Below are positions 1 to 64,000 of a DNA stretch of 64,000 nucleotides, piece by piece (position 1 is the first letter of the stretch; each line of letters starts with the position of its first letter). The stretch is from Morinoia aosen (lineage: Eukaryota > Arthropoda > Malacostraca > Amphipoda > Talitridae): contig CM059573.1 in the NCBI GenBank assembly GCA_030386875.1, positions 28,065,891-28,129,890 on the forward strand, read 5' to 3'. The notes beneath the pieces are model-generated. The model ran no database searches, was not told where the DNA came from, and saw nothing but the letters and a program-made list of their open reading frames with translations. The translations under genes were made by a program, and so were the position numbers.

Positions 1-1067
1 TATTACTAGTAACTATGTAGAGGACTATTACATCAATGGTGTAAGAATACTTCTAATTGATATTATTTTTTTCAGATCTCCTAAAGAAGAGGACATCCCT
101 CCCATGCTTCTATTTCTTGCGGCTCCTCGCTTCTGAAAGGATGAAAATATCAGGGTCTGGAGCTGTGGAGAGCAAGGCTTGAATGCGCACTAACCTTATG
201 GCCTTTTTTTTGGATTATGGGCCCCCAGACTGTAGCATGAGCAGCATGAAGATTAATTCAAGTGATGATTTTGTTACCCACATTTCAAGTGAAAGACAAA
301 TAATCAAAGAACCCTATACAGAGTATTGTTGTGTTGGTCGACAGATTGGTTTCAGGAAGAACTTAAAAATACTGTAGAAACTCAGTTAATGGGCACTTCA
401 GCCGAAATTGATAACGATATCGTTCATGTAAGTAGTGGATCCAAGCATCAAAATTGTCTCGCCTGCACCAAGCCTTCCCCGGCAGCAGATACATGTACTG
501 ATGTCATGGGCAGTGGGGGATTTTGTAAGTGTAAAAGGAGTAAGAAAGATAAGAGCATTTTAATTTAGTACGGTAGAGTTATTTCATGAAAATTTTTTTC
601 ATGTTGAGAGCTCATTAGCATGAAAAAGGAGTGCTGGAAATGATAATTACATTACCAAACTTGCTGTGAACTTGTGCTTGATGAACTGAATGGCCTTGCG
701 GGTGAAGAACAAATGAAGTTCATGTCAAAACTTGATAAACTCTGTTCTAAGAATTGACAAGTGTTAGATGTCATTTACTGGCCTCTTTAATAATAATCCT
801 GAACTTATCTATAAATTGCTTCCCTGCCTGACTGTGAAATTGTTCCTTTCTTTTATCTCAATGTATGATAGGATCAATTAAGTTATACCTTATGTGGTAA
901 AATAGCATATCTAGGGTCAGTACAATGCTATTCTATAATATGTTACGGGCCATCCTATTATTTTTGCTCCTCTTTGACTTATTTTTCCACTCCAAATACT
1001 TCACCCTTAACCTTCATCTGACTTCATAAATCTCCCGATTTTCTGTTTCTCTATCACGAGAAAAAAC
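1..1067. other. Unassigned AT-rich DNA
   Basis: No coding sequence can be supported. Two short overlapping open frames between 183 and 568 lie in different frames. A T-rich tract ending in CAG at about 74-76 could be a splice acceptor, but no domain is recognisable downstream. The remainder is AT-rich with scattered stops in all frames. Confidence 0.4.
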
Positions 1068-1425
1068 TATTGTATCTAAGGGAAGTAACACTTCCAGGAG
1101 AAGAATGGTAGGGCACGAGCTTATTAAAATAGTGTTTCTGGTTTTGTTTTAGTGATCATGTTTTTTCGGCTCATTGCCATCTTTTTCTTCAGCACCTACT
1201 ACTACTACTACTACTACTACCTTCTTGCATGTTTATTTTATTTGAATTTTCTTCCCAACTTCCTGTTTAAATACGCATGGTATCCTGTGTGGCAAGACAC
1301 TCGTTTTACCACACAAGGATGGCCTGTGTGAGACACACATTGTGCTTAGATTTCCGGTGTACGTGTCCGTACTCGATGGTCTCTTCACTATTCCTCTCTT
1401 GATCACGTCGTTGTCGTGACTAAGA
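1068..1425 (+). repeat. Degenerate copy of the U repeat family, with (CTA)n
   Basis: This stretch is a diverged relative of the better copies at 1468, 28520 and 31486. It has the same order of landmarks: TTGTATCTA, GGGCACGAGCT, TTTTTTCGGCTC, then CTTCAGCACCTACTAC. A (CTA)n microsatellite has expanded at 1194-1224, within the CACCTACTACT landmark. No coding capacity is evident. Confidence 0.5.
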
Positions 1426-1467
1426 TGTTCTAAAATAACCTAAATAATTATAATAGTAACTAGTAAT

Positions 1468-1835
1468 TATTCCCCTCAGGGGGATACAATTATTGTATCT
1501 ATGGGAACTAGCGCTCCCAGGGGGGACAATGTGAGGGCCCGAGCTGAGAGTTAGGTAGGCCTTCTTTTTTGTTGAAATAAAATGTTCTTTTGGTATGTTA
1601 AGGACCACCTTTTTTCGGTTCACTGCTGTCCTTTTCTTCAACACCTACTACTTTCTTCTTCAACTTTGATCTTTTTTCATGACCTTCTTTCACAACTTAC
1701 TGTTTCTATGCCTTTCTGCGTAGATTCCGCGTTTCCTTAACTCCATACTAAATGGTACGTTCCTCCTTCCTCTCTTTGGATCGCATTTGTTGCTGGGTAG
1801 GGAGGCTAAAATTAACGACTAATCTAATCTATTAT
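1468..1835 (+). repeat. U repeat family, copy A
   Basis: This ~360-bp interspersed repeat is shared with 28520-28880 and, 5'-truncated, with 31486-31800. Landmarks are a GC-rich imperfect hairpin at the start (CCCCTCAGGGGG and CTCCCAGGGGGG flanking TTGTATCTATGGGAA), GAGCT..TTAGGTAGGC, CACTGCTGTCCT, CACCTACTACTTTCTTCTTC, CCATACTAAATGG, and a tail ending CTAATCTAATCT. The varying 5' ends and shared 3' tail suggest a retroposed SINE or a LINE 3' end. No RNA polymerase III boxes were recognised, so the class is unresolved. Confidence 0.65.
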
Positions 1836-2459
1836 AATTATCCGCCGTTACTATGCGCACGTAATCATCTGTAAGAACACATATGCATAAATTTTTCAAT
1901 ACGCTGTTTAGTTGTAATCTAATTTAATCTAAGGTGAACAAAGAAACTATTCAATTCAACTTGTGAGGATGCGAACTATAGCTATGCACCATATATGCAT
2001 GATGGTAGGGCAAACGAGTAAATGGATGAAACTATTTCAGTTAGTGGCAGATTTATAACTAGATACGAGTGTGGACAAAACTGTTTATTTGGTAACATTG
2101 GTTTACGTTGTTATTAAAAATCGGATTTTTATACTTGTTGAAACTCTGCACATGGATTTTGCGACAATGCGTGATTGTGAATTCAGGTTATGGATGTTCC
2201 TAACCTTAACACGTAATCTAGTTTGCAGTAATACATTTCCTAAATCTTGTTGATGTAGATCTTAAGTTAGCCTTCTTAAGTCAAATAATCATTTGTCAAT
2301 GTTTTATTTAACGATGAAAAGCTGGAATAAAATACATGACGTTATTGAAACAATTTATTTTGTTGATTGACCTAATACATTCATTCCAACAAGTAATATC
2401 AGAAAATAATGAGGAACTATTATTTCTCAGATATTTCTAACACTTATAGGATGCATTTC
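1836..2459. other. Unassigned AT-rich DNA
   Basis: No coding, RNA or repeat feature is supported. A 60-codon frame at 2071-2253 has no recognisable domain and is probably fortuitous. Confidence 0.4.
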
Positions 2460-4054
2460 CACAGTAGTGTTAGTGCATGGAGTCCCAACACTTTATCCAG
2501 CAAGCTTACAGCTCCTCCGCTTGTGAAGTAGTTCTTCAGCTGGTCTCTGATGGCTGTAGCTGCCACAGCCGATCGACCGCCTCAACACAACGAACCGAAT
2601 GATGTCCAGTGTTTTCCCACCAACTGCGGGTTGTGCACGATTCAGTGATAATGTCCTTTTTTCAAGAGCAAGCGGGTTGATGTAACGGAAGTCTTTATGA
2701 TCATTTAGGTAATAATAAAGAGCGCAAGTTGCTAGAGTGGTAGACTGGATTCTCTTGACTGTGATGTTTGTATCAGTACGGAAAACTCTGAACGTACTTG
2801 ACAGTAAGCCGAATGCGTTTGCCTCTGTTTTTCGTGCTCTTGAAAGACCAGCTGAAAACTCTTTGGGCGTGAGAAAGGTTAGTACAAGGATAATGCTTTA
2901 TGAAACGAGTTGGCAATGGGAACGCATCATCTGCCGCTATGACATGTGGAGAAAGGAAGTTAGTCCCAAGAAGTTCACGAGTATGGGGCATGTTCAAGCA
3001 GTTAGAATCGAATAATTTCCTCAAGGATGAGTTATTGAACACTCCTGCGTCATGATACTCGATCAATTGTAGCGAGGTATCAGAGGGTAATTCCGAGTCG
3101 ATCAAAAGCAGGGAAGCATTTCTGGAACTTGGTGTCTTGCTTGCAGATTACCGAGCCAACTTTGCCCAGTATGTCTTATATCTTCCGCAAAGAATAAGAA
3201 AACTTTTGCATAATTCTTGTGTAATAACACGTATAAATGACGAACACAAAATTATATATCGGAGAAAGCATTATATTATTCTCAACGAAGGCGGTGGAGA
3301 AGACTTATCTTGAATCTATTTTTTCAACGTTTCATGCCCTAAGCTCATTTTCAACAAGGAAAACTTGCACAATTTTAACAGATAACAATAGACAAACATG
3401 CAAAACATGAATGGAGAAACCTTGACAGTTTAATGACTTCAATCCCTCCCCATTCGCTCTATCTGAGGGTTGCTGAGGACACCTGCAAAAGTCATCAAAC
3501 TGGTAACATTCTTGGATCCCCTTTTCATTCTTGTATTAAAGAGCATTGCTCAACTCAGCCATATAACCAAGCTATTTTCAGCGGTAAATTCTAAATTTTA
3601 CACTCCAATTAAATAAAATCATTTATGATCCGTTTAAAAGAAACGTTCAAAAATAATCATTTTCTCCGTAGGAACAATCTCACTTAACTGCAATCGTTTA
3701 CACCAGCAAGCAGATCTTCTCTCAATCGATTCGGATTGTTAGCTCTATTTCGCCATGGTTTTACCCAACATCCGCTTTTAGGTTTCGCTTTTTTTGTACT
3801 TTCATAAAAAGTTGCGGTCACAAAAGTTCCTTCGACAGCAAATTTCTAGAGCTCACACACATTCGCACGTCCTGCTCATCCATATCGCGTACGTCTTCGG
3901 TTTGTTTACATTCGATGAACGTCGGACGCTCATCACAGAGCTTAGTCAGAGCCACACACAGTCGTAATGTGGCCTGACTTGCTTAACGGCCGTTTGACAT
4001 GACGAGTGTCCGTCATTCATTTGACGAACGAAAAATTGTAGTGTGGCCCCGGCA
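2460..4054 (-). pseudogene. Decayed PIF/Harbinger (HARBI1-like) transposase and element end
   Basis: Fragments of a HARBI1-type DDE nuclease lie in the right order on the minus strand. An N-terminal piece around 3880-3690 contains the W-V-K-P-W..R arrangement seen before the DNA-binding region. A central piece at 3105-2773 carries the stretch before the third catalytic block, including VIAADDAFPL and a nearby YP. A C-terminal piece at about 2560-2480 has AIRDQLKNYF. Frames change repeatedly and the catalytic Asp/Glu blocks are not all present, so it is dead. The right end, TGTGGCCCCGGCA (reading into the BEL element) followed by TAA at 4055-4057, fits Harbinger's 3-bp TWA targets. No matching left terminus was found. 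It interrupts the BEL/Pao pol gene after the RNase H region. Confidence 0.65.
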
Positions 4055-5243
4055 TAAGTGACCCTTAGGCCACTTATCTCTACTTTCTCTGATCCAAGAA
4101 GGACCTTCTAACCATAACAATTTATTCTCTAGAAATTGAGATACCTTAACACCCCGCGTCAGCATGTCTGCAACGTTAAACATCGTGGGCACGTACTCGT
4201 AACTAAAGGCAGCCAAGGCCTTACACTCAAGCTGCTTACGCATGGCTTCTATGTCTTTTATCCTGTTGTTTACAAATATATTTTTGCGAGGAGGTGTACC
4301 GCTCAAGAGCCAAGCTAGGGTGAGCTGTGAATCAGTAAGAATAGTCACAATCATCCCCCACTTTATAAGGAAAATTAACATCACACAGAAGAGATACAAG
4401 ACACTGATAGGCAAGAAACACTGCCAAAAGTTCGAGGGAAGGAAGAGTTCGCTGGCGAGAAGGCGAAACTTTAACTTTAGAGAAAAGTAATGCTCTGCGA
4501 TCCTCTTGAACGCCATAGATACAGGTACCAAAGGCACTAGCATCACAGAATACAACAAGTTGGGTAGTTTTCGTCTCAGCCAAAGTCATCCTAGGAAACT
4601 CGTAATCCCTCAATTCCGAAAATTCCAGACAATATTTCTGCCATTCATTACATAAGTCTTCCGGAACATTCTGATCACAACCTAGCCTCAAGGGCGTCAA
4701 TTTTCTCAAAATAAGCTTACCTCGCACAGAAAAGGGCAACAAAATTCCCAAGGGGTCGTAAATGGACGCTACTTCAGAAAGAATTTTTCTTCGTGTTTTA
4801 CAAGAAGAGTCCAACCTTTTTACAGACAGAGAAAGAAGATCAGTAGAAGAGTTATAGTCGTACCCTAGCACTCTGGAGTGCACTTCGACACTACATAGAG
4901 CAGGGTCAATTTGGGAAAGAAGTTCAGAATTATTGGACTTCCATTTGCGCAACGGAAATCCACTCTCCTCAAATGCACTATTGGCGCTTCGAAATGGTCT
5001 AAGCGCTAGTTCAGGACTCTCAGTCTTAAATACTAAATTATCGACGTACAGCTTATTCGCCATAACGTCTCTAACTGTCAAATCAGTAATAGTTTGAGCG
5101 TGCAATTTGAGCAGATAGTTAAGAATATGAGGCGATGCAACAAACCCGAACAACAGAGTTGTGTAACGGTAAGACAAAAATTTGCCATCCTTGAAAAGGA
5201 TGAAGCTAAACTGGTTGCGGTCAAAATCACAAGAAAGTTTCAC
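4055..5243 (-). pseudogene. pol: BEL/Pao reverse transcriptase (C-terminal part) and RNase H
   Basis: The RT half is open from 5243 to 4332 and shows the BEL/Pao palm with the YVDN-type catalytic motif (KLYVDNLVF) plus a following thumb and connector. A second frame (4558-4055) carries RNase H-like and post-RNase H sequence (DMLTRG, WLEGPSWI). The two overlap in different frames, so at least one frameshift separates them. The family normally continues into an integrase; here it stops at the Harbinger insertion. Role by family: copying retrotransposon RNA to DNA in virus-like particles. Confidence 0.75.
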
Positions 5244-5246
5244 CTG

Positions 5247-6155
5247 CTAGAAAGCTCTAAAAATGTCAGAAAGAACCACTACGGTATTTGCACGGAAATA
5301 GACCAAAAGTCCTAACAAATTATTCATCAGATTAGGACCCACATAAGAGGCTTCGTTCAGACTGGGTAAACCACCGACCTTTAAAGAGCAAATAAACACA
5401 GGACGAATTTTAGAAGTTTCTACATGTGTACGTATTACAGGCCTATGCGGGATCCATTTGTGATCTCGCACATCTATCCTTTTGACGGAAATGGGCTCAA
5501 TGATGCCCAATTCAAGCTGCTCAAGGAATACGTCATTATAGGCATTTTCAATCCCCTTTGGGGCATTATCAGTCGCTACTTTACGAGCAAGATATCTTGC
5601 TAATACGAAATTGTTAGGCACTCTAGCCAAAAGTTGGCGATTCCAGGGCAACTGGACAGAATATTTACCTTCTTCATGTTTAACACTATCTATGAAATCT
5701 TCCAATTCCTTATCATTCTCTTCCTCCTTCGAGTGTATACCAATAAGCTCAAGGTCAAGCAGCTGATCAAGTCCAGTCTGAACTACGCACTGCTCAGAAA
5801 CGTCTAATAATGATGTACATACCTTAGGAGTTTCAAAGAAACTATTTAAAATATAACGGTAACGATTTTCGTTCAACTTACATTTGGCAACTTTCCTTTT
5901 AGTTTTCGTTTTAGTTTCATTGTCAGAAGACAGAGAAGGTTTACATAATTTAACATTGATATTTTTTTCAACGGAAGTTTTTAGATCATTAGTTAGCTTC
6001 TTAGTTTTAGAATCAACAAAAGAAGATAAAGAGGAGTTGTAACATTTTACCTCCCCAAAGGGTAGAAACCCGTTAGAAATGCGCATGGCTTTATAGCCAT
6101 TTACGTGCTGTAACTCCAGAACTTTAAAAGATTGAAGAACATCTACACCCAACAT
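5247..6155 (-). pseudogene. pol: BEL/Pao pol: protease C-terminus to RT N-terminus
   Basis: This 302-codon open frame begins near the end of the aspartic protease domain (LGVDVLQSF), runs through a charged Lys/Glu-rich linker, and enters the RT fingers (HRPVIRTHVETSKIRPVF). The next frame on the minus strand continues the RT palm from 5243, so a small indel separates fingers and palm. The Met at 6155 is only the first in frame and not a real start, since pol is normally made as one polyprotein with gag. Confidence 0.7.
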
Positions 6156-6218
6156 TCCGCGAATTTGGATGCGATCATTTAGAACTTCCGGATAGGAAGT
6201 CGACAGAGGAAGTTTAGT

Positions 6219-6527
6219 TTATAAAATTTCGAGTTTAGCCTTCAAATCTCTCATACCCGTTTGGAGGTTTAAATTTCTCATAGCGAAAACATCAAGCTCA
6301 TGCTTCTCACTGTCCGGAAGCACGAGTTTAATGCTGATTTGCTTACCAATTAAAGGAACAGAAGCACCCACTGTGTTAATAGTTAGCTCCTGCAAGTCTA
6401 CATCAGAATAGTCGGAACACACTGTCTCCAAATCAATAAGCGACGACTGACTGCCGCTATCAATTAGAAAATTAACACGCTTAGTTACCCCACCAAACTT
6501 GGTGGTAAGAGCAACAAGAGGGCACAT
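6219..6527 (-). pseudogene. pro: BEL/Pao retropepsin-like aspartic protease fragment
   Basis: The fragment contains the active-site motif FLIDSGSQSSL, the BEL/Pao version of the D-S/T-G triad, within a ~100-residue open frame. It follows the zinc-knuckle gag region and precedes the RT frame, as expected. The frame stops at 6219 and pol resumes in a different frame at 6155, indicating a small indel. Confidence 0.7.
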
Positions 6528-6548
6528 CCTTAGACGTGCCTTTAACCG

Positions 6549-7233
6549 TCATGAGGAGGTTGCAACAAAGGTACTGGATTCAATAAATTTAGGACACAAA
6601 GGGCTAACATGATTGTTAGCTTTACACAAGGAGCACAAGAACGGGAGACCCTTAACTTTGGAGGGACACGCACTAGACAAATGCTTACTACTTAAACAGG
6701 TAGAACATAATTTTAATTCACCAGCCCGTTTCACACGCTTTTCGTGCGAATTAAACCGCCTGCATGCAAACGAAGCGTGGTTAGCCTGGTTACAGAAGCG
6801 ACATACCTTAACATCGGGCGACTTATTAGGTTTAGGTAAATATGGCGTTTTGTCCCTCACCTCAGCCCGAGTCACCAGTTCTGTTTCCTTATTACGGAAT
6901 ACATGAGACGGTTTGGATTTACTTTTGGTTTCGAGAAGAGAAAGCACTTTATGAGCATTCTCAAACATCTCCAATGAAAATAAACTCGCTTTAAAATAGC
7001 GAAGGAGTTCCAATAGGAAAAATTCAGGAAGTTTAGTCTTAATTACCGCAGAAAACAGTAGGTTACCCGACTTCTCATTAGAGAAATCCAAGCCCAAATT
7101 GGAAAGCTCAAGAAGGCGAAATTTAACCCTAGGGAGGAAAGAATTTATTTCAGATAGACTCTGTACAATGGGACAGCTCAGGATCTCATCAAGAGCTAAT
7201 GAGATTAATTTATCAGCGTTAGGAAAATCTTGC
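6549..7233 (-). pseudogene. gag: BEL/Pao gag C-terminal region with zinc knuckles
   Basis: Reading leftward from the TTAA insertion site, the frame encodes the gag central region and then clustered Cys/His motifs: CRFCNQANHASFAC, CSTCLSSKHLSSAC and CSLCKANNHVSPLC. These nucleic-acid-binding knuckles are typical of BEL/Pao gag before the protease. The upstream gag sequence lies beyond the TTAA element (8714-8756) and the Polinton (from 22839). Confidence 0.75.
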
Positions 7234-7237
7234 TTAA

Positions 7238-8709
7238 GGGAACCTTTTCCAACAACTGAAACTTTTTTCTATTGGACTTACGTCTATGAAAATTTGCAGA
7301 CTACTAGATCTCCACATTTGTAACAACTTTTGTTTAATAAGAAAAATTTTTCCTCAGAGCTTAGAAAATTTTTTATTGAAAAAAAAACAAAAACAAATTA
7401 TATATATACATACATTATTCATAATTACTTTGAAATTTACAAAGCTAGAGCAATGCGGTTTGTTGCATTTGAAAGTCAAATGTGTGCTCTATCTAACTTA
7501 TGAGGGGATTTTTTTATTTATTTCATTCAGAATTTATGTGATTTTTTTTGTAAGGGTCAGGGCAAAAGTTATATTTTTAGGGTAAAAAGTCCACGGAAAG
7601 CTTAACAGAAAAAATTTTGAAAATCCCCTCATAAAATATATAGAGCATTTATATCACTTTCAAATGCAACAAACCGCATTTCTCTAGCTTTGTAAACGTC
7701 GGAGTAATTATGACAAACGTCTTGAAAACTTACTTTTTTTAAAAGACCTATTTAAAAAAAAAGGTTCTCCTCATACAGTTTTTGAGCTACAGTGATGATT
7801 TTAGTATCATTGGATGCAGAAAAACAAGGGCTTTACAATGGAATGAGAAGTTTTTCAAAATTCATTCTTGTTTCAAAGTTATAACGTCATAAATTTGAAT
7901 TTTCTCAAGAATATTTTGAGTTTTTTGTTTTTTCAATTTTTTTAATTTTTATATTGGAAATTTGAGGAAAAGCATTCAAGTTTTTGGAATGTCCACGGTA
8001 TTCGGCATCCAATGATACCAAAATCATTACTGTAGCTCAAAAACTATCAGAGAAAAAGCATTTAGAACCCCCCCCCCAAAATGTCGTTTTCAATGATTTC
8101 CCATTTTCTTTTCAAGAAAATCGCATTTTGTCATAAATGATGAATGATTCTAGATTGCATTTCCTATCAGTATACCAAATTTCGTTGCTATAAATTCAAT
8201 ATTAAAAAAAATATTCGGATGGGGGATGCTTACCCTGAGGAATATGAATGATGAAATATATAAAAAATAAAATAAAATAAAATTGAAAATTTGAGAATTT
8301 TTTTTTTGAATGTCCACGTTATTCTGCATCCAATGATACCAAAATCATTACTGTAGCTCAAAAACTGTAGGAGGAGAAGCATTTAGAAAACCCCCCATAA
8401 AATGTCGTTTTCTATGATTTCCCATTTTCTTTTCAAGAAAATCGCATTTTGTCATTGATGATAAATGATTCTAAATTGCATTTCCTATCAGTATAGCAAA
8501 TTTCATTGCTCTAGGTTCAAAAATGAAAAAAAAGGTCCGTAAGGGGGATGCCCTTCCCCCCCCCCGGGTGGGACGTTAGCTCTGGGATACGTTCCTGATA
8601 TTTTTACAGACATTCGGGGACATATCTCAAACTCATTTAAAGCAATAAAAAAAATCGGAAGAATCGACTTTTGGACTGCAGCTAAGGGGAACATGCCAAA
8701 ATGGTTCCC
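7238..8709. mobile_element. Non-autonomous TTAA-target element (piggyBac-like MITE)
   Basis: The 1472-bp insert is flanked by TTAA at 7234-7237 and 8710-8713 and has short inverted termini GGGAACC(A)TTTT / AAAATGGTTCCC. Setting aside the insert and one TTAA leaves the BEL gag frame continuous, which confirms the boundaries. The interior is AT-rich and non-coding, with an inverted repeat (about 7415-7515 against 7615-7720) and a direct duplication. TTAA targets are characteristic of piggyBac. No transposase is present, so the family assignment rests only on target and termini. Confidence 0.75.
7987..8560. repeat. ~320-bp tandem duplication inside the TTAA element
   Basis: Two diverged direct copies start at about 7987 and 8308. 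Both contain GTCCACG..ATTC.GCATCC, AATGATACCAAAATCATTAC, TGTAGCTCAAAAACT, AAAATGTCGTTTTC and TTTCCTATCAGTATA. The opposite-strand version of the same core (TTTTGAGCTACAGTGATGATTTTAGTATCATTGG region) occurs at about 7780-7830, giving a fold-back architecture. Confidence 0.7.
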
Positions 8710-8713
8710 TTAA

Positions 8714-8756
8714 GCAATACCCAAGCAGATAGAAAACTAGTTTCTTCGTTAGGAAG
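8714..8756 (-). pseudogene. gag: BEL/Pao gag sliver between two insertions
   Basis: These 43 bp of gag sit between the TTAA element and the Polinton. On the minus strand they encode a short stretch including NEETSFLSAWVLL, which fits directly after the gag piece ending at 22839. This shows that both elements landed about 40 bp apart in the same gene. Confidence 0.7.
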
Positions 8757-8762
8757 TCCCTC
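8757..8762. repeat. Polinton target-site duplication (left)
   Basis: TCCCTC immediately precedes the left terminal repeat and recurs exactly after the right terminal repeat at 22833-22838. A 6-bp duplication is the usual Polinton signature. Confidence 0.93.
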
Positions 8763-9056
8763 AGTAGTAAGGGGAAAGAGCTTGCCAGCCCAATTTAGGA
8801 TTTTTGGAGGATTTCAGCAATTAAAATACGACCTTGAAAAGCCACAAAGCCTCATCCATGATTTTTGGAGGGTTACAGCAATTAAAGAACGATCTTGTGA
8901 AGCCTCAAAAATCCATGATTTTACGAATTAACCTGAGGAGTAAGAAAAATATTCTTATTTTGCACAATTATTTCAATACTTAAAATTTTACGATCAAGAA
9001 AAAATGATTTGCTACTGAAATTTTTAAAGAAGTATATAATTTCAATAAAACGTTTA
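8763..9056. repeat. Polinton left terminal inverted repeat
   Basis: This matches the reverse complement of 22539-22832 over 294 bp with 8 mismatches by hand count (about 97% identity) and no length difference. It contains two ~60-bp subrepeats (TTTTGGAGG..CAGCAATTAAA..CGA.CTTG..AAGCC). The degenerate second Polinton at 60330 has only one such unit. The terminal AG is conserved among Polintons. Confidence 0.93.
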
Positions 9057-9266
9057 GGTATCCCCTCAAAATCTTCTCGTTTTCTTCACAACTATAGAAA
9101 ATTTATTAGAAGAAACTAATGTATACAAATATAGGATGGGAATCTTTCGCTGAATATTTAGGTCTAAAAGATTATCAAGGGTATAATGAGTGTATGCTTT
9201 TAAGCATGTCAAATAATCTTTAAAATATAGTTATGAATTCTTATCAAGTTTCACGTTTGTGCCGTA
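9057..9266. other. AT-rich subterminal spacer of the Polinton
   Basis: No open frame or recognisable motif was found between the left terminal repeat and the tandem array. Confidence 0.5.
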
Positions 9267-9575
9267 CATCATAACGCAATCTCCTTTCTGATTTTAAAAC
9301 ATGATGCAACCTTCTTAAATACTTTCCGGTTGTAAAACATGATGCAATCTTCTTAAATACTTTCCGGTTGTAAAACATGATGCAATCTTCTTAGATACTT
9401 TCCAGCTGTAAAACATGATGCAATCTCCTTTCTAATTGTGAAACATGATGCAATCTTCTTGAAAACTTTTCGATTGTAAAACAGGATGCAATCCCCTTTA
9501 AATACTTTCCGGTTGTACAACATGATGCAATCTTCCTAAATACTTTCCGGTTGCAAAACATGATGCAAGATTTAA
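9267..9575. repeat. Subterminal ~38-bp tandem array in the Polinton
   Basis: About eight direct units share the core CATGATGCAATCTTCTTAAA followed by TACTTTCCGGTTGTAAAA. Unit lengths vary from ~30 to 39 bp. The array sits just inside the left terminal repeat and upstream of the polymerase gene, with no counterpart at the right end. A role as replication enhancer, protein-binding cluster or promoter element is possible, but the sequence does not decide between them. Confidence 0.85.
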
Positions 9576-9716
9576 CACCCCCAATTGCTCGTCATGATGA
9601 AATTTTTGTGATAAGGAGCAAAAATTTCCGGGTTCACTTCAGATGCTTTCTCACCTGAGTACTTAAAGGAGGTGCTACTACTGAACTCACGCTTTTCAAA
9701 TTAGTTGAACTTTTAT

Positions 9717-9729
9717 TGTATTAAAAATG
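9717..9729 (+). promoter_or_regulatory. Start-abutting A-rich box of the polymerase gene
   Basis: TGTATTAAAAATG: the T/A-rich box runs directly into the proposed ATG at 9727, as for most other genes of the element. Confidence 0.55.
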
Positions 9730-10771
9730 GTATATGATAAATCATCAGATGTATATAGATTATATAACAATGAAAAAACACGACAACATAAAAACTCGAA
9801 AATACACACAAAGAAAGTATTGACTTCATTTGATCCTGAAAAAAATGAAATACCCTCAGATAAGAATCTTATAAAATGAACAAGCCATTCAATGTATTCT
9901 GTAACATCTGTAATGTATCTATTAAAAACTTTAACAAACATGAGAAGACACTGACACATGTGAAAAACATTAATAATATTTTAATATCTAATAAATTCTT
10001 CACTCTACATAAAAACTCGAAAATACACACAAAGAAAGTATTGACTTCATCTGATCCTGAAAAAAATAAAATACCCTCAGATAAGAATCTTATAAAAATG
10101 AATAAACCATTCAATGTATTCTGTAATATCTGCAATGTATCTATTAAAAACTTTAACAAACATGAGAAGACACTGACACATATGAAAACACTAATAATAT
10201 GTTAAAATCTAATAAATTCTTCACTCTACGTAAAAATAAGGTGAAAAAATATTGTGACATATGTAAAAAACACCTGACAAATATCTATAGTCATAGAAAA
10301 TCATTGAAACATTTCCGGAATGTGTATGGATGTAAATTTAGAAAAGTTACTAGAGCAATAAATGGAATGAGCTCACAGTATGATTACGGAGATATTTCAA
10401 TCAAGGATTATGAGGTATTTCTCAGAAACTTCACACCTGAAATTGAAAAAGTAATAAAAAATCAAGCATTTGACAATCTCAAGTTACAGCTTAATTTAAA
10501 AGTGCAATTTTATAAATTAAAATTAGAAAATGAAAAGCTAAGCTGCCAAGCTTGGTTCAACTCTGGCAAATTTGTGACAGCATCAAAAGGATACATAGAA
10601 ATTGCAAATTTACACAAAGAGGTTGTTAATAAAATCGATGACTTCACAAGAAATTCATCTGGTTGGATAGTTGAACAATTATTAGAGTTCAGTTTGAAAA
10701 TCGTTGAATACAAACCGATTACAGGGTCAAGCTATATTGAATTACCTGAGAAGTTTCGAAATCCCAATTAA
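9727..10771 (+). pseudogene. N-terminal zinc-finger region of the Polinton DNA polymerase B gene, broken
   Basis: The ATG at 9727 follows the element's start box. The region encodes repeated C2H2/JAZ-like fingers (CNICNVSIKNFNKHEKTLTH, about 9900-9960 and 10120-10182; CDICKKHLTNIYSHRKSLKH, about 10255-10312). A Lys-rich spacer and a ~150-residue helical segment follow, ending in an LPEKF motif. The frame shifts near 9873-9877 and again near 10185-10190, and an in-frame TAA lies at 10769-10771. The same frame continues to the polymerase core, so this is most simply the amino-terminal part of one large PolB gene. Long Cys/His-bearing N-terminal extensions are common in Polinton polymerases. The fingers may bind the element's DNA ends. 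Confidence 0.7.
9791..10231 (+). repeat. 221-bp tandem duplication within the zinc-finger coding region
   Basis: Copy 1 (9791-10011) and copy 2 (10012-10231) are nearly identical. Each contains AAAACTCGAAAATACACAC, the finger coding segment and the AATAAATTCTTCACTCTAC tail. The duplication added one finger plus its linker. The two copies now differ by single-base indels that shift the frame. Confidence 0.85.
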
Positions 10772-11002
10772 AAATTAATAAATATACAAAATACCGACAA
10801 TGAATGCTTTAAATGGTGTATCGCGAGATATTTCTGTCTAGATGAAAAAAACGGCCATCGAATTTCTAAAAGACTAAAAGCTGAAGCCGGGAAACTCAAT
10901 TTTTCTGATATAAGGTTCCCCGTAGAACTAAAAAGTATAACCAAATTCGAAAAAAATAATAACATTTCCGTTAACGTTTATAGTTTTAATTAAAATAATG
11001 AA
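10772..11002 (+). pseudogene. PolB linker segment between two in-frame stops
   Basis: The polymerase frame stays open from 10772 to 10990 but is bounded by TAA at 10769-10771 and TAA at 10991-10993. It encodes the conserved pre-exonuclease region of Polinton PolB, including CFKWCIARYF and FPVELKSITKFEKNNNISV. This shows that the upstream zinc-finger region and the core belonged to one gene. Confidence 0.7.
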
Positions 11003-13681
11003 TTGTGTCCACTTAGAATATCAACATCAAAGAATAAAGATGTGGTATCATTACTATTCATTAGAGATACAAACACGACTCACTATGTTCTCATGAAATC
11101 ATTGAGTCCTTTTTGTAAAACCAGTAACCATTACACAAAACATGTATGTCCGTATTGTTTATCAGTTTTTAGAAGATCAGATATTCTAGATAAACATAAA
11201 GACGATTGCTCAGTTCACACTCCAACAAAGTATGTGCTTGAAGGAGGTAAATTGAAATTTAAACATTACCAAAAAACAATTAGACATCCCTTCGCAATTT
11301 ATGCTGACTTCGAATCAACATTGACAAAAATAGATACGTGTCAACCAAATCAAAACTCAAGTTACACCATGAACATTCAGAAGCACAATCCTAATTCATT
11401 CTGTTGCTATACAAAATGTGAAGCAGATGAATATTCCCGTTTAGAAACACATAATGGTGAAGATGCTTCCCAAAAGTTTGTAGAATATTTAGAAAAAGAG
11501 GCCAAGAGAATTTATAGTCTGTTGAAAATGAATAAGAAAATGTATTTACCATCAGATAAATTCGAAAAATATAAAGAAGCCACAAGATGTTATGTATGTG
11601 GCGGAGAATTTACGGAAGATAATTATAAAGTTAGAGACCACAATCATTTGACAGGTCATTATAGAGGTCCAGCTCATTTAAAATGTAATTTAAAAATTAG
11701 GAATCCTAATTTTATACCTGTGTTTCTGCACAATCTGTCTAATTACGATGCTCATTTGTTCGTGAAAGACTTGGGAAATATATCCGGAAAGCTGAACGTT
11801 ATTCCACAAACAGATGAAGAATATATTAGTTTTACACAAACCATAAAAGTAGATTCCTATGTATGTAAATATACAGGAAAAATTAAAGATATCACCAGAG
11901 ACTTACGGTTCTTAGACAGCTACAGGTTTTTACCTTCATCTCTAGATAAACTTTCGAAGAATTTATCTGAGCACAAAGAATTGTCGAAGTTCTTTTCCAA
12001 TGAACAACAATTAGAGTTGATCAACAAAAAAGGTATTTATCCGTATGAATATGTAAATAGTTATGAAAAAATGAACGTTAATAGTTTACCAGCTAAAAGT
12101 GAATTCTACAGTAGATTAAATAATAAAAATATTTCAGAAGATGAATATCAGCATGCACTCAAAGTGTGGAGAGCTTTTAATTGTACAACATTCAAAGATT
12201 ACCATAATTTATATCTAAAAGTCGATACATTATTACTAGCCGAAGTATTTGAACAATTTAGACTAACATGCATGAAAACTTATTCTCTAGATCCAGCACA
12301 TTATTTTACAGCTCCAGGATTGTCTTTCGATGCTCTACTGAAACATACAAAAATAGAATTGGACTTGTTTGAAGATCCTGATATGCTACTATTCATCGAA
12401 AAAGGAATAAGAGGTGGGATTTCTACAATATCAACACGATATGCAAAAGCGAACAATCCATATATTCCAGAAACATTCGATAAAGGAAAACCAAATAGTT
12501 TTATCACATATATTGATGCAAATAATCTTTACGGCTGGGCTATGTGTCGATCATTACCTACTGGTAACTTTAAATGGAAAGATCCAAAGTCAAAACTCAA
12601 AGCAGATAAAGGTTATATATTAGAAGTGGATTTAAGTTATCCAAAAGACATACATGCTCCACATAATGATTTACCATTAGCTCCAGAAAATATTAAAGTA
12701 AACGATGTAAATAAATTAGTTCCACATCTTGGAAAACGAGAAAAATATGTTGTACATCTTAAATCTCTAACACAATATCTAGATCTAGGATTGAAGTTAG
12801 AGAAAATTCATAGAATATTAGAGTTTGATGAAAGTCCATGGATGAAATCATTTATTGATATCAACACAAAAATGCGTCAGCAAGCTAAATCTGAATTTAA
12901 AAAAGACTTCTACAAGCTGATGAACAATTCAGTATTTGGTAAAACAATGAAAAATATTAGAAATAGAGTAGATGTGTGTTTAGTAAAGTCAGAGAAAGAA
13001 TTAATGAAATTAGCAAACAAACCAAACTTTACCAGTTTTAAAATATTCTCAGAAAATTTGATAGCATGTCATATGCAAAAACAAAGACTGAAATTTGATA
13101 AACCAATCTACGTAGGGTTTTCTGTATTAGATATAAGTAAAACATTAATGTATGATTTCCATTATAATCATATTAAAAAGAAATATGGTAATAAGGCAAA
13201 GTTGTTGTTTACAGACACAGATTCATTATGTTATGATATCGAAACAAAAGATTTGTACAAAGATATGGAAAGAAATAAAGACTTGTATGATACATCAAAC
13301 TATTCTAAAGAACACTTCCTATATTCAACTAAAAATATGAAAGTGATTGGGAAAATGAAAGACGAAACGTGTGGAATACCAATTGAAGAATTCGTCGGTC
13401 TCAGAGCAAAACTATATTGTTATAAGACGAAAAATTCCGTGAGTAAGAAAACAAAAGGTGTAAGTAAGAACATAACTGAGCACAATATCACAATGGATGA
13501 ATATAAAAGAGCATTGAATAATGAAACAATATACAAAACGATGTATAATATCCAAAGTGTTAACCACGAATTATATACTAAAGAAATAAATAAGGTTGCA
13601 TTAAATGGTAATGATGACAAGCGACATATATTACCAGATGGTATCAACACACTAGCATTAAATCACTATAAAATATATTAA
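11003..13681 (+). CDS. polB: Protein-primed family B DNA polymerase core (PolB)
   Basis: The 892-codon open core replicates the element's linear DNA by protein priming. Visible motifs in order: a Cys/His cluster (residues ~49-69), exonuclease I YADFEST (~100-106), an inserted HNH-like block with CYVC..DHNHLTGHYRG..C (~193-232), exonuclease II SNYDAHLF (~246), exonuclease III YLKVDTLLLAEVF (~403), polymerase A YIDANNLYGWAM (~502), polymerase B KLMNNSVFGKTM (~638) and polymerase C FTDTDSLCYD (~736). All catalytic aspartates are present. The codon at 11003 is TTG and merely follows an in-frame stop at 10991-10993. The true start is probably 9727, so this is the intact C-terminal part of a broken gene. 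It is the first gene of the element and precedes the PLA2-like gene by 18 bp. Confidence 0.93.
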   Translation: MCPLRISTSKNKDVVSLLFIRDTNTTHYVLMKSLSPFCKTSNHYTKHVCPYCLSVFRRSDILDKHKDDCSVHTPTKYVLEGGKLKFKHYQKTIRHPFAIYADFESTLTKIDTCQPNQNSSYTMNIQKHNPNSFCCYTKCEADEYSRLETHNGEDASQKFVEYLEKEAKRIYSLLKMNKKMYLPSDKFEKYKEATRCYVCGGEFTEDNYKVRDHNHLTGHYRGPAHLKCNLKIRNPNFIPVFLHNLSNYDAHLFVKDLGNISGKLNVIPQTDEEYISFTQTIKVDSYVCKYTGKIKDITRDLRFLDSYRFLPSSLDKLSKNLSEHKELSKFFSNEQQLELINKKGIYPYEYVNSYEKMNVNSLPAKSEFYSRLNNKNISEDEYQHALKVWRAFNCTTFKDYHNLYLKVDTLLLAEVFEQFRLTCMKTYSLDPAHYFTAPGLSFDALLKHTKIELDLFEDPDMLLFIEKGIRGGISTISTRYAKANNPYIPETFDKGKPNSFITYIDANNLYGWAMCRSLPTGNFKWKDPKSKLKADKGYILEVDLSYPKDIHAPHNDLPLAPENIKVNDVNKLVPHLGKREKYVVHLKSLTQYLDLGLKLEKIHRILEFDESPWMKSFIDINTKMRQQAKSEFKKDFYKLMNNSVFGKTMKNIRNRVDVCLVKSEKELMKLANKPNFTSFKIFSENLIACHMQKQRLKFDKPIYVGFSVLDISKTLMYDFHYNHIKKKYGNKAKLLFTDTDSLCYDIETKDLYKDMERNKDLYDTSNYSKEHFLYSTKNMKVIGKMKDETCGIPIEEFVGLRAKLYCYKTKNSVSKKTKGVSKNITEHNITMDEYKRALNNETIYKTMYNIQSVNHELYTKEINKVALNGNDDKRHILPDGINTLALNHYKIY

Positions 13682-13691
13682 TTATATAAAG

Positions 13692-13702
13692 TATAAAAAA
13701 TG
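13692..13702 (+). promoter_or_regulatory. Start-abutting box of the PLA2-like gene
   Basis: TATAAAAAATG merges with the ATG at 13700, only 18 bp after the polymerase stop. Confidence 0.6.
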
Positions 13703-14230
13703 ATTATCTACAACAATAATGATTTCTATAACCAAGATTTATTATCTGTTGAAAATGAACAGTATTTGAGTGATTTAAAATCAATAGTTAATGAAGAAAA
13801 AACTGGGAAGGGTATTGTAAATATATTGCTTAGAAAACTTCCATTACCTGAAATGCATTTGAAATTACCATCTAATATTCAATCTGAACAAGTCCCGAAC
13901 GGTTCATTCAACAATAAACATACCTACTCATTTTGCGGTCCAGGAACTAAGGTGCAGAAGCGAATTCAAGAAGGTTATCGAGGAGTTAACTCACTCGATC
14001 AGGCTTGTAAGAATCATGACATATTTTATTCAAAACATCCGACAACGAAAGACAGAAATTATGCTGATGATATTCTAGCAAAAAGAACCGCTAAAATTGC
14101 AACTATTCCAAATGAATCAGAATACGTTCGACAAGATGCTAAATTAGTTAACGCAATTATGGCAGGTAAGAGTTGGGCAGGAATGGGCCTCTCGTCGACA
14201 AAAAACTATCAAACACGCTCACTGATGTGA
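13700..14230 (+). CDS. Phospholipase A2-like virion protein
   Basis: This 176-residue protein has a parvovirus/sPLA2-like core: a calcium-loop-like FCGPGTKVQ (~residues 77-85), then SLDQACKNHDIFYSKHP with the catalytic His-Asp pair and Tyr (~98-115), and a downstream ADDIL containing the second acidic residue (~123). PLA2 domains in small DNA viruses help virions breach endosomal membranes, and related proteins occur in Polintons/adintoviruses. The N-terminal ~70 residues are of unknown role. The 3' end (GMGL..) overlaps the integrase frame by 58 bp, so the two may be overlapping genes or one gene split by an indel. The start is fixed by the box TATAAAAAATG. Confidence 0.82.
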   Translation: MIIYNNNDFYNQDLLSVENEQYLSDLKSIVNEEKTGKGIVNILLRKLPLPEMHLKLPSNIQSEQVPNGSFNNKHTYSFCGPGTKVQKRIQEGYRGVNSLDQACKNHDIFYSKHPTTKDRNYADDILAKRTAKIATIPNESEYVRQDAKLVNAIMAGKSWAGMGLSSTKNYQTRSLM

Positions 14231-15252
14231 GCGATAAAATCTTGAATGACTTATATTATAATCCAAAGACTGGTTATACTGGAATGAATCAACTTGTTAA
14301 AAAATCCGGCTTATCTTCAACTCTCGTACAAAATTGGTTAGAAACTCAAAAAACTCACACTCTACATAAACCAATAAAACATAATTTCAAAACGAGAAGG
14401 GTGAAGGTATCAAAAATTGATGATCAATGGCAAGCTGATTTGGTTGACACGCAAAACTATAAAGATCAAGGAAAAAACTACATATTAACAGTAATTGACA
14501 TTTTCAGTAAATATGCATGGGCGATTCCAATAAGTAAGAAGACAGGTGAAGAAATCAAAACTTCTTTTCAAAAACTATTTAAAATACGAATTCCTTCTAA
14601 AGTTCAAACAGATACAGGATTAGAGTTTACAAATAAATCCACTCAAGAACTATTCAAGAAACATAAAATTCAGTGGTTTAGTTCAGAAAATGAAACCAAA
14701 GCTCAAGTTGTGGAACGCTTCAACAGGACGTTAAAAACTAAAATGTGGAAATATTTTACACACATGAAAACTAAAAAATGGGCGAATGTTTTACAAGATT
14801 TAATGCAAAATTACAATAATAGCTATCATAGAACAATAAAAATGACACCTAACCAAGCATCATTGGAAAAGAACAGTAAAAAGGTTTATGATAACTTATT
14901 CCCTCCAACCGAACCAACTTTCACATCACCGAAACTTAAAATTGGGGATAGAGTAAGAATAAGCAAGAAACGGAAAGACTTTCGGAAGGGTTATTTGCCA
15001 AATTTCACTAATGAGTTATTCATTGTATCCGAAATACTGTCTACTGAACCAATTACTTATAGATTAAAAGATATGGATGGCGAAAAAATAAAAGGAAGTT
15101 TTTATGAACAAGAACTATCAAAATATACTAGTGATGTTTATGCAATTGAGAAAATTCTCAAGAAGAGTAAAGGAAAACTTTTGGTCAAGTGGAAAGGTTA
15201 TGATGAACCTTCATGGATCTCAGCAACTGAACTTAATGTCAGTTCAGAGTGA
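14173..15252 (+). CDS. int: Retroviral-type (RVE) integrase with C-terminal chromodomain
   Basis: The 359-codon frame encodes the enzyme expected to insert the element and make the 6-bp duplication. The N-terminus (NDLYYNPKTGYTGMNQL) matches the Polinton-type helical head. The DDE core is visible as QADLVDTQNY (~residue 88), QTDTGLEFTN (~146) and AQVVERFNRTLKTKMW (~178-192), giving D, D and E. An SH3-like DNA-binding segment (KIGDRVRISKKRKDF) follows. A chromodomain lies at ~323-352 (YAIEKILKKSKGKLLVKWKGYDEPSWI), likely guiding insertion to histone-marked chromatin. It has no start box, and its first ATG lies inside the PLA2 frame. The true start could be further upstream by fusion or downstream by internal initiation. 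Confidence 0.93.
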   Translation: MGRNGPLVDKKLSNTLTDVSDKILNDLYYNPKTGYTGMNQLVKKSGLSSTLVQNWLETQKTHTLHKPIKHNFKTRRVKVSKIDDQWQADLVDTQNYKDQGKNYILTVIDIFSKYAWAIPISKKTGEEIKTSFQKLFKIRIPSKVQTDTGLEFTNKSTQELFKKHKIQWFSSENETKAQVVERFNRTLKTKMWKYFTHMKTKKWANVLQDLMQNYNNSYHRTIKMTPNQASLEKNSKKVYDNLFPPTEPTFTSPKLKIGDRVRISKKRKDFRKGYLPNFTNELFIVSEILSTEPITYRLKDMDGEKIKGSFYEQELSKYTSDVYAIEKILKKSKGKLLVKWKGYDEPSWISATELNVSSE

Positions 15253-15287
15253 ACTTATATTAAGTTAAAGTCTTTTTGAATTTTTCT

Positions 15288-15299
15288 CTTTAAAAAATG
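15288..15299 (+). promoter_or_regulatory. Start-abutting box, gene of unknown function
   Basis: CTTTAAAAAATG ends with the ATG at 15297 and is preceded by a T-rich tract. Confidence 0.65.
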
Positions 15300-16244
15300 G
15301 CGTTGATTGATATCAAAACTAAATCAGATTTACTAAACTTAGCAAAGAGTTTGAAAAAGCAATTCACAAATGATAGAATAATCGAACAAGATTTATACCA
15401 TGATGTTAAAAAAGTTTACAAACCATTGATTGAACCTTTATCTAAAATTGTTGACGAAACTAAACAAACTAGGTTGGCAATAAAATATATACCTCATGAA
15501 AAACTTGAATCTATCCAAGGAAAACCTGTTGAGAAACTAGCTTTGCCATCTTCTGAATCCAACACTGTAGTTGGGCCTATCGCATTGGATTTCTTGCGTT
15601 TTGCATGGAAACATGGAAATGAGCATGACAAAGCTTATGGCATTCGTTGGGATGGAAGTAAAGTTATGCTAGGAAATAAAAAGGTAGATATTTTGGGTAA
15701 TGATTTGAAAGTTGGAGATAGAATATACGAAGGCACAACTGGATTATGGGAATTATTAACAAAGCAAAATCCTATTGACTTTAGGGACGAAGATAAAAAT
15801 AATTATTATGATATGTTGTATTCAACTGATGCATATTTGAAGGAAGACGGTACCATAAAAGCAAATAGGGGTGAGAAATATTCTAAATTTATCAAACCCT
15901 TCTATCGAATAGTTCAACGAAAGAAAGCTCAAGATGCAGTTGAAACAATTAGATCAGCAAGTCCATCAAGTCGTGAATCAAGTCGTGAATCAAGCCCTGA
16001 ACCAAGTCCTTTCAGCTCAAGAGTAGTAGAATCCTCAATTTTTAGTCGACACAAAATTCCTTCAACAAGTCAGAGACCAATTTTCGACCCGTCACTAAGG
16101 TCTACTTTTAGACCAACTCCTACTCCTATACCTTCTCCTACATCTTCTCCTATACCTCCTCGTCATCCTCACAGAGAGGATTCAGACGTTTCAGGATCAG
16201 GTATTATTGTATTACCATCTAACATCAATGATCTTGTAAAATGA
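15297..16244 (+). CDS. Conserved Polinton protein of unknown function (DUF8207-like)
   Basis: This 315-residue protein has an N-terminal helical region, then a conserved block DKAYGIRWDGSKVMLGN..GDRIYEGTTGLWELLTKQNP (residues ~103-162), then NYYDMLYSTDAYL, and a Ser/Pro-rich low-complexity tail from ~215. The central block resembles a domain common in invertebrate Polintons that I associate with DUF8207; I cannot search to confirm this. The TGA at 16242-16244 is followed in the same frame by 53 open codons (to TAA 16404-16406) encoding QLLFGSFTAGNTGVFNELQ, which looks like the family's C-terminal module. The annotated end is therefore probably a premature stop. Capsid association is plausible from position only. 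Confidence 0.75.
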   Translation: MALIDIKTKSDLLNLAKSLKKQFTNDRIIEQDLYHDVKKVYKPLIEPLSKIVDETKQTRLAIKYIPHEKLESIQGKPVEKLALPSSESNTVVGPIALDFLRFAWKHGNEHDKAYGIRWDGSKVMLGNKKVDILGNDLKVGDRIYEGTTGLWELLTKQNPIDFRDEDKNNYYDMLYSTDAYLKEDGTIKANRGEKYSKFIKPFYRIVQRKKAQDAVETIRSASPSSRESSRESSPEPSPFSSRVVESSIFSRHKIPSTSQRPIFDPSLRSTFRPTPTPIPSPTSSPIPPRHPHREDSDVSGSGIIVLPSNINDLVK

Positions 16245-16406
16245 CACCAGTTATTGTTCGGTTCGTTTACCGCTGGAAATACAGGAGTTTTTAATGAACT
16301 GCAAATACTTACGCATGAACTTTTAAAGCAAGGTCTATTAAATACTGCTGAAGTAAAGGTGTTTGATGATTTATTGTTTAAAAAATGGAATCTCAAAGCA
16401 TTGTAA
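16245..16406 (+). pseudogene. Detached C-terminal module of the preceding gene
   Basis: The frame of the upstream protein stays open after the TGA, encodes LLFGSFTAGNTG and an amphipathic helix, and ends at TAA 16404-16406. That is 22 bp inside the next gene, whose start box lies within this module. The continuous frame and family-like sequence indicate an in-frame stop in this copy rather than a genuine separate gene. Confidence 0.6.
16377..16387 (+). promoter_or_regulatory. Start-abutting box of the minor capsid gene
   Basis: TTTAAAAAATG ends with the ATG at 16385 and is embedded in the 3' coding end of the preceding gene. Confidence 0.65.
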
Positions 16407-17083
16407 TTAGTGAAAGAAAAAGTGACATAAGTGTAAACTTTAGTCCAGCAATAGAATTGAACAAAAATAAATTTCACGAAATGGCACTGGTTGGGTTAGA
16501 CATGTATCATTCTATTCCTAACATTGATGAAAATAATAATAAATTTCATTATGAATTAAATGGTGTTGAAAATGTAATTACACTTCCAACAGGATGTTAT
16601 GAAATAGAAAGTATAAACGAATTCATTCAAAAAACATTGGCAGGCTTTATTGAAATCAAAGCAAATACTAATACTTTGAAATGCGTCATAGTTCTCCATT
16701 CATCTACGTTAAAAGTATTTTTCAATAAAGAAAAATCTTCAAATACAATGTTAGGATTTGGAGAAATTATCTTAGAAGGTGTTGGAGAACATGAAAGTAT
16801 AAATATAGTGAACATAATGTCTGTTAACACAATACTCGTTCATTGTAGCGCAATTAACGGCTCATACCTCAACGGTTCTTTGCATAATATTTTATGTTCC
16901 TTTTTCCCAAACGTCCCACCAGGATATAAAATTGTAGAAAATCCAAATAAACCAATTTATCTACCGATATATCAACCTTTACTCTATGATTTGAGAATTT
17001 GGCTTACTGATCAAAATGGACATGCTCTGAATACTAGAGGTGAAGAAGTAACTGTTCGATTACACCTAAGGTCTAGAAATTAA
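16385..17083 (+). CDS. Minor capsid (penton-like) protein
   Basis: This 232-residue open frame precedes the major capsid gene by 28 bp. It has the Polinton minor-capsid pattern: an N-terminal beta-rich segment, KFHYELNG..NVITLPTGCYEIESINEFIQKTL (residues ~58-85), a C-terminal VPPGYKIVENPNKPIYLPI, and a closing RIWLTDQNGHALNTRGEEVTVRLHL typical of single jelly-roll pentons. Its role is pentamers at capsid vertices. The size is close to the family norm and no lesion is seen. Confidence 0.85.
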   Translation: MESQSIVISERKSDISVNFSPAIELNKNKFHEMALVGLDMYHSIPNIDENNNKFHYELNGVENVITLPTGCYEIESINEFIQKTLAGFIEIKANTNTLKCVIVLHSSTLKVFFNKEKSSNTMLGFGEIILEGVGEHESINIVNIMSVNTILVHCSAINGSYLNGSLHNILCSFFPNVPPGYKIVENPNKPIYLPIYQPLLYDLRIWLTDQNGHALNTRGEEVTVRLHLRSRN

Positions 17084-17103
17084 GATAACTTGATAAAATT
17101 ATC

Positions 17104-17114
17104 TTTAAAAAATG
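17104..17114 (+). promoter_or_regulatory. Start-abutting box of the major capsid gene
   Basis: TTTAAAAAATG ends with the ATG at 17112; identical in core to the boxes of the neighbouring genes. Confidence 0.65.
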
Positions 17115-18379
17115 GATTCTTTAAGATGGAATGAAAACATTAAAGTTGATGAATCAATTGAAAAATTGAAACGCATAACTATGAACCACAAATAGGTACT
17201 GATCTGAATCGTGAACATAACGATATCAAGATCATTATCCAGAATCAAGATCAGTTTGTATTACCTAGTAAAAGTTTTATATATATAGAAGGAGCTTTGA
17301 ATAAAAAAGATGGAAGTGATTATAATTTTAAAGATGAAAAAATAACAATAATCAACAATGGGTTAATGCATTTGTTTGATAGAGTTTCTTACAGAATTGG
17401 AGATGAAGAAATTGAAGGTTATAGTTACCCTGGAATTACAACAACTCTAAAAGGATTAGTTAGCTATCCCCGAAATGTTAAAGAAAACATGATATTTTTC
17501 TGGAGCGTCGATACTAAGAAGAATGAAAAATCAAACGAAGGATTTAGCGATCGAAATGACTACTTAAGTTCAGCTAATGGGAAATTCAGCGCTGCTATCC
17601 CACTTGAACATTTGTTTGGATTTTGTGAAAATTATAAGAAGGTAATTTATGGAGTGAAACATGCTCTGACTTTAAGAAGAGGTGATAATTCTAATGCTAT
17701 ATTCAAATCAGATGAGAAAGATGCAAACCAGCAAGATAAAGTAGTTGATGGTAAAATTTCTATTACAAAATTAATTTGGAAAATGCCAGCTTACAAACTG
17801 TCTGATGAGTGTAAAATAAAGCTATATCGTCAAATTAAGGATAAAATAACATTACCTATTCCTTATTTGAATAGACAATTGGAACAAACCATTGTAAACT
17901 CTCAACAGAAATTCTTAGATTGGACTTTAACTCCAAATTCAGGAACTCAAAGACCTCGATATATAATTTTAGCGTTCTAAACTAAGAAAGCTAATTCACA
18001 AGCTGTAAACAATGCAATTTTCGATCATTGTAACTTGACGAATGCATATGTTCAGCTGAATAATGAACGATACCCTGATCACAATTTACAGATTGATTTC
18101 GATTCTAACAATTATGCTACAGCTTATAAGATGTTAATAGATTATGTACCTAGTGAAAATTGTGCTATCGAATACAGACACTTTAAATATTTGTATCCCA
18201 TCTATGTGTTTGATATCAGCAGACAAAATCAACGTATCAAGGAAACTACAATTGATATTAAAATTAAAGCAGAATTTAAAACCAATATTCCTGATGATAC
18301 ACATGCATATGCACTGATTCTATCTGACAGAGTGATTCGATTGCAATCTGACGGTGATAAAATGAGTTTAAACTACTAA
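17112..18379 (+). pseudogene. Major capsid protein (double jelly-roll), broken copy
   Basis: About 420 codons from the ATG at 17112 to the TAA at 18377-18379. The N-terminus (MDSLRWNENIKVDESIEKL) is in one frame. A frame change near 17165-17175 leads into the long open stretch with NDIKIIIQNQDQFVLPSKSF, LFDRVSYRIGDEEIEGYSYPG and KISITKLIWKMPAYKLSDE. An in-frame TAA at 17978-17980 precedes the second-half sequence DHCNLTNAYVQLNNERYP. These are hallmarks of Polinton/adintovirus hexon-like proteins that form the icosahedral shell. The gene is otherwise colinear, so only two lesions are apparent. Open sub-frames are 17297-17980 and 18035-18379. Confidence 0.88.
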
Positions 18380-18406
18380 AAATTAGAATATATTCACATA
18401 ATAATG

Positions 18407-18417
18407 TTTAAAAAATG
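18407..18417 (+). promoter_or_regulatory. Start-abutting box of the CxxC/core-type gene
   Basis: TTTAAAAAATG ends with the ATG at 18415. Confidence 0.65.
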
Positions 18418-18803
18418 TATTGTGTAAAGTGTAAGAAGAAAACTGATACTGATAATCCTCAATATTTAATTACAAAGAACAATAAGATACTGGTCAAAGG
18501 TATGTGTATTATTTGTAAAAAGACAAAGACTTCTTTTGTTTCTAAAGATACTGCGACGAAAGGGGGTTTTACATTTACAATTCCAGCTTTATTAGCTGGC
18601 CTTGGGGCTGCTGGCTCTTTGGCTGGAGGTGCTGCTGCAATAGCATCCGCAGTTAATAAGAAAAAAGCTGACGATAAACTCTTGTCAGAAACTAAAAGGC
18701 AAAATGAAGCAATGGAAAGTAAAAAAGGTTCAGGTATACGGATAACTCCGAGAAAAAAAAACCTTGTGGAATGGGTCTCTACTTGAAACCACCAAAGAAG
18801 TAA
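18415..18803 (+). pseudogene. Zinc-ribbon/hydrophobic core-type (PX-like) protein, C-terminus frameshifted
   Basis: This small protein has an N-terminal zinc-ribbon-like head (Cys3, Cys6, Cys31, Cys34; DUF5679-like), then a Gly/Ala-rich hydrophobic segment FTIPALLAGLGAAGSLAGG (~residues 55-75), then a basic segment. The frame open from 18415 ends at 18786. A second frame, entered at the A8 run around 18752-18760, encodes MGLYLKPPKK and stops at 18801-18803. That Gly-Leu-Tyr-Leu-Lys-Pro-Pro ending is what I expect for this Polinton family, so the A run appears to carry an indel. By analogy with adenovirus core peptides it may bind DNA or membrane inside the virion; this is inference. Confidence 0.72.
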
Positions 18804-19210
18804 TACCTAACCAACCATTATCTAAACATGATTTGGAATACTACATAAATATATTGAAAATTCCGAATTTTCGAGGTATTTACATGAGAGATACTTTACC
18901 TAAACACCCTCTAGAAACGGAATGCGGAATCCTAAACTTAGACACTGAAAAAGGATTAGGAACGCATTGGACTTGTTGGTATAAGAAAGATAACATATGT
19001 TATTACTTTGACAGTTATGGTTTGATTTATCCAATTGAATTTAAAGACTACTCAACAGATTGTGTTGATATAATTTTCCCTACTTACAAAATCCAGAAAA
19101 TAGGTGATGTAATTCGTATACATTTATGTCTAGAAATGCTGAAGCGTTTAGAAAATGAAAGCTTTCATGCAATTCTTTTAGATCTGTATAAAACCCCAAC
19201 TAGTTTTTAG
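18764..19210 (+). pseudogene. Adenain-like cysteine protease, probably inactive
   Basis: The protein resembles the adenovirus/Polinton maturation protease: KIPNFRGIYMRDTLP (~residues 29-45), catalytic His in GTHWTCWYKK (~68), catalytic Asp in YYFDSYGL (~83), and the final helix IHLCLEMLKRL. At the position where the family has its nucleophilic Cys, followed by Gly, this copy has Arg at codon 19115-19117 and then Ile. Activity is therefore not expected. No ATG occurs upstream of the conserved N-terminus; the nominal first codon is TTG, so the start codon may also be lost. The 5' end overlaps the CxxC gene. Role in the family: cleaving capsid precursors. Confidence 0.82.
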
Positions 19211-19237
19211 AAAATAAACTACAGATAACTTTTTTTC

Positions 19238-19248
19238 TTTAAAAAATG
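19238..19248 (+). promoter_or_regulatory. Start-abutting box of the 440-residue coiled-coil gene
   Basis: TTTAAAAAATG ends with the ATG at 19246, after a run of T. Confidence 0.65.
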
Positions 19249-20568
19249 TCTTGTGGAAATATTTATGCAGCAAAGTTGGTCTTTTTACCTTCCTGTAAAG
19301 AAAATCATGAGCATGAAAATAGTGAAAATAATTCTGAAGGACTTTTGCAGAATGTAGAGCAAATAAAAAGTTTACTTGAAGATTCTAATATAGAGTCATT
19401 GAAAGACACAATTGAAGCTCTCAAAAATGAAAGAACTGAATTGGAATCAATTATAAACGAGTATGATGAGAAATCTGTAACTCTGAAAACAGATTTACAA
19501 GTGAAATTTTCTGATGTAGACTCAATCGTTAAATTCTTAGAGACGTTAATTTATGATTTATCTGAAAAGTTCGGTGCTCTTGAACCAAAAATTGTTTCAA
19601 ATGATGAACGACTATCAAGCATAGACTCAACATTGATGAAGAAAATTGATAAAATTGATGCTAAATTTGAAAACATTGATTCAAACATAACCAACCTAAC
19701 AGACGTAAAAATTCCAGAGATTGGGGACAAATTGAAGAGTCTAGAGTCAGGTATTGAAACTAGAATCGATGAAAAGCTGTTAGTTAAAGAGTCGTCATTA
19801 ACAGATCAGATTAAAGGAGTTGAAGCTAAATTTGAGCTTGTGGACTCTAAGATAACCAATTTGATTGATGTTAAAATTCCTGAGATTCAAGAGAATTTCA
19901 AGAATCAAGAGTCAGTTATAGAAAATCAAATGGATGAAAAACTGAAGACTTTAGAAACTAAAATTAATGATCAAATTGGTTCAAAGAATGAATTAGTAAA
20001 TAATAAAGTTGAAGAACAAGAAATTAGGATAATTAACGTCGTGAATGAAAAAGAAATGAGCTTGCAGACATCACTTAATGATCAAATTGAAGAAAAGCTG
20101 AAGAGTTTAGAATCAACACTGAACAATACTGTTGAAGAAAAAAGTAAAAGCTTAGAGGCACAACTAACTGATTTAAGTGATAGAAACCTTTTTGTTATGG
20201 AAAGAACAGTAGCCTTAGCACCCTCGTTTGTTGAAGTTGACAATAAGCTGAAAAATTTAGAGTCAACCATAACCTCATCCAGCGAAGAAAAATTCTATGA
20301 TCTTAACAAAATTATAATGGAATTACGTGCAGAGTCAGTCCCATTAAGAAAAATAGAAGAACTAGCTAAGAACTTGAGTGATGTAGAAAGTCTTTTCCAG
20401 GAGTTTTCAAGAGACATTATTTCAAATCAGAATGAAATCAGTCAGTTCAAATTAATGCTTCAGAATGAAACTGATAAAAATGTAAAATTAAACCAGGAAG
20501 TGGAAAGTTTGAGTGACCGAGTAAACAATTTGATATCTATGAGAGTTAGAGAAAATTTAGAGAATTGA
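19246..20568 (+). CDS. Long coiled-coil (fibre/spike-like) protein
   Basis: This 440-residue intact frame is almost entirely heptad-type helix after a short head with two Cys (MSCGNIYAAKLVFLPSC). Internal repeats recur every ~30-60 residues, for example ITNLTDVKIPEI (~149) and ITNLIDVKIPEI (~206), and several EEKLKSLES-like segments. There is no signal peptide or transmembrane segment. Position between the capsid/protease block and the ATPase, and a head similar in style to the next gene, suggest a trimeric fibre or tail-like surface protein. No enzymatic motif is present. It starts at a clear box and ends 18 bp before the next ATG. Confidence 0.75.
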   Translation: MSCGNIYAAKLVFLPSCKENHEHENSENNSEGLLQNVEQIKSLLEDSNIESLKDTIEALKNERTELESIINEYDEKSVTLKTDLQVKFSDVDSIVKFLETLIYDLSEKFGALEPKIVSNDERLSSIDSTLMKKIDKIDAKFENIDSNITNLTDVKIPEIGDKLKSLESGIETRIDEKLLVKESSLTDQIKGVEAKFELVDSKITNLIDVKIPEIQENFKNQESVIENQMDEKLKTLETKINDQIGSKNELVNNKVEEQEIRIINVVNEKEMSLQTSLNDQIEEKLKSLESTLNNTVEEKSKSLEAQLTDLSDRNLFVMERTVALAPSFVEVDNKLKNLESTITSSSEEKFYDLNKIIMELRAESVPLRKIEELAKNLSDVESLFQEFSRDIISNQNEISQFKLMLQNETDKNVKLNQEVESLSDRVNNLISMRVRENLEN

Positions 20569-20578
20569 AAATTCTATG

Positions 20579-20589
20579 TATAAAAAATG
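20579..20589 (+). promoter_or_regulatory. Start-abutting box of the collagen-motif fibre gene
   Basis: TATAAAAAATG ends with the ATG at 20587, 18 bp after the upstream stop. Confidence 0.65.
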
Positions 20590-21294
20590 ATAGGCGGAAA
20601 TATTTTTGGACAACAAGGAAAAAAATCATTTTTATCTTCACAACCAGGACCTCCTGGAATAGGTTTTAAATATCTTGATGAAGATCAAAATTTCGATTTA
20701 AATAATAGAAGACTTGCAAATATTTCTTTTCCAATCGAAGAATTTGACGCTACGAACAAAAAATATGTTGACGAAGTTTTGGAAAATTTGAGGCTTCATC
20801 TCAGAAAATATATAGGGGTAAGAGAAAATCTTATCAATGAAAATTATCAGTTCAGAAGTGATTCTATCCAAGCATCTATAGATGAAAATACTACAGGTTT
20901 TCAAGAAAAACTCAGTGAAATTATGACAAATCTCGATGAACATAGTAGAATATCTGACGAAAAAATAGAGGTGATTCGAACAGGTACTTTAGAACATACA
21001 GACTTTTTGAAAAATGAGATAAAGAGGTTGGAAGAAGAGGAAATAAAAAGTGTGAAATTAGACTATGCAAATCTCGAGAGAGTATTCAACGATATGAGTT
21101 CATACATTGAAACTTTTAGAAATAATCTTCATGAACAGGATAGAGAAACAATCATAAATACAAATGAAATAGAAAAATTGAAACAGTCATCGCAGAAATT
21201 GGAGGATGACAGTGCTGATATTAAAAACAGATTAATATCGTTAGAGAATACTTTGAGACGAGAAACCGTTGAACTAAAAAAACATGTTTTTTAA
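20587..21294 (+). CDS. Fibre-like protein with short collagen motif and coiled coil
   Basis: This 235-residue intact frame has a head (MIGGNIFGQQGKKSFLSS) followed by PGPPGIG. It then has DEDQNFDLNNRRLANISFP and EEFDATNKKYVDEVLENL, a pattern seen at attachment domains of phage and Polinton fibres that precedes the shaft. From ~residue 65 it is coiled coil to the end. Remnants of the same gene occur in the second Polinton (61945-62130, minus). Likely a trimeric virion fibre; receptor specificity cannot be inferred. Confidence 0.75.
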   Translation: MIGGNIFGQQGKKSFLSSQPGPPGIGFKYLDEDQNFDLNNRRLANISFPIEEFDATNKKYVDEVLENLRLHLRKYIGVRENLINENYQFRSDSIQASIDENTTGFQEKLSEIMTNLDEHSRISDEKIEVIRTGTLEHTDFLKNEIKRLEEEEIKSVKLDYANLERVFNDMSSYIETFRNNLHEQDRETIINTNEIEKLKQSSQKLEDDSADIKNRLISLENTLRRETVELKKHVF

Positions 21295-21337
21295 TAGATG
21301 AACTTAATAAAAAAGAAAAACACATTGAAGAATTAAA

Positions 21338-21349
21338 CTTAATAAAATG
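21338..21349 (+). promoter_or_regulatory. Start-abutting box of the small coiled-coil gene
   Basis: CTTAATAAAATG ends with the ATG at 21347. The homologous gene in the second Polinton has TATATAAAATG at the same place. Confidence 0.5.
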
Positions 21350-21601
21350 GAAGATATTTTTACAGACATTCAAAGAGAAGTTGTTCGCAATACTGCAAAC
21401 ATAAATCAATTGCAATTAGATGTTAATCAAATTCAAAATGATGTCGAATTAAATAGGGAAGTTACAACTCAATTAGAGTCAAATATCATTCATCTTGAAA
21501 CATTAATCAGTAACGATTCTTATGACACCAAAGGTAGCTTTTTCTCTCGTAATTGCCCAACGAGACAACCAATAAGAAAGAAAAATACATTGAAGAATTG
21601 A
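21347..21601 (+). CDS. Small coiled-coil protein
   Basis: This 84-residue frame begins MEDIFTDIQREVVRNTANIN and forms a short coiled coil to ~residue 57, after which the sequence looks unrelated. A homologue beginning MEDCITSVQRDVV lies in the degenerate second Polinton (61491-61655, minus, 54 residues) at the same place between fibre and ATPase. Conservation of start, box and location in two copies argues it is a real gene. The longer C-terminus here may reflect a shifted frame. Function unknown. Confidence 0.6.
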   Translation: MEDIFTDIQREVVRNTANINQLQLDVNQIQNDVELNREVTTQLESNIIHLETLISNDSYDTKGSFFSRNCPTRQPIRKKNTLKN

Positions 21602-21691
21602 ACTTAATGAAGTAGCGAATTTAAAAAAAACAATGTTTACAATTGCTACAAACAGAAAATAAATATTGTAAAATGAGTTGTAGTTTATTAG

Positions 21692-21703
21692 TTATATAAA
21701 ATG
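21692..21703 (+). promoter_or_regulatory. Start-abutting box of the ATPase gene
   Basis: GTTATATAAAATG ends with the ATG at 21701. Confidence 0.55.
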
Positions 21704-22480
21704 ATGTATATGTGGAAAGACAGTAAAAGAAATAATCAAAAGAATCATTTTATTTTTCCTTCACCTTCTTTACGGTGTGTAATAGTCGGTAGATCGAATT
21801 GTGGTAAAACCTGTTTATTGATCAGACTTCTTCTTGAGGAATATATCGATTTTACCAACCTGTTTCTTTATAGTAAATCGACAAAACAAGCAGAATATAA
21901 ACTACTTAAAAATGCTTTTTCAAAAGGTTATAAACAGTCTGAAATAATTGAGCTTTTTAAAACCGGAAGTGGAAATATTGATACATTTCTCGAAGGCTTA
22001 GCTGTAAAACGCAGCGCAAAGGTAATCGTTAAATATTTTGAAGATATCACTTCTATTCCTGATCCTAGTGAAGTGGATGCTAAGAAAAAAAATTTGTTTA
22101 TATTCGATGACATCGCAACTGAAAAGAATCAGACACCAGCTGATAATTTTTACACCCGAGGGAGGCAGAATAATTGCAGCTTGATTTACTTGACTCAAAA
22201 TTGTTATTTATTACCTCGTCAGTCGATACGGACGAATGCAAACCTATTGATTCTATTTGAATTACCAACTAACGATTTAAGAAATATTCATATGGACATT
22301 GTCTCAGGAGACATGTCCTTAGAAGAATTTATTGAATTTTGCAGTGATACTTTCAAAATTCCTTTTAGCTACATAATGATAAACAAAGACGTTCACCCAT
22401 TAAAGGAAAAATTCTGTAGAAATTTGAACCAAGTTTATATTCCGAAAAAGTATTTTGAAGACTTTGTACCTAGAATTTGA
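21701..22480 (+). CDS. FtsK/HerA-type genome-packaging ATPase
   Basis: The 259-residue intact frame is expected to drive DNA into the capsid. The Walker A loop CVIVGRSNCGKTCLL is at residues ~26-40 and Walker B with adjacent acid NLFIFDDI at ~130-137. Sensor-like YLTQNCYLLPRQSIRTNANL (~167-186) follows, the A32/FtsK-HerA arrangement of Polintons and large DNA viruses. It is the last gene before the right terminal repeat. A broken inverted homologue is at 60630-61375. Confidence 0.92.
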   Translation: MMYMWKDSKRNNQKNHFIFPSPSLRCVIVGRSNCGKTCLLIRLLLEEYIDFTNLFLYSKSTKQAEYKLLKNAFSKGYKQSEIIELFKTGSGNIDTFLEGLAVKRSAKVIVKYFEDITSIPDPSEVDAKKKNLFIFDDIATEKNQTPADNFYTRGRQNNCSLIYLTQNCYLLPRQSIRTNANLLILFELPTNDLRNIHMDIVSGDMSLEEFIEFCSDTFKIPFSYIMINKDVHPLKEKFCRNLNQVYIPKKYFEDFVPRI

Positions 22481-22538
22481 AACACCAGCCTATACACACA
22501 CAGGGATTCAAGTATTGTAAATAGTTTATTACATATTT

Positions 22539-22832
22539 TAAACGTTTTATTGAAATTATACACTTCTTTAAAAATTTCAGTAGCAAATCATTTTTTCTTG
22601 ATCGTAACATTTTAAGTATTGAAATAATTGCGCAAAATAAGAATATTTTTTTTACTCTTCAGGTTAATTCGTAAAATCATGGATTTTTGAGGCTTCACAA
22701 GATCGTTCTTTAATTGCTGCAACCCTCCAAAAATCATGGATGAGGCTTTGTGGCTTTTCAAGGTCGTTCTTTAATTGCTGAAATCCTCCAAAAATCCTAA
22801 ATTGGGCTGGCAAGCTCTTTCCCCTTACTACT
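22539..22832. repeat. Polinton right terminal inverted repeat
   Basis: Reverse complement of the left repeat, ending ..CCTTACTACT. It begins 58 bp after the ATPase stop. The flanking bases 22833-22838 repeat the left TCCCTC. Confidence 0.93.
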
Positions 22833-22838
22833 TCCCTC
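22833..22838. repeat. Polinton target-site duplication (right)
   Basis: TCCCTC, identical to 8757-8762. Confidence 0.93.
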
Positions 22839-23150
22839 TATAAGACTGAGAGCTCTTCCTTGAAGCTGATTTTTGAGGAAGATAAATTTTTGTTTCCCAC
22901 TCATGTTAGGATAAGCCTGAAGGGCATTAGAAAAGGACTCTTGAAAGTGAAGGAAGTTGAAAGGGCACCTCTCATTGTCACTGAATTTTTTCAGTGTCAA
23001 CTAAGGAGCTTTAAAGATATTCAAAGGAACATCAGAAGAAGAAACTTTAGACACAGAAGGTTCACCGGTAGCACTAGAGTTTAGCACCGGGGAAGTGGAA
23101 ATGAGTTTTTTAAGTTCTACAATAAGTTCTATGACCTGAACCTCATGTCA
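22839..23150 (-). pseudogene. gag: BEL/Pao gag, central N-terminal part
   Basis: Minus-strand frame with a hydrophilic Ser/Val-rich linker (EVQVIELIVELKKLI), then the conserved BEL/Pao gag block FLHFQESFSNALQAYPNMSG and a segment ending GRALSLIEG (DUF1759-like). One in-frame stop lies near 23009. The block is interrupted on its left by the Polinton and on its right by a 205-bp segment. Confidence 0.75.
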
Positions 23151-23355
23151 GGGCCGGTAACGCTGAAATTTAAGATAATTAAGGACAAGCGGAGCGTCAT
23201 TAGCGGGAGTCTCACCTGAAGATCTTCGAAAACAATGTTCAGGCGAACACTCTTCACTCTAGCCGGCTGTCAAGGACCCAAGAAGTCCCTGGTAGCGAGG
23301 GGAGAATGCCGAGTCCCGCGGAGCACACGAGAAGAAGGTGCGCTCGCGTTCACGG
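23151..23355. repeat. 205-bp segment, copy 1, inserted in BEL gag
   Basis: GC-richer than its surroundings and nearly identical (1 difference in 205 bp by hand comparison) to 25167-25371. It starts GGGCCGGTAACG and ends CGTTCACGG. Gag sequence flanks it on both sides, so it is an insertion. A CTG triplet at both junctions may be a short target duplication. No coding or tRNA-like content was recognised. Confidence 0.8.
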
Positions 23356-23590
23356 CAGCACCTCCTAACCAGCTCCTCCTCAGAAACCTCACCAACATCT
23401 GAAGGAATAGTATCGGACAGAATTCGAAAGGACTGTAACAGCCCACTTAATTGAGGAACAGCTTCAATAAGAAAGGCCGGATCACAGTTAGGAGAAAGAG
23501 CTTTTTTTTAAGAGATATAATGCACTTTATGCCTCGCAATTTAATGCTTCAGGCTAAGGCAGTACACTTTTCCGTTTCCATAATTAAATA
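23356..23590 (-). pseudogene. gag: BEL/Pao gag N-terminal fragment
   Basis: The minus-strand frame encodes LSPNCDPAFLIEAVPQLSG followed by SFRILSDTIPSDVGEVSEEEL, an N-terminal helical domain in BEL/Pao style. The frame is disturbed at the A/T run near 23503-23512, and no convincing ATG is visible upstream. Confidence 0.6.
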
Positions 23591-23917
23591 ATCAAATTTC
23601 TATTTCAAGGCTAATTAGAAAAAAATTCAGGTAACTAGAGTCACGTCTACACTTTTAAAGTGGACAAGTTATATCCCAACAAAAGACATGGAAAATTAAT
23701 AATGAAGAGGAAAGACACAAAAAAGGTACATTTTCCCCACCACTTACCTTCACTTTCACAACATTTCTATTTTTAAAGTTTACACTCAAATTGAGTGAAA
23801 GAATATTTTCATATATAAATGAGAGAACCTAATAAAAGTTAGACGAGGCTCAAAAAGGCCAGAACCTGTAAAAAACGTAAGGTTCTTAAGCAACACAACA
23901 AGGAACCTCGCCTAAAA
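23591..23917. other. Unassigned; probably BEL 5' untranslated or LTR region
   Basis: AT-rich DNA upstream of BEL gag with no open frame. An LTR would be expected here, but without a second copy in the window it cannot be delimited. Confidence 0.3.
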
Positions 23918-23919
23918 TA

Positions 23920-24678
23920 CAGGTAAAGCTCTTATAACGGTCGATCTTAGAACGGGACTCTCCTACAACGGGTAGGACGCAGTTTATTGGTAGTTATAAC
24001 GGGTATGTTTTGCTCCTACAACGTCTATTTTAATTTGATATTTGCTTTAACAGGATTTAACAGGAATAAATATTGAGGAATTAGAAGAAGAATTGATCGA
24101 AAGTGAAGACAGCTTTACTAACGAAGAACTCATAGTAATTGAACATGAAAACGTCATCGACAATATGAAATTAAAGGAACAAAATGAAATCTTAAAGAAA
24201 CAAAATTTGTTAGAAAGATTAGACCTCGCAGATAAACTTAAGGATAAAGTATGCAACTTTGAAGAAAACAAAGAACTGAGTGCTACATTTTCTTTAGTAT
24301 TAGATGGATTCATGGCTAAATACAGAGATGAATTAAATATATATTTATGAGTTTGTACGTTAAAATACGTTTCATTTGCCAATTTGCATTATTGTGAAAC
24401 TGCCAAAAACATAATTATTTATTTTCTTGAGTTCCCATAAATTAGTCATGTAATATATTTAAATATATAAATAATGAAAAATGTCTTTAAATTAATACCG
24501 TCATTGAACAACGTTCAGACTGTTGTCATAGTTCAATTAACTATTTTCTATTTAAGGCTATTATAAAAGATGTTTGTGTTGTAAACTAAAGTAAACGTGC
24601 CGCTTGCATAGCGGGACTTGTCGCCTACAACGGGTGTTTTTCTAGAACGAATTCCTCCCGTTATAGGAGCTTCACCTG
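23920..24678 (+). mobile_element. Tigger/pogo-like deletion derivative
   Basis: The 759-bp element has inverted termini CAGGTAAAGCTCTTATAACGG and CAGGTGAAGCTCCTATAACGG (reverse complement of the right end), with 2 mismatches in 21, flanked by TA (23918-23919, 24679-24680). TA targets and CAG..ATAACGG ends fit pogo/Tigger within Tc1/mariner. Only a C-terminal piece of an open frame remains (about 24050-24350). Confidence 0.75.
24055..24350 (+). pseudogene. C-terminal fragment of a Tigger/pogo-type transposase
   Basis: About 98 open codons of acidic helical sequence (EELEEELIESEDSFTNEELI, LERLDLADKLKDKV), like the variable C-terminal tails of pogo/CENP-B-type transposases. No DDE residue or CENP-B helix-turn-helix is present. 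The assignment rests mainly on the enclosing termini. Confidence 0.45.
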
Positions 24679-24680
24679 TA

Positions 24681-25166
24681 CAACACAGGTTGCACTCGAC
24701 TTACACCTAAGGAGACTGAAAATCGGCCCTCGCTACACCGGACCGCGGCGCTAAGACGCAATTAAAATAGACACGATAAATTTCCTCTTATTTTTTTGAA
24801 AAGAAAAGAAAAGAAAAAGAATTCAAGATGAGAATAGATAGATACCAGGATTTAACCTGCCGAATTCCAGCCAAGCTCTAGCATTAACTAGATGGCGCTG
24901 AGATCCAGCCGGCTTAATTGCCGTTTAGGCAAAACTGCGCAAAAGCAGCACGGCTTAGAACATTTTAATCCTTTAAGAGGTATCTCTTTATGAAGAAAAA
25001 TTGTAAGACATTATCTTTCGAATAGAAATTTCGAAAATGAGAGTTGAGATTTAAAAGTAGCATTGTTTTCGAATAAAAATTTATGTGCGCAGCCACCTTA
25101 ACAAGTGGACTCAACTCCCCGAATTAACGGGCCCTACGGCACACAAATTTACCGGCAACCCATCTG
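24681..25166. other. Unassigned
   Basis: No gene or recognisable repeat was found. Confidence 0.35.
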
Positions 25167-25371
25167 GGGCCGGTAACGCTGAAATTTAAGATAATTAAGG
25201 ACAAGCGGAGCGTCATTAGCGGGAGTCTCACCTGAAGATCTTCGAAAACAATGTTCAGGCGAACACTCTTCACTCTGGCCGGCTGTCAAGGACCCAAGAA
25301 GTCCCTGGTAGCGAGGGGAGAATGCCGAGTCCCGCGGAGCACACGAGAAGAAGGTGCGCTCGCGTTCACGG
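25167..25371. repeat. 205-bp segment, copy 2
   Basis: Identical in length to 23151-23355 with one A/G difference (at the CACTCTRGCCGG motif). The flanks differ completely from copy 1. The short plus-strand frame at 25251-25445 crosses its edge and is probably not a gene. Confidence 0.85.
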
Positions 25372-25907
25372 TAGGTTTCAATCTGAGGTGGCCGACTTCT
25401 GTCGCCACGCTCCTTAGCTTGCTCGAATCCGTCGCGATGGCTTAGGACTCAAACAAGAAGATCAGACGAACGTTTTAGTATTTAAATTTACATTTTTCGC
25501 GGTAGACGTGAGGAACCCCCGCCATTGCTCCGCTTAGTCATAAAATTATCAGCGTTATTAATTTTAGGCTGATTAGAAGGAGCACAGCCTTTGCCCTTTA
25601 TTGCGGAAGGCCTTTTTGTGCCTTATAAAGTCCGCAAAGGACCTCAGCGTTCGAGCAATGACTGGAATCTCGACATATTACAATACTCGTGTCTGTGTGT
25701 ATCATCCAAGTTAATTAACTTCAAGATATTTTAACAACCAATGATAGTACTTTTGTACAATCTCTATTGGAAATAAAATATTTTTCTTTCCTTTTTTTTA
25801 GTTGAGCTGCTGTCATAAAGTTCTAAGTTAGGCCCAGTAATTTTAAACATTAAAAAGCAGTGCTTTCAGCACAATAACCAGGAATAAAGAACCTATCCAT
25901 TTTTCAG
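25372..25907. other. Unassigned intergenic or intronic DNA
   Basis: No supported feature. A T-rich tract ends in the splice acceptor TTTTTCAG at 25907, which opens the next exon. Confidence 0.4.
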
Positions 25908-26104
25908 AAGCCCTTCATCATTGCAGCATCTCCAGTCTTGTAAGGAAACTCTTCTAATTGATGCAGTATATGAAAACCAGTGCATTTGGAATGTGAAAAG
26001 TGATACCTACCATAAACGACATTTAAAAAGTTTAGCTTTTGAAAAAGTAAGACAGTATTTATGTGATCTACATCCTGAAGATGCCAAATTTCTCACAGTT
26101 GATG
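25908..26104 (+). CDS. MADF-like domain gene, exon 1 (partial gene)
   Basis: The exon is bounded by acceptor TTTTTCAG (25907; alternative ATTGCAG at 25926) and donor GATG|GTAAGT (26104). It encodes ETLLIDAVYENQCIWNVKSD and RHLKSLAFEKVRQYL, the W..K and A...V spacing of the first two helices of a MADF DNA-binding domain. It splices in phase to 27779. It could be a cellular transcription factor or the DNA-binding partner gene of a Harbinger element; the Harbinger transposase nearby is 2.5 kb away on the other strand. Confidence 0.55.
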
Positions 26105-27778
26105 GTAAGTTTTAAATACTTCCATATATGTAATCAGAGGCAGCATATGTATGAGATTTTTTCTCCAAAGCATAAATTACCTATTTGTTATTTTTAGGTT
26201 CTCAGTATAGTAATCTAAAATTCTCAGTAAATGATGAAAAGGGATAAAGATTTTGTTGTAGAAAACCCTTTCTCTAACAGATATTAATCTCATGCAAGAC
26301 ATTTGATATGTAGCATATAAATTAGTTTTGGTATTTACATCAATTTAGTTGCCAAATTGTTTTGTTTGGCAAGTGAAGCATTGTATAAGCTTTTCTTGGA
26401 ATACATTTATTGTATTTTAACAGTGTACATATTAAAATTGTAATAAATGCTTTTATTTTTTGACCTTTTATCTACTGAATGCCAGCAATGATAAGATGCA
26501 TTACACTTCTTTTTGGCCACAGTTGATAGATGTAGAAAATTTGAGAAGTCTTATTAGCAAACTTCTGGTTTGAGAATTGAAATTGTATATATCTGTATGC
26601 AAAAAAAATTGGTCATTTTGATCTGAAAGTTGTTTTAGTTTCGTCAGAGATAAAGGAACAAGAAAGTATCCGTTCAAATATGTTTTCAGGATAATAACCA
26701 CCATAGAATTATTTGATCCAAACTTGCTTAAGTAATTCAGTTAAGCTTTCAATCTGCCTACAATTTTAATAAGTGATTTTGATATGTTTAAACCAAAATA
26801 GTGTTTTTATTCATGTTTTGGCTGTGTTTTACTATTTCATGTTGCTTTTTTGAATAGTACATTGGGAGATATTTTCTAATATAAGCTAGATGCATGCAAC
26901 AGTATTATATTATGCAGCTCATCATGTTAGGGTTGTGTTTTTTGCCAATTTTATATCCTTGGATTTTAAATGTATTCCTGATGAAATGCCTCTGGCAGAG
27001 ATGATTTCAAAAAAATTGAAACCTTTTGGACACGTTATTTTTCATCAATGCTATTGGATGCTTGTATAGGCTATTATATTCAGTCAATAACCTATTCATT
27101 TTATAACTTGAGAACAAATGATGCTTTTTATAATTTCTTTTAATGTTTCATGAAATTAAAGCTTCCATTAAATGAGTGTGACCTATCAAAAAGATGTCAT
27201 TTGCTCATAAAATGAGGGACTGGTTTCAAACATTTCTTTATTCACTAATAAAAAGATAAGCGAGTAGATCATGGCAATACAGAGTAAAGAAAAATTCATT
27301 TTTTTTGGTTACTGGTTCCTTGTTTTTTTACCATGATGTTTTTCAAAGGTTAATCCAGAATAAAGTAGTGAAATTTGGTATTTGACCACATCATATAGGA
27401 GGGCTGCCATTATGCTGGGTGTGTTCTTCTCAGTCATGAGTAATGTCTTCTGAATTTCAGTCTCTCTAAGATTCAAGTGATCTATTATTATGCTATCTTT
27501 CAGAGGAATCTAATGAATTTAGCTTCAAGTTATACAGATACATTCTTCACTATGTTCACCTCAAGTTTGTTCTTATGGTTCATCAAATGTCTATACTGGG
27601 TAAAAGTTTGAGTCTTCAACCTTAATAAAATTGAAGTTGACCCAGAAATCGTTTTGAAGAATCTCCATTCAGCATTTCATACTTCTTTTTATTCTTTGAT
27701 ATTGTTTCAGAGTATAGTCAGTGAGGGTACGGTTTTTACTCACAAATTTCATACTGATGCAAGTTATTTTTCCCTCAG
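26105..27778 (+). other. Probable intron of the MADF-like gene
   Basis: 1.67 kb of AT-rich sequence with stops in all frames, starting GTAAGT and ending TTTTTCCCTCAG. No repeat family was recognised inside. Confidence 0.5.
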
Positions 27779-28009
27779 CTGTCCGTGCAAAATGCAATCG
27801 ACTGAGGGCCTACAAAATTACAAGGCACGTGGTTTCAAGAAATCTACAAGGCACGTCGTTTCAAGAAATCCGGCTCAGCTGCCGCACTTGTTAAGCCATG
27901 GGAGCATGAGGGTTACCTCAGCTTCTTGGAGGACACCATCACGGCTGACACCAGTGAATCAAATCTGGATGCTTCACTTCTTGACAATAAGAGCAGTAGC
28001 TTCTCGACG
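27779..28009 (+). pseudogene. MADF-like gene, exon 2 with a frame-disrupting 26-bp duplication
   Basis: After acceptor CCCTCAG, the spliced phase gives VRAKCNRLRAY, the third-helix K..RLR..Y signature of MADF. The frame needed for the distal part (RRFKKSGSAAALVKPWEHEG, then YLSFLEDTITADTSES) differs. A 26-bp direct duplication (27820-27845, 27846-27871; ACAAGGCACGT[G/C]GTTTCAAGAA) lies between them. The exon closes at ACG|GTGAGT. Either a pseudogene or a recent disruptive allele. Confidence 0.5.
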
Positions 28010-28519
28010 GTGAGTTGATATGAATAATGTTAATGACTTGAATTTCTTGTAGAATAGGTATGTTTATCATTTAAATTTCAGATATGGGCACCAAAAATGT
28101 TTTGAGGTCACATTCAGTATTAGTTACCAGAGAAGTATGATGTGGGCTTGAAGTTGAACTGAAAACAGGAAGTGTAAATGCTATAATGAGAATTGGTAGC
28201 TAGGATGGACTATTTGGGTATTAATATGGTAGGGGATGTTTTCTTGTGGTTAATTTGGAAATATTTACATGACATAGAATTGCCTGTCGTTGCAGGGTGA
28301 AAATTTGTGTACCTTCTAAACATCATTTGGAAGGTCACTGTATGACAGTGGCCACTTGAGATCCAAGGTGACCCATTTCAAATAGTGTTGTGGTTCCTGA
28401 TAAAGTTCTTGTTTATTTAAATTTATCTGTTCAAATGTAATTGTTCGGTTGACATATATCCATGAATATTTGAAAGGTTAAAAATTGTCCATAATTAAAC
28501 CACTGTATTGTACCCTGCG
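28010..28519. other. Unassigned; intron-like
   Basis: Begins with donor GTGAGT. No gene or repeat was recognised before the U repeat. Confidence 0.4.
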
Positions 28520-28880
28520 ACTCCCCTCAGGGGGATACAACTATTGTATCTATGGGAATTAGCGCTCCCAGGGGGACTTTGTAAGGGCCTGAGCTAAAGG
28601 TTAGGTAGGCTTTATTTTTTTAAATAGAATGGGTTTTTATTTTGTTACGGACCATCTTTTTTCTATTCACTGCTGTCCTGTTTTTCAGCACCTACTACTT
28701 TCTTCTTCAACTTTGATCTTGTTTCATGAACTTCTTTCTCATCTTACTGTTTCTGTGCCCTTTCTGCATAGATTCCACGTTCCCTTAACTCCATACTAAA
28801 TGGTGCCTTCTTCTTTCCTCTCTTTGGATCACCTTCGTTGCAGATAGGGAGGCTTAAACTAACTAATAACCATAACCTGT
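28520..28880 (+). repeat. U repeat family, copy B
   Basis: Full-length relative of 1468-1835, including the 5' GC hairpin, CACCTACTACTTTCTTCTTC and the CTAACTAATAACC tail. Confidence 0.65.
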
Positions 28881-30567
28881 ACCATGCGACTAGGATAGGT
28901 CAAAAGTTTCTGTGTTCAGTTTAAATTTCATTTTCATCACTTGTCCATCCATTCATATTCCCCATACATTGATGTGCTTTATATATAAAAGCAATGTGAA
29001 AACAGCTTCGAGAATTTTTTAGGCGTTTAAATCAATGAATCAACCTGCCTCAATGAACCTGCCCCAACTCCACGGAGCTCATTGGATTCATTTGCTCTAG
29101 ATCCTTCAAAAGTTTTCCATCCTGGAGTTTTAATGGCAATTCATCATGATCTGAATAATGATTCCTATTCGTTGGAACGTAGGAAAGTTTTACCATAAAA
29201 TTAACCGCATGTACTCTAATTTTCTTTCCGGAAAGGATCTCTAAGCCATAGGTTTTATGTTGAACGACCTTATAATGTCGGCCACTGATCAGTAATACTG
29301 TCAGAGATATTGAAAAATTTCAAACTCTATTCTTAGTGACAACGATGATGAAATTTTTTCAGTTTTGATTGAATTTGTTTTTGTCTTTTCAAGATCCCCC
29401 CAAATGGACCCAGATGTGGGGATGAAAATTGAGGTTAAAAAAGGACATTTTCTTAGTTTTTATAATTCAGAGTAATTCCGTAAAGACATTGCAGCACTCA
29501 CCATGCATGTAACACCAAGTAGAGTAGAATACCATGTAGCTTCTTCGTTTGGACTTATGAATTTGCATTTTCGTGGGTAAAACGGCTTCGAGCAACCTAC
29601 ATTCTTTGTGTGTTCTTGCTTTGTAACCTACGTCAAACTCTATTTTTTTGTATAGCTGGGGCGTTCGATCTTTGCAGCAGTTCTTACGTTCTTCCAGTGG
29701 TTACGATATAAACTCATATAATATAAAGCGTAATACCAAAGCACACTCCAATAGGTAGATAACTTATATTGTAAACGGGATGAATGCAAGTAAAATGTAT
29801 TATTTTTTATATCAACTCTATTTGATTATTGTAGTTATAACAGAGTTCAGGAAAAGGTAAAACCCTGTTTATTCACAGTTTGAATTAAAGCTCATGAGCT
29901 TTGAGACTTTCGAGAATGACGCAATAGTACATAGCGCATCTACTATGCACTAGCCAGTGGCGCAACCAACCGAAAATTTAGGGGCAGGGCGTTGCAGACC
30001 TTAATTATGAACAATCTTCTATTGTTTCACTTTAAACGGCTACTGAAAATTGTTCTCAGGTCAACATTTCGGGTGAGGCCATGACCTCTGTGCTCCTCCC
30101 TGGCTGCGATACTGGCTTCTGGAATATAACTACAAATGATTCGCAAAAAGGATTGAATTTATGTCGAACGTAATATTGTGTTGATCGGAAATTTTTATTG
30201 ATGGTTTCATTAGTACAATTGTCTTGAATAAATGGTGTTTCAACTACTTGACCTAAGGCGAGGGAATGAGTGAATGGAAGCGGGCTCAGTGAGTCGAAAG
30301 GTTTCCTTTCAAACATCTGCCCGTTTTCTCAGTTTACGAGTATATTTACCATGAGAGAGTTTGCGGGCTGGTAAAATTATCGGTACAAAATCTCGATCTA
30401 AAGAGCGTATTCGGTAAAAGAATGGTTTTAGTCTCTTGGGAGTGGTATCACTTAGCGAAGTGAAAAAAAAGTAGGTAAAAAAGTAAAGAAGGGGAGTAAA
30501 ACGAATTCTTTCCTTTAGTTTTCTTGTGACGTTGCATGGGTAGTTACTTGCTGATCATGTCATCTTG
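28881..30567. other. Unassigned 1.7 kb
   Basis: No coding sequence with a recognisable domain. The region probably includes the 3' flank of the Harbinger element, but no terminus was found. Confidence 0.35.
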
Positions 30568-31309
30568 CTACGAAACCGATCCTCTGCCGATAAAGTAATC
30601 ACAAAGCAGATTTCTGATCCGAAGGGCGGCTTCTTGTGAAGGCCGTCGGCATTCGCTTTCCAAGCTCAGAAATCCATTAGCGCTGTTTCTCCAGTCCCCC
30701 AATTTCACAGTTGTTTCTACCACGTATTCGCTGTCGGTAAAGCCGATTGGAGTGTATTGGTTCTTGTCAGTTTTACGAAGCAAATTATGCAAGGAACATG
30801 TGGCCAAAACCATTTGATTTACGTTTGGTACGGTTGTTTCAATTGGCCGCCGGAAAACCTGAAATCGACTGGCAAGTATGCTAAATGCATTCTCCACTAC
30901 TCGTCGTGCTCTGCTCAGCCTGTAGTTAAAAATGCGTTGTTTCTTGGTTAGTCCTTTTTGTGGGTAAGGCCATTTGTACCAACATCGACGTACAAGAAGT
31001 TGAGGTTGGCATCCACGAGAGCAAAAAGAACAACAGAAAATGACCCTTTGTAATTGAAGAAGTGGGATCCACTGTGGCTAGGTGGTCGGATAGCTACGTG
31101 CTTGCCGTCCATAGCACCTAGACACAAAGGGAAATTCCAAAGCTGCCAGAATTGTGTTGCCACTTGTAACTATTCTTCAGTTTTAGATGGTACCGAGATG
31201 TAAGCAGCGAGGACATGAGTGATTGATTTACAAACTTCAGTTATTATGCCGCTGACTGTTGACCTTCCCATCCGAAACTGGAAGTGGAGAGAGCTTCTGC
31301 TTTTCCCTG
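30568..31309 (-). pseudogene. PIF/Harbinger (HARBI1-like) transposase, exon 2, damaged
   Basis: Minus-strand exon after acceptor ATTTCAG (near 31310). It encodes FRMGRSTVSGIITEVCKSIT (HTH region), WNFPLCLGAMDGKHVAIRPP (first Asp), YKGSFSVVLFALVDANLNFL and VDVG (second Asp), and VVENAFSILASRFQVFRRPI (catalytic Glu), ending at 30568. An in-frame stop near 31166 and a missing stretch of roughly 60 residues between the second Asp and the Glu block (with a frame change near 30950) make it inactive. Role in the family: cut-and-paste transposition with 3-bp TWA targets. Confidence 0.75.
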
Positions 31310-31485
31310 AAATGAACAAATTAACTGAAAGTGGTAATTCAGTTCAGAATAGGTCTGACTAACTGAATGAATTCAATTATGTATCACATCGAAGCAACTT
31401 TGACTCTCCAAACATAACAGCGCGTTGCCACAGTACAACAGAACACCTGCATTCAAACGGATCTGATTACCTAAAATCGAAGGGC

Positions 31486-31800
31486 CGAGCTGAGGATTAG
31501 GTAGGCTTTCTTTTTGTTAAAATAACAGAGGTTTTTGTTTTGTTACGGACTAACTTTTTTCGGTTCACTGCTGTCCTGTTTTTTCAGCACCTACTACTTT
31601 CGTCTTCAACTTTGATCTTGTTTCATGAACTTCTTTCTTATCTTACTGTTTCTATGCCCTTTCTGCATAGATTCTACGTTCCCTTAACTCCATACTAAAT
31701 GGTTCCTTCTTCCTTCCTCTCTTTGGATCTCATCTGTTGAGTATAGGGAGGCATAAACTAACTAATAATCTAATCTAACCTAAAATCAACCAACCTGTGG
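31486..31800 (+). repeat. U repeat family, copy C (5'-truncated)
   Basis: Starts at the GGGCCGAGCTGAGGATTAGG landmark and runs to the TAATCTAATCTAACCTAA tail. The 5' hairpin is missing, which is typical of retroposed copies. Confidence 0.65.
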
Positions 31801-31904
31801 CCAGGTACCGCAGAGTGACTGCCAGACGATCATGCGCTGAAATTGCGCTCATGTTTGTGTTCCTCTTCTGGATGATAGGAGTGACTCTCTCTAGTAATAA
31901 TGAA

Positions 31905-32175
31905 GGCATCTACGGATGCTTTATTTCCAATCAAGCCTGATACATATCACCTTGTACATTGGATTTTCAAATGCCTTATGACTATCGCCAGGACGCCATG
32001 ACGCTTTCCCCCGGTCGAGACCGGTACCCATTTCAGACACCTGGGTAGAGTGGGGTATTGTGCTTTGAATTTTTCTCCTATACCCAACAGAGAAAATCGC
32101 CACTGCCTGCGCCGAGATTCGATCCCGGGTCTCCCGCACGGCGGCAGAACCCTCTAGCCAGTAGCCAAGAGAAGA
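31905..32175 (-). repeat. tRNA-derived SINE
   Basis: On the minus strand the head reads TGGCTAGAGGGTTCTGCCGC and then GGGATCGAATCTCGGC, close to RNA polymerase III A box (TRGCNNAGYGG) and B box (GGTTCGANTCC) at tRNA-like spacing. The body extends ~200 bp to a 3' end near 31905. It is not a functional tRNA gene because the arms do not pair as a cloverleaf. It lies within the Harbinger intron. Confidence 0.65.
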
Positions 32176-33085
32176 CGCTGGGACTCATCCGGAGGAAGTT
32201 CCTGGAGAAAATTGGTCACGTCAAACTCTGAACTAAGAATAATTTGCGTTCTGGGCAGCATTTGAATTACTGTATAAATAAGTGCCCATTATCCGGTAAA
32301 TTTCCATTCAAAAATGAAAATAAAATTGTTCAACATTAACAGTAGTGATAATCAAGTCTCAAGGTTTGCGAAGTTCAATATTTTGTTTATAAGAATTCAT
32401 TTATTTTTACCAATCTGACAGTTTCATTTGGGGGGCGAGAGACACTGGAAAAACTAGGGGTTACTCCTACATTATTCAATTATACGTGAATTTTGAGAAA
32501 TGATTTCATTCAGGCAAACGTACTCATTAACAGACAAAAAAAGTGCCATTATTTCAGCATTAAATATTTTGGTAAAAGACATATATGAATACTTGCACTC
32601 ATTTCCACAATTGAAAAGACTTTTCAATTTCAAAGGTTTTCCAAATACAAGCTGGGAGGGTTCAAAATTGCTATGTGCTGGTGACCTTAGTAGAGAAGCA
32701 TTAAGCGCCTGATTGAAGCAATGAGATTTTCTGATGATAAAAGTTTCCATTTAATGTACAAAGCAAGTTATGATTGTACACAAAGTACAAATTTGCATAG
32801 CTTGAAAAGTTGTAATAGGAGATAATTTGTAAATTTCAAATGCTTGGGTAAGATACACATTTACTAAGCTTAGAAAGTTTTAAAGCAGGATAACTTGGAA
32901 ATTTTAATGATGGGCTGTCTGAAGAGACAGTGGCCTGTAGCCTATAACAGAATGCATTTTGAATACTGCGATAAACATGTAACGCGAAGTTATACAGTCT
33001 CATATTTCAAAGTGTGAACTGGTAATATGGTATTTGAAATTGTACAAATGAATACAAAAAATGTTTGAATTTAGTATATCCGTAC

Positions 33086-33282
33086 CTGTAGGAATCAGCG
33101 TCTTCCAATCTCATTTCATTCACTAGATTGTTCGCAATTCCTTGTTCATCACGTCGATCCAAAATCGAGGCGCACCACATTTTTCTCTTTTTCCTTGGTT
33201 GTTCAACGCTTTCCACCAATAAAGCTATTTCACAGAGCGTGAAGAAGTCTCCAACTTGAGAAACACTTGTGTCGCCATCCAT
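33086..33282 (-). pseudogene. PIF/Harbinger transposase, exon 1
   Basis: Begins at the ATG 33282 (MDGDTSVSQVGDFFTLCEIA) and contains RKKRKMWCASILDRRDEQG and LVNEMRLEDADSYR, the HARBI1 N-terminal signature. It ends at the donor CAG|GTACGG. Upstream, 33300-33440 is GC-richer with GTAACG..CGCTACGGTTTGG and GTGACGCCGCC and probably contains the element's terminus. Confidence 0.65.
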
Positions 33283-33719
33283 CTTGCACGGTTGCTCAAC
33301 AGCGACTGAAGCGAATGTAAATATGGTAACGGATCGCTACAAAACCCTGTTGCGTGTGACAGCTCTCTTCATAATTCCGTCAAGCTACCCGAATAATTTG
33401 GTAACGTAGCGCTACGGTTTGGTCATCGTGTGACGCCGCCTTTAATTGTAATTATAAGAGACAACCAGATTTCATTGACGATGCATTTTCATTGTGGGGT
33501 GAAAACACTTTTGACACTTTACATGTAAATGACATAAAGACATGAAATTCTTGACGTCAGGAAATAATTTTGGAATTGCTTGTTTAGGTGGATGTTCAAA
33601 AATGTCATTTCAAGGAAGCATGAAAAAAATATATAAGCGTGAGGACCACATAAATTACAAGTTTTATTTTTCTAATTAAAATTTACGACATAACGGTCAT
33701 TAGTTGATAAGCATTTTAT

Positions 33720-34010
33720 TTATATATAAATTGATAATCACGCAACAAATTTATAGTTTTTTCGTAAATGCTTAACAATAATAAAGAGATGACGGTTAGG
33801 TAATGTTACAAGTTAAGAGTGAACAGAAAAAACACCGGTATCTCTATTTGAAATGCTATTTGTTAGTTTAGTACACACATATGTGCATATATACATGTAA
33901 ACATATACACATATACATGTACATGCATACCTACGCACATACATACACCTAACACGCACCTACACAAATACATATCTATGCATCGGGGCAATCACACTAT
34001 GTATGCGTTC
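33720..34010 (+). repeat. S repeat family, copy 1 (AC/AT-rich)
   Basis: Shares the order TTTATTTAT..GATAATCACGC.ACAAAT, TTTTCGTAAATGCTTAACAATAAT, then RTGWTGTTAGTGACA-like and a (TATACATG/CACACA)-rich tail with 34880-35073 and 43190-43400. No coding potential. Confidence 0.5.
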
Positions 34011-34879
34011 TACAAAAATGCTGTATGATGTTCCGAAATTAATACTATAATAAGAGCCGCGTCCGTCCGTCTGTCCGAAGCTAGCCGAAAGTGTGGGATG
34101 AGCGTATCTGTGATACAAGCTTAGGAAATAGGAATGTGTGTCGTGTGATTTGTCGAATATTATTTTATACTAGTGAGCATGGCCCGCCAAAAATGACGGG
34201 ATTCCATACCTTTCTTGTAGAAATTTTCCAGATGTGGATGACAAACAAATATATTCATCCTCACAGTACCCGTGGTATAAAATATTCTTGTACTTGTTCA
34301 CTGGTGAAATCGTATCACCGATACGGTCATAATAACTATCTTTATGAGCGTGACCGAGAAATGGAAGGAGCGGACTCCAAACAAATAAACCAAGGGTATT
34401 TTTAGGTAGTAGCAGAACCTGTGGAAATTCCACTGACAATGTCATCGTTAAGCTAAGTGGACCGGGAAAAAAATCCGTCAAAATTACTTACCTATCCTAA
34501 CCTAATCTATAAAATGTCAAACATATCAATGCATGTAAGGCCATCTTTCAATACACTGAGGAATTCGATATCCATGATACCGCAAACTCAGACATCCTGT
34601 GTTTCTTAAGAAGCGGACACCAAACAGATATATAAATAAACACACAACGGGTAATATTAGGTTAGATTTTTAATTAACGGGCCGTGTGCACGCGGCCTCA
34701 TCAACTCTCGAGAGATTGAATGTTTTTTATCTCTACGGCCTCTCTTTTATTTCGTCTTTTTTCTTATTTTAAATAAAGAGGGTGGACTAGTATAGGATAA
34801 TGAGCAAAGGAGGTTCCTAACAACTTTTTCAGTATATGTTGCTGCTTACAATTTCTAATGAAATATTGTAACGATGTTT
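34011..34879. other. Unassigned
   Basis: Short open frames on both strands at 34091-34481 have no recognisable domain. Nothing else is supported. Confidence 0.35.
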
Positions 34880-35073
34880 AATTAAATATTGTTACGAAAA
34901 GATCATTGGTTTATTAGCGTCTTATTTATCATACGTGGGTGATCGCGCCACAAATATATATATATATATAATATATATTTTTATAAATGCTTTACGATAA
35001 TGAAGTGAAATGATGTATTATGTAGTGACACATACACCCATATACGCACACATAGCGTGCACACGTACACATA
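34880..35073 (+). repeat. S repeat family, copy 2
   Basis: Contains a (TA)n run at 34957-34980, TTTATAAATGCTTTACGATAATGAAGTG, and a CACATACACCCATATACGCACA tail like copy 1. The mariner relic inserted at its 3' end. Confidence 0.5.
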
Positions 35074-35075
35074 TA

Positions 35076-35661
35076 CGAGTGTTAGTCAAAAAGTTCTCAG
35101 ACAAATGTCATAATTTTAAACTGTACAGAGGTTTACAAGTTTTTACGAGTTGAAACCTGTCCTTAGAGCTTCCTTGATAACTTGCAGCTTTCTCATCAGT
35201 CAATGTCAGGTCAACACCAAGAGAGGTGGCATCTCAAAATAGTAATTTTCAGCCCTTCAAATGGCAAATTTTGATATCAAAGTTAACATCAAATTTTCAA
35301 CTAAACTAAATTGGAAACCGGTTAAGATCATTGAAGCTTTACAGCAGGTTTATGGAGACTCTGCACCCTGTAGAGCAGTCGTTTATGATTGGATTAAACG
35401 CTTTAAAGAGGGAAGAGTACAACTTGATGACGATCCACGAGGAGGAAGACCCACCACAGCAACAAATGAAGAAAACATCTCTCTTTTACAGAACCTAGTG
35501 GAACAAGCCTCCCCAATTCTATCAGGAAGGCATTTACAGGTGGAAACATAGATTACAAAAGTGTATAGACAACAATGGAGATTATGTAGATAAATAAAAG
35601 TAATGAGTTGTTAAATAAAGAACTTATGGCATTTGTCTGAAAACTTTTTGACTACCCCTCG
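35076..35661 (+). mobile_element. Internally deleted mariner element
   Basis: Inverted termini CGAGTGTTAGTCAAAAAGTT..CAGACAAATGTCATAA and (reverse complement) CGAGGGGTAGTCAAAAAGTT..CAGACAAATGCCATAA are flanked by TA (35074-35075, 35662-35663). Length is 586 bp against ~1.3 kb for an intact mariner. Only the N-terminal DNA-binding part of the transposase remains. Confidence 0.8.
35261..35551 (+). pseudogene. Mariner transposase N-terminal fragment
   Basis: 96 codons: the first helix-turn-helix (WKPVKIIEALQQVYGDSAPC) and second (AVVYDWIKRFKEGRVQLDDD) end with DPRGGRPTTAT. The catalytic DD34D domain is absent through internal deletion. Confidence 0.75.
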
Positions 35662-35689
35662 TACGCAAGTCAGCGTGTGCGCAAATATC

Positions 35690-35842
35690 AGAAAGAAAAA
35701 GAAAAAAAAAGAAAAAATGTTTATTTCCAAGTTGCCACATGAGATACATGCCAACATATTGGCTTTTAAAAGTTTCTTAATATAGGACATCCTAAAACAA
35801 ATGTTCCATACGAGGAGTACTAATTGACAAACCATCCGAGGT
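35690..35842 (-). repeat. T repeat family, left copy, outer part
   Basis: On the minus strand this matches 46590-46742: TACGAGGAGTACTAAT..GACAAA.., AAATTTCTT-like, AATATGTTGGCATGTATCTC, GGCAACTTGGAAATAAACAT, ending in an A/T-rich tail. The AATAAA followed by a homopolymer suggests a retroposed 3' end. Confidence 0.6.
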
Positions 35843-38275
35843 GTACAAGAAGATATTTAAACTTCTGTTTATTAGTTCAAGCTTGAAGAGCAAGAAGTAA
35901 AAACGATCACCAGTTTAATGTTCTAGTTTTGCTGGTTAAAGGTTGAGAATTTGATTGATTTTTAAATTGAACAAGGTTGGTATTCTGTGATAAGGCAGGG
36001 TCACCAGACGCCCGGGAAGGCATTAAAATTATATGAATTGATATGGCCACTTACTCAGAAGGAGTTTAGCACGGTGTTCGGACGCAATATTTTCAAGCGT
36101 CTAATAATCAAACAGGTTATAATAAAAATCACAATACAACCACCACCTGGGGAGAATGAGAGAACAGACTATCTCGCCTCTAGGTTTATTGAAGTTGAGG
36201 TTGAACGCCGAAGTGCGAGGCTTGATTCTTGGTTCGTGAGACGTTCTTGGGGAGAGTCCGAGGCGGTTGAAGAACTTCAGACGATGCGTTTCAGCTCAGG
36301 CTTGTGGAAGCGTGTACTGGAGTGTGAAGTTCAGGATGGTGTAAAGTGTGGAAGGTTTCCGACACTAAGTGGGTCGGCAATTGAGTGACGAGTATGGGAA
36401 TAGCTACCGGTTGGGAAAACTCGGTAAGAATGGAGGCTCTCGACCCAATAGTCTCAACTGGAGATTTTAGCGGCTTAGCTGCAGGGATGCAGGCCTTCCA
36501 GTTTAGTAAGTTTGGAGAGAAGGAGAAAATGAGGATACGAGGAGGAGGAGGAGGTAATCTCCTTCTAATCTTAATGCAGGGTTGCTGCAATCAAGAGGTT
36601 AGGGTTTGGCTCCATAACGTGTTTGTGAGTGCGTGGAATGTGTGGTCTAGTAGATCCTGTAAGGGGACATCGAGCTGGATTACTTTGCACGACAACGAGC
36701 CTATTCATACACATGTGCGAGACTGCTGCAGTCTGCTGCTTACAAGAAGAACAATGGCAGAAGTTTAATGCTAAGGTCAGTCCGCAGCTCTAGCGCCCGA
36801 GTTGCAGCCTGAATCATCTTAACACCCAGAACCGGTGTTCAAAACCAACTGGTCATAAGCTCTATCTTGATACCACAAGCAGTAACACAACTGAGTATGT
36901 AATCTAAATGAACTTACAGCTAGAAGTAAAAATAGCCACAGCACTGAGGTAATTCAATAATGTATCAAAAGTGAATATGAGAAAAGGTGAAGCCTCTATT
37001 CTCTATAATTCAGTTGAGCAAGTATTGCTTCTAGGCGCAGAAAAATTACATATAAAAAGGAGTAGCATATAAAAAGGCACAACGGTAAAAACAAACTAAA
37101 GATGGAAACAAAGTTATAGTGTTTTAGCAAAGGCTAGCAAACGCCAACTTAAATTCAGGGAAACAATATTGAACTTACTCATAAATGATCTTTGTGGACA
37201 GCAAAGTGTCTTAAAACACTATGCTCAGCACTAAAAAATTATCTAAAGGCTAATGCCAACATCGTACTAATACTGAGAGCACAATAAGGAATCATCGGAG
37301 AATAGCAAAATACAAAAGAAAAAAACAATAACAAAGATGGGGCTGTGAGCTTGAAGCTTGTGCCTAACTAACACCGACACAGAGAAAACATAGTGAATGT
37401 TCCTAAGTTAATCACAAAAATGAGCTCTCACTACACAGATTAATATAATGTAGTCTAGACACAATAAAACACTTAACATTAAACACTTGTTACTTACATA
37501 TGCCCCCTCTGGGGCCCAAGCACTACGTGAATGACGACTCTGCCTGGAAAGCTGGCTTTATATACGCTGTGAGCGCTTGCGAAATGGTTCTGCGTAGTGT
37601 TTCCAAACGGAAGTGACGGACGGAAACGTGATCAGCAAATATTTTCGAAACACATTTTTGGTAAAATTTCGGATTTTATCGAATGAATTCGGTCTTGTAA
37701 ATTTATAAAAATAATTACATTTGTATAATTTAATTTTAGGATGTTAATTTTTAATATTTATGAAATTAGGCTGAAGTGTGGCTGAGGCGTTCACTACAGC
37801 TACCCCCCCCCCCCCACTAAGTGAACCGAAAGGTCTGGTAACAGTGAAGCTGTTACCTGTAAAATGCAAGCAAGAATTACGAAGGAAAGATCCCAAAAGA
37901 AAGCTTTGACAGAGGAAAATAGTGAAAAGCTGACAGATCAAAGTGCACCACTCTCGGTCTGCGCGTAACGGCGCTCGAGGGCCGTAGGAAGGTTAAACTA
38001 TGGAGCTGTGAAGGTTTTAGTTCGGATTCCCAACCGGGAAAACAAAAAGTATCTGTGAGGTTAGCATCACTGGGCAAAATCGTGCCAGAAGTATCCGCCG
38101 AAGTGGAGGCGCCCGAATTACTAGATTCCTACTGCGTTCTTTGAACGGTATACCGGGGAACTTAGAATTGGTCACCTTCCCACGTCTTTGGGAACTTCAA
38201 AGCAAAGTTTGACAAGTGCGAATTCGTTTGCTCGACAGGTGTTGACCTGAGGCGAAATCGCAGTCTGGGATTGTG
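35843..38275. mobile_element. 2.4-kb insertion splitting the left T repeat; nature unresolved
   Basis: The T repeat is continuous except for this block; GATATT occurs at both junctions (near 35850 and 38271) and may be a target duplication. Open frames occur (35987-36388 plus, 36385-36768 plus, 38077-37877 minus), none with a domain I recognise. A TTTATATACGC TATA-like site lies near 37559 and a C14 run at 37803-37817. A retroelement is possible but not demonstrated. Confidence 0.4.
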
Positions 38276-38520
38276 ATATTATACGAGGCGTACTAGTAGA
38301 CAAAAATATACGAGGCGTACTAATAGACAAAAATATACGAGGCGTACTAATAGACAAACCATTCGTGGTGTGCTAATAGTCTAACAAAAGTTCTATTTAT
38401 ACTAGGAGTACTAATTGACAAACCTTCCGAGGTGTACAAATAGATAACCCATACGAGGCATAATAATAGGCAAACTATACGAGGTGTACTAATAGACAAA
38501 CCATACGTGGCGTGCCAAGG
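38276..38520. repeat. ~27-bp tandem array (left T copy)
   Basis: About nine units of TACGAGGCGTACTAATAGACAAA with variable linkers. The reverse-complement array is at 46365-46640. Units are contiguous with no unique spacers. Confidence 0.8.
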
Positions 38521-39700
38521 GTAGTTGAATGAGAAATGAAAAATATGCCCTAAAAATATGCAAAGCCCTATCACCATCAAAAACATATTTCATATCTTCT
38601 CGATATTCACCACAACATTATGCGGACATGGGTACATGGGATAAAATGGAGATACAGTGTAAGCCGGTTACCACTCATGATTGACAAATATCTACAAAAT
38701 ATTGGGAGAAATGGGTAAACAAACATATACTCAAAATCAAAATTCATAGCTTGTACAACATACGGACAGAAAGATAATTTTACCACGATTCATATGCTCA
38801 AATTGCACTTTATTTCATTAATTATATTTGTCATTAATCCGATTACAACGCCCTCTGGGGAAGTGATAGATCTATTTTTGAATCATTTCGCTAGTGCAAT
38901 AAAATTTCTTAACCGGATGGTTTTTGCGTAAAGAAATGAAATAGAAACATGTATATCTATTTATGTAGATACATATATATACCTACACACGTACACACAC
39001 ATATTGATATATGTACTTATTGAAAATGAAATATAAGAAAAAAATGCAAATATGGAATAAAAAGATAAGAACAACCTACCATCTACTACACAGAAAATGA
39101 CAGTTGAGCTCACTGTAATCCTAAGAAATTTTTCGCAAAAAAAATAACTACAAGTAAAAGAAGACTTCGAAAAACATAAAAATGAACTGGTTTTTAATTT
39201 CTTCATAGAAATTTTTAAGAAAACTCAGGTTACAGTCAAGAAACAACACAACTCTTCAGCATTATACGGGCATGTGTACATGGGATAAAATGGAGTAACA
39301 TTGTGGCCGGATATCACATCTGTGTGGAGAATATTCACAAAATTTGGCACATATGGGTAGATTAGGCAATGATCCAAAGTAATAATTTTAATTACAGAAA
39401 TTTAGAGTTTTTTCCGATTTGAAAGTTCAGTGCTAGTGTGCGCTGAACGCACGGAAAAAAATAAAAAGACTAAATGAAATGCTTGAATTACCCCCTCCCC
39501 CCAGCTCAGCCGAAAATCGATTGAAAACATCTCCGAGAATGATTTTGAAAATAGCGAGACAACGTTAGCCACAATTTAATTCATTAAAAACTTTGCACAA
39601 CCCTCAAATCTATAAACCGGTTTATTGGTGTACGCACAAAATGTATTTCATGGTATATTTGTCATACGGACGTTAAATATTAATCCAGAAAAGAGAAAGA
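38276..39700 (-). repeat. T repeat family, left copy, inner part
   Basis: Inverted match to 44718-46590 over several blocks: the 27-bp array (38276-38520), two copies of CATGTACCCATGTCCGTATAATGCTGA-like sequence (near 38625 and 39270), CAGTGCTAGTGTGCGCTGAACGCAC (39431), CGAGACAACGTTAGCC (39556) and TGTACGCACAAAATGTATTTCA (39630). No open frame with a domain. Confidence 0.65.
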
Positions 39701-40860
39701 AATAACAAAATAAAGATGAGGAAATACTCCTAATTATGGAAAGAACGTTCGTTCTGCTGCATTGAACTCACGGCTGTGGTGCTCATTGTTGTCGACAGAA
39801 ATAAGTAAGATGAATATACGAATGGCTTAGCAAACGTAAAATGAAATAGTTTCTAATTTTCTAGCAGAAATTTCAGGAAGATTAAAATTTATGATAGATG
39901 GGAAGTTCGCACCGATATGCTGCAGGCCCTATGACAAAGATGAAAAATGACGTGACACATTTGTTGAAAATCTTCCGCATTACTGATCGTGGCCTGGCCC
40001 TGTGGAAGAAGAAGCTCTCTTCCGATCGCCTGGCTTAGTGGCCAAGAGAGATTTGAAGCCGTTGAATTTAGTTCTTTCTGTTCTTCGTTTTTTGTTTTGC
40101 AGCTGCAACTTTTCTTTTCGTTTTATTGTGTTCAAATTTGTATCTCTAGAATTAACCATGTTCGAAACTCTTCCGGACCTTCTCTAACATTAAAACGCAT
40201 TAATTAATTAAACCTAAAACGGGACGCTTTTGCGTGTACCCATTAAACTAACTTAAACTTAACTTACTGCTTGGGCAGCATGTCGCCCTTTAAAAAGTGG
40301 GTCCGGTTCCTTAAACTATTTTCTCTTTATTAAATAAGCGGGTTTTCCGCCCATTAACTTCCTCGACCCGGCTCTTGCAGCCTCTTGAATAGGGATTTAA
40401 TATTCAAGGTAATTAATGTTTTTTCAAAATCTACCTGAGATATATGTACATGAAACTTTGAAACTATAAAGCAGCGAAATATTATTCTGTTACTATAATT
40501 AGTGATATACAGCCAGACTTCTTAAAGTCCTGTCTCCTTGTTCAGAACGACTCTGTGCTTCCCTTGGAATACCGTATTGCTGGCCAGTGGTGGTCTTATT
40601 GGACGAGCTGCCGTCTTTCTATTTGTCGTCTTGAACTCTGGAGAGTCACGTTTCGTAAACCTCGCGTTGAGGAGCTTCGCGTTTCTGGCCGTTTTAAGGA
40701 GCCTTAATCAAACTGCTACAGAGGAAACTAAGAACTTCGGAATCCGTTGGAATCCTCAGGATGCCCATAACTTGAGTGCGGTTACTATATTTCCTCTTTT
40801 GGAGAAGCAACTCGTTGTGGTTTCGTTCCAAAAACCATAATAAACGTTTGAACTATTGCC
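39701..40860. other. Unassigned
   Basis: Open frames at 39989-40207 and 40538-40840 lack recognisable domains. A GT/AG pair cannot be assigned. The block borders a LINE fragment. Confidence 0.35.
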
Positions 40861-42640
40861 CTCAAGTTTTAAAATCCTAAAACATTTACTCTAAATTCTT
40901 TTACAGTTTTAGAGTTTTTGATATGCTGGGGAAGCTTGTTCCACAAAAGAGCTCCAGAAACTGAGAGAGCTTTTTGTCCCACGTTAGATGAACGGTAACT
41001 GACTAATACATCGTTCCTCCGATTTGGTTTTTTGTTTAGGATATTAGATGGAAAAAATTTTACCACCTCTGCATTACTTTGGGGGAGGTACAGAGAGGAG
41101 AACACTCGTCGAGCTTTTTGGATCATGAATCTGTTCGGTATTGGGATCCAGTCGAGTTTTCTTAAAAGAGGGGTGACATGATCGTATTTATGGAAATTTC
41201 CTTTGCATACCACTTTGGCGGCGAAGTTTATACATTTTTGCAACTCTTCCTGACGCCATTGAGGTAAATCTTCCCACACTGGACTGCAGTAGTCCAGACG
41301 CGATACAACTAAAGACTGAATCACTAATAATCTAGATTTTTCGTCAAGTGGGCTCTTAATGCGATGAAGAACATTAAGGTTCCGTTTATTTTGTTGCACA
41401 TTGTTTCGACGTGTGAATTAAAAGTCATATTTTTGTCAAACCAAACACCCAGATTTATAACCTTATCTACTGGTTCAATTGTATCGTCTCCAAATGTTAG
41501 CTTGAATGGTGGTAAATTTTCAGTCGCATTCTGTGATCCAAAAATAATGCATTGCGTTTTACTTGCGTAAAGTTTGAGGCCATTATGGTCATACCACAAT
41601 TTCAGATTTCTCAGAAGCTTTTCTGCGATGGCTTGTGTTTCTTTTAAATCCGCTGTTGAGCTTGTCATGGCAATTTGTACGTCATCAGCATACATTGAGA
41701 TTTTTGTGTTTGCCGGCATGGTGGGGAAATCATTGATGAAAATTAAAAATAGGAGTGGGCCGATGATTGAACCTTGAGGAACGCCAAAATTATTTGGTAT
41801 GAATGATGACATTTTGTTATTCAAGCACACTGCATGAGAGCGGTTTAGTAGGTAGCTTTCAAACCACTGAGTGTCTATTCTGAGGTTTGAAATTTTTTGT
41901 AGTGCTCAACACTGTCGAAAGCTTTGGAGAGATCAAGCAATAGTAGGAGAGTTAATTTTTTTTGGTCAATATCATTGTAAATTTTTTCTGTTATGTTTAA
42001 CAGGGCGTCCTGAGTACTGGTATTCCTTCTGTAAGCATATTGATTGCGATGCAGTAGATGTGACTCGTCAATGTAAGACGAGAGCTGGTTTGTTATTACT
42101 TTTTCTAATATTTTGGACATAACAGGCAGGAGACTGATTGGTCTGTAGTTTGACGCTATGTCGATATCACCAGATTTATGTAATGGCTTAATAATGGATA
42201 GTTTCCATTGATCGGGAAACTTGTTTGTGGCTATAGATGTATTTATTATCAAACGAATAAGGGGTGCTGTGACAGGGAAGCTGTCCTTTATATGTTGGAG
42301 GCTTATGCCATCATGTCCAGTCGCTTTAGTATTCTTTAGTGAGTATAAGATTTTTCGTATCTCTATGACGCTAGCTGGCTTTGGTCTCCACTTGTTGCTA
42401 CTATTTGGGGATGAAACATCGCTCAGATTTGCCTCTGTAGATGTGTCTGAAACTGTTCTGGATACTTCATTGAAAAATCTTCGCCAACTTTTGGGAAGAA
42501 AGTGTTAAAGTCATTCGCCATTTTTGAGGGGTTGTCAAAAGTGCTTTTGCAGTCCGAATTTTTATACTGAGCAACTTCTCTAATGATTTCCCAAGTTCTT
42601 TTAGGGTTTGTTTTCAGCGTATACTAGTCAGTATAAACTA
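40861..42640 (-). pseudogene. CR1-like LINE, 5'-truncated copy 1 (reverse transcriptase)
   Basis: Minus-strand RT in overlapping frames. 42640-42260 is the pre-RT region (NPKRTWEIIREVAQYKN). 42252-41875 has NYRPISLLPVMSKILEKVI and DLSKAFDSVEH. 41830-41324 has GVPQGSIIGPLLFLIFINDF and the catalytic MYADDVQIA. 41399-40869 is the C-terminal domain (SRLDYCSPVWEDLPQWRQEE, DHVTPLLRKLDWIPI). The domains belong to the CR1/Jockey group. At least two frameshifts; the 5' endonuclease is absent. Confidence 0.8.
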
Positions 42641-43189
42641 GCATTCCAATCGAGGGAATCGGAGAAAGTATCTTTTATCATGCCATGAATTTTATGATAT
42701 TTTCGTACTAATAACAGTGGCACAAAACAGTCTACATGAGTCAGAAACATGAAAACCATTCTTCTACAATGATTCCCAGGTACAGCATAATTGCAGCAAC
42801 ACGTGAGATCAGCGGCCTAGTGCGGTTGTTATAATATGATCTAGAGCGTAAGAGATGATATGATAATTTGCACCACACAAGCCTAACATGAACATTTTTG
42901 GACGTGAGGAAGAAGGAAAACATGAATGTCCTATAAGGGTTTGAAATTAGAAAAAAATCACATCTTAGAAATATGATGCAGAATGTCTGCAGTCGATAAA
43001 CATACATGGGTACCATGACGGTCTAGTTTGATGCTTGCACAAAAACGGAGAAGAAAGGCATAAAATGCTTTCTGTGGCTCGTTTAATTAGGTCGAATAGA
43101 GTTTGTTAATTCATGAAAGCTATAAAGATACTGAACTTTGTGGGTTGAAAACATGAAATTTTACATGAACAAGACATATGAGCTTTGGA
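42641..43189. other. Unassigned
   Basis: No gene or repeat recognised. Confidence 0.35.
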
Positions 43190-43400
43190 TTGCTTTACAA
43201 TAATAAAATGAAATGACGTGTTGGGTAGTGTTAGAAGTTGGGAGTGAAAAAGGGCAGTATTTATAGTTTATGTGCTAGTTGCTAGTCCAGTGCACACAGG
43301 TATATGTGCACATATGTACACCCATATGCGCACATACAATCATATACGTACACACATATACAAGTAAGCATGTTTGCAAATCCAAACGTATAGGCGATCA
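43190..43400 (+). repeat. S repeat family, copy 3
   Basis: GAAATGACGTGTTGGGTAGTG, GTTAGAAGTTGGGAGTGAA and a CACACAGGTATATGTGCACATATG tail correspond to 33780-34010. Confidence 0.5.
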
Positions 43401-43544
43401 AATCATAATACCTACGCATACTTCAAAACTGTTTTGTAATGTCTTGAATAATATTATAAAACAATGAGCAAGGGAGATTATTCAGCAATTGAGATACTTA
43501 GCAAATGAGATTCGTCAATACTTATTTAGCATGTTCTGTACCTA

Positions 43545-44717
43545 AGAATTATTGTTGAGACGTAAGATTGCGAGTTATTTTGGTTTTAAATTCTCTCAGT
43601 CTATGAGGGATTTTATTACTTAGGGGAAGTTTGTTCCACAATAAGGCGCCTGATATTGACAGAGCCTTCTGCCCTATGTGATATGAACGATAGTCGACTA
43701 AGACATTATTAATTGTTTGTGTTCGGCTTTTGGTTGGTTACAGTGGGTGGATGAAAGCGCACTATCTCAGCATTGCTCTGAAGAAGATATAACCAGAAGA
43801 ATACGTTTTGGGCTCTCTGCATGAGGAGCCTTCCTTAAACAGGAATCCACCCGAGTTCATTAAGGAGAGGGGTTATGTGATCACTTCTTTTGAAATTACC
43901 GTTGCATACCACCTTGGCTGCGAAGTTCAGCCTCTTTTGTAAATCCCTTTGAAGGTATTGAAGTGTCTCCCCATACTAGGCTGCAGTAGTAAATGCGCGA
44001 TAACATCAGGGATTGAATGAATAATAATCTATATTTTTCGGCATACCGCTTTTATTATGAAAAAACATTAGAGTTCCGTATATTTTATTGCAAGAGTACT
44101 CATCGTGAGATTTGAAAGACATGTTTCTATCGAATCTGATACATAGATTTTCAAATTTTCTGAAGCATTTATTTTATCAGTTCCTACTGCAAGAGTAAGA
44201 TCTGAAGTTTTTTGAATTGCACATTTGGATCCGAAAATAATGCATTGCATTTTGCGTTTTACGAGCATTTAATTTGAGACCATATCAGTCGTACAATGAT
44301 TTCAGGCCATTCAGTAGAGTTTCGGCTTTAATTCGCGTCTGTGCATGGTATTTCCGAGACAGAACTTGTTATTGCAATTTGAACATCATCTGCATACATT
44401 GAAATCCGTGTGTCAGAAACCATTGAAGGGAAATCATCAATGAAAATAGAAAACAGCAGCGGACCAAGAATGGATCCTTGGGGAACAACAAAATTGTTTT
44501 GAATGAATGGGCCGAATTTGTTTTCTAAGCGAACTGCATGAGATCGATTTGACAAGTAAATTTTAAACCATTGCGTGTCTACCCCTAAGTTCAGTCTTTC
44601 ACGTAGAAGTCTACCATGTTCGACGCTATCGAACGCTATAGAGAGATCGAGTAGTTGCAAGAGTATTGCATTCTTTTGATCGATGTCACTGTATATTTTT
44701 TTCAGAGATATTGATTT
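43545..44717 (-). pseudogene. CR1-like LINE, copy 2, 3' part
   Basis: Diverged relative of copy 1 on the same strand. 44660-44328 carries LDLSIAFDSVEHGRLLRERL, GPFIQNNFVVPQGSILGPLL and MYADDVQIAITSS. Further left the C-terminal domain is recognisable only in pieces. The reading frame is heavily broken. The 5' continuation lies beyond the T repeat at 46743-47230. Confidence 0.7.
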
Positions 44718-46742
44718 TCCTGATTTTCTTTTATGTGTATTTTATATATAGCATCCGTGTGATAAACAAACTTTTGAAATGCATTTTTGTGTGTACATCA
44801 GTATACAGGTTTACAGATGTGAGGGTGGTGCTATGTTTTTAATAAATTAATTTTGGCTAACGTTGTCTCACTATTTCGAAATCATTCACAAAGGTGTTTC
44901 AATCGATTTCGGCTAAGCTGGGGGTAGGAGGGAATCTAGCATTTTAGCATTTTTAAATTTTCCTAATTTTTCTGTGCGTTCAGCGCACACTAGCACTGAA
45001 CTTTCAAATCAAAAATAATTCTAAATTTCAGAAATTAAAACTATTACTCAAGACAACCCTTAAATCTACCTTTACGTGCCAAATTTTGAAAATATTTGCC
45101 ACTCAGAAGTGATATCCAGCCAAAATAGTATTCCATTTTATCCCATGTACCCATGTCCGTATAATGCTGAAGAGAAAACCAATAGGATGTGAAACCCGAG
45201 ATATGGATATATTTGTGCACGGTATATTTATATCTACATAAATATGTAAACATGTTGCTCTCTCTATTTTTAATTTGAAAATAATCCGGTTAATAGATAT
45301 TTGCTACTGATAAGTATAGATATTTGCTACTGATAAGTGAAATCTGGCTTACACCGTATCTCCATTTCTTCCCATGTACCCATGTCCGTATGATGCTGCA
45401 GAGAATACCGAGAGGATATGAAACCCGAGATTTTTTTGTTGCTGTTCCTCGACTGTAATTTGAGTTTTTCTTAAAATTTTTGTCATAAAATTAATAAAAC
45501 ATTTCATTTTTACGTTTTTCGAAATATTTTCCTCCTATTTTTTCTTCAGGTTATTTCTTATGATTACACTGAGCTTGACTGTCATTTTAGATATACTACG
45601 AGCAAGATTATTTTTTGTGTTTGTTTGTATTTTTCTTACTTTCATTTCAAATACGTATATATATATATGAATATGAGTGAGTTGGTGGGTGCGTGTGTGT
45701 GTGCGCACGCATACATGTATGTCTGTGTGTGCGCACATATAGATGTTCAAATATATACACACATTTGTTTTCATATGTTTTCTATTTCTATTTTTTGAGT
45801 AAAAACGAAACTTCAAGACACATTACATTTTACTTAAAGCTCTGCGAGTAGTAAACACTGAACCATATTTCATAAATAAATTTTTTTATTGAACTTGTTT
45901 ATTGATTCAAAAATAGATCTTTCACTACCCCAGAGGGCGCTTCTGTGAATAGAAACAATGAAGAATATGAGCAGACAAATGAAATAACAGCGCTCGTGAA
46001 AAATTATCAGCTCTCTGTACGTATGCTGAACAAGCCATGAATTTCTTTTGATGTGCAAGCTTGTTTACGCGTTTCTTTTCTAGATGTGCGTGTTGTGTTG
46101 CGTGATGTTCTATATAAATTACTTTGTGACTAACTTTCTCTCAATGCTTGATAGTCATTTACAACGGTGTTTTGAGCGGCTTCGGTATAGCGTTTTTTGT
46201 CTTTTCTTACTTTAGGTTCAACAAATAATTTAGGAATTCCGAAAAATTCCTTAGTAGTATTTTAAATTATTTATAAGTTGTCAGCCATCTCTTGGGATAT
46301 AAAATATCCAAGAAATGATATTTTTGAATTAACTAGCCCATGACAGGGTCAATCTATTTTGCACGCCACGTATGGCGTGTCTATTAGTACGCCTCGTGAG
46401 GTTTACGTATTTGTACGCCTCGGATACTTTTGTCTATTCGTATGCATCGTATGGTCTACCTATTTGTACGCCTCTGATAGTTTGTCAATTAGTACGCCTC
46501 GTATGGTTTACCTATTTACACCTCGGATAGTTAATCATTAGTACACCTCATATAATTTGTCTATTAGTACACCTGGTTTGGTTTGTCTAATAGTAGACCA
46601 CGTATGGTCTGTCTATTAGTACTCCTCGTATAGTACGTTTGTCTAATGAAGTCTTATATCAAGAAATTTTTAAAAACCAATATGTTTGTCATGTATCTCA
46701 TGTGCCAACCTTTTTGGAAATAAACGTGTTTTTTTCTTGAGT
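44718..46742 (+). repeat. T repeat family, right copy, inserted in LINE copy 2
   Basis: About 2.0 kb between two parts of one LINE. It shows the T landmarks in opposite orientation to the left copy and ends GGAAATAAACGTGTTTTTTTC. Microsatellite (AT)n/(TG)n occurs at 45655-45740. Function unknown. Confidence 0.65.
46365..46640. repeat. ~27-bp tandem array (right T copy)
   Basis: About ten diverged units of GTCTATTAGTACGCCTCGTATGGTTT, the reverse complement of the left array. Confidence 0.8.
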
Positions 46743-47230
46743 GCTAGTGTTTTTTCTACAGGCGTATTGACTTCGGTAGAGTAGATTGGACTCGTCCAGG
46801 TGATATGACAGTTGATTTGTCGCCACTTTCTCCAATATTTAGATTATGACAGGTAAATGACTGATGGGCCTGTAGTTTGATGCTGTATTTAGGTCACCAC
46901 TTTTGTGCAACAGTTTAATAGTGGAGTGTTTCCATTGGTTTCGAAACGTGTTGATTGCTATTGATGTATTATTTATCCGACGAATCCATGGTGCTGTGAC
47001 TGGGAAACTGTCTATGATATATTGAAGACTGATACCATCATGTCCAACTGCCTATGTGTTTTTTAGTGAGCATAAGATATTTCTTAACTCCGGTAAATCG
47101 ACAGGACGTGGTCTCCACCCGACATCAGCCCTCGAGGGTGCAGTGGGGCATGCATTTAGAATTGACGTTTCACTTGGATTGGCACACACCTCGCTGAAAA
47201 CTTCAGCCCCTACTTTTGAAAAGAATGTTG
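46743..47230 (-). pseudogene. CR1-like LINE, copy 2, 5' part
   Basis: Continues the RT fingers of copy 2 (counterpart of 42500-42020 in copy 1; landmarks GATGGGCCTGTAGTTTGATGC and TGATACCATCATGTCCAACTG on the plus strand). Many stops; no full domain remains. Confidence 0.6.
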
Positions 47231-49442
47231 TCAGGCAGCAGGTGGTGTCCAGTCCAGTTTGTTATAGTTACTTATATTCTTAGACATTTTCCTTATGTTA
47301 TCAGTTTTTTGTACCCAGTCTAAGGCCGCGGCCAGACAAACAGCAGTGGAGCAGGGCAGAGCAGAGCAGACCCGGCGCGGTGTTTTATGTTAGTGGTATT
47401 CCTATTAGGGTGGCCAGACAAGTAGCACAGAGCAGGGCAGGGCAGCGCTGTCTGAAGCAAGCGCCAGCGGCGTTTTATCTTGGATGATAAAACCGCTCCG
47501 GAGTCCGGACTCCTGGACGTGGAGCTAGCAGTCAGTTGCACCCTAGCGTTCGTACGGGGAGGATGTCGAACTTCAGATCTCCTCGGTTCAAGCTATTGCT
47601 GCGATCGGGGGTGCATCTCATAATATTTCGATCATGAATATGTTAATGAACAATGGTCATTTATAGGAGACGCCATGGAAGTTAGTGTTAAGTGGGCTTG
47701 TATTATTTATACGTATATAGGTACTTTCCACCTCATAAATCGAAAACTAAACGTACACCAAGTATTTTTTTTGTCAATACCTACACTTTATTAAAGCGTA
47801 CCACTTTCCTGACATTTTAAATTGGGTCTTTCGTGTTAGGCACATGGCACTAAAATTCACTTCAAACATACTTTTTTATGTATCAACTAATAGGTTTTAG
47901 TAATAGTTTAGCGCGAAGCGCTGCGCACGGCCGATACAGAAATATTCAAGTTTACGTTTTATCAGTATTACATTGGCAAAAATAACTTTGAAAGCATACA
48001 AGTAAAAAACTATTAGTTCCTCCAAAAAACAATTCTGATGTTCGAGTTCTGTAGGAAAATAGCAATTAAATTGAAACGTAGTGCTGCAAGCCAAATACAA
48101 AAGATCCTTTTACACTTTGAAATTATTTATTAATTTAACAGTTCCAAATTCGGGTTGTTATATCCATAAATGTATATCTTTATACGCTTGAACGAATAAG
48201 TTCCTTGTTCTGTAATGTATCTACTCGTAAAGCACTGCAAAATAATTCAGATTCAAGTATTTGAAAGGTTTCAAGTCATTCGTCAGTGAATTATTAGCAT
48301 TATTATTCTCTCAGCAGTCATAACTTGCATGTCATGCAATTAATTTCTTGAGGAATTTTCTGGAGTAATTGTAAAACACTATTAAGGCCATTAAATTCGT
48401 TTAGTATAGCAATATTGTAGGGAGATCAAAAGTAAAATACGAGAGTGCACGGATGTACTTGTAATGCTAACAGCATAAAGCGTAGCATAAAAATATACAT
48501 TAATAAACATAATTAGATGAAATATTACCAGTTCTATAGCTATTTAATAAATTAAATTTGAGGTAACTACAGTCACAAAGCACTGATCTTCTTAGCGCCA
48601 AGTTTGCAACTGCTCCGGACCCAGGACTGCCACTGCTGTTTGTATGGCCGCCTAACTTGCTAGCATAAGCTAGCAGCTACCAGCGAGCCGAAACTGCTCT
48701 GCTCAGCCCTGCTTCACTGCTGTTTGTCTGGCCGCGGCCTAAGTCTTTTCCTCAGCGCCGATGGTGCGCCTGTGAATTTTCTTTAGTTAGCCTTTAAGTT
48801 TCATTGTAGTGTATTTCAATACTCGAACATTAGATTGATTACTTAGCTAATGGCACAAACATTTTAAATGTAATTTTACGTGTTGTATCGTATTATGCAG
48901 TAATTCATGTTTATGTACGCTATTTTAGCAAAAAGTAAATAAATTATGTTCTTTGCTGAAATGTATCTATGTATTTAAGAAGCACTGCAAAGAGATACCT
49001 GAAAAAATAATTGAAATCCCTAAAAGAGTAAAAAGAGTTTTGTTTCTCCTTTTTGATACAAGTTTTTTGCCTATACGACACCCTCGCCTAAAAAGGGGCT
49101 TAAGGAACCATCTTGGGAGGATATAATATTCCGCATAGTTTGTCTTAAAGGAAGACGCTGTCGCAGTTCGGCGAATCAGGGAATTTTGTGAGGAACCATA
49201 ACGGACTGATTACGGCGCAGACAGTTGCTCGTCTTCCTAACGGTACCGCCGTAATTCGGCATTAACAGAAATTACTTATGTTGCCAACTTGCCATAGCGG
49301 ACTAATTACGGCGTAGGCGGTACCCATACGAACCTCAGGAAGGGCAGCTGCGCGGAAAAGCGAGCGCCCCGAAAAAAGGTAGCTGCACAGAAGACAGCCC
49401 CTTTTCCACGAACCCTCACGTCGACCGCACGGCGGTATGACA
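47231..49442 (+). repeat. Candidate 5' LTR of the gypsy element, split by a nested insertion
   Basis: Starts TGTCAGGCAGCAGG and ends ..GACA at 49442, 5 bp before a tRNA-Lys-type primer site. With the 1.4-kb insert excluded it spans ~0.8 kb. AATAAA lies near 48945. The first ~300 bp recur inverted at 57345-57229 plus 52078-51885. Without a matching 3' LTR in direct orientation this is inference. Confidence 0.45.
47324..48739. mobile_element. Non-autonomous TAA-target element with GC-rich termini (Harbinger-like)
   Basis: 1416 bp bounded by TAA (47321-47323, 48740-48742) with 46-bp inverted termini GGCCGCGGCCAGACAAACAG.. (2 mismatches by eye). Subterminal GCAGGGCAG/GAGCAG motifs are repeated at both ends. 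The interior is AT-rich and non-coding. A 3-bp TAA target with GGC-type ends fits PIF/Harbinger. Its insertion splits the R/LTR sequence cleanly. Confidence 0.75.
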
Positions 49443-49447
49443 TATTT

Positions 49448-49465
49448 TGTCGCCCGAACAGGGAC
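49448..49465 (+). promoter_or_regulatory. Primer-binding site, tRNA-Lys type
   Basis: TGTCGCCCGAACAGGGAC differs at one base from the classical tRNA-Lys3-complementary site. It lies 83 bp upstream of the gag ATG, just after the proposed LTR end. Confidence 0.75.
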
Positions 49466-49548
49466 CAAGAAGCTTTGCCCGACTACCAATGTTGCCTGTG
49501 ATTTCTGGGTTCTACTCAACCACGCGGACACCGCATCATTAAAACAAG

Positions 49549-50615
49549 ATGAACCTCATCGCTCAAGCTCGAGAATACGTCGAAGCCCTTAGCCTTACTC
49601 CCGCCGATGCAGTGTGCAGGGAAGAATTCACCAGCCGCCTGAGGCATTTGGAAGAAGCTGCAGAACGAGCAGCGGATCGAGAAGCCGCAAAACGAGCAGC
49701 GGAACGAAAAGCCGCAAAACGAGCAGTGGAACGAGAAGCAGCACAACGAGACCACGAGCTCAGACAACTCGATGCTCAAATCGCTCCTCAAAATGCTAGA
49801 GTAAAAATACCTCCACCGGCTCCATTCGATCCCACGAAAGAAAAGATGGACGAATTTTGCAACGCTTCAGCAGTCACACAACAGCAATGGGATTTACTGA
49901 AGTCGATGTTGTTGTTATGCTCCATAATTTGATCACACCGAAAGATCGTCGACTCATCGATACCATGCCCGCAGCAGATCGCTTCAAGCTACCTGAAATC
50001 AAATTGTTTCTACTAGACGCTCATAAAGTCAATCCGGCAGAACTACGCGCTAACTACTACGAATTTAAGCCAGAAGAAGGCGATAATATGTCACGTTACC
50101 TACGGCGACTAGAACAAGCTTTTGACGATTGGTTAAAAGGATGCAACATCGAAGCCAACTATGAGACTCTTCGTGACTTTCTTCTCGTTGACCGAGCTTA
50201 TTCAAGCTTGCCTCCCTTCCTCGCTACTCAATTACGTGACAGAGGTGGCAACACAGTCTCAAGCCTAGGAGAGCAGGGTGATAGCTTCTTACAAGCAAGA
50301 CCTCATACATCGCTCCATCAGCTTTGTAAGGGTCGCACGCTGACATCAACGACGGATGCGGGCCCTCCAGTACTCAAAGCATCATTAGCACCAGAGCGAC
50401 GCTCAACACTCCCTGTCCGAGCCCCGAGCACTCCAGCAAGATCACCCAACTCCAGCAACAACTCTCGAGGAACGCCACCAAGAACTTCGAACACACGTGG
50501 TGCTCAAGTTCACCAGCTCAAGATCGGTCAACACTCCGCAGCGCGAGGAACCACGAGGACCTTACACTGGATTTTACTGCACTTTCCATGGCCCCAACCG
50601 ATCACACTCCAGTGA
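49549..50615 (+). pseudogene. gag: Ty3/gypsy-type gag
   Basis: Begins MNLIAQAREYVEALSLTPAD. A Lys/Arg/Ala-rich coiled coil follows, built of ~30-bp coding repeats (EAAKRAAERKAAKRAVER). Then comes a capsid-like region in a second frame (TPKDRRLIDTMPAADRFKLP, NMSRYLRRLEQAFDDW) typical of Mag/gypsy-lineage gag proteins. The frame changes near 49860-49930, and again near 50500-50600 into the protease frame. No zinc knuckle of classical spacing is clear. Confidence 0.65.
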
Positions 50616-51252
50616 TGAGTGCCGCCAATCACAGAGGAGGCAAGGTGATGGCCACGGTAATGGAGAAGCCCATGCAATCCCACCTATCTCCAGTACTACA
50701 GCTCGAGTAAACAATCTAACAACGCATGAAGAAGCAGATGAATGCGACGATATTCCCCCAGTCGCATGCAATCACATCGCCTCGAACAAGCTGATTGAAT
50801 TGGGACAGCTGAAAACATGCTCTGGCACCGTGAACCAACAACCCGTCCAAGAACAACTAGATGGAGGAGCAGCGGCGGTCTTCGTCAAGAATGCTCTCGT
50901 CCCAGCTGACGCCATTTCCACGAAAGAAATTACCGTTCGATGGGCTAACAATCACTCTTTCGGGGCGCCTCTTGCTCGAGTCTCACTCGTTTGCCCCTAC
51001 TACCACGGAGAGGTAACAGCCGTAGCCATGGAAGAGCTCTCCCACGATGTCATCCTCGGCCGAGTTCCCGGAACCACCTCCTTCGAAGAACAGATGACCG
51101 ACCATGAGGAGCAACCAGTTACTGGAGAAGTCTTTCACGTTATCACAAGAGCAGCAGCAAAATCGATCGAAAATCCCCCTGCCGCACCAAGCACTGTCGA
51201 GATGCTGCAACACAGCAAAGAAGACTTCAAAAAAATTACAGCGGGAGTGTAA
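50497..51252 (+). pseudogene. pro: Gypsy gag end and retropepsin-like protease
   Basis: 251 open codons. FYCTFHGPNRSHSSDECRQ is a degenerate CCHC-like knuckle. The protease-like block has QLDGGAAAVFVKNALVPADA and later SHDVILGRVPG, matching the D-T-G and I-L-G-x-D positions. The active-site triplet reads DGG rather than DTG/DSG, suggesting inactivation. The frame ends at 51252, where RT should follow but does not. Confidence 0.6.
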
Positions 51253-51289
51253 AACATTGCAATTTTTAGAATTTTTTTTTCAAGAAAGT

Positions 51290-51884
51290 TGACGATGGCA
51301 AAGAAGAAACGCACAAGGATGGCAGAGTATTTATTTATGAACTCCATGACGGCATTCTGCATCGTAAAACGTTACGAGACGGTCAGGAGACCCATCAACT
51401 TGTAGCATCAACAAGGGTGCCCACAAATCTTGGAAATGGCTCACGACAATACACTCGCTGGCCATTATTCCCAAAAGAAGACTCAGGCTCGACTAGAACG
51501 TGATTTCTACTGGCCCTCCCTAGCAAAAGATGTGGTCCAATACTATCACTCCTGTCATACCTGCCAGATGCACGCTCCATCTCGACCAAGAAAGGCATAA
51601 ATCTCAACCCCACCGATCACCACTCCATTCTCTCCGCTCAGTGTTGATTTGGTAGGCCCATTGCAACCAGCTTCGGCACGTGGCCACCGATACATTCTCA
51701 CCGTGGTGGACCAAGCAACTCGGTACGCAGACACAGCCCAGCTCAGACATATAGATGCAGATACGGTCGCCCAGGGGCTACTCGATATCTGTAGCAGAGT
51801 TGGTTTCCCTTATACGCTAACGAGCGACAACGGCACTCAGTTCACAGCCGCAACCTTCGAAGCTCTTCTGAAACTCGTAGGTAT
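51290..51884 (+). pseudogene. int: Gypsy integrase N-terminal and core fragment
   Basis: Starts with the pre-integrase linker (VFIYELHDGILHRKTLRDG). The zinc-binding HHCC module follows (MAHDNTLAGHYSQKKTQARL, VVQYYHSCHTCQ), then the core first Asp in SVDLVGPLQPAS and second Asp in LTSDNGTQFTAATFEA. Stops and frame changes occur near 51430 and 51600. It breaks off at 51884 before the catalytic Glu, where inverted R sequence begins. Confidence 0.7.
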
Positions 51885-52078
51885 CCAGCGATTTATTTTC
51901 CTTTGCAAAAATAGTGTGTAAACATGAGTTACTGCATAACATGGTACAACACGCAAAATTACATTTAATGTACAAGTGCTTTTCAGCTAGGTAATAAAGA
52001 AATATGGGAATATTGAAATAACATACAAATGACACTTAAAGGCTAACTAAAGTAAATACACAAAAGCATCATCAGCGC
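51885..52078 (-). repeat. R repeat, distal part, inverted copy
   Basis: On the minus strand this aligns (~70-75% by eye) with 48755-48952: TTTAGTTAGCCTTTAAGT, TTAAATGTAATTTT.CGTGTTGTA, TTATGCAGTAA.TCATGTTTA, ending AAAATAAAT. The proximal part is at 57229-57345; the LINE inserted between them. Confidence 0.7.
52070..52078. repeat. Target duplication of the Jockey-type LINE (left)
   Basis: CATCAGCGC, repeated at 57229-57237. Confidence 0.75.
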
Positions 52079-52424
52079 TTGGCTTGGCTTGGCGATGCTT
52101 ATAGAGAAGACGGAAAGAGAGTTTGACACTGAGTGTGTCGGGAAGAGGAGGGGTGAAACGGAAAAGGATATATAGGAAACTGATAGAGATGCGCTTTGCG
52201 CATATGATAATAGTGCTAATGGTATTTTTTGTAGGTAGTTTAAGGGTGGTAGAAGTTGATTACCCGTCAGGGCTTTGTATGGGTGGATCTTTAGTTAGTA
52301 AACATCTTTAATACTGGACGTGGGTGGGTAGGCTTGCCGTATTGGTTAAGTCTCCTCTAACACAAAAATTCGCAGGAGTCGGTTGTGGTACGTCGAGTCC
52401 GTCCGTCCGTCTGTTCGTCCGTCG

Positions 52425-54215
52425 TTAGTGTCGTGTTAAGTGTATTTTGGTCTCGGTTGGGGTGCGAGTGTTCTCATTTTTGAGCTCTGGAATTGTTTGT
52501 GTGGTATTTGTGGAGTGTCTTGCGGGAATGTGAGTTATAGGTAGAGTTGTGGGTACATGTTGTGAATATTTTGCCAGATTCTTTTTGCGAGTTTGTGGAG
52601 TGTAATGTTGATTGGTTCCAAGTTTGCTCGGCGATGTAGTTGTGCAGAGGTGGAGAAATCTTGCCATTCTGAATTTATGTATCTCGTGGCTCGGTTTTGT
52701 ACACGCTGGAGTGTTGATATAGATGTTGGTGGACGTGTGTGTAGGGGAATGGCTGGGTAGATGAGAGTGGATCTTACTAGAGCGATGTAGAGTTGGCGTT
52801 TTACTTCTAGGTTCAGGTGTTTGAATCGGTAAAGGTGTGAGAGGTTTTGGTGTGCTAATGCTGCTCGTTGTCTGGTGTGGGGTGCATATCCGGTTGTGCT
52901 GATTGTGTGTCCCAGAACTTTGCCTGAGTTTGAGTAGGAGTGTGGGGTGTTGTTGATGTGCACTGTTGGGTGTTTGCGGCGGCTGATAGCAATTATTCTG
53001 AATTTGTTTGCATTGGTTTGGATTTTCCATTTTCGTTCGTAATCGTTGATTTAGGCGATGGCTCGTGTTGTTAGAAGAGCTGCCATGTTATATGAATGGT
53101 TAGCGGATGTAATTTGTGTGATGTCGTCTGCAAAAGCTATGTAGTCAGTGTTGGGTATTGGTTGGGGAAGGTCGTGTGTGAAGTAGTTGTGCAGTGTAGG
53201 GGAGAGGACTGCTCCCTGGGGGACTCCTGACTTGATGGAGAAGGGTGGGCCAGTGTAGTTTGCGCTTCGTATGGCTGCGGTGCGGTTAGTGATGAAGCTA
53301 TACAGGATTTTTGTGAATAGGGGGTGAATTTGTACCTGTGACAGTTTGAATTTGAGTCCTGTGGGCCAGACTTTGTCGAAGGCCTTGCTTACATCTCGTA
53401 GAATGATGTCTGTTTTATTTCTCTGTGTTTGTTCAATGTGGAGAGTCTCGTGTAGCGTGGCAAGTGCGGTGTGTGTACCTCTTCCGTGGCGAAATCCGTG
53501 TTGGCGGCTGTTGTAGATGTTGTTGATGGTTAGGTGGTCTGTTAGCCTGTAGGTTAATATCTTGTCTAGGAGCTTAGCGTGGGTGTCGAGTAGGGAGATG
53601 GGGCGGTAATTTTGCACCTCCTGTTGGGCGGTGGAGGGCTTCGGTAAAAAGATCATTATTGCATGTTTCAGTTTGTTTGGGAAATAACCCGCTGAGAGGG
53701 CGTTGTTATATATGTACAGAAGGTACTGGAGCATGTTTTGCGGTAAGTGTTTAAGGTGGTGTGTGGTTATTTTAGTTTGTCCAGGAGCTTTTTGGGAAAA
53801 CGTCCGAAGTGCGTTTTTGAGTTCTTCGATTGTGATTGCTGGGTAGTGGAAATTGTGAAGGCGGGAAGTATCTCCTGTCTCGTGTGGTTCGTTTTGGGGA
53901 GCGATGTCGTTCATTTGTGTTTCTATGGTGTATATGTGTTCAGCGTCGAAATCGTTGTTGGGGTCATCAATACCTGAGTATATGTTTGACCAGTGTTGTC
54001 GGAACAAAGATTCCTTGGATTGTGGTGAGTGGTAAAAGATGCCGCCTTCTTTAATGTAGGGGGTGCTTTTTTTTATTGTTGCCTGACGTACGTTTGATGG
54101 CGGACCAGAATTGTTTGGGATTGTCCATCTTTTTGATGTTAGCGATAGTGTTGTTCCATGTTGCCGAGTAGATACGTTGATATGCAGTTTTTATCTGTTG
54201 TCTGAGACTGAAGAG
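52425..54215 (-). pseudogene. LINE ORF2: reverse transcriptase and C-terminal domain
   Basis: The RT spans 54007-53051: PAITIEELKNALRTFSQKAP, FLPKPSTAQQEVQNYRPISL, FDKVWPTGLKFKL, SIKSGVPQGAVLSPTLHNYF and the catalytic IAFADDITQITS. The C-terminal region continues in other frames (52963-52535 with KLGHT-like VLGHTISTTGYAP; 53030-52425). Jockey-clade features are the F-ADD motif and NYRPISLL. Frameshifts and a stop near 53051 disrupt it. Confidence 0.8.
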
Positions 54216-54221
54216 TTCTCT

Positions 54222-55183
54222 TTATAGGTGGGGTGAGTGGCCGTGTCGATGGAGATGGTCGTAAATGTGTTTGTGTCTCGTTTGAAGGACGAGTATGGCA
54301 TGAGTGGGTTTGATGCCTGGTGTGGTTCTGTGTGTGATAGTTGGAATAAATTGGTTGGAGGCGTCGTTGATGTGGGATTCCCATGTGATTAGGTGGTTGT
54401 CTATGTCCTCTAGTGTAGGGCTTAAGTCTTGCGGTATTGTGTGTTCAGCGAGAAGGTTGCGGTATAGTTCCCAGTTTGCATTGTGGAAGGAGGGTCGTGG
54501 GCGGATGGGAATTTGTATAGGGTTGGCTGATATTGTAGCTATGATGGGGATGTGGTCGGAAGGTGTTAGTGGGCCTGGTTCGAGTATGATGTTGTGGAAT
54601 GTTTGCGTGTTTGATAGTACGATGTCTGGGCTAGTACAAGCGCGGTGAGTGATTATCGTGGAGAAGTTAGGGCCGACGTGGAGACATTTGTTCCTATCTA
54701 TTAGTGAGTGGATTTGTCTCCCCTTCCTGTTTGCGTACGTGTATCCGAAAGTGGGGTGTATGGCATTTATGTCGGCTAGGAGGTAAGTGGGGTGTTTTCG
54801 GTTAAAGAGAGTGTGCATGTCAATGTAGTTGATGTAGTCAATGCGTGGAGGTATGTAGGTTGTGGCAAGTGTGATTGGGCCTTGTGATGTTTCTACTGTG
54901 ATGGCCAACATATCTGTGTGAAAGGTATCTTGAAGCTTGAATGGGAGGTCTTTCCGAATTGCTATTGCTACTCGAGCCTGATTTTCATTTGCTCTGTTTG
55001 TGGTATATGTGTTGTAGTTCCAAATTTTGATGGGGTGTCGTTTCGCATGCAGTGCGAGTTTAGTAGAATTATGTGTGGATTGTATTGGCGGTAGATTTTG
55101 CATAGTGCGATTTTGTTATTTTGCCAGTGTTGGACGTTGTGTTGGATGACGGTTAGTGTTTTGTTCATATTGTGTGTATCCAT
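54222..55183 (-). pseudogene. LINE ORF2: apurinic-type endonuclease domain
   Basis: Begins MDTHNMNKTLTVIQHNVQHW at 55183, the Jockey-like N-terminus. After a frame change near 55060 come ARVAIAIRKDLPFKLQ, ITLATTYIPPR, YLLADINAIHP and the catalytic-site SDHIPIIATI. The endonuclease nicks target DNA for target-primed reverse transcription. The start overlaps the end of ORF1 by a few bases. Confidence 0.78.
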
Positions 55184-56800
55184 TATGGAGTCGAGTGTTT
55201 GGGTTTCTTGTGAGGGGTGTTAGGTTTTGAGCATGTGTCCAACATGACGAAGTGATCGTGTGGGATTGTGGCTATGGGTGCGTTTTCGAGGTTGAATTGG
55301 CAGTCAATGATTTCTTCCCAGATTTTGTCCGAGTGTGGATGTGCGACGGCGATTTTGAGGCCAGGAGGTTTTGCGGTTAGTTCATCCACTATCTGTACGT
55401 TGGTGGGTTTGCTTGGAATATGCTCTGAGTTCGTGTCGCTACGGAAGAGTGTAGCCTGGATTGTGTCATCATGTGCAGGGGGTTCTTCCGAGGAGGGTTG
55501 TCTCTTTTTCTTCCGTTATTTGGTTTTCTTCTTCGGGCTGGACTGCGTTCTCCAACTTTCTGTCAGGTTGTCGTCGCTGGTTTCGTCCTGGTTTAAGTTC
55601 TCTTCTGTTGAGTGGTGGCTTGTGTCCATTTCGTCTTCGTTGGGGTCGGTGCTTGCTTGTTTGGCAGGTGCCTCCGTTGTGTCGGCTTGGGGTTGTTCGT
55701 TGGGTTGGATGAACATGTTGAAGATTTTTTTGGGAATCGCGATCGGGGAACTTTGTGTTCACGTCGTAATTGTCTTTGAGGGATTTCGATAAGATTGATC
55801 CGAAATCTTCTTTTTGTGTGAGGTTTGCGATGCGAGCCTCAATGATGATAGCGGCCAATTTTATATGCATCTCGCTGGTGAGTGTGAGTGTATGTTCTGT
55901 TTTTGCAGTTTGTTGGATGGCCGTTTTTACGATTTCGATGTATGTGTTTTGCGTTTGGTCTGTTTTTTGTTTTTGGAGTTCATCGTTTTTCTTGCGGATA
56001 GCTTCTTTCCTGTATGGGCAAGAAGCTGCGAGGGTGCGGTGGTTTCCTTGGCAGTTGACGAACTTCTTGTGCGTTGATTTGAACTGTTGGTAGGTGGGGT
56101 CGTGTGCAGCGCATTCAGAGCAGTCTGGTGTCCTGACAGTGCATTGATGTGTAGAGTGGTCCTCAATTTTGTAGCATTTGAAGCAGACCCATAGCTGAGT
56201 GTATTTTTCAAATTCCATTTGCGATGGTGTGATCTTTGTGTTGAACATGAGGAGCCCATTCTGGAGAGGGCGCTGTGTCATGGCAGTGTCGGTGAAGGTT
56301 ACTTTGATCTCGTGTGTGTAGTTTTTGATTTTGTTTATTTCCAGGACTTTTGCCCATTGTTGCACTCGTGTTATTTCTTCCTGTATTTCTTGCGGTTTGC
56401 GTTGGCCAATGCTGCTGTCCAGTTGTCTTATGAAGATAGTTTTTTTGGCTCGAAGATCGGGGGGGATGATGGGTTTCAGATTTATTTTCTGAAAGTGTGT
56501 GGTGGCTTTGTCCGAGGTCAGTTTATCAATGGCAGTGATGTCATCAGTTATGGCGTAGAATCCGCTTGAGTTGCTGGCGAGTCGTATAAGAGAGGCTTCC
56601 AGGTGTTTGAATGTAGTTTCAAAGACTTGTTGTCGGTCTGTATGTTGGCTGAGGTCGATCTCGCGGAGTTGGACTTTGTAGGTAGTGTTGGATTTTTTGG
56701 CAGGCTGTGTTGGGATAGTTGTGGTAGTTTGCTTGGTCGTTCGTGGTTGGGTGTTGTTGCCAGGGATGGCGTTGGTGCGTGTGTTGATGTTATGTTGCAT
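55184..56800 (-). pseudogene. LINE ORF1: gag-like RNA-binding protein
   Basis: Open from Met at 56800 to 55469, continued in another frame to 55184. An N-terminal basic/Thr-rich segment precedes the PRE/C2HC-type knuckle array CFKCYKIEDHSTHQC, CSECAAHDPTYQQF and FVNCQGNHRTLAASCPYRK, as in Jockey-clade ORF1. The C-terminal half is hydrophilic. Role: chaperone that binds LINE RNA. Confidence 0.75.
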
Positions 56801-57228
56801 AGTGTTAGGTCTTGTATGGGTGGGTGTTGGTAGTATGCCGCGAAAAAAACTGGCTATAGCCAGCTCTACATGAACCTCGACTTCCTTGGTGGGGAAGCAT
56901 GGTGTTAGTCCTAAGTGTTGGTGTATAGTCTCAGGCGTCGGATTTGTCCGGAAGGCGGCTGGTGCCCTACTTGTACCCGCTCCCCCCTACTATAATGGGG
57001 TTTGCCCAGATGGTCTGGGGCCTTTCGGTACATCAGACTCTACTACCTTCCGGCAACGCTCAACGGTCGGTAAACGTAAGAGCGAATTAAGACAAGGCTA
57101 CTCACACCCGCTTGAGAAGCTAGGGCTCGGTAAGCGAGGTAGGAAGTCGGCTGCTGTTGTGAAATCTTGGTAGTTAGAAGGTCGTTGCTGAAGATTAGAT
57201 TCTTTTAAGACGGTTTTCACTGGTGAAC

Positions 57229-57345
57229 CATCAGCGCAGAGAAAAGACCTAGGAGGGGTACAGGGAGCTGAACACATAAAGAAAATGTCTTAGATTATGT
57301 TTAACTATAACAAACTGGACTCGACACCACCTGCTGCCTGACACT
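57229..57345 (-). repeat. R repeat, proximal part, inverted copy
   Basis: On the minus strand TGTCAGGCAGCAGGTGGTGT.., GTCCAGTTTGTTATAGTTA and GACATTTTC.TTATG match 47231-47320. It is separated from its distal part by the LINE. The first 9 bp are the LINE's right target duplication. Confidence 0.7.
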
Positions 57346-59130
57346 AGTTGATACGAAACAATGTAAAATTGCCTCTAATGTCAACCTCACTGTCTAAGAT
57401 GCAAATTAATTTGGATCTACCCGTTTTATTTTCAACCATAATCCCTCATTTCACTAGTTCTAACGTTCGTAAGCTCAAATTTCAATATGCGAGTGCACTA
57501 ACTAGAGTAATTTTAACAATGTATCATTAGCACAATGTTTTCTTGACTCCTTGTAATGAAATCCACTGTTAAAATCAGACCAACTCAACGATCGAAGGGA
57601 ATGCATTTCTACGTTCATTTCTTCCAACCATTTTTTTTCAAAAATTAATCGGTATAAGTATTACGGTCCCCATGTGTGGATATCAAGTCATGGTCTAAAT
57701 TTTATATATGAAAGAATTTTTCGCACATATTCAAACATTTGAACATACGACGTAGTTCATTGGCAATTTTAATTTTCCTACGCTCGTGTGTGCATTAAGA
57801 CGAAATCACTTTCGGTGGCTAACTTTTCGTATTGTTCCAGCTATGCTACAAATACTATGGACGCATGATCCAATATACGCGCACCCTAACAAGAGTATTT
57901 TCAACTATGTGTCACAGGGATTTGTTTTCTTAGTTATTTACATTTGTTTTGCATTTTCAAAACCAAATTAATTACCGCAAACAAAAAAAGGATGTTAATG
58001 TAAGGGTATTTTAGCGCCTTCTTTTTTTTCTTTTTCGTTCGTATTAAAACATTTTAAAAAGACCACGGATTCGACGAATGTCATACTCTAAAGAAGATCA
58101 TTTTTTCTTCTTATTCCGGTCTCAAATTGCTCTTGTTAGCTTTGTGTGGTAAACTCTTCTTACGTTCTTACTCTCGTGAATACATTATGATTTATGACAA
58201 CACTATTTTGGATAGTTAACTGTTTGTACGGTTCCACCTATATTGAAAATATTACGGTTAGCATTGTACAACAATCCTTTTCATGTCTTTGACTCCGATG
58301 AACTTTTTGCGCCAGTACTATTAGCGTCAGTAAAAAATATCATAACAATTTTCTATTTTGTTATAGTTAATATTATATTCTTTCTGAGCTCCCCACTTGG
58401 CATGCTAGATGATGCGTCAGTGTGAAAAATTGTCCCAAATCCCGATTGTCGACCTCATAGTTCTATACGCAAAATAAATCAAATCTGCTCATTTTACTTC
58501 TAACATCAATCCCTCACGCTCGTATCACTAGTTCCTACGTTCTTATGCTCATATTTTCAATACGAGTATGCACAAACGAGAGGGTTTACACCAATGCGTT
58601 ATAAGAATTATGTTTTCTTTGTCACTTGTATTTAAATGCATTACCAAAATCCGACTACCGCAACGAAGAGGAACACATTTTTTCGTGCTTTTCTCCAAAT
58701 CCTGTTTTGACACTAATCATGGGTATTACGATAACCATGTATGAATAGAAATTAAGGATCTAAATCATTTGCTTCAACACTCAACATGGATATTACGATA
58801 ACCATGTATGAATAGCAATTAAGAGTCTCTATGGTAAGGTATTTGAATGCGCTTTTCGCTTTTATTTCAATACATGTGCGCACTAATGAAAGTGTTTTTC
58901 AAATAAGCGTCGCGAGGATTGTGTTCTCTTAGTTACTTATATTTAAATGCACTGTCAAAATCAGATTAGGCAAGGAAGGGAACTCATTTTTGCTGTGCTT
59001 TTCTGTAGATCATTTTTTGTTTCAACATTTTACGCGGGTATTACGATCCCAATGTGTTATTATCAGTTAAGGATATTAACGTTAAGGTGTTTTGAAACCA
59101 AAGTGTCACCATTCCATGTTTATACTGTAT
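57346..59130. repeat. Degenerate satellite-like tandem repeat
   Basis: At least four diverged units (about 57390, 57790, 58470 and 58830) share CATAATCCCTCA..ACTAGTTC.TACGTTC, TATGC.AGTGCAC.AACGAGAG, ATGTTTTCTT..TCACTTGTA, CAAAATC.GACTA..CAACGA and GTATTACGAT..CCATGTRTG. Spacing is ~310-380 bp, and a 65-bp partial duplication occurs around 58690-58825. No coding potential beyond short fortuitous frames. Confidence 0.6.
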
Positions 59131-59162
59131 TGGAAATAAACTGTTTTTCTTTTTCTTTTCAA

Positions 59163-60323
59163 GTCTGATCAAAGCATCCAAATCTGTGGGGACTATAAGT
59201 TGACGGTGAACCGTGCCACTAGATTAGATACATACCCTATACCCAGGGTTGAAGATCGATTTAGCAGGTTAGCAGGAGGAGTTATATACTCCAAGCTAGA
59301 CATGTCTCAGACGTACGCTCAATTACCCTTGGATGAAGAATCGAAGGAACTCACCGTGATCAACACCCACAGAGGTCTGTTCGCTTATTACAGACTAAGC
59401 ATCGTCATCGGCAACCCCCGGAATCTTTCAGCGTGCCATGGAAGGACTATTACAAGGTCTCCCAGGAGTGTTTTGTTACCTTGATGACGTCCTGGTGAGT
59501 GCTACTAATGGGCAAGAGCACTCCAAGTGTCTCCATCAAGTCTTATCCAAACTACAGGAGGCAGGGCTAAAACTGAAAATGGATAAATGCCAAATAGGAG
59601 TGCCACAGGTATCCTTCCTCGGATATCAAATCGACTAGGATGGATTGCAACCCACTGCAGAGAAAGTAGCAGCAATGCAGAATGCACCAGCTTCTACTAA
59701 TGTGACTCAACTGAGAGCTTATTTGGGGTTACTAAACTTCTACAGAAAATTTCTAAAATCACCTATAACTATGTTAGAACCCCTGAATGCCTTACTGAGG
59801 GATAAAACCCATTGGAAGTGGGATGCCAGTCAGGAGAAGGCATTCCAGAAATCTAAACAAGCTTTCCTAGACTCCCAGACCTTGATCCATTTTGACCCTA
59901 ACCTATCCATAGTGGTAGTGGCTGATAGTGCGTCTGGTGTGAGAGCAGTGCTGTGTCACCTTATTGATGGAATTGAGCGCCCTGCCTATTTTGCCTCCCG
60001 AACTCTAACAGCAACAGAGCATAACTACTCCCAGACTGAGAAAGAAGCCCAGGCTATGGTATTTGCACTACGGAAATTCCATTGCTACCTGTGGGGACAG
60101 GAATTCACAGTGATTACCGACTACAAACCTTATTAGGACTATTCGATCCGGGTAGAAGCATTCCTCCGATGGCATCCGGGCGCATTCAAAGGTGGGCTCT
60201 ACTGCTGCAATCCTACAAGTTCACCTTGCGTAACCGGTCGGGCGTACTGTTGGGCACAGCTGGTGCTCTCAGCCGTCTACCCTTGACAACTTCCGAGGAA
60301 GCCACGCCCTTCCTAGCGGAATG
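59163..60323 (+). pseudogene. pol: Ty3/gypsy RT-RNase H fragment
   Basis: Starts within the RT fingers (ICGDYKLTVNRATRLDTYPI) and passes RLAGGVIYSKLDMSQTYAQL with the first catalytic Asp. After a frame change near 59430 it has the YLDD-type GVFCYLDDVLVSAT and VSFLGYQID. The RNase H part has VVVADSASGVRAVLCHLIDG, YFASRTLTATEHNYSQTEKE and, in another frame, TLRNRSGV..ALSRLPL. Stops at 59636-59638 and a frameshift at ~60130. It is not the missing RT of the 49.5-kb element, since order and location do not fit. Confidence 0.8.
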
Positions 60324-60329
60324 AATGTC
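60324..60329. repeat. Presumptive target site next to Polinton copy 2
   Basis: AATGTC immediately precedes AGTAGTAAGG. The partner copy is not visible because the other end of the element is missing. Confidence 0.4.
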
Positions 60330-60610
60330 AGTAGTAAGGGAAAAGAGCATGCTGGTACAATTTAGGCCTTTAAAGCATTTAAGCAATTAAAGAACGATCT
60401 TGAAAAGCCTCAAAATCCATGATTTTATAAACTTACTTGAATAGTAAAAAATATATTATCATTTTGCATAATTATTTTGATTAATACTCAAAATGTAAGG
60501 GTTCTATCTTACGATAAAGAAAAAATCATTTCGAATAAAATTTCAAAACAAATATATAATTTCAATAAAACGTTTAAAATATGTAGTAAACTGTTTACAA
60601 TACTTGAATA
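60330..60610. repeat. Terminal inverted repeat of Polinton copy 2
   Basis: Recognisable landmarks shared with the first copy: CAATTAAAGAACGATCTTG, AATCCATGATTTTA, ATTTTGCA.AATTATTT, TATATAATTTCAATAAAACGTTTA. Diverged by substitutions and a ~60-bp deletion. Confidence 0.8.
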
Positions 60611-60629
60611 TATGTGTGCGTACAGGCTG

Positions 60630-61375
60630 ACGTTTCAAATTCTAAGTATTTACAAAGTCTTTAAAATACTTCTTCGGAATGTAAACTTGTTTCAAATTCC
60701 TAAAGTATTTTCCCATCAATGGGTGAACGTCTTTGTTTATCATTATGTAGCTTTTAGGAATTTTGAAAGTGTCACTGCAAAATTCAATAAATTCTCCTAA
60801 GGACATGTCTCCAGAGACAATGTCCATGTGAATATTTCTTAAATCGTTAGTTGGTAATTCAAATAGAATCAATTGGTTTGCATTCGTCCGTATCGACTGA
60901 CGAGGTAACAAATAATAATTTTTAGTTAAGTAAATCGAGCTGCAATTATTATGCCTGCCTCAAGTGTAAAAATTATCAGCTGGTGTCTGATTCTTTTCAG
61001 TTGCCATATCATCAAATATAAACAATTTCTTTTCTTAGCATCTACTTCACTAGGATCAGGAATAGAAGTGATATCTTCAAAATATTTAACGGTTAACTTT
61101 GCACTGCGTTTCACAGGTAAACGTTCGAGAAATCTATCAATATTTCCACTACCGATTTTAAAAAGTTCAATTATTTCAGACCGTTTATAATCTTTTGAAA
61201 AAAGAATTTTTGAGTAGTTTATATTCTGCTTGTGTTGTTGATTTATTATAAAGAAACAGGTTGGTAAAATCGATATATTCCTCCAAAAGACGTCTGAACA
61301 ATAAACAGGTTTTACCACAATTCTATCTACCGACTATTACACACCGTAAGGAAGGTGGGGGAAAAATAGTGATTC
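60630..61375 (-). pseudogene. Packaging ATPase pseudogene of Polinton copy 2
   Basis: Minus-strand homologue of 21701-22480. The segment 61318-60926 covers the region after Walker A through Walker B (damaged, in a frame mismatch), and 60911-60642 covers LLPRQSIRTNANQLILFELP to the C-terminus. An in-frame stop lies inside the Walker A loop near 61327 and a frame change near 60915. Confidence 0.8.
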
Positions 61376-61490
61376 TTTTGTTTGCACTTACTGGATTCTT
61401 GTCAACTATATAAAATTTTTTATAAAAGAATCTTACCAACTATACATAACATTTTTTATTGAATTCAAATTCTCAAACTTTCTTCCAAAT

Positions 61491-61655
61491 TTAATAGTTG
61501 TGATCGTAATTGATAATAGTGATTCTAAATTCATTTAAATCATACATCAGGTTATTAATAAGTTCTCGATTATGCACATTATCAATGAGCAGCTGGTTTA
61601 TGTTTTCTGAGTCAATAACAACATCTCGTTGAACACTTGTAATACAGTCTTCCAT
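61491..61655 (-). CDS. Small coiled-coil protein of Polinton copy 2
   Basis: 54 codons beginning MEDCITSVQRDVV, preceded by TATATAAAATG. Homologous at its N-terminus to the gene at 21347. It remains open although its neighbours are broken, perhaps because it is short. Function unknown. Confidence 0.5.
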   Translation of the reverse strand: MEDCITSVQRDVVIDSENINQLLIDNVHNRELINNLMYDLNEFRITIINYDHNY

Positions 61656-61739
61656 TTTATATAACATATTTTTCTAAGATCACTTTATAAATGGTTGTCT
61701 AAGTGGATGATATCTGGAAAATTGACCGTTTTACAAAGG

Positions 61740-61904
61740 TTAGCTTCCCATTGTTGTAAACATTGTATTTTGCAACATTTTTTGGTATTTTTTACGTGGG
61801 ACGATGTGAAGGGATTTTTCAATACCAAACCGTACTAACATAAGAGCTAAAGAATTTGTGATCTCTTGCATATCAATAATTTCATATTGAACTATAGGTC
61901 TCAT
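61740..61904 (-). CDS. Small open frame unique to Polinton copy 2
   Basis: 54 codons beginning MRPIVQYEIIDMQEI, with a long A run plus TTAAAAATG at its start, resembling the element's start boxes. Only its last few codons (AATGTTTACAA) have a recognisable trace in the first copy, at about 21630. No domain recognised; could be a lost accessory gene or a fragment of a longer one. Confidence 0.4.
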   Translation of the reverse strand: MRPIVQYEIIDMQEITNSLALMLVRFGIEKSLHIVPRKKYQKMLQNTMFTTMGS

Positions 61905-61944
61905 TTTTAATTTTTTTTTTAAGTTTTGCTTTTATAAAACCATG

Positions 61945-62146
61945 TTTTTTAGTTCAACGGCTCAACGGTCTCTCGTCTCAAAGTATTCTCTTACATTTTA
62001 AATGTTTTTATATCAGAATTATTACCCACCAATTTCTGCGATGAGTGTTTCAAATTTTCTATTTCATTTGCATTCATGATCGTTTCTCTATTCTGTTCAT
62101 GGAGATTATTCCTAAACAATTTATCACTTTGCTTGAATCGCAATGC
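61945..62146 (-). pseudogene. Fibre gene remnant of Polinton copy 2
   Basis: Encodes FRNNLHEQNRETIMNANEIE and KHSSQKL, matching the C-terminal coiled coil of the protein at 20587-21294. The 5' part was lost at the Penelope junction. Confidence 0.7.
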
Positions 62147-62427
62147 TAATAGAAATTTAAAAGCGAAGAAAATGCTAATAAAACTAGTCATATTTACTCA
62201 AATTGAGAAAAAACAAAATCGAAAACGTTTCAGAGTCTAGCTCCATCTTCAGTTCTGTAAAATACAAAGAATTCAAAAAAGTGCAAAAAATACAAACATT
62301 TCGACGAATACAAGCAATACAAAAAAGTAAAACGAGCACAATTGTAACAACAAAAATATAAATAAATGTCAAACTATGCCTAAAAACTAGCAAAAAAGTA
62401 ACGAAAAAAGTAACGAAGAAATACACA

Positions 62428-62990
62428 TTATGAATTTACAATTTGAAGGGGATAGGAACTGAGCATATTATTTAGGGAAGGTTTTCCTTTAAAAATATGA
62501 AGGGATTCTAAAATTCGTCGGTCAAACTCATTGGGAGCGCTAGCAATGACTTTAAAATCTTCCTCACGAACTACTATATTGCACTGTTCAGCATGGCTGT
62601 GTACGGCTGAATGAGGAGGATGTGCAAGTAAGTTCCCGGTACGGTGGCTCCTACCGCTGTGTTCTGCTATTCTTGTGTAAATACTGCGTGACGTCATCCC
62701 GACGTACGCCGATGCGCACTGCACACAACTATATTTATAAATGACACAAGAACGCATTAGACCAGGGATGGATTCCTTGTGCCGCAAAAAAGAACCTATT
62801 TTTGCCTTATTAATCAAAATTACACGCAGGTTGATAGTAGGAAAATACCAATTAAAAAGAGACTTTAATTCACGGGCCAGTTTCTCAGATGGGGAACCAA
62901 AATAGGGTGTAGAGTGCAGTAATGAAAACTATCGGTTCTGACATTTATGTTCGACTGAGAATATTTTCCAGATAAAACCTTTTTAATTTG
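62428..62990 (-). pseudogene. Penelope GIY-YIG endonuclease, left arm
   Basis: The open frame 62817-62428 carries the linked Cys motif and GIY-YIG-type core SCVIYKYSCVQCASAYVGMT, SRSIYTRIAEH, and a downstream HAEQC with acidic residues; RT thumb sequence precedes it. Truncated at the palindrome centre. The endonuclease nicks DNA for target-primed reverse transcription. Confidence 0.75.
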
Positions 62991-63073
62991 GGAGTTTACG
63001 ATTCCTGTAGGAAAACCATTATTATAGAAGAAATCTCGTAAAAAATCAAATTCTGCATGTATATCATTGAACG

Positions 63074-63744
63074 ATGATTTACATGCATGTTTTTTTACGA
63101 GATTTCTTCTATAATAATAGTTTTCCTACAGGAATTGTAAACTCCCAAATTAAAAAGTTTTTATCTGGAAAATATTCTCAGTCGAACATAGATGTCAGAT
63201 CCGATAGTTTTCATTATTGCACTCTACCCTATTTTGGTACCCCATCTGAGAAACTGCCCCGTGAGTTAAAGTCTCTTTTTGATAGGTATTTGCCTACTAT
63301 CAACCTGCGTGTAATTTTGATTAATAAGGACAAAAATAGGTTCTTTTTTTGCGGCACAAGGAATCCATCCCTGGTCTAATGCGTTCTTGTGTCATTTATA
63401 AATATAGTTGTGTGCAGTGCACATCGGCGTACATCGGGATGACGTCACGCAGTATTTACACAAGAATAGCAGAACACCGCGGTAGGAGCCACCGTACCGG
63501 GAACTTACTTGCACATCCTCCTCATTCAGCCGTACGCAGCCATGCTGTACAGTGCAATATAGTAATTCGTGAGGAAGATTTTAAAGTCATTGATAGCGCT
63601 CCCAATGAGCTTGACCTACGAATTTTAGAATCTCTTCATATTTTTAAAGGAAAACCTTCCCTAAATAATATGCTTAGTTCCTATCCCCTTCAAATAGTAA
63701 ATTCACAGTGCGTATTTTTTCGTTACTTTTTTGCTAGTTTTTAG
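63074..63744 (+). pseudogene. Penelope RT end and GIY-YIG endonuclease, right arm
   Basis: 63074-63379 encodes RDFFYNNSFPTGIVNSQIKK and LPYFGTPSEKLPRELKSLFD, the RT thumb and linker. 63349-63744 encodes SCVIYKYSCVQCTSAYIGMT and SRSIYTRIAEH. The two parts lie in different frames overlapping at ~63350-63380, so an indel separates them. Confidence 0.75.
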
Positions 63745-64000
63745 GCATAGTTTGACATATATTTATCTTTTTGTTGTTACAATTGTGTTCGTTTTACTTT
63801 TCTGTATTGCTTGTATTCTTCGAAATGTTTGTATATTTTGCACTTTTTTGAATTCGTTGTATTTTACAGAACTGATGATGGAGCTGGACTCCGAAACGTT
63901 TTCGATTTTGTTTATTCTCAATTTGAGTAAATATGACTAGTTATAGTAGCATTTTCTTCGCTTTTAAATTTCTATTATTTCTAAACGTTTCAATGTATGA

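Follow-up and report, generated by a model that had tools for sequence, protein, structure and literature searches.

A short A-rich box abuts the ATG of ten genes of a complete Polinton in the genome of Morinoia aosen, and is confirmed as a real and unusual signal that is locked to the start codon. Based on its statistics and conservation, combined with comparisons to already described systems, we propose with moderate confidence that the box serves as the initiator in a core promoter of virus type, with one such promoter at each of the ten gene starts. Transcription would start within the A-run leading into the ATG, yielding mRNAs that are leaderless, or A-headed if the polymerase slips on the A-run, and start selection may be assisted by a weaker upstream part (AAA at -30, TTGA at -22 and T at -13). 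The polymerase could be host Pol II or that of a helper virus, while the integrase, and probably the protease, would be made from the mRNA of the upstream gene by frameshifting.

The Polinton and the boxes at its gene starts

The analysed stretch of 64 kb (hereafter the window) holds the following features.

8763..22832, plus strand: complete Polinton, with TIRs at 8763-9056 and 22539-22832 and ends AGTAGTAAGG / CCTTACTACT
9719..9726, plus strand: box TATTAAAA, start of the broken PolB gene (ATG 9727)
13692..13699, plus strand: box TATAAAAA, PLA2-like gene 13700-14230
14200..14233, plus strand: predicted -1 frameshift signal, consisting of A_AAA_AAC (14200-14206), a 9-nt spacer and a 7-bp hairpin (14216-14233)
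15289..15296, plus strand: box TTTAAAAA, unnamed gene starting at 15297
16377..16384, plus strand: box TTTAAAAA, gene 16385-17083, which we take by resemblance to be the minor capsid gene
17104..17111, plus strand: box TTTAAAAA, major capsid (double jelly roll) gene, broken in the window
18407..18414, plus strand: box TTTAAAAA, DUF5679 gene 18415-18786
19238..19245, plus strand: box TTTAAAAA, coiled-coil-like gene 19246-20568
20579..20586, plus strand: box TATAAAAA, gene 20587-21294
21339..21346, plus strand: box variant TTAATAAA, small gene 21347-21601
21693..21700, plus strand: box variant TATATAAA, packaging ATPase gene 21701-22480
61656..61663, minus strand: box variant TATATAAA, before ATG 61655 in a decayed second Polinton fragment
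61905..61912, minus strand: box variant AATTAAAA, before ATG 61904 in the same decayed fragment

The element has the hallmarks of a Polinton/Maverick, i.e. TIRs (294 nt each, 97% identity), a 6-bp TSD (TCCCTC at 8757-8762 and 22833-22838), PolB, an rve integrase, a packaging ATPase and a double-jelly-roll (DJR) capsid; it also carries genes for the PLA2-like protein and DUF5679. The domain scan matched rve, the Pox_A32-like ATPase and DJR, and the PolB label is based on homologues and conserved motifs, with no Pfam polymerase match. The product of the 16385 gene has 294 homologues; that of the ORF at 18884, presumably the protease by resemblance, had no Pfam match in the scan. The window copy is worn, with the PolB and capsid ORFs interrupted, and owing to the break in the capsid gene no more than 27 codons remain in the ORF at 17112. 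Other copies with longer ORFs are found in the same genome (1.99 Gb in 29 contigs), which has at least 147 matches each for the ATPase and the minor capsid protein. The 15297 ORF has 315 codons in the window versus 366-370 in four such copies (L034-L036 and L044), and in L034-L036 the minor-capsid box falls within the end of the preceding ORF. These three copies represent a second arrangement, in which the ATPase and the small gene are inverted relative to PolB; divergence lies in the ATPase (74%) and the PolB 5' end, the capsid-side genes being near-identical, and the arrangement looks recombinant.

Towards its 5' end (9786-10188), the broken PolB gene contains tandem repeats (95-98%) of a roughly 222-bp unit that presumably codes for a zinc-finger-like stretch. 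A large inverted repeat (62404-63732, 388-nt arms, 96%) adjoins the second Polinton fragment. The window also contains a Pao-type peptidase as well as LINE- and gypsy-like reverse transcriptase domains; Bel-Pao is a marker of animals. Searches of the same genome for a divergent Polinton family (P0064, P0138, P0319 and a PolB motif) gave, among the best candidates scored, only the window family or no match, and C15:7465079, considered as a different Polinton, was rejected as it belongs to the family of the window element.

Statistics and conservation of the box

The pattern T[TA]TAAAAAATG occurs seven times on the plus strand of the window and never on the minus strand, and all seven occurrences sit at gene starts (13700, 15297, 16385, 17112, 18415, 19246 and 20587). 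The preliminary description had placed a box at ten ATGs, which holds when the variants TATTAAAAATG at 9727, TTAATAAAATG at 21347 and TATATAAAATG at 21701 are included. Its extension to the second Polinton stands in part, as variants (TATATAAA and AATTAAAA) precede the ATGs at 61655 and 61904, none of them an exact box.

T[AT]TAAAAA precedes seven of the ten starts versus none of the 311 other plus-strand ATGs of the element (323 in total, less the ten starts as well as 14284 and 18884, which have no box), and T plus three to six A precedes all ten versus 11 of the 311. In dinucleotide shuffles of the element (n=300), full patterns occur 0.20 times on average and at most twice. These counts bear out the earlier claim that the box exceeds an AT-rich background. 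Scored by a leave-one-out 14-nt matrix, the ten starts occupy ranks 5 to 16 of the 542 ATGs on both strands; with 24 nt and all 28,094 sites, nine of them take ranks 5 to 15 and the ATPase start has rank 397. Genome-wide, TTTAAAAAATG is found 15,716 times versus 13,681 for its reversed control (15% more), so that about 0.1 would be expected by chance in 14 kb, where five are found; among the 100 places listed, several are spaced like Polinton genes.

All ten starts carry TAAAA, with AAA at -3 to -1, and the specified box columns are -9 (G/C), -8 and -6 (both T). The sequence beyond the box differs between genes. We give hardly any credence to the boxes being chance products of AT-rich DNA, to which the 31% G+C of the element would be conducive, or copies of one ancestral leader: the control ATGs and shuffles speak against this, as do the differing flanks and two PolB starts that share little else.

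Further upstream, T is found at -13 and at -22 in nine of the ten starts each (column p=5e-5 for both), and at -31 in eight. TTGA lies at exactly -22 in five starts, a number matched by 0 of 1000 shuffles and 0 of 1000 sets of other ATGs, and AAA occupies -30 to -28 in six, as matched by 0.4% of shuffles and 0.1% of other-ATG sets. The family-wise P of these fixed-position tests, run after a test with 6-nt tolerance had come out marginal (P 0.03-0.064 for TTGA), is at most 0.004. TGA occurs at -21 in 6 of 11 starts, and at 20587 it terminates the gene before. The upstream motif columns display no extra conservation across 44 loci (72/1872 versus 194/4558 sites, p=0.49). An upstream half consisting of AAA at -30, TTGA at -22 and T at -13 accompanying the box is suggestive.

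The box is more conserved than its surroundings, as supported by 44 non-overlapping loci of the same genome (L004, L005 and L007 being left out as overlapping). Positions -9 to -1 differ from the window copy at 38 of 1872 sites versus 194 of 4558 at the other positions from -40 to -10 (p=6e-6), and the box is also below the first 49 codons (870/29927; p=0.026), p-values that are optimistic since the compared copies are related. The result is the same for 47 loci including overlaps (38/1953 versus 197/4756). The counts over 44 loci leave out 92 alignments that do not reach across the start and retain a few cross-matches between genes (e.g. L033 for DUF5679). The PolB start, for which there are 0 copies in the counts, was compared between the window and L034, where the proteins are 95% identical over 862 residues and 32% identical in a stretch near the N-terminus. 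The DNA before the two genes gives no collinear blastn match, yet both starts have TATTAAAA|ATG, as well as TGA at -21 and T at -13. The shared 15 bp at -8 to +7 (E 0.22) are alone not significant; when a matrix is built on the window starts other than PolB (nine), the start of PolB in L034 comes 20th of 19,960 sites.

Integrase and protease starts

As previously noted, the integrase and protease ATGs (14284 and 18884) lack the box. The integrase ORF extends from 14284 to 15252 in a frame that is open from 14170 and lies -1 relative to the PLA2-like ORF. In the window this frame has no ATG before 14284, which itself is located inside a stretch conserved in homologues. Of 16 copies, 12 have a readable overlap, and in each of these the PLA2 ORF contains a zero-frame A_AAA_AAC and the integrase lies at -1 (L002, a chance match, L039 and L049, where the overlap was not found, and L068 were set aside). 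Ten of the 12 have no earlier integrase-frame ATG; L034 and L035 have one, box-less. The 7-bp hairpin follows the slippery site by 9 nt in 13 of the 14 copies listed, with one stem base changed in L038, and by 7 nt in L068, where the integrase is in frame 0 and the PLA2 ORF stops early. The predicted fold has -12.2 kcal/mol (z -4.3), and none of 200 shuffles is as stable. We note that the overlap codes in two frames, and is consequently under a further constraint. Among relatives, PLA2 and integrase form one protein in P0259 and L054, and the integrase is separate in P0241, P0245 and P0246. Most simply, the integrase of the window family would be a -1 frameshift product.

The ATG ORF of the protease (18884-19210) overlaps the end of the DUF5679 gene in another frame, behind an A-run. 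In the window its conserved part is not preceded by an ATG. The same is seen in three of four readable copies, the fourth, L050, having one; early ATGs in the protease frame of L042 and L050 are without a box. At the overlap (18740-18800 in the window), an A-run of 8-11 is present in all ten copies listed, with varying length and frame. The protease is likely made as a fusion by frameshift or slippage, less clearly so than the integrase. As frameshift products of an upstream mRNA, the integrase and probably the protease would need no box of their own.

Promoter reading, rivals and known systems

Several observations favor an initiator. The box separates the gene starts from all other ATGs of the element and is conserved across loci, with the PolB starts sharing it without aligned flanks. 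Columns -22, -13, -9, -8 and -6 are specified beyond the AAA of a translation context, and TTGA and AAA are enriched at fixed positions. The box-less integrase comes with a frameshift-like signal, and the features mirror vaccinia late promoters in the T at -13 and yeast linear plasmids in TAAAN and short leaders. Counted against it are the upstream columns, which are not conserved and in which TTGA becomes marginal with 6-nt tolerance, the absence of an exact TAAAT, the box-less early ATGs of the integrase in L034/L035 and of the protease in L042/L050, and the lack of enrichment in five related loci (L001, L053, L055, L058 and L061).

The main rival, which we regard as possible though unlikely, is a translation signal, i.e. 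an extreme A-rich start context that would aid ribosomes on the ORFs of longer or polycistronic mRNAs, with promoters located elsewhere. The invariant AAA at -3 to -1 is in agreement with this, as are an in-frame TAA at -6 to -4 in seven of ten starts (TAA AAA ATG) and the tight packing of the genes, which overlap in other copies. However, T at -8 and -6, G/C at -9 and the columns out to -30 are not features of a start context, and a host histone H4 gene has CTCCATCGACATC before its ATG; this is a single control, one gene out of 162 pattern matches, with no other genes recognised in the 4.8 kb around it. Alternatively, host Pol II could use a promoter whose TATA is degenerate (TAAA near -31) and sets the start at the ATG, the box being only the initiator region. 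The T at -31, the AAA at -30 to -28 and the transcription of Sf Mavericks in cells without detected virus, as stated in passages of PMC5803895, would fit, but TATAWA near -31 is found at 13700 only (at -33), the sole TCAKT lies at -58 of 15297 and the upstream columns are conserved no more than their neighbors, rendering this arrangement improbable. A leader of about zero length is moreover unusual for animal mRNA. The preliminary description had considered a TATA-like late promoter; for a usual TATA box the position is wrong.

A poly(A) signal of the preceding gene was rejected, as A[AT]TAAA lies within 150 nt of 6 of 11 stops (that of the 15297 gene taken from other copies) versus 47% of random positions, and as such a signal gives no reason for a lock to the ATG. 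A splice acceptor was likewise rejected (2/10 versus 13%). The absence of either excess favors the initiator as well. TTTTTNT after stops (4/11 versus 13%) amounts to too few cases to use.

The initiator would resemble those of poxvirus late promoters and pGKL plasmids in its working, without being one of them. In vaccinia late promoters, TAAAT is placed at the start codon and preceded by a T ten bases upstream (-13; PMC11980589), and PMC3061580 gives an entomopoxvirus example. The Polinton box shares the A-run fused to the ATG, the T at -13 and the location at capsid-type genes, whereas an exact TAAAT is found at none of the ten starts, where T is followed by at least four A before TG. The poxvirus likeness suggested earlier extends to the ATG lock and the -13 T, and not to the exact motif. 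In addition, the Polinton sits in host chromosomes, and no RNA polymerase domain was recognised in the ten Polinton proteins scanned, three of which had no match at all (20587, 21347, the PolB 5' fragments and the rest of the capsid ORF lay outside the scan). In pGKL, as described in sections of PMC6831550 and PMC6211774, a UCS (ATNTGA) is combined with a TAAAN initiator, transcription starts at an A usually 17-22 nt after the UCS, and the short leaders carry non-templated 5' poly(A), longer A-stretches being associated with less capping. The Polinton is alike in its TAAAA, which conforms to TAAAN, its closeness to the ATG, the TGA at -21 and one signal per gene, and differs in that no full ATNTGA occurs in the 40 nt before any of the ten starts and in that the plasmids supply an RNA polymerase of their own.

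Mavirus and endogenous mavirus-like elements, as outlined in parts of PMC8547959, share the late motif TCTA with the giant virus CroV. Like the Polinton, mavirus integrates, encodes a capsid and has a motif in front of its genes; in the Polinton, unlike mavirus, TCTA lies within 40 nt of only two of the ten starts (17112 and 20587), and the host is an animal. The Sf Mavericks of Spodoptera comprise the same kinds of genes, including a PLA2-domain protein, with a CAP and an ATPase that are similar to entomopoxvirus proteins (PMC5803895); the word promoter is absent from the main text of that paper. Their reported transcription in cells where the authors found no virus argues for host Pol II and indicates that some transcription can proceed without a helper; the resemblance of CAP and ATPase argues for poxvirus contact. 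There is a slim chance that this is an animal Polinton with poxvirus-like late promoters for a polymerase that it lacks itself, and that its capsid genes are switched on by a co-infecting cytoplasmic DNA virus. If so, animal Polintons would be virophage-like, as mavirus is to CroV.

IMG/VR scans using the ATPase, PolB, minor capsid and integrase, and a genome-contig scan using the minor capsid, found no relative. The PolB alignment includes two distant IMG/VR loci and 15 contigs filed under bacterial/archaeal MAGs, presumably as contaminants; six of the 15 were box-tested, two being enriched and four not. Across the eight loci tested, some with one or two usable genes, T plus three to eight A at the ATG is enriched in L054 (4/6 genes, p=1.4e-4) and L051 (4/7, p=1.9e-4), weakly so in L002 (3/10, p=0.01), and not in L001 (1/11), L053 (0/1), L055 (0/2), L058 (0/5) and L061 (0/2). 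L051, with a Bro-N gene, and L054, with an Adeno_PX gene starting with TTTCTAAAAAATG, are Polinton- or adintovirus-like contigs under bacterial MAGs. That these two also have T plus an A-run favors the initiator, and indicates that a start-abutting AT box is wider than the window family, its exact letters not.

The open-licence PMC literature, as far as the searched parts extend, yielded no description of animal Polinton promoters. A start box present gene by gene predicts transcript starts, key bases and a reader, host Pol II or a visiting virus. Box and frameshift signal jointly point to a compact rule, namely one box per independent start and frameshifting for the rest, and the box could show how virus-like elements switch on their capsid genes.
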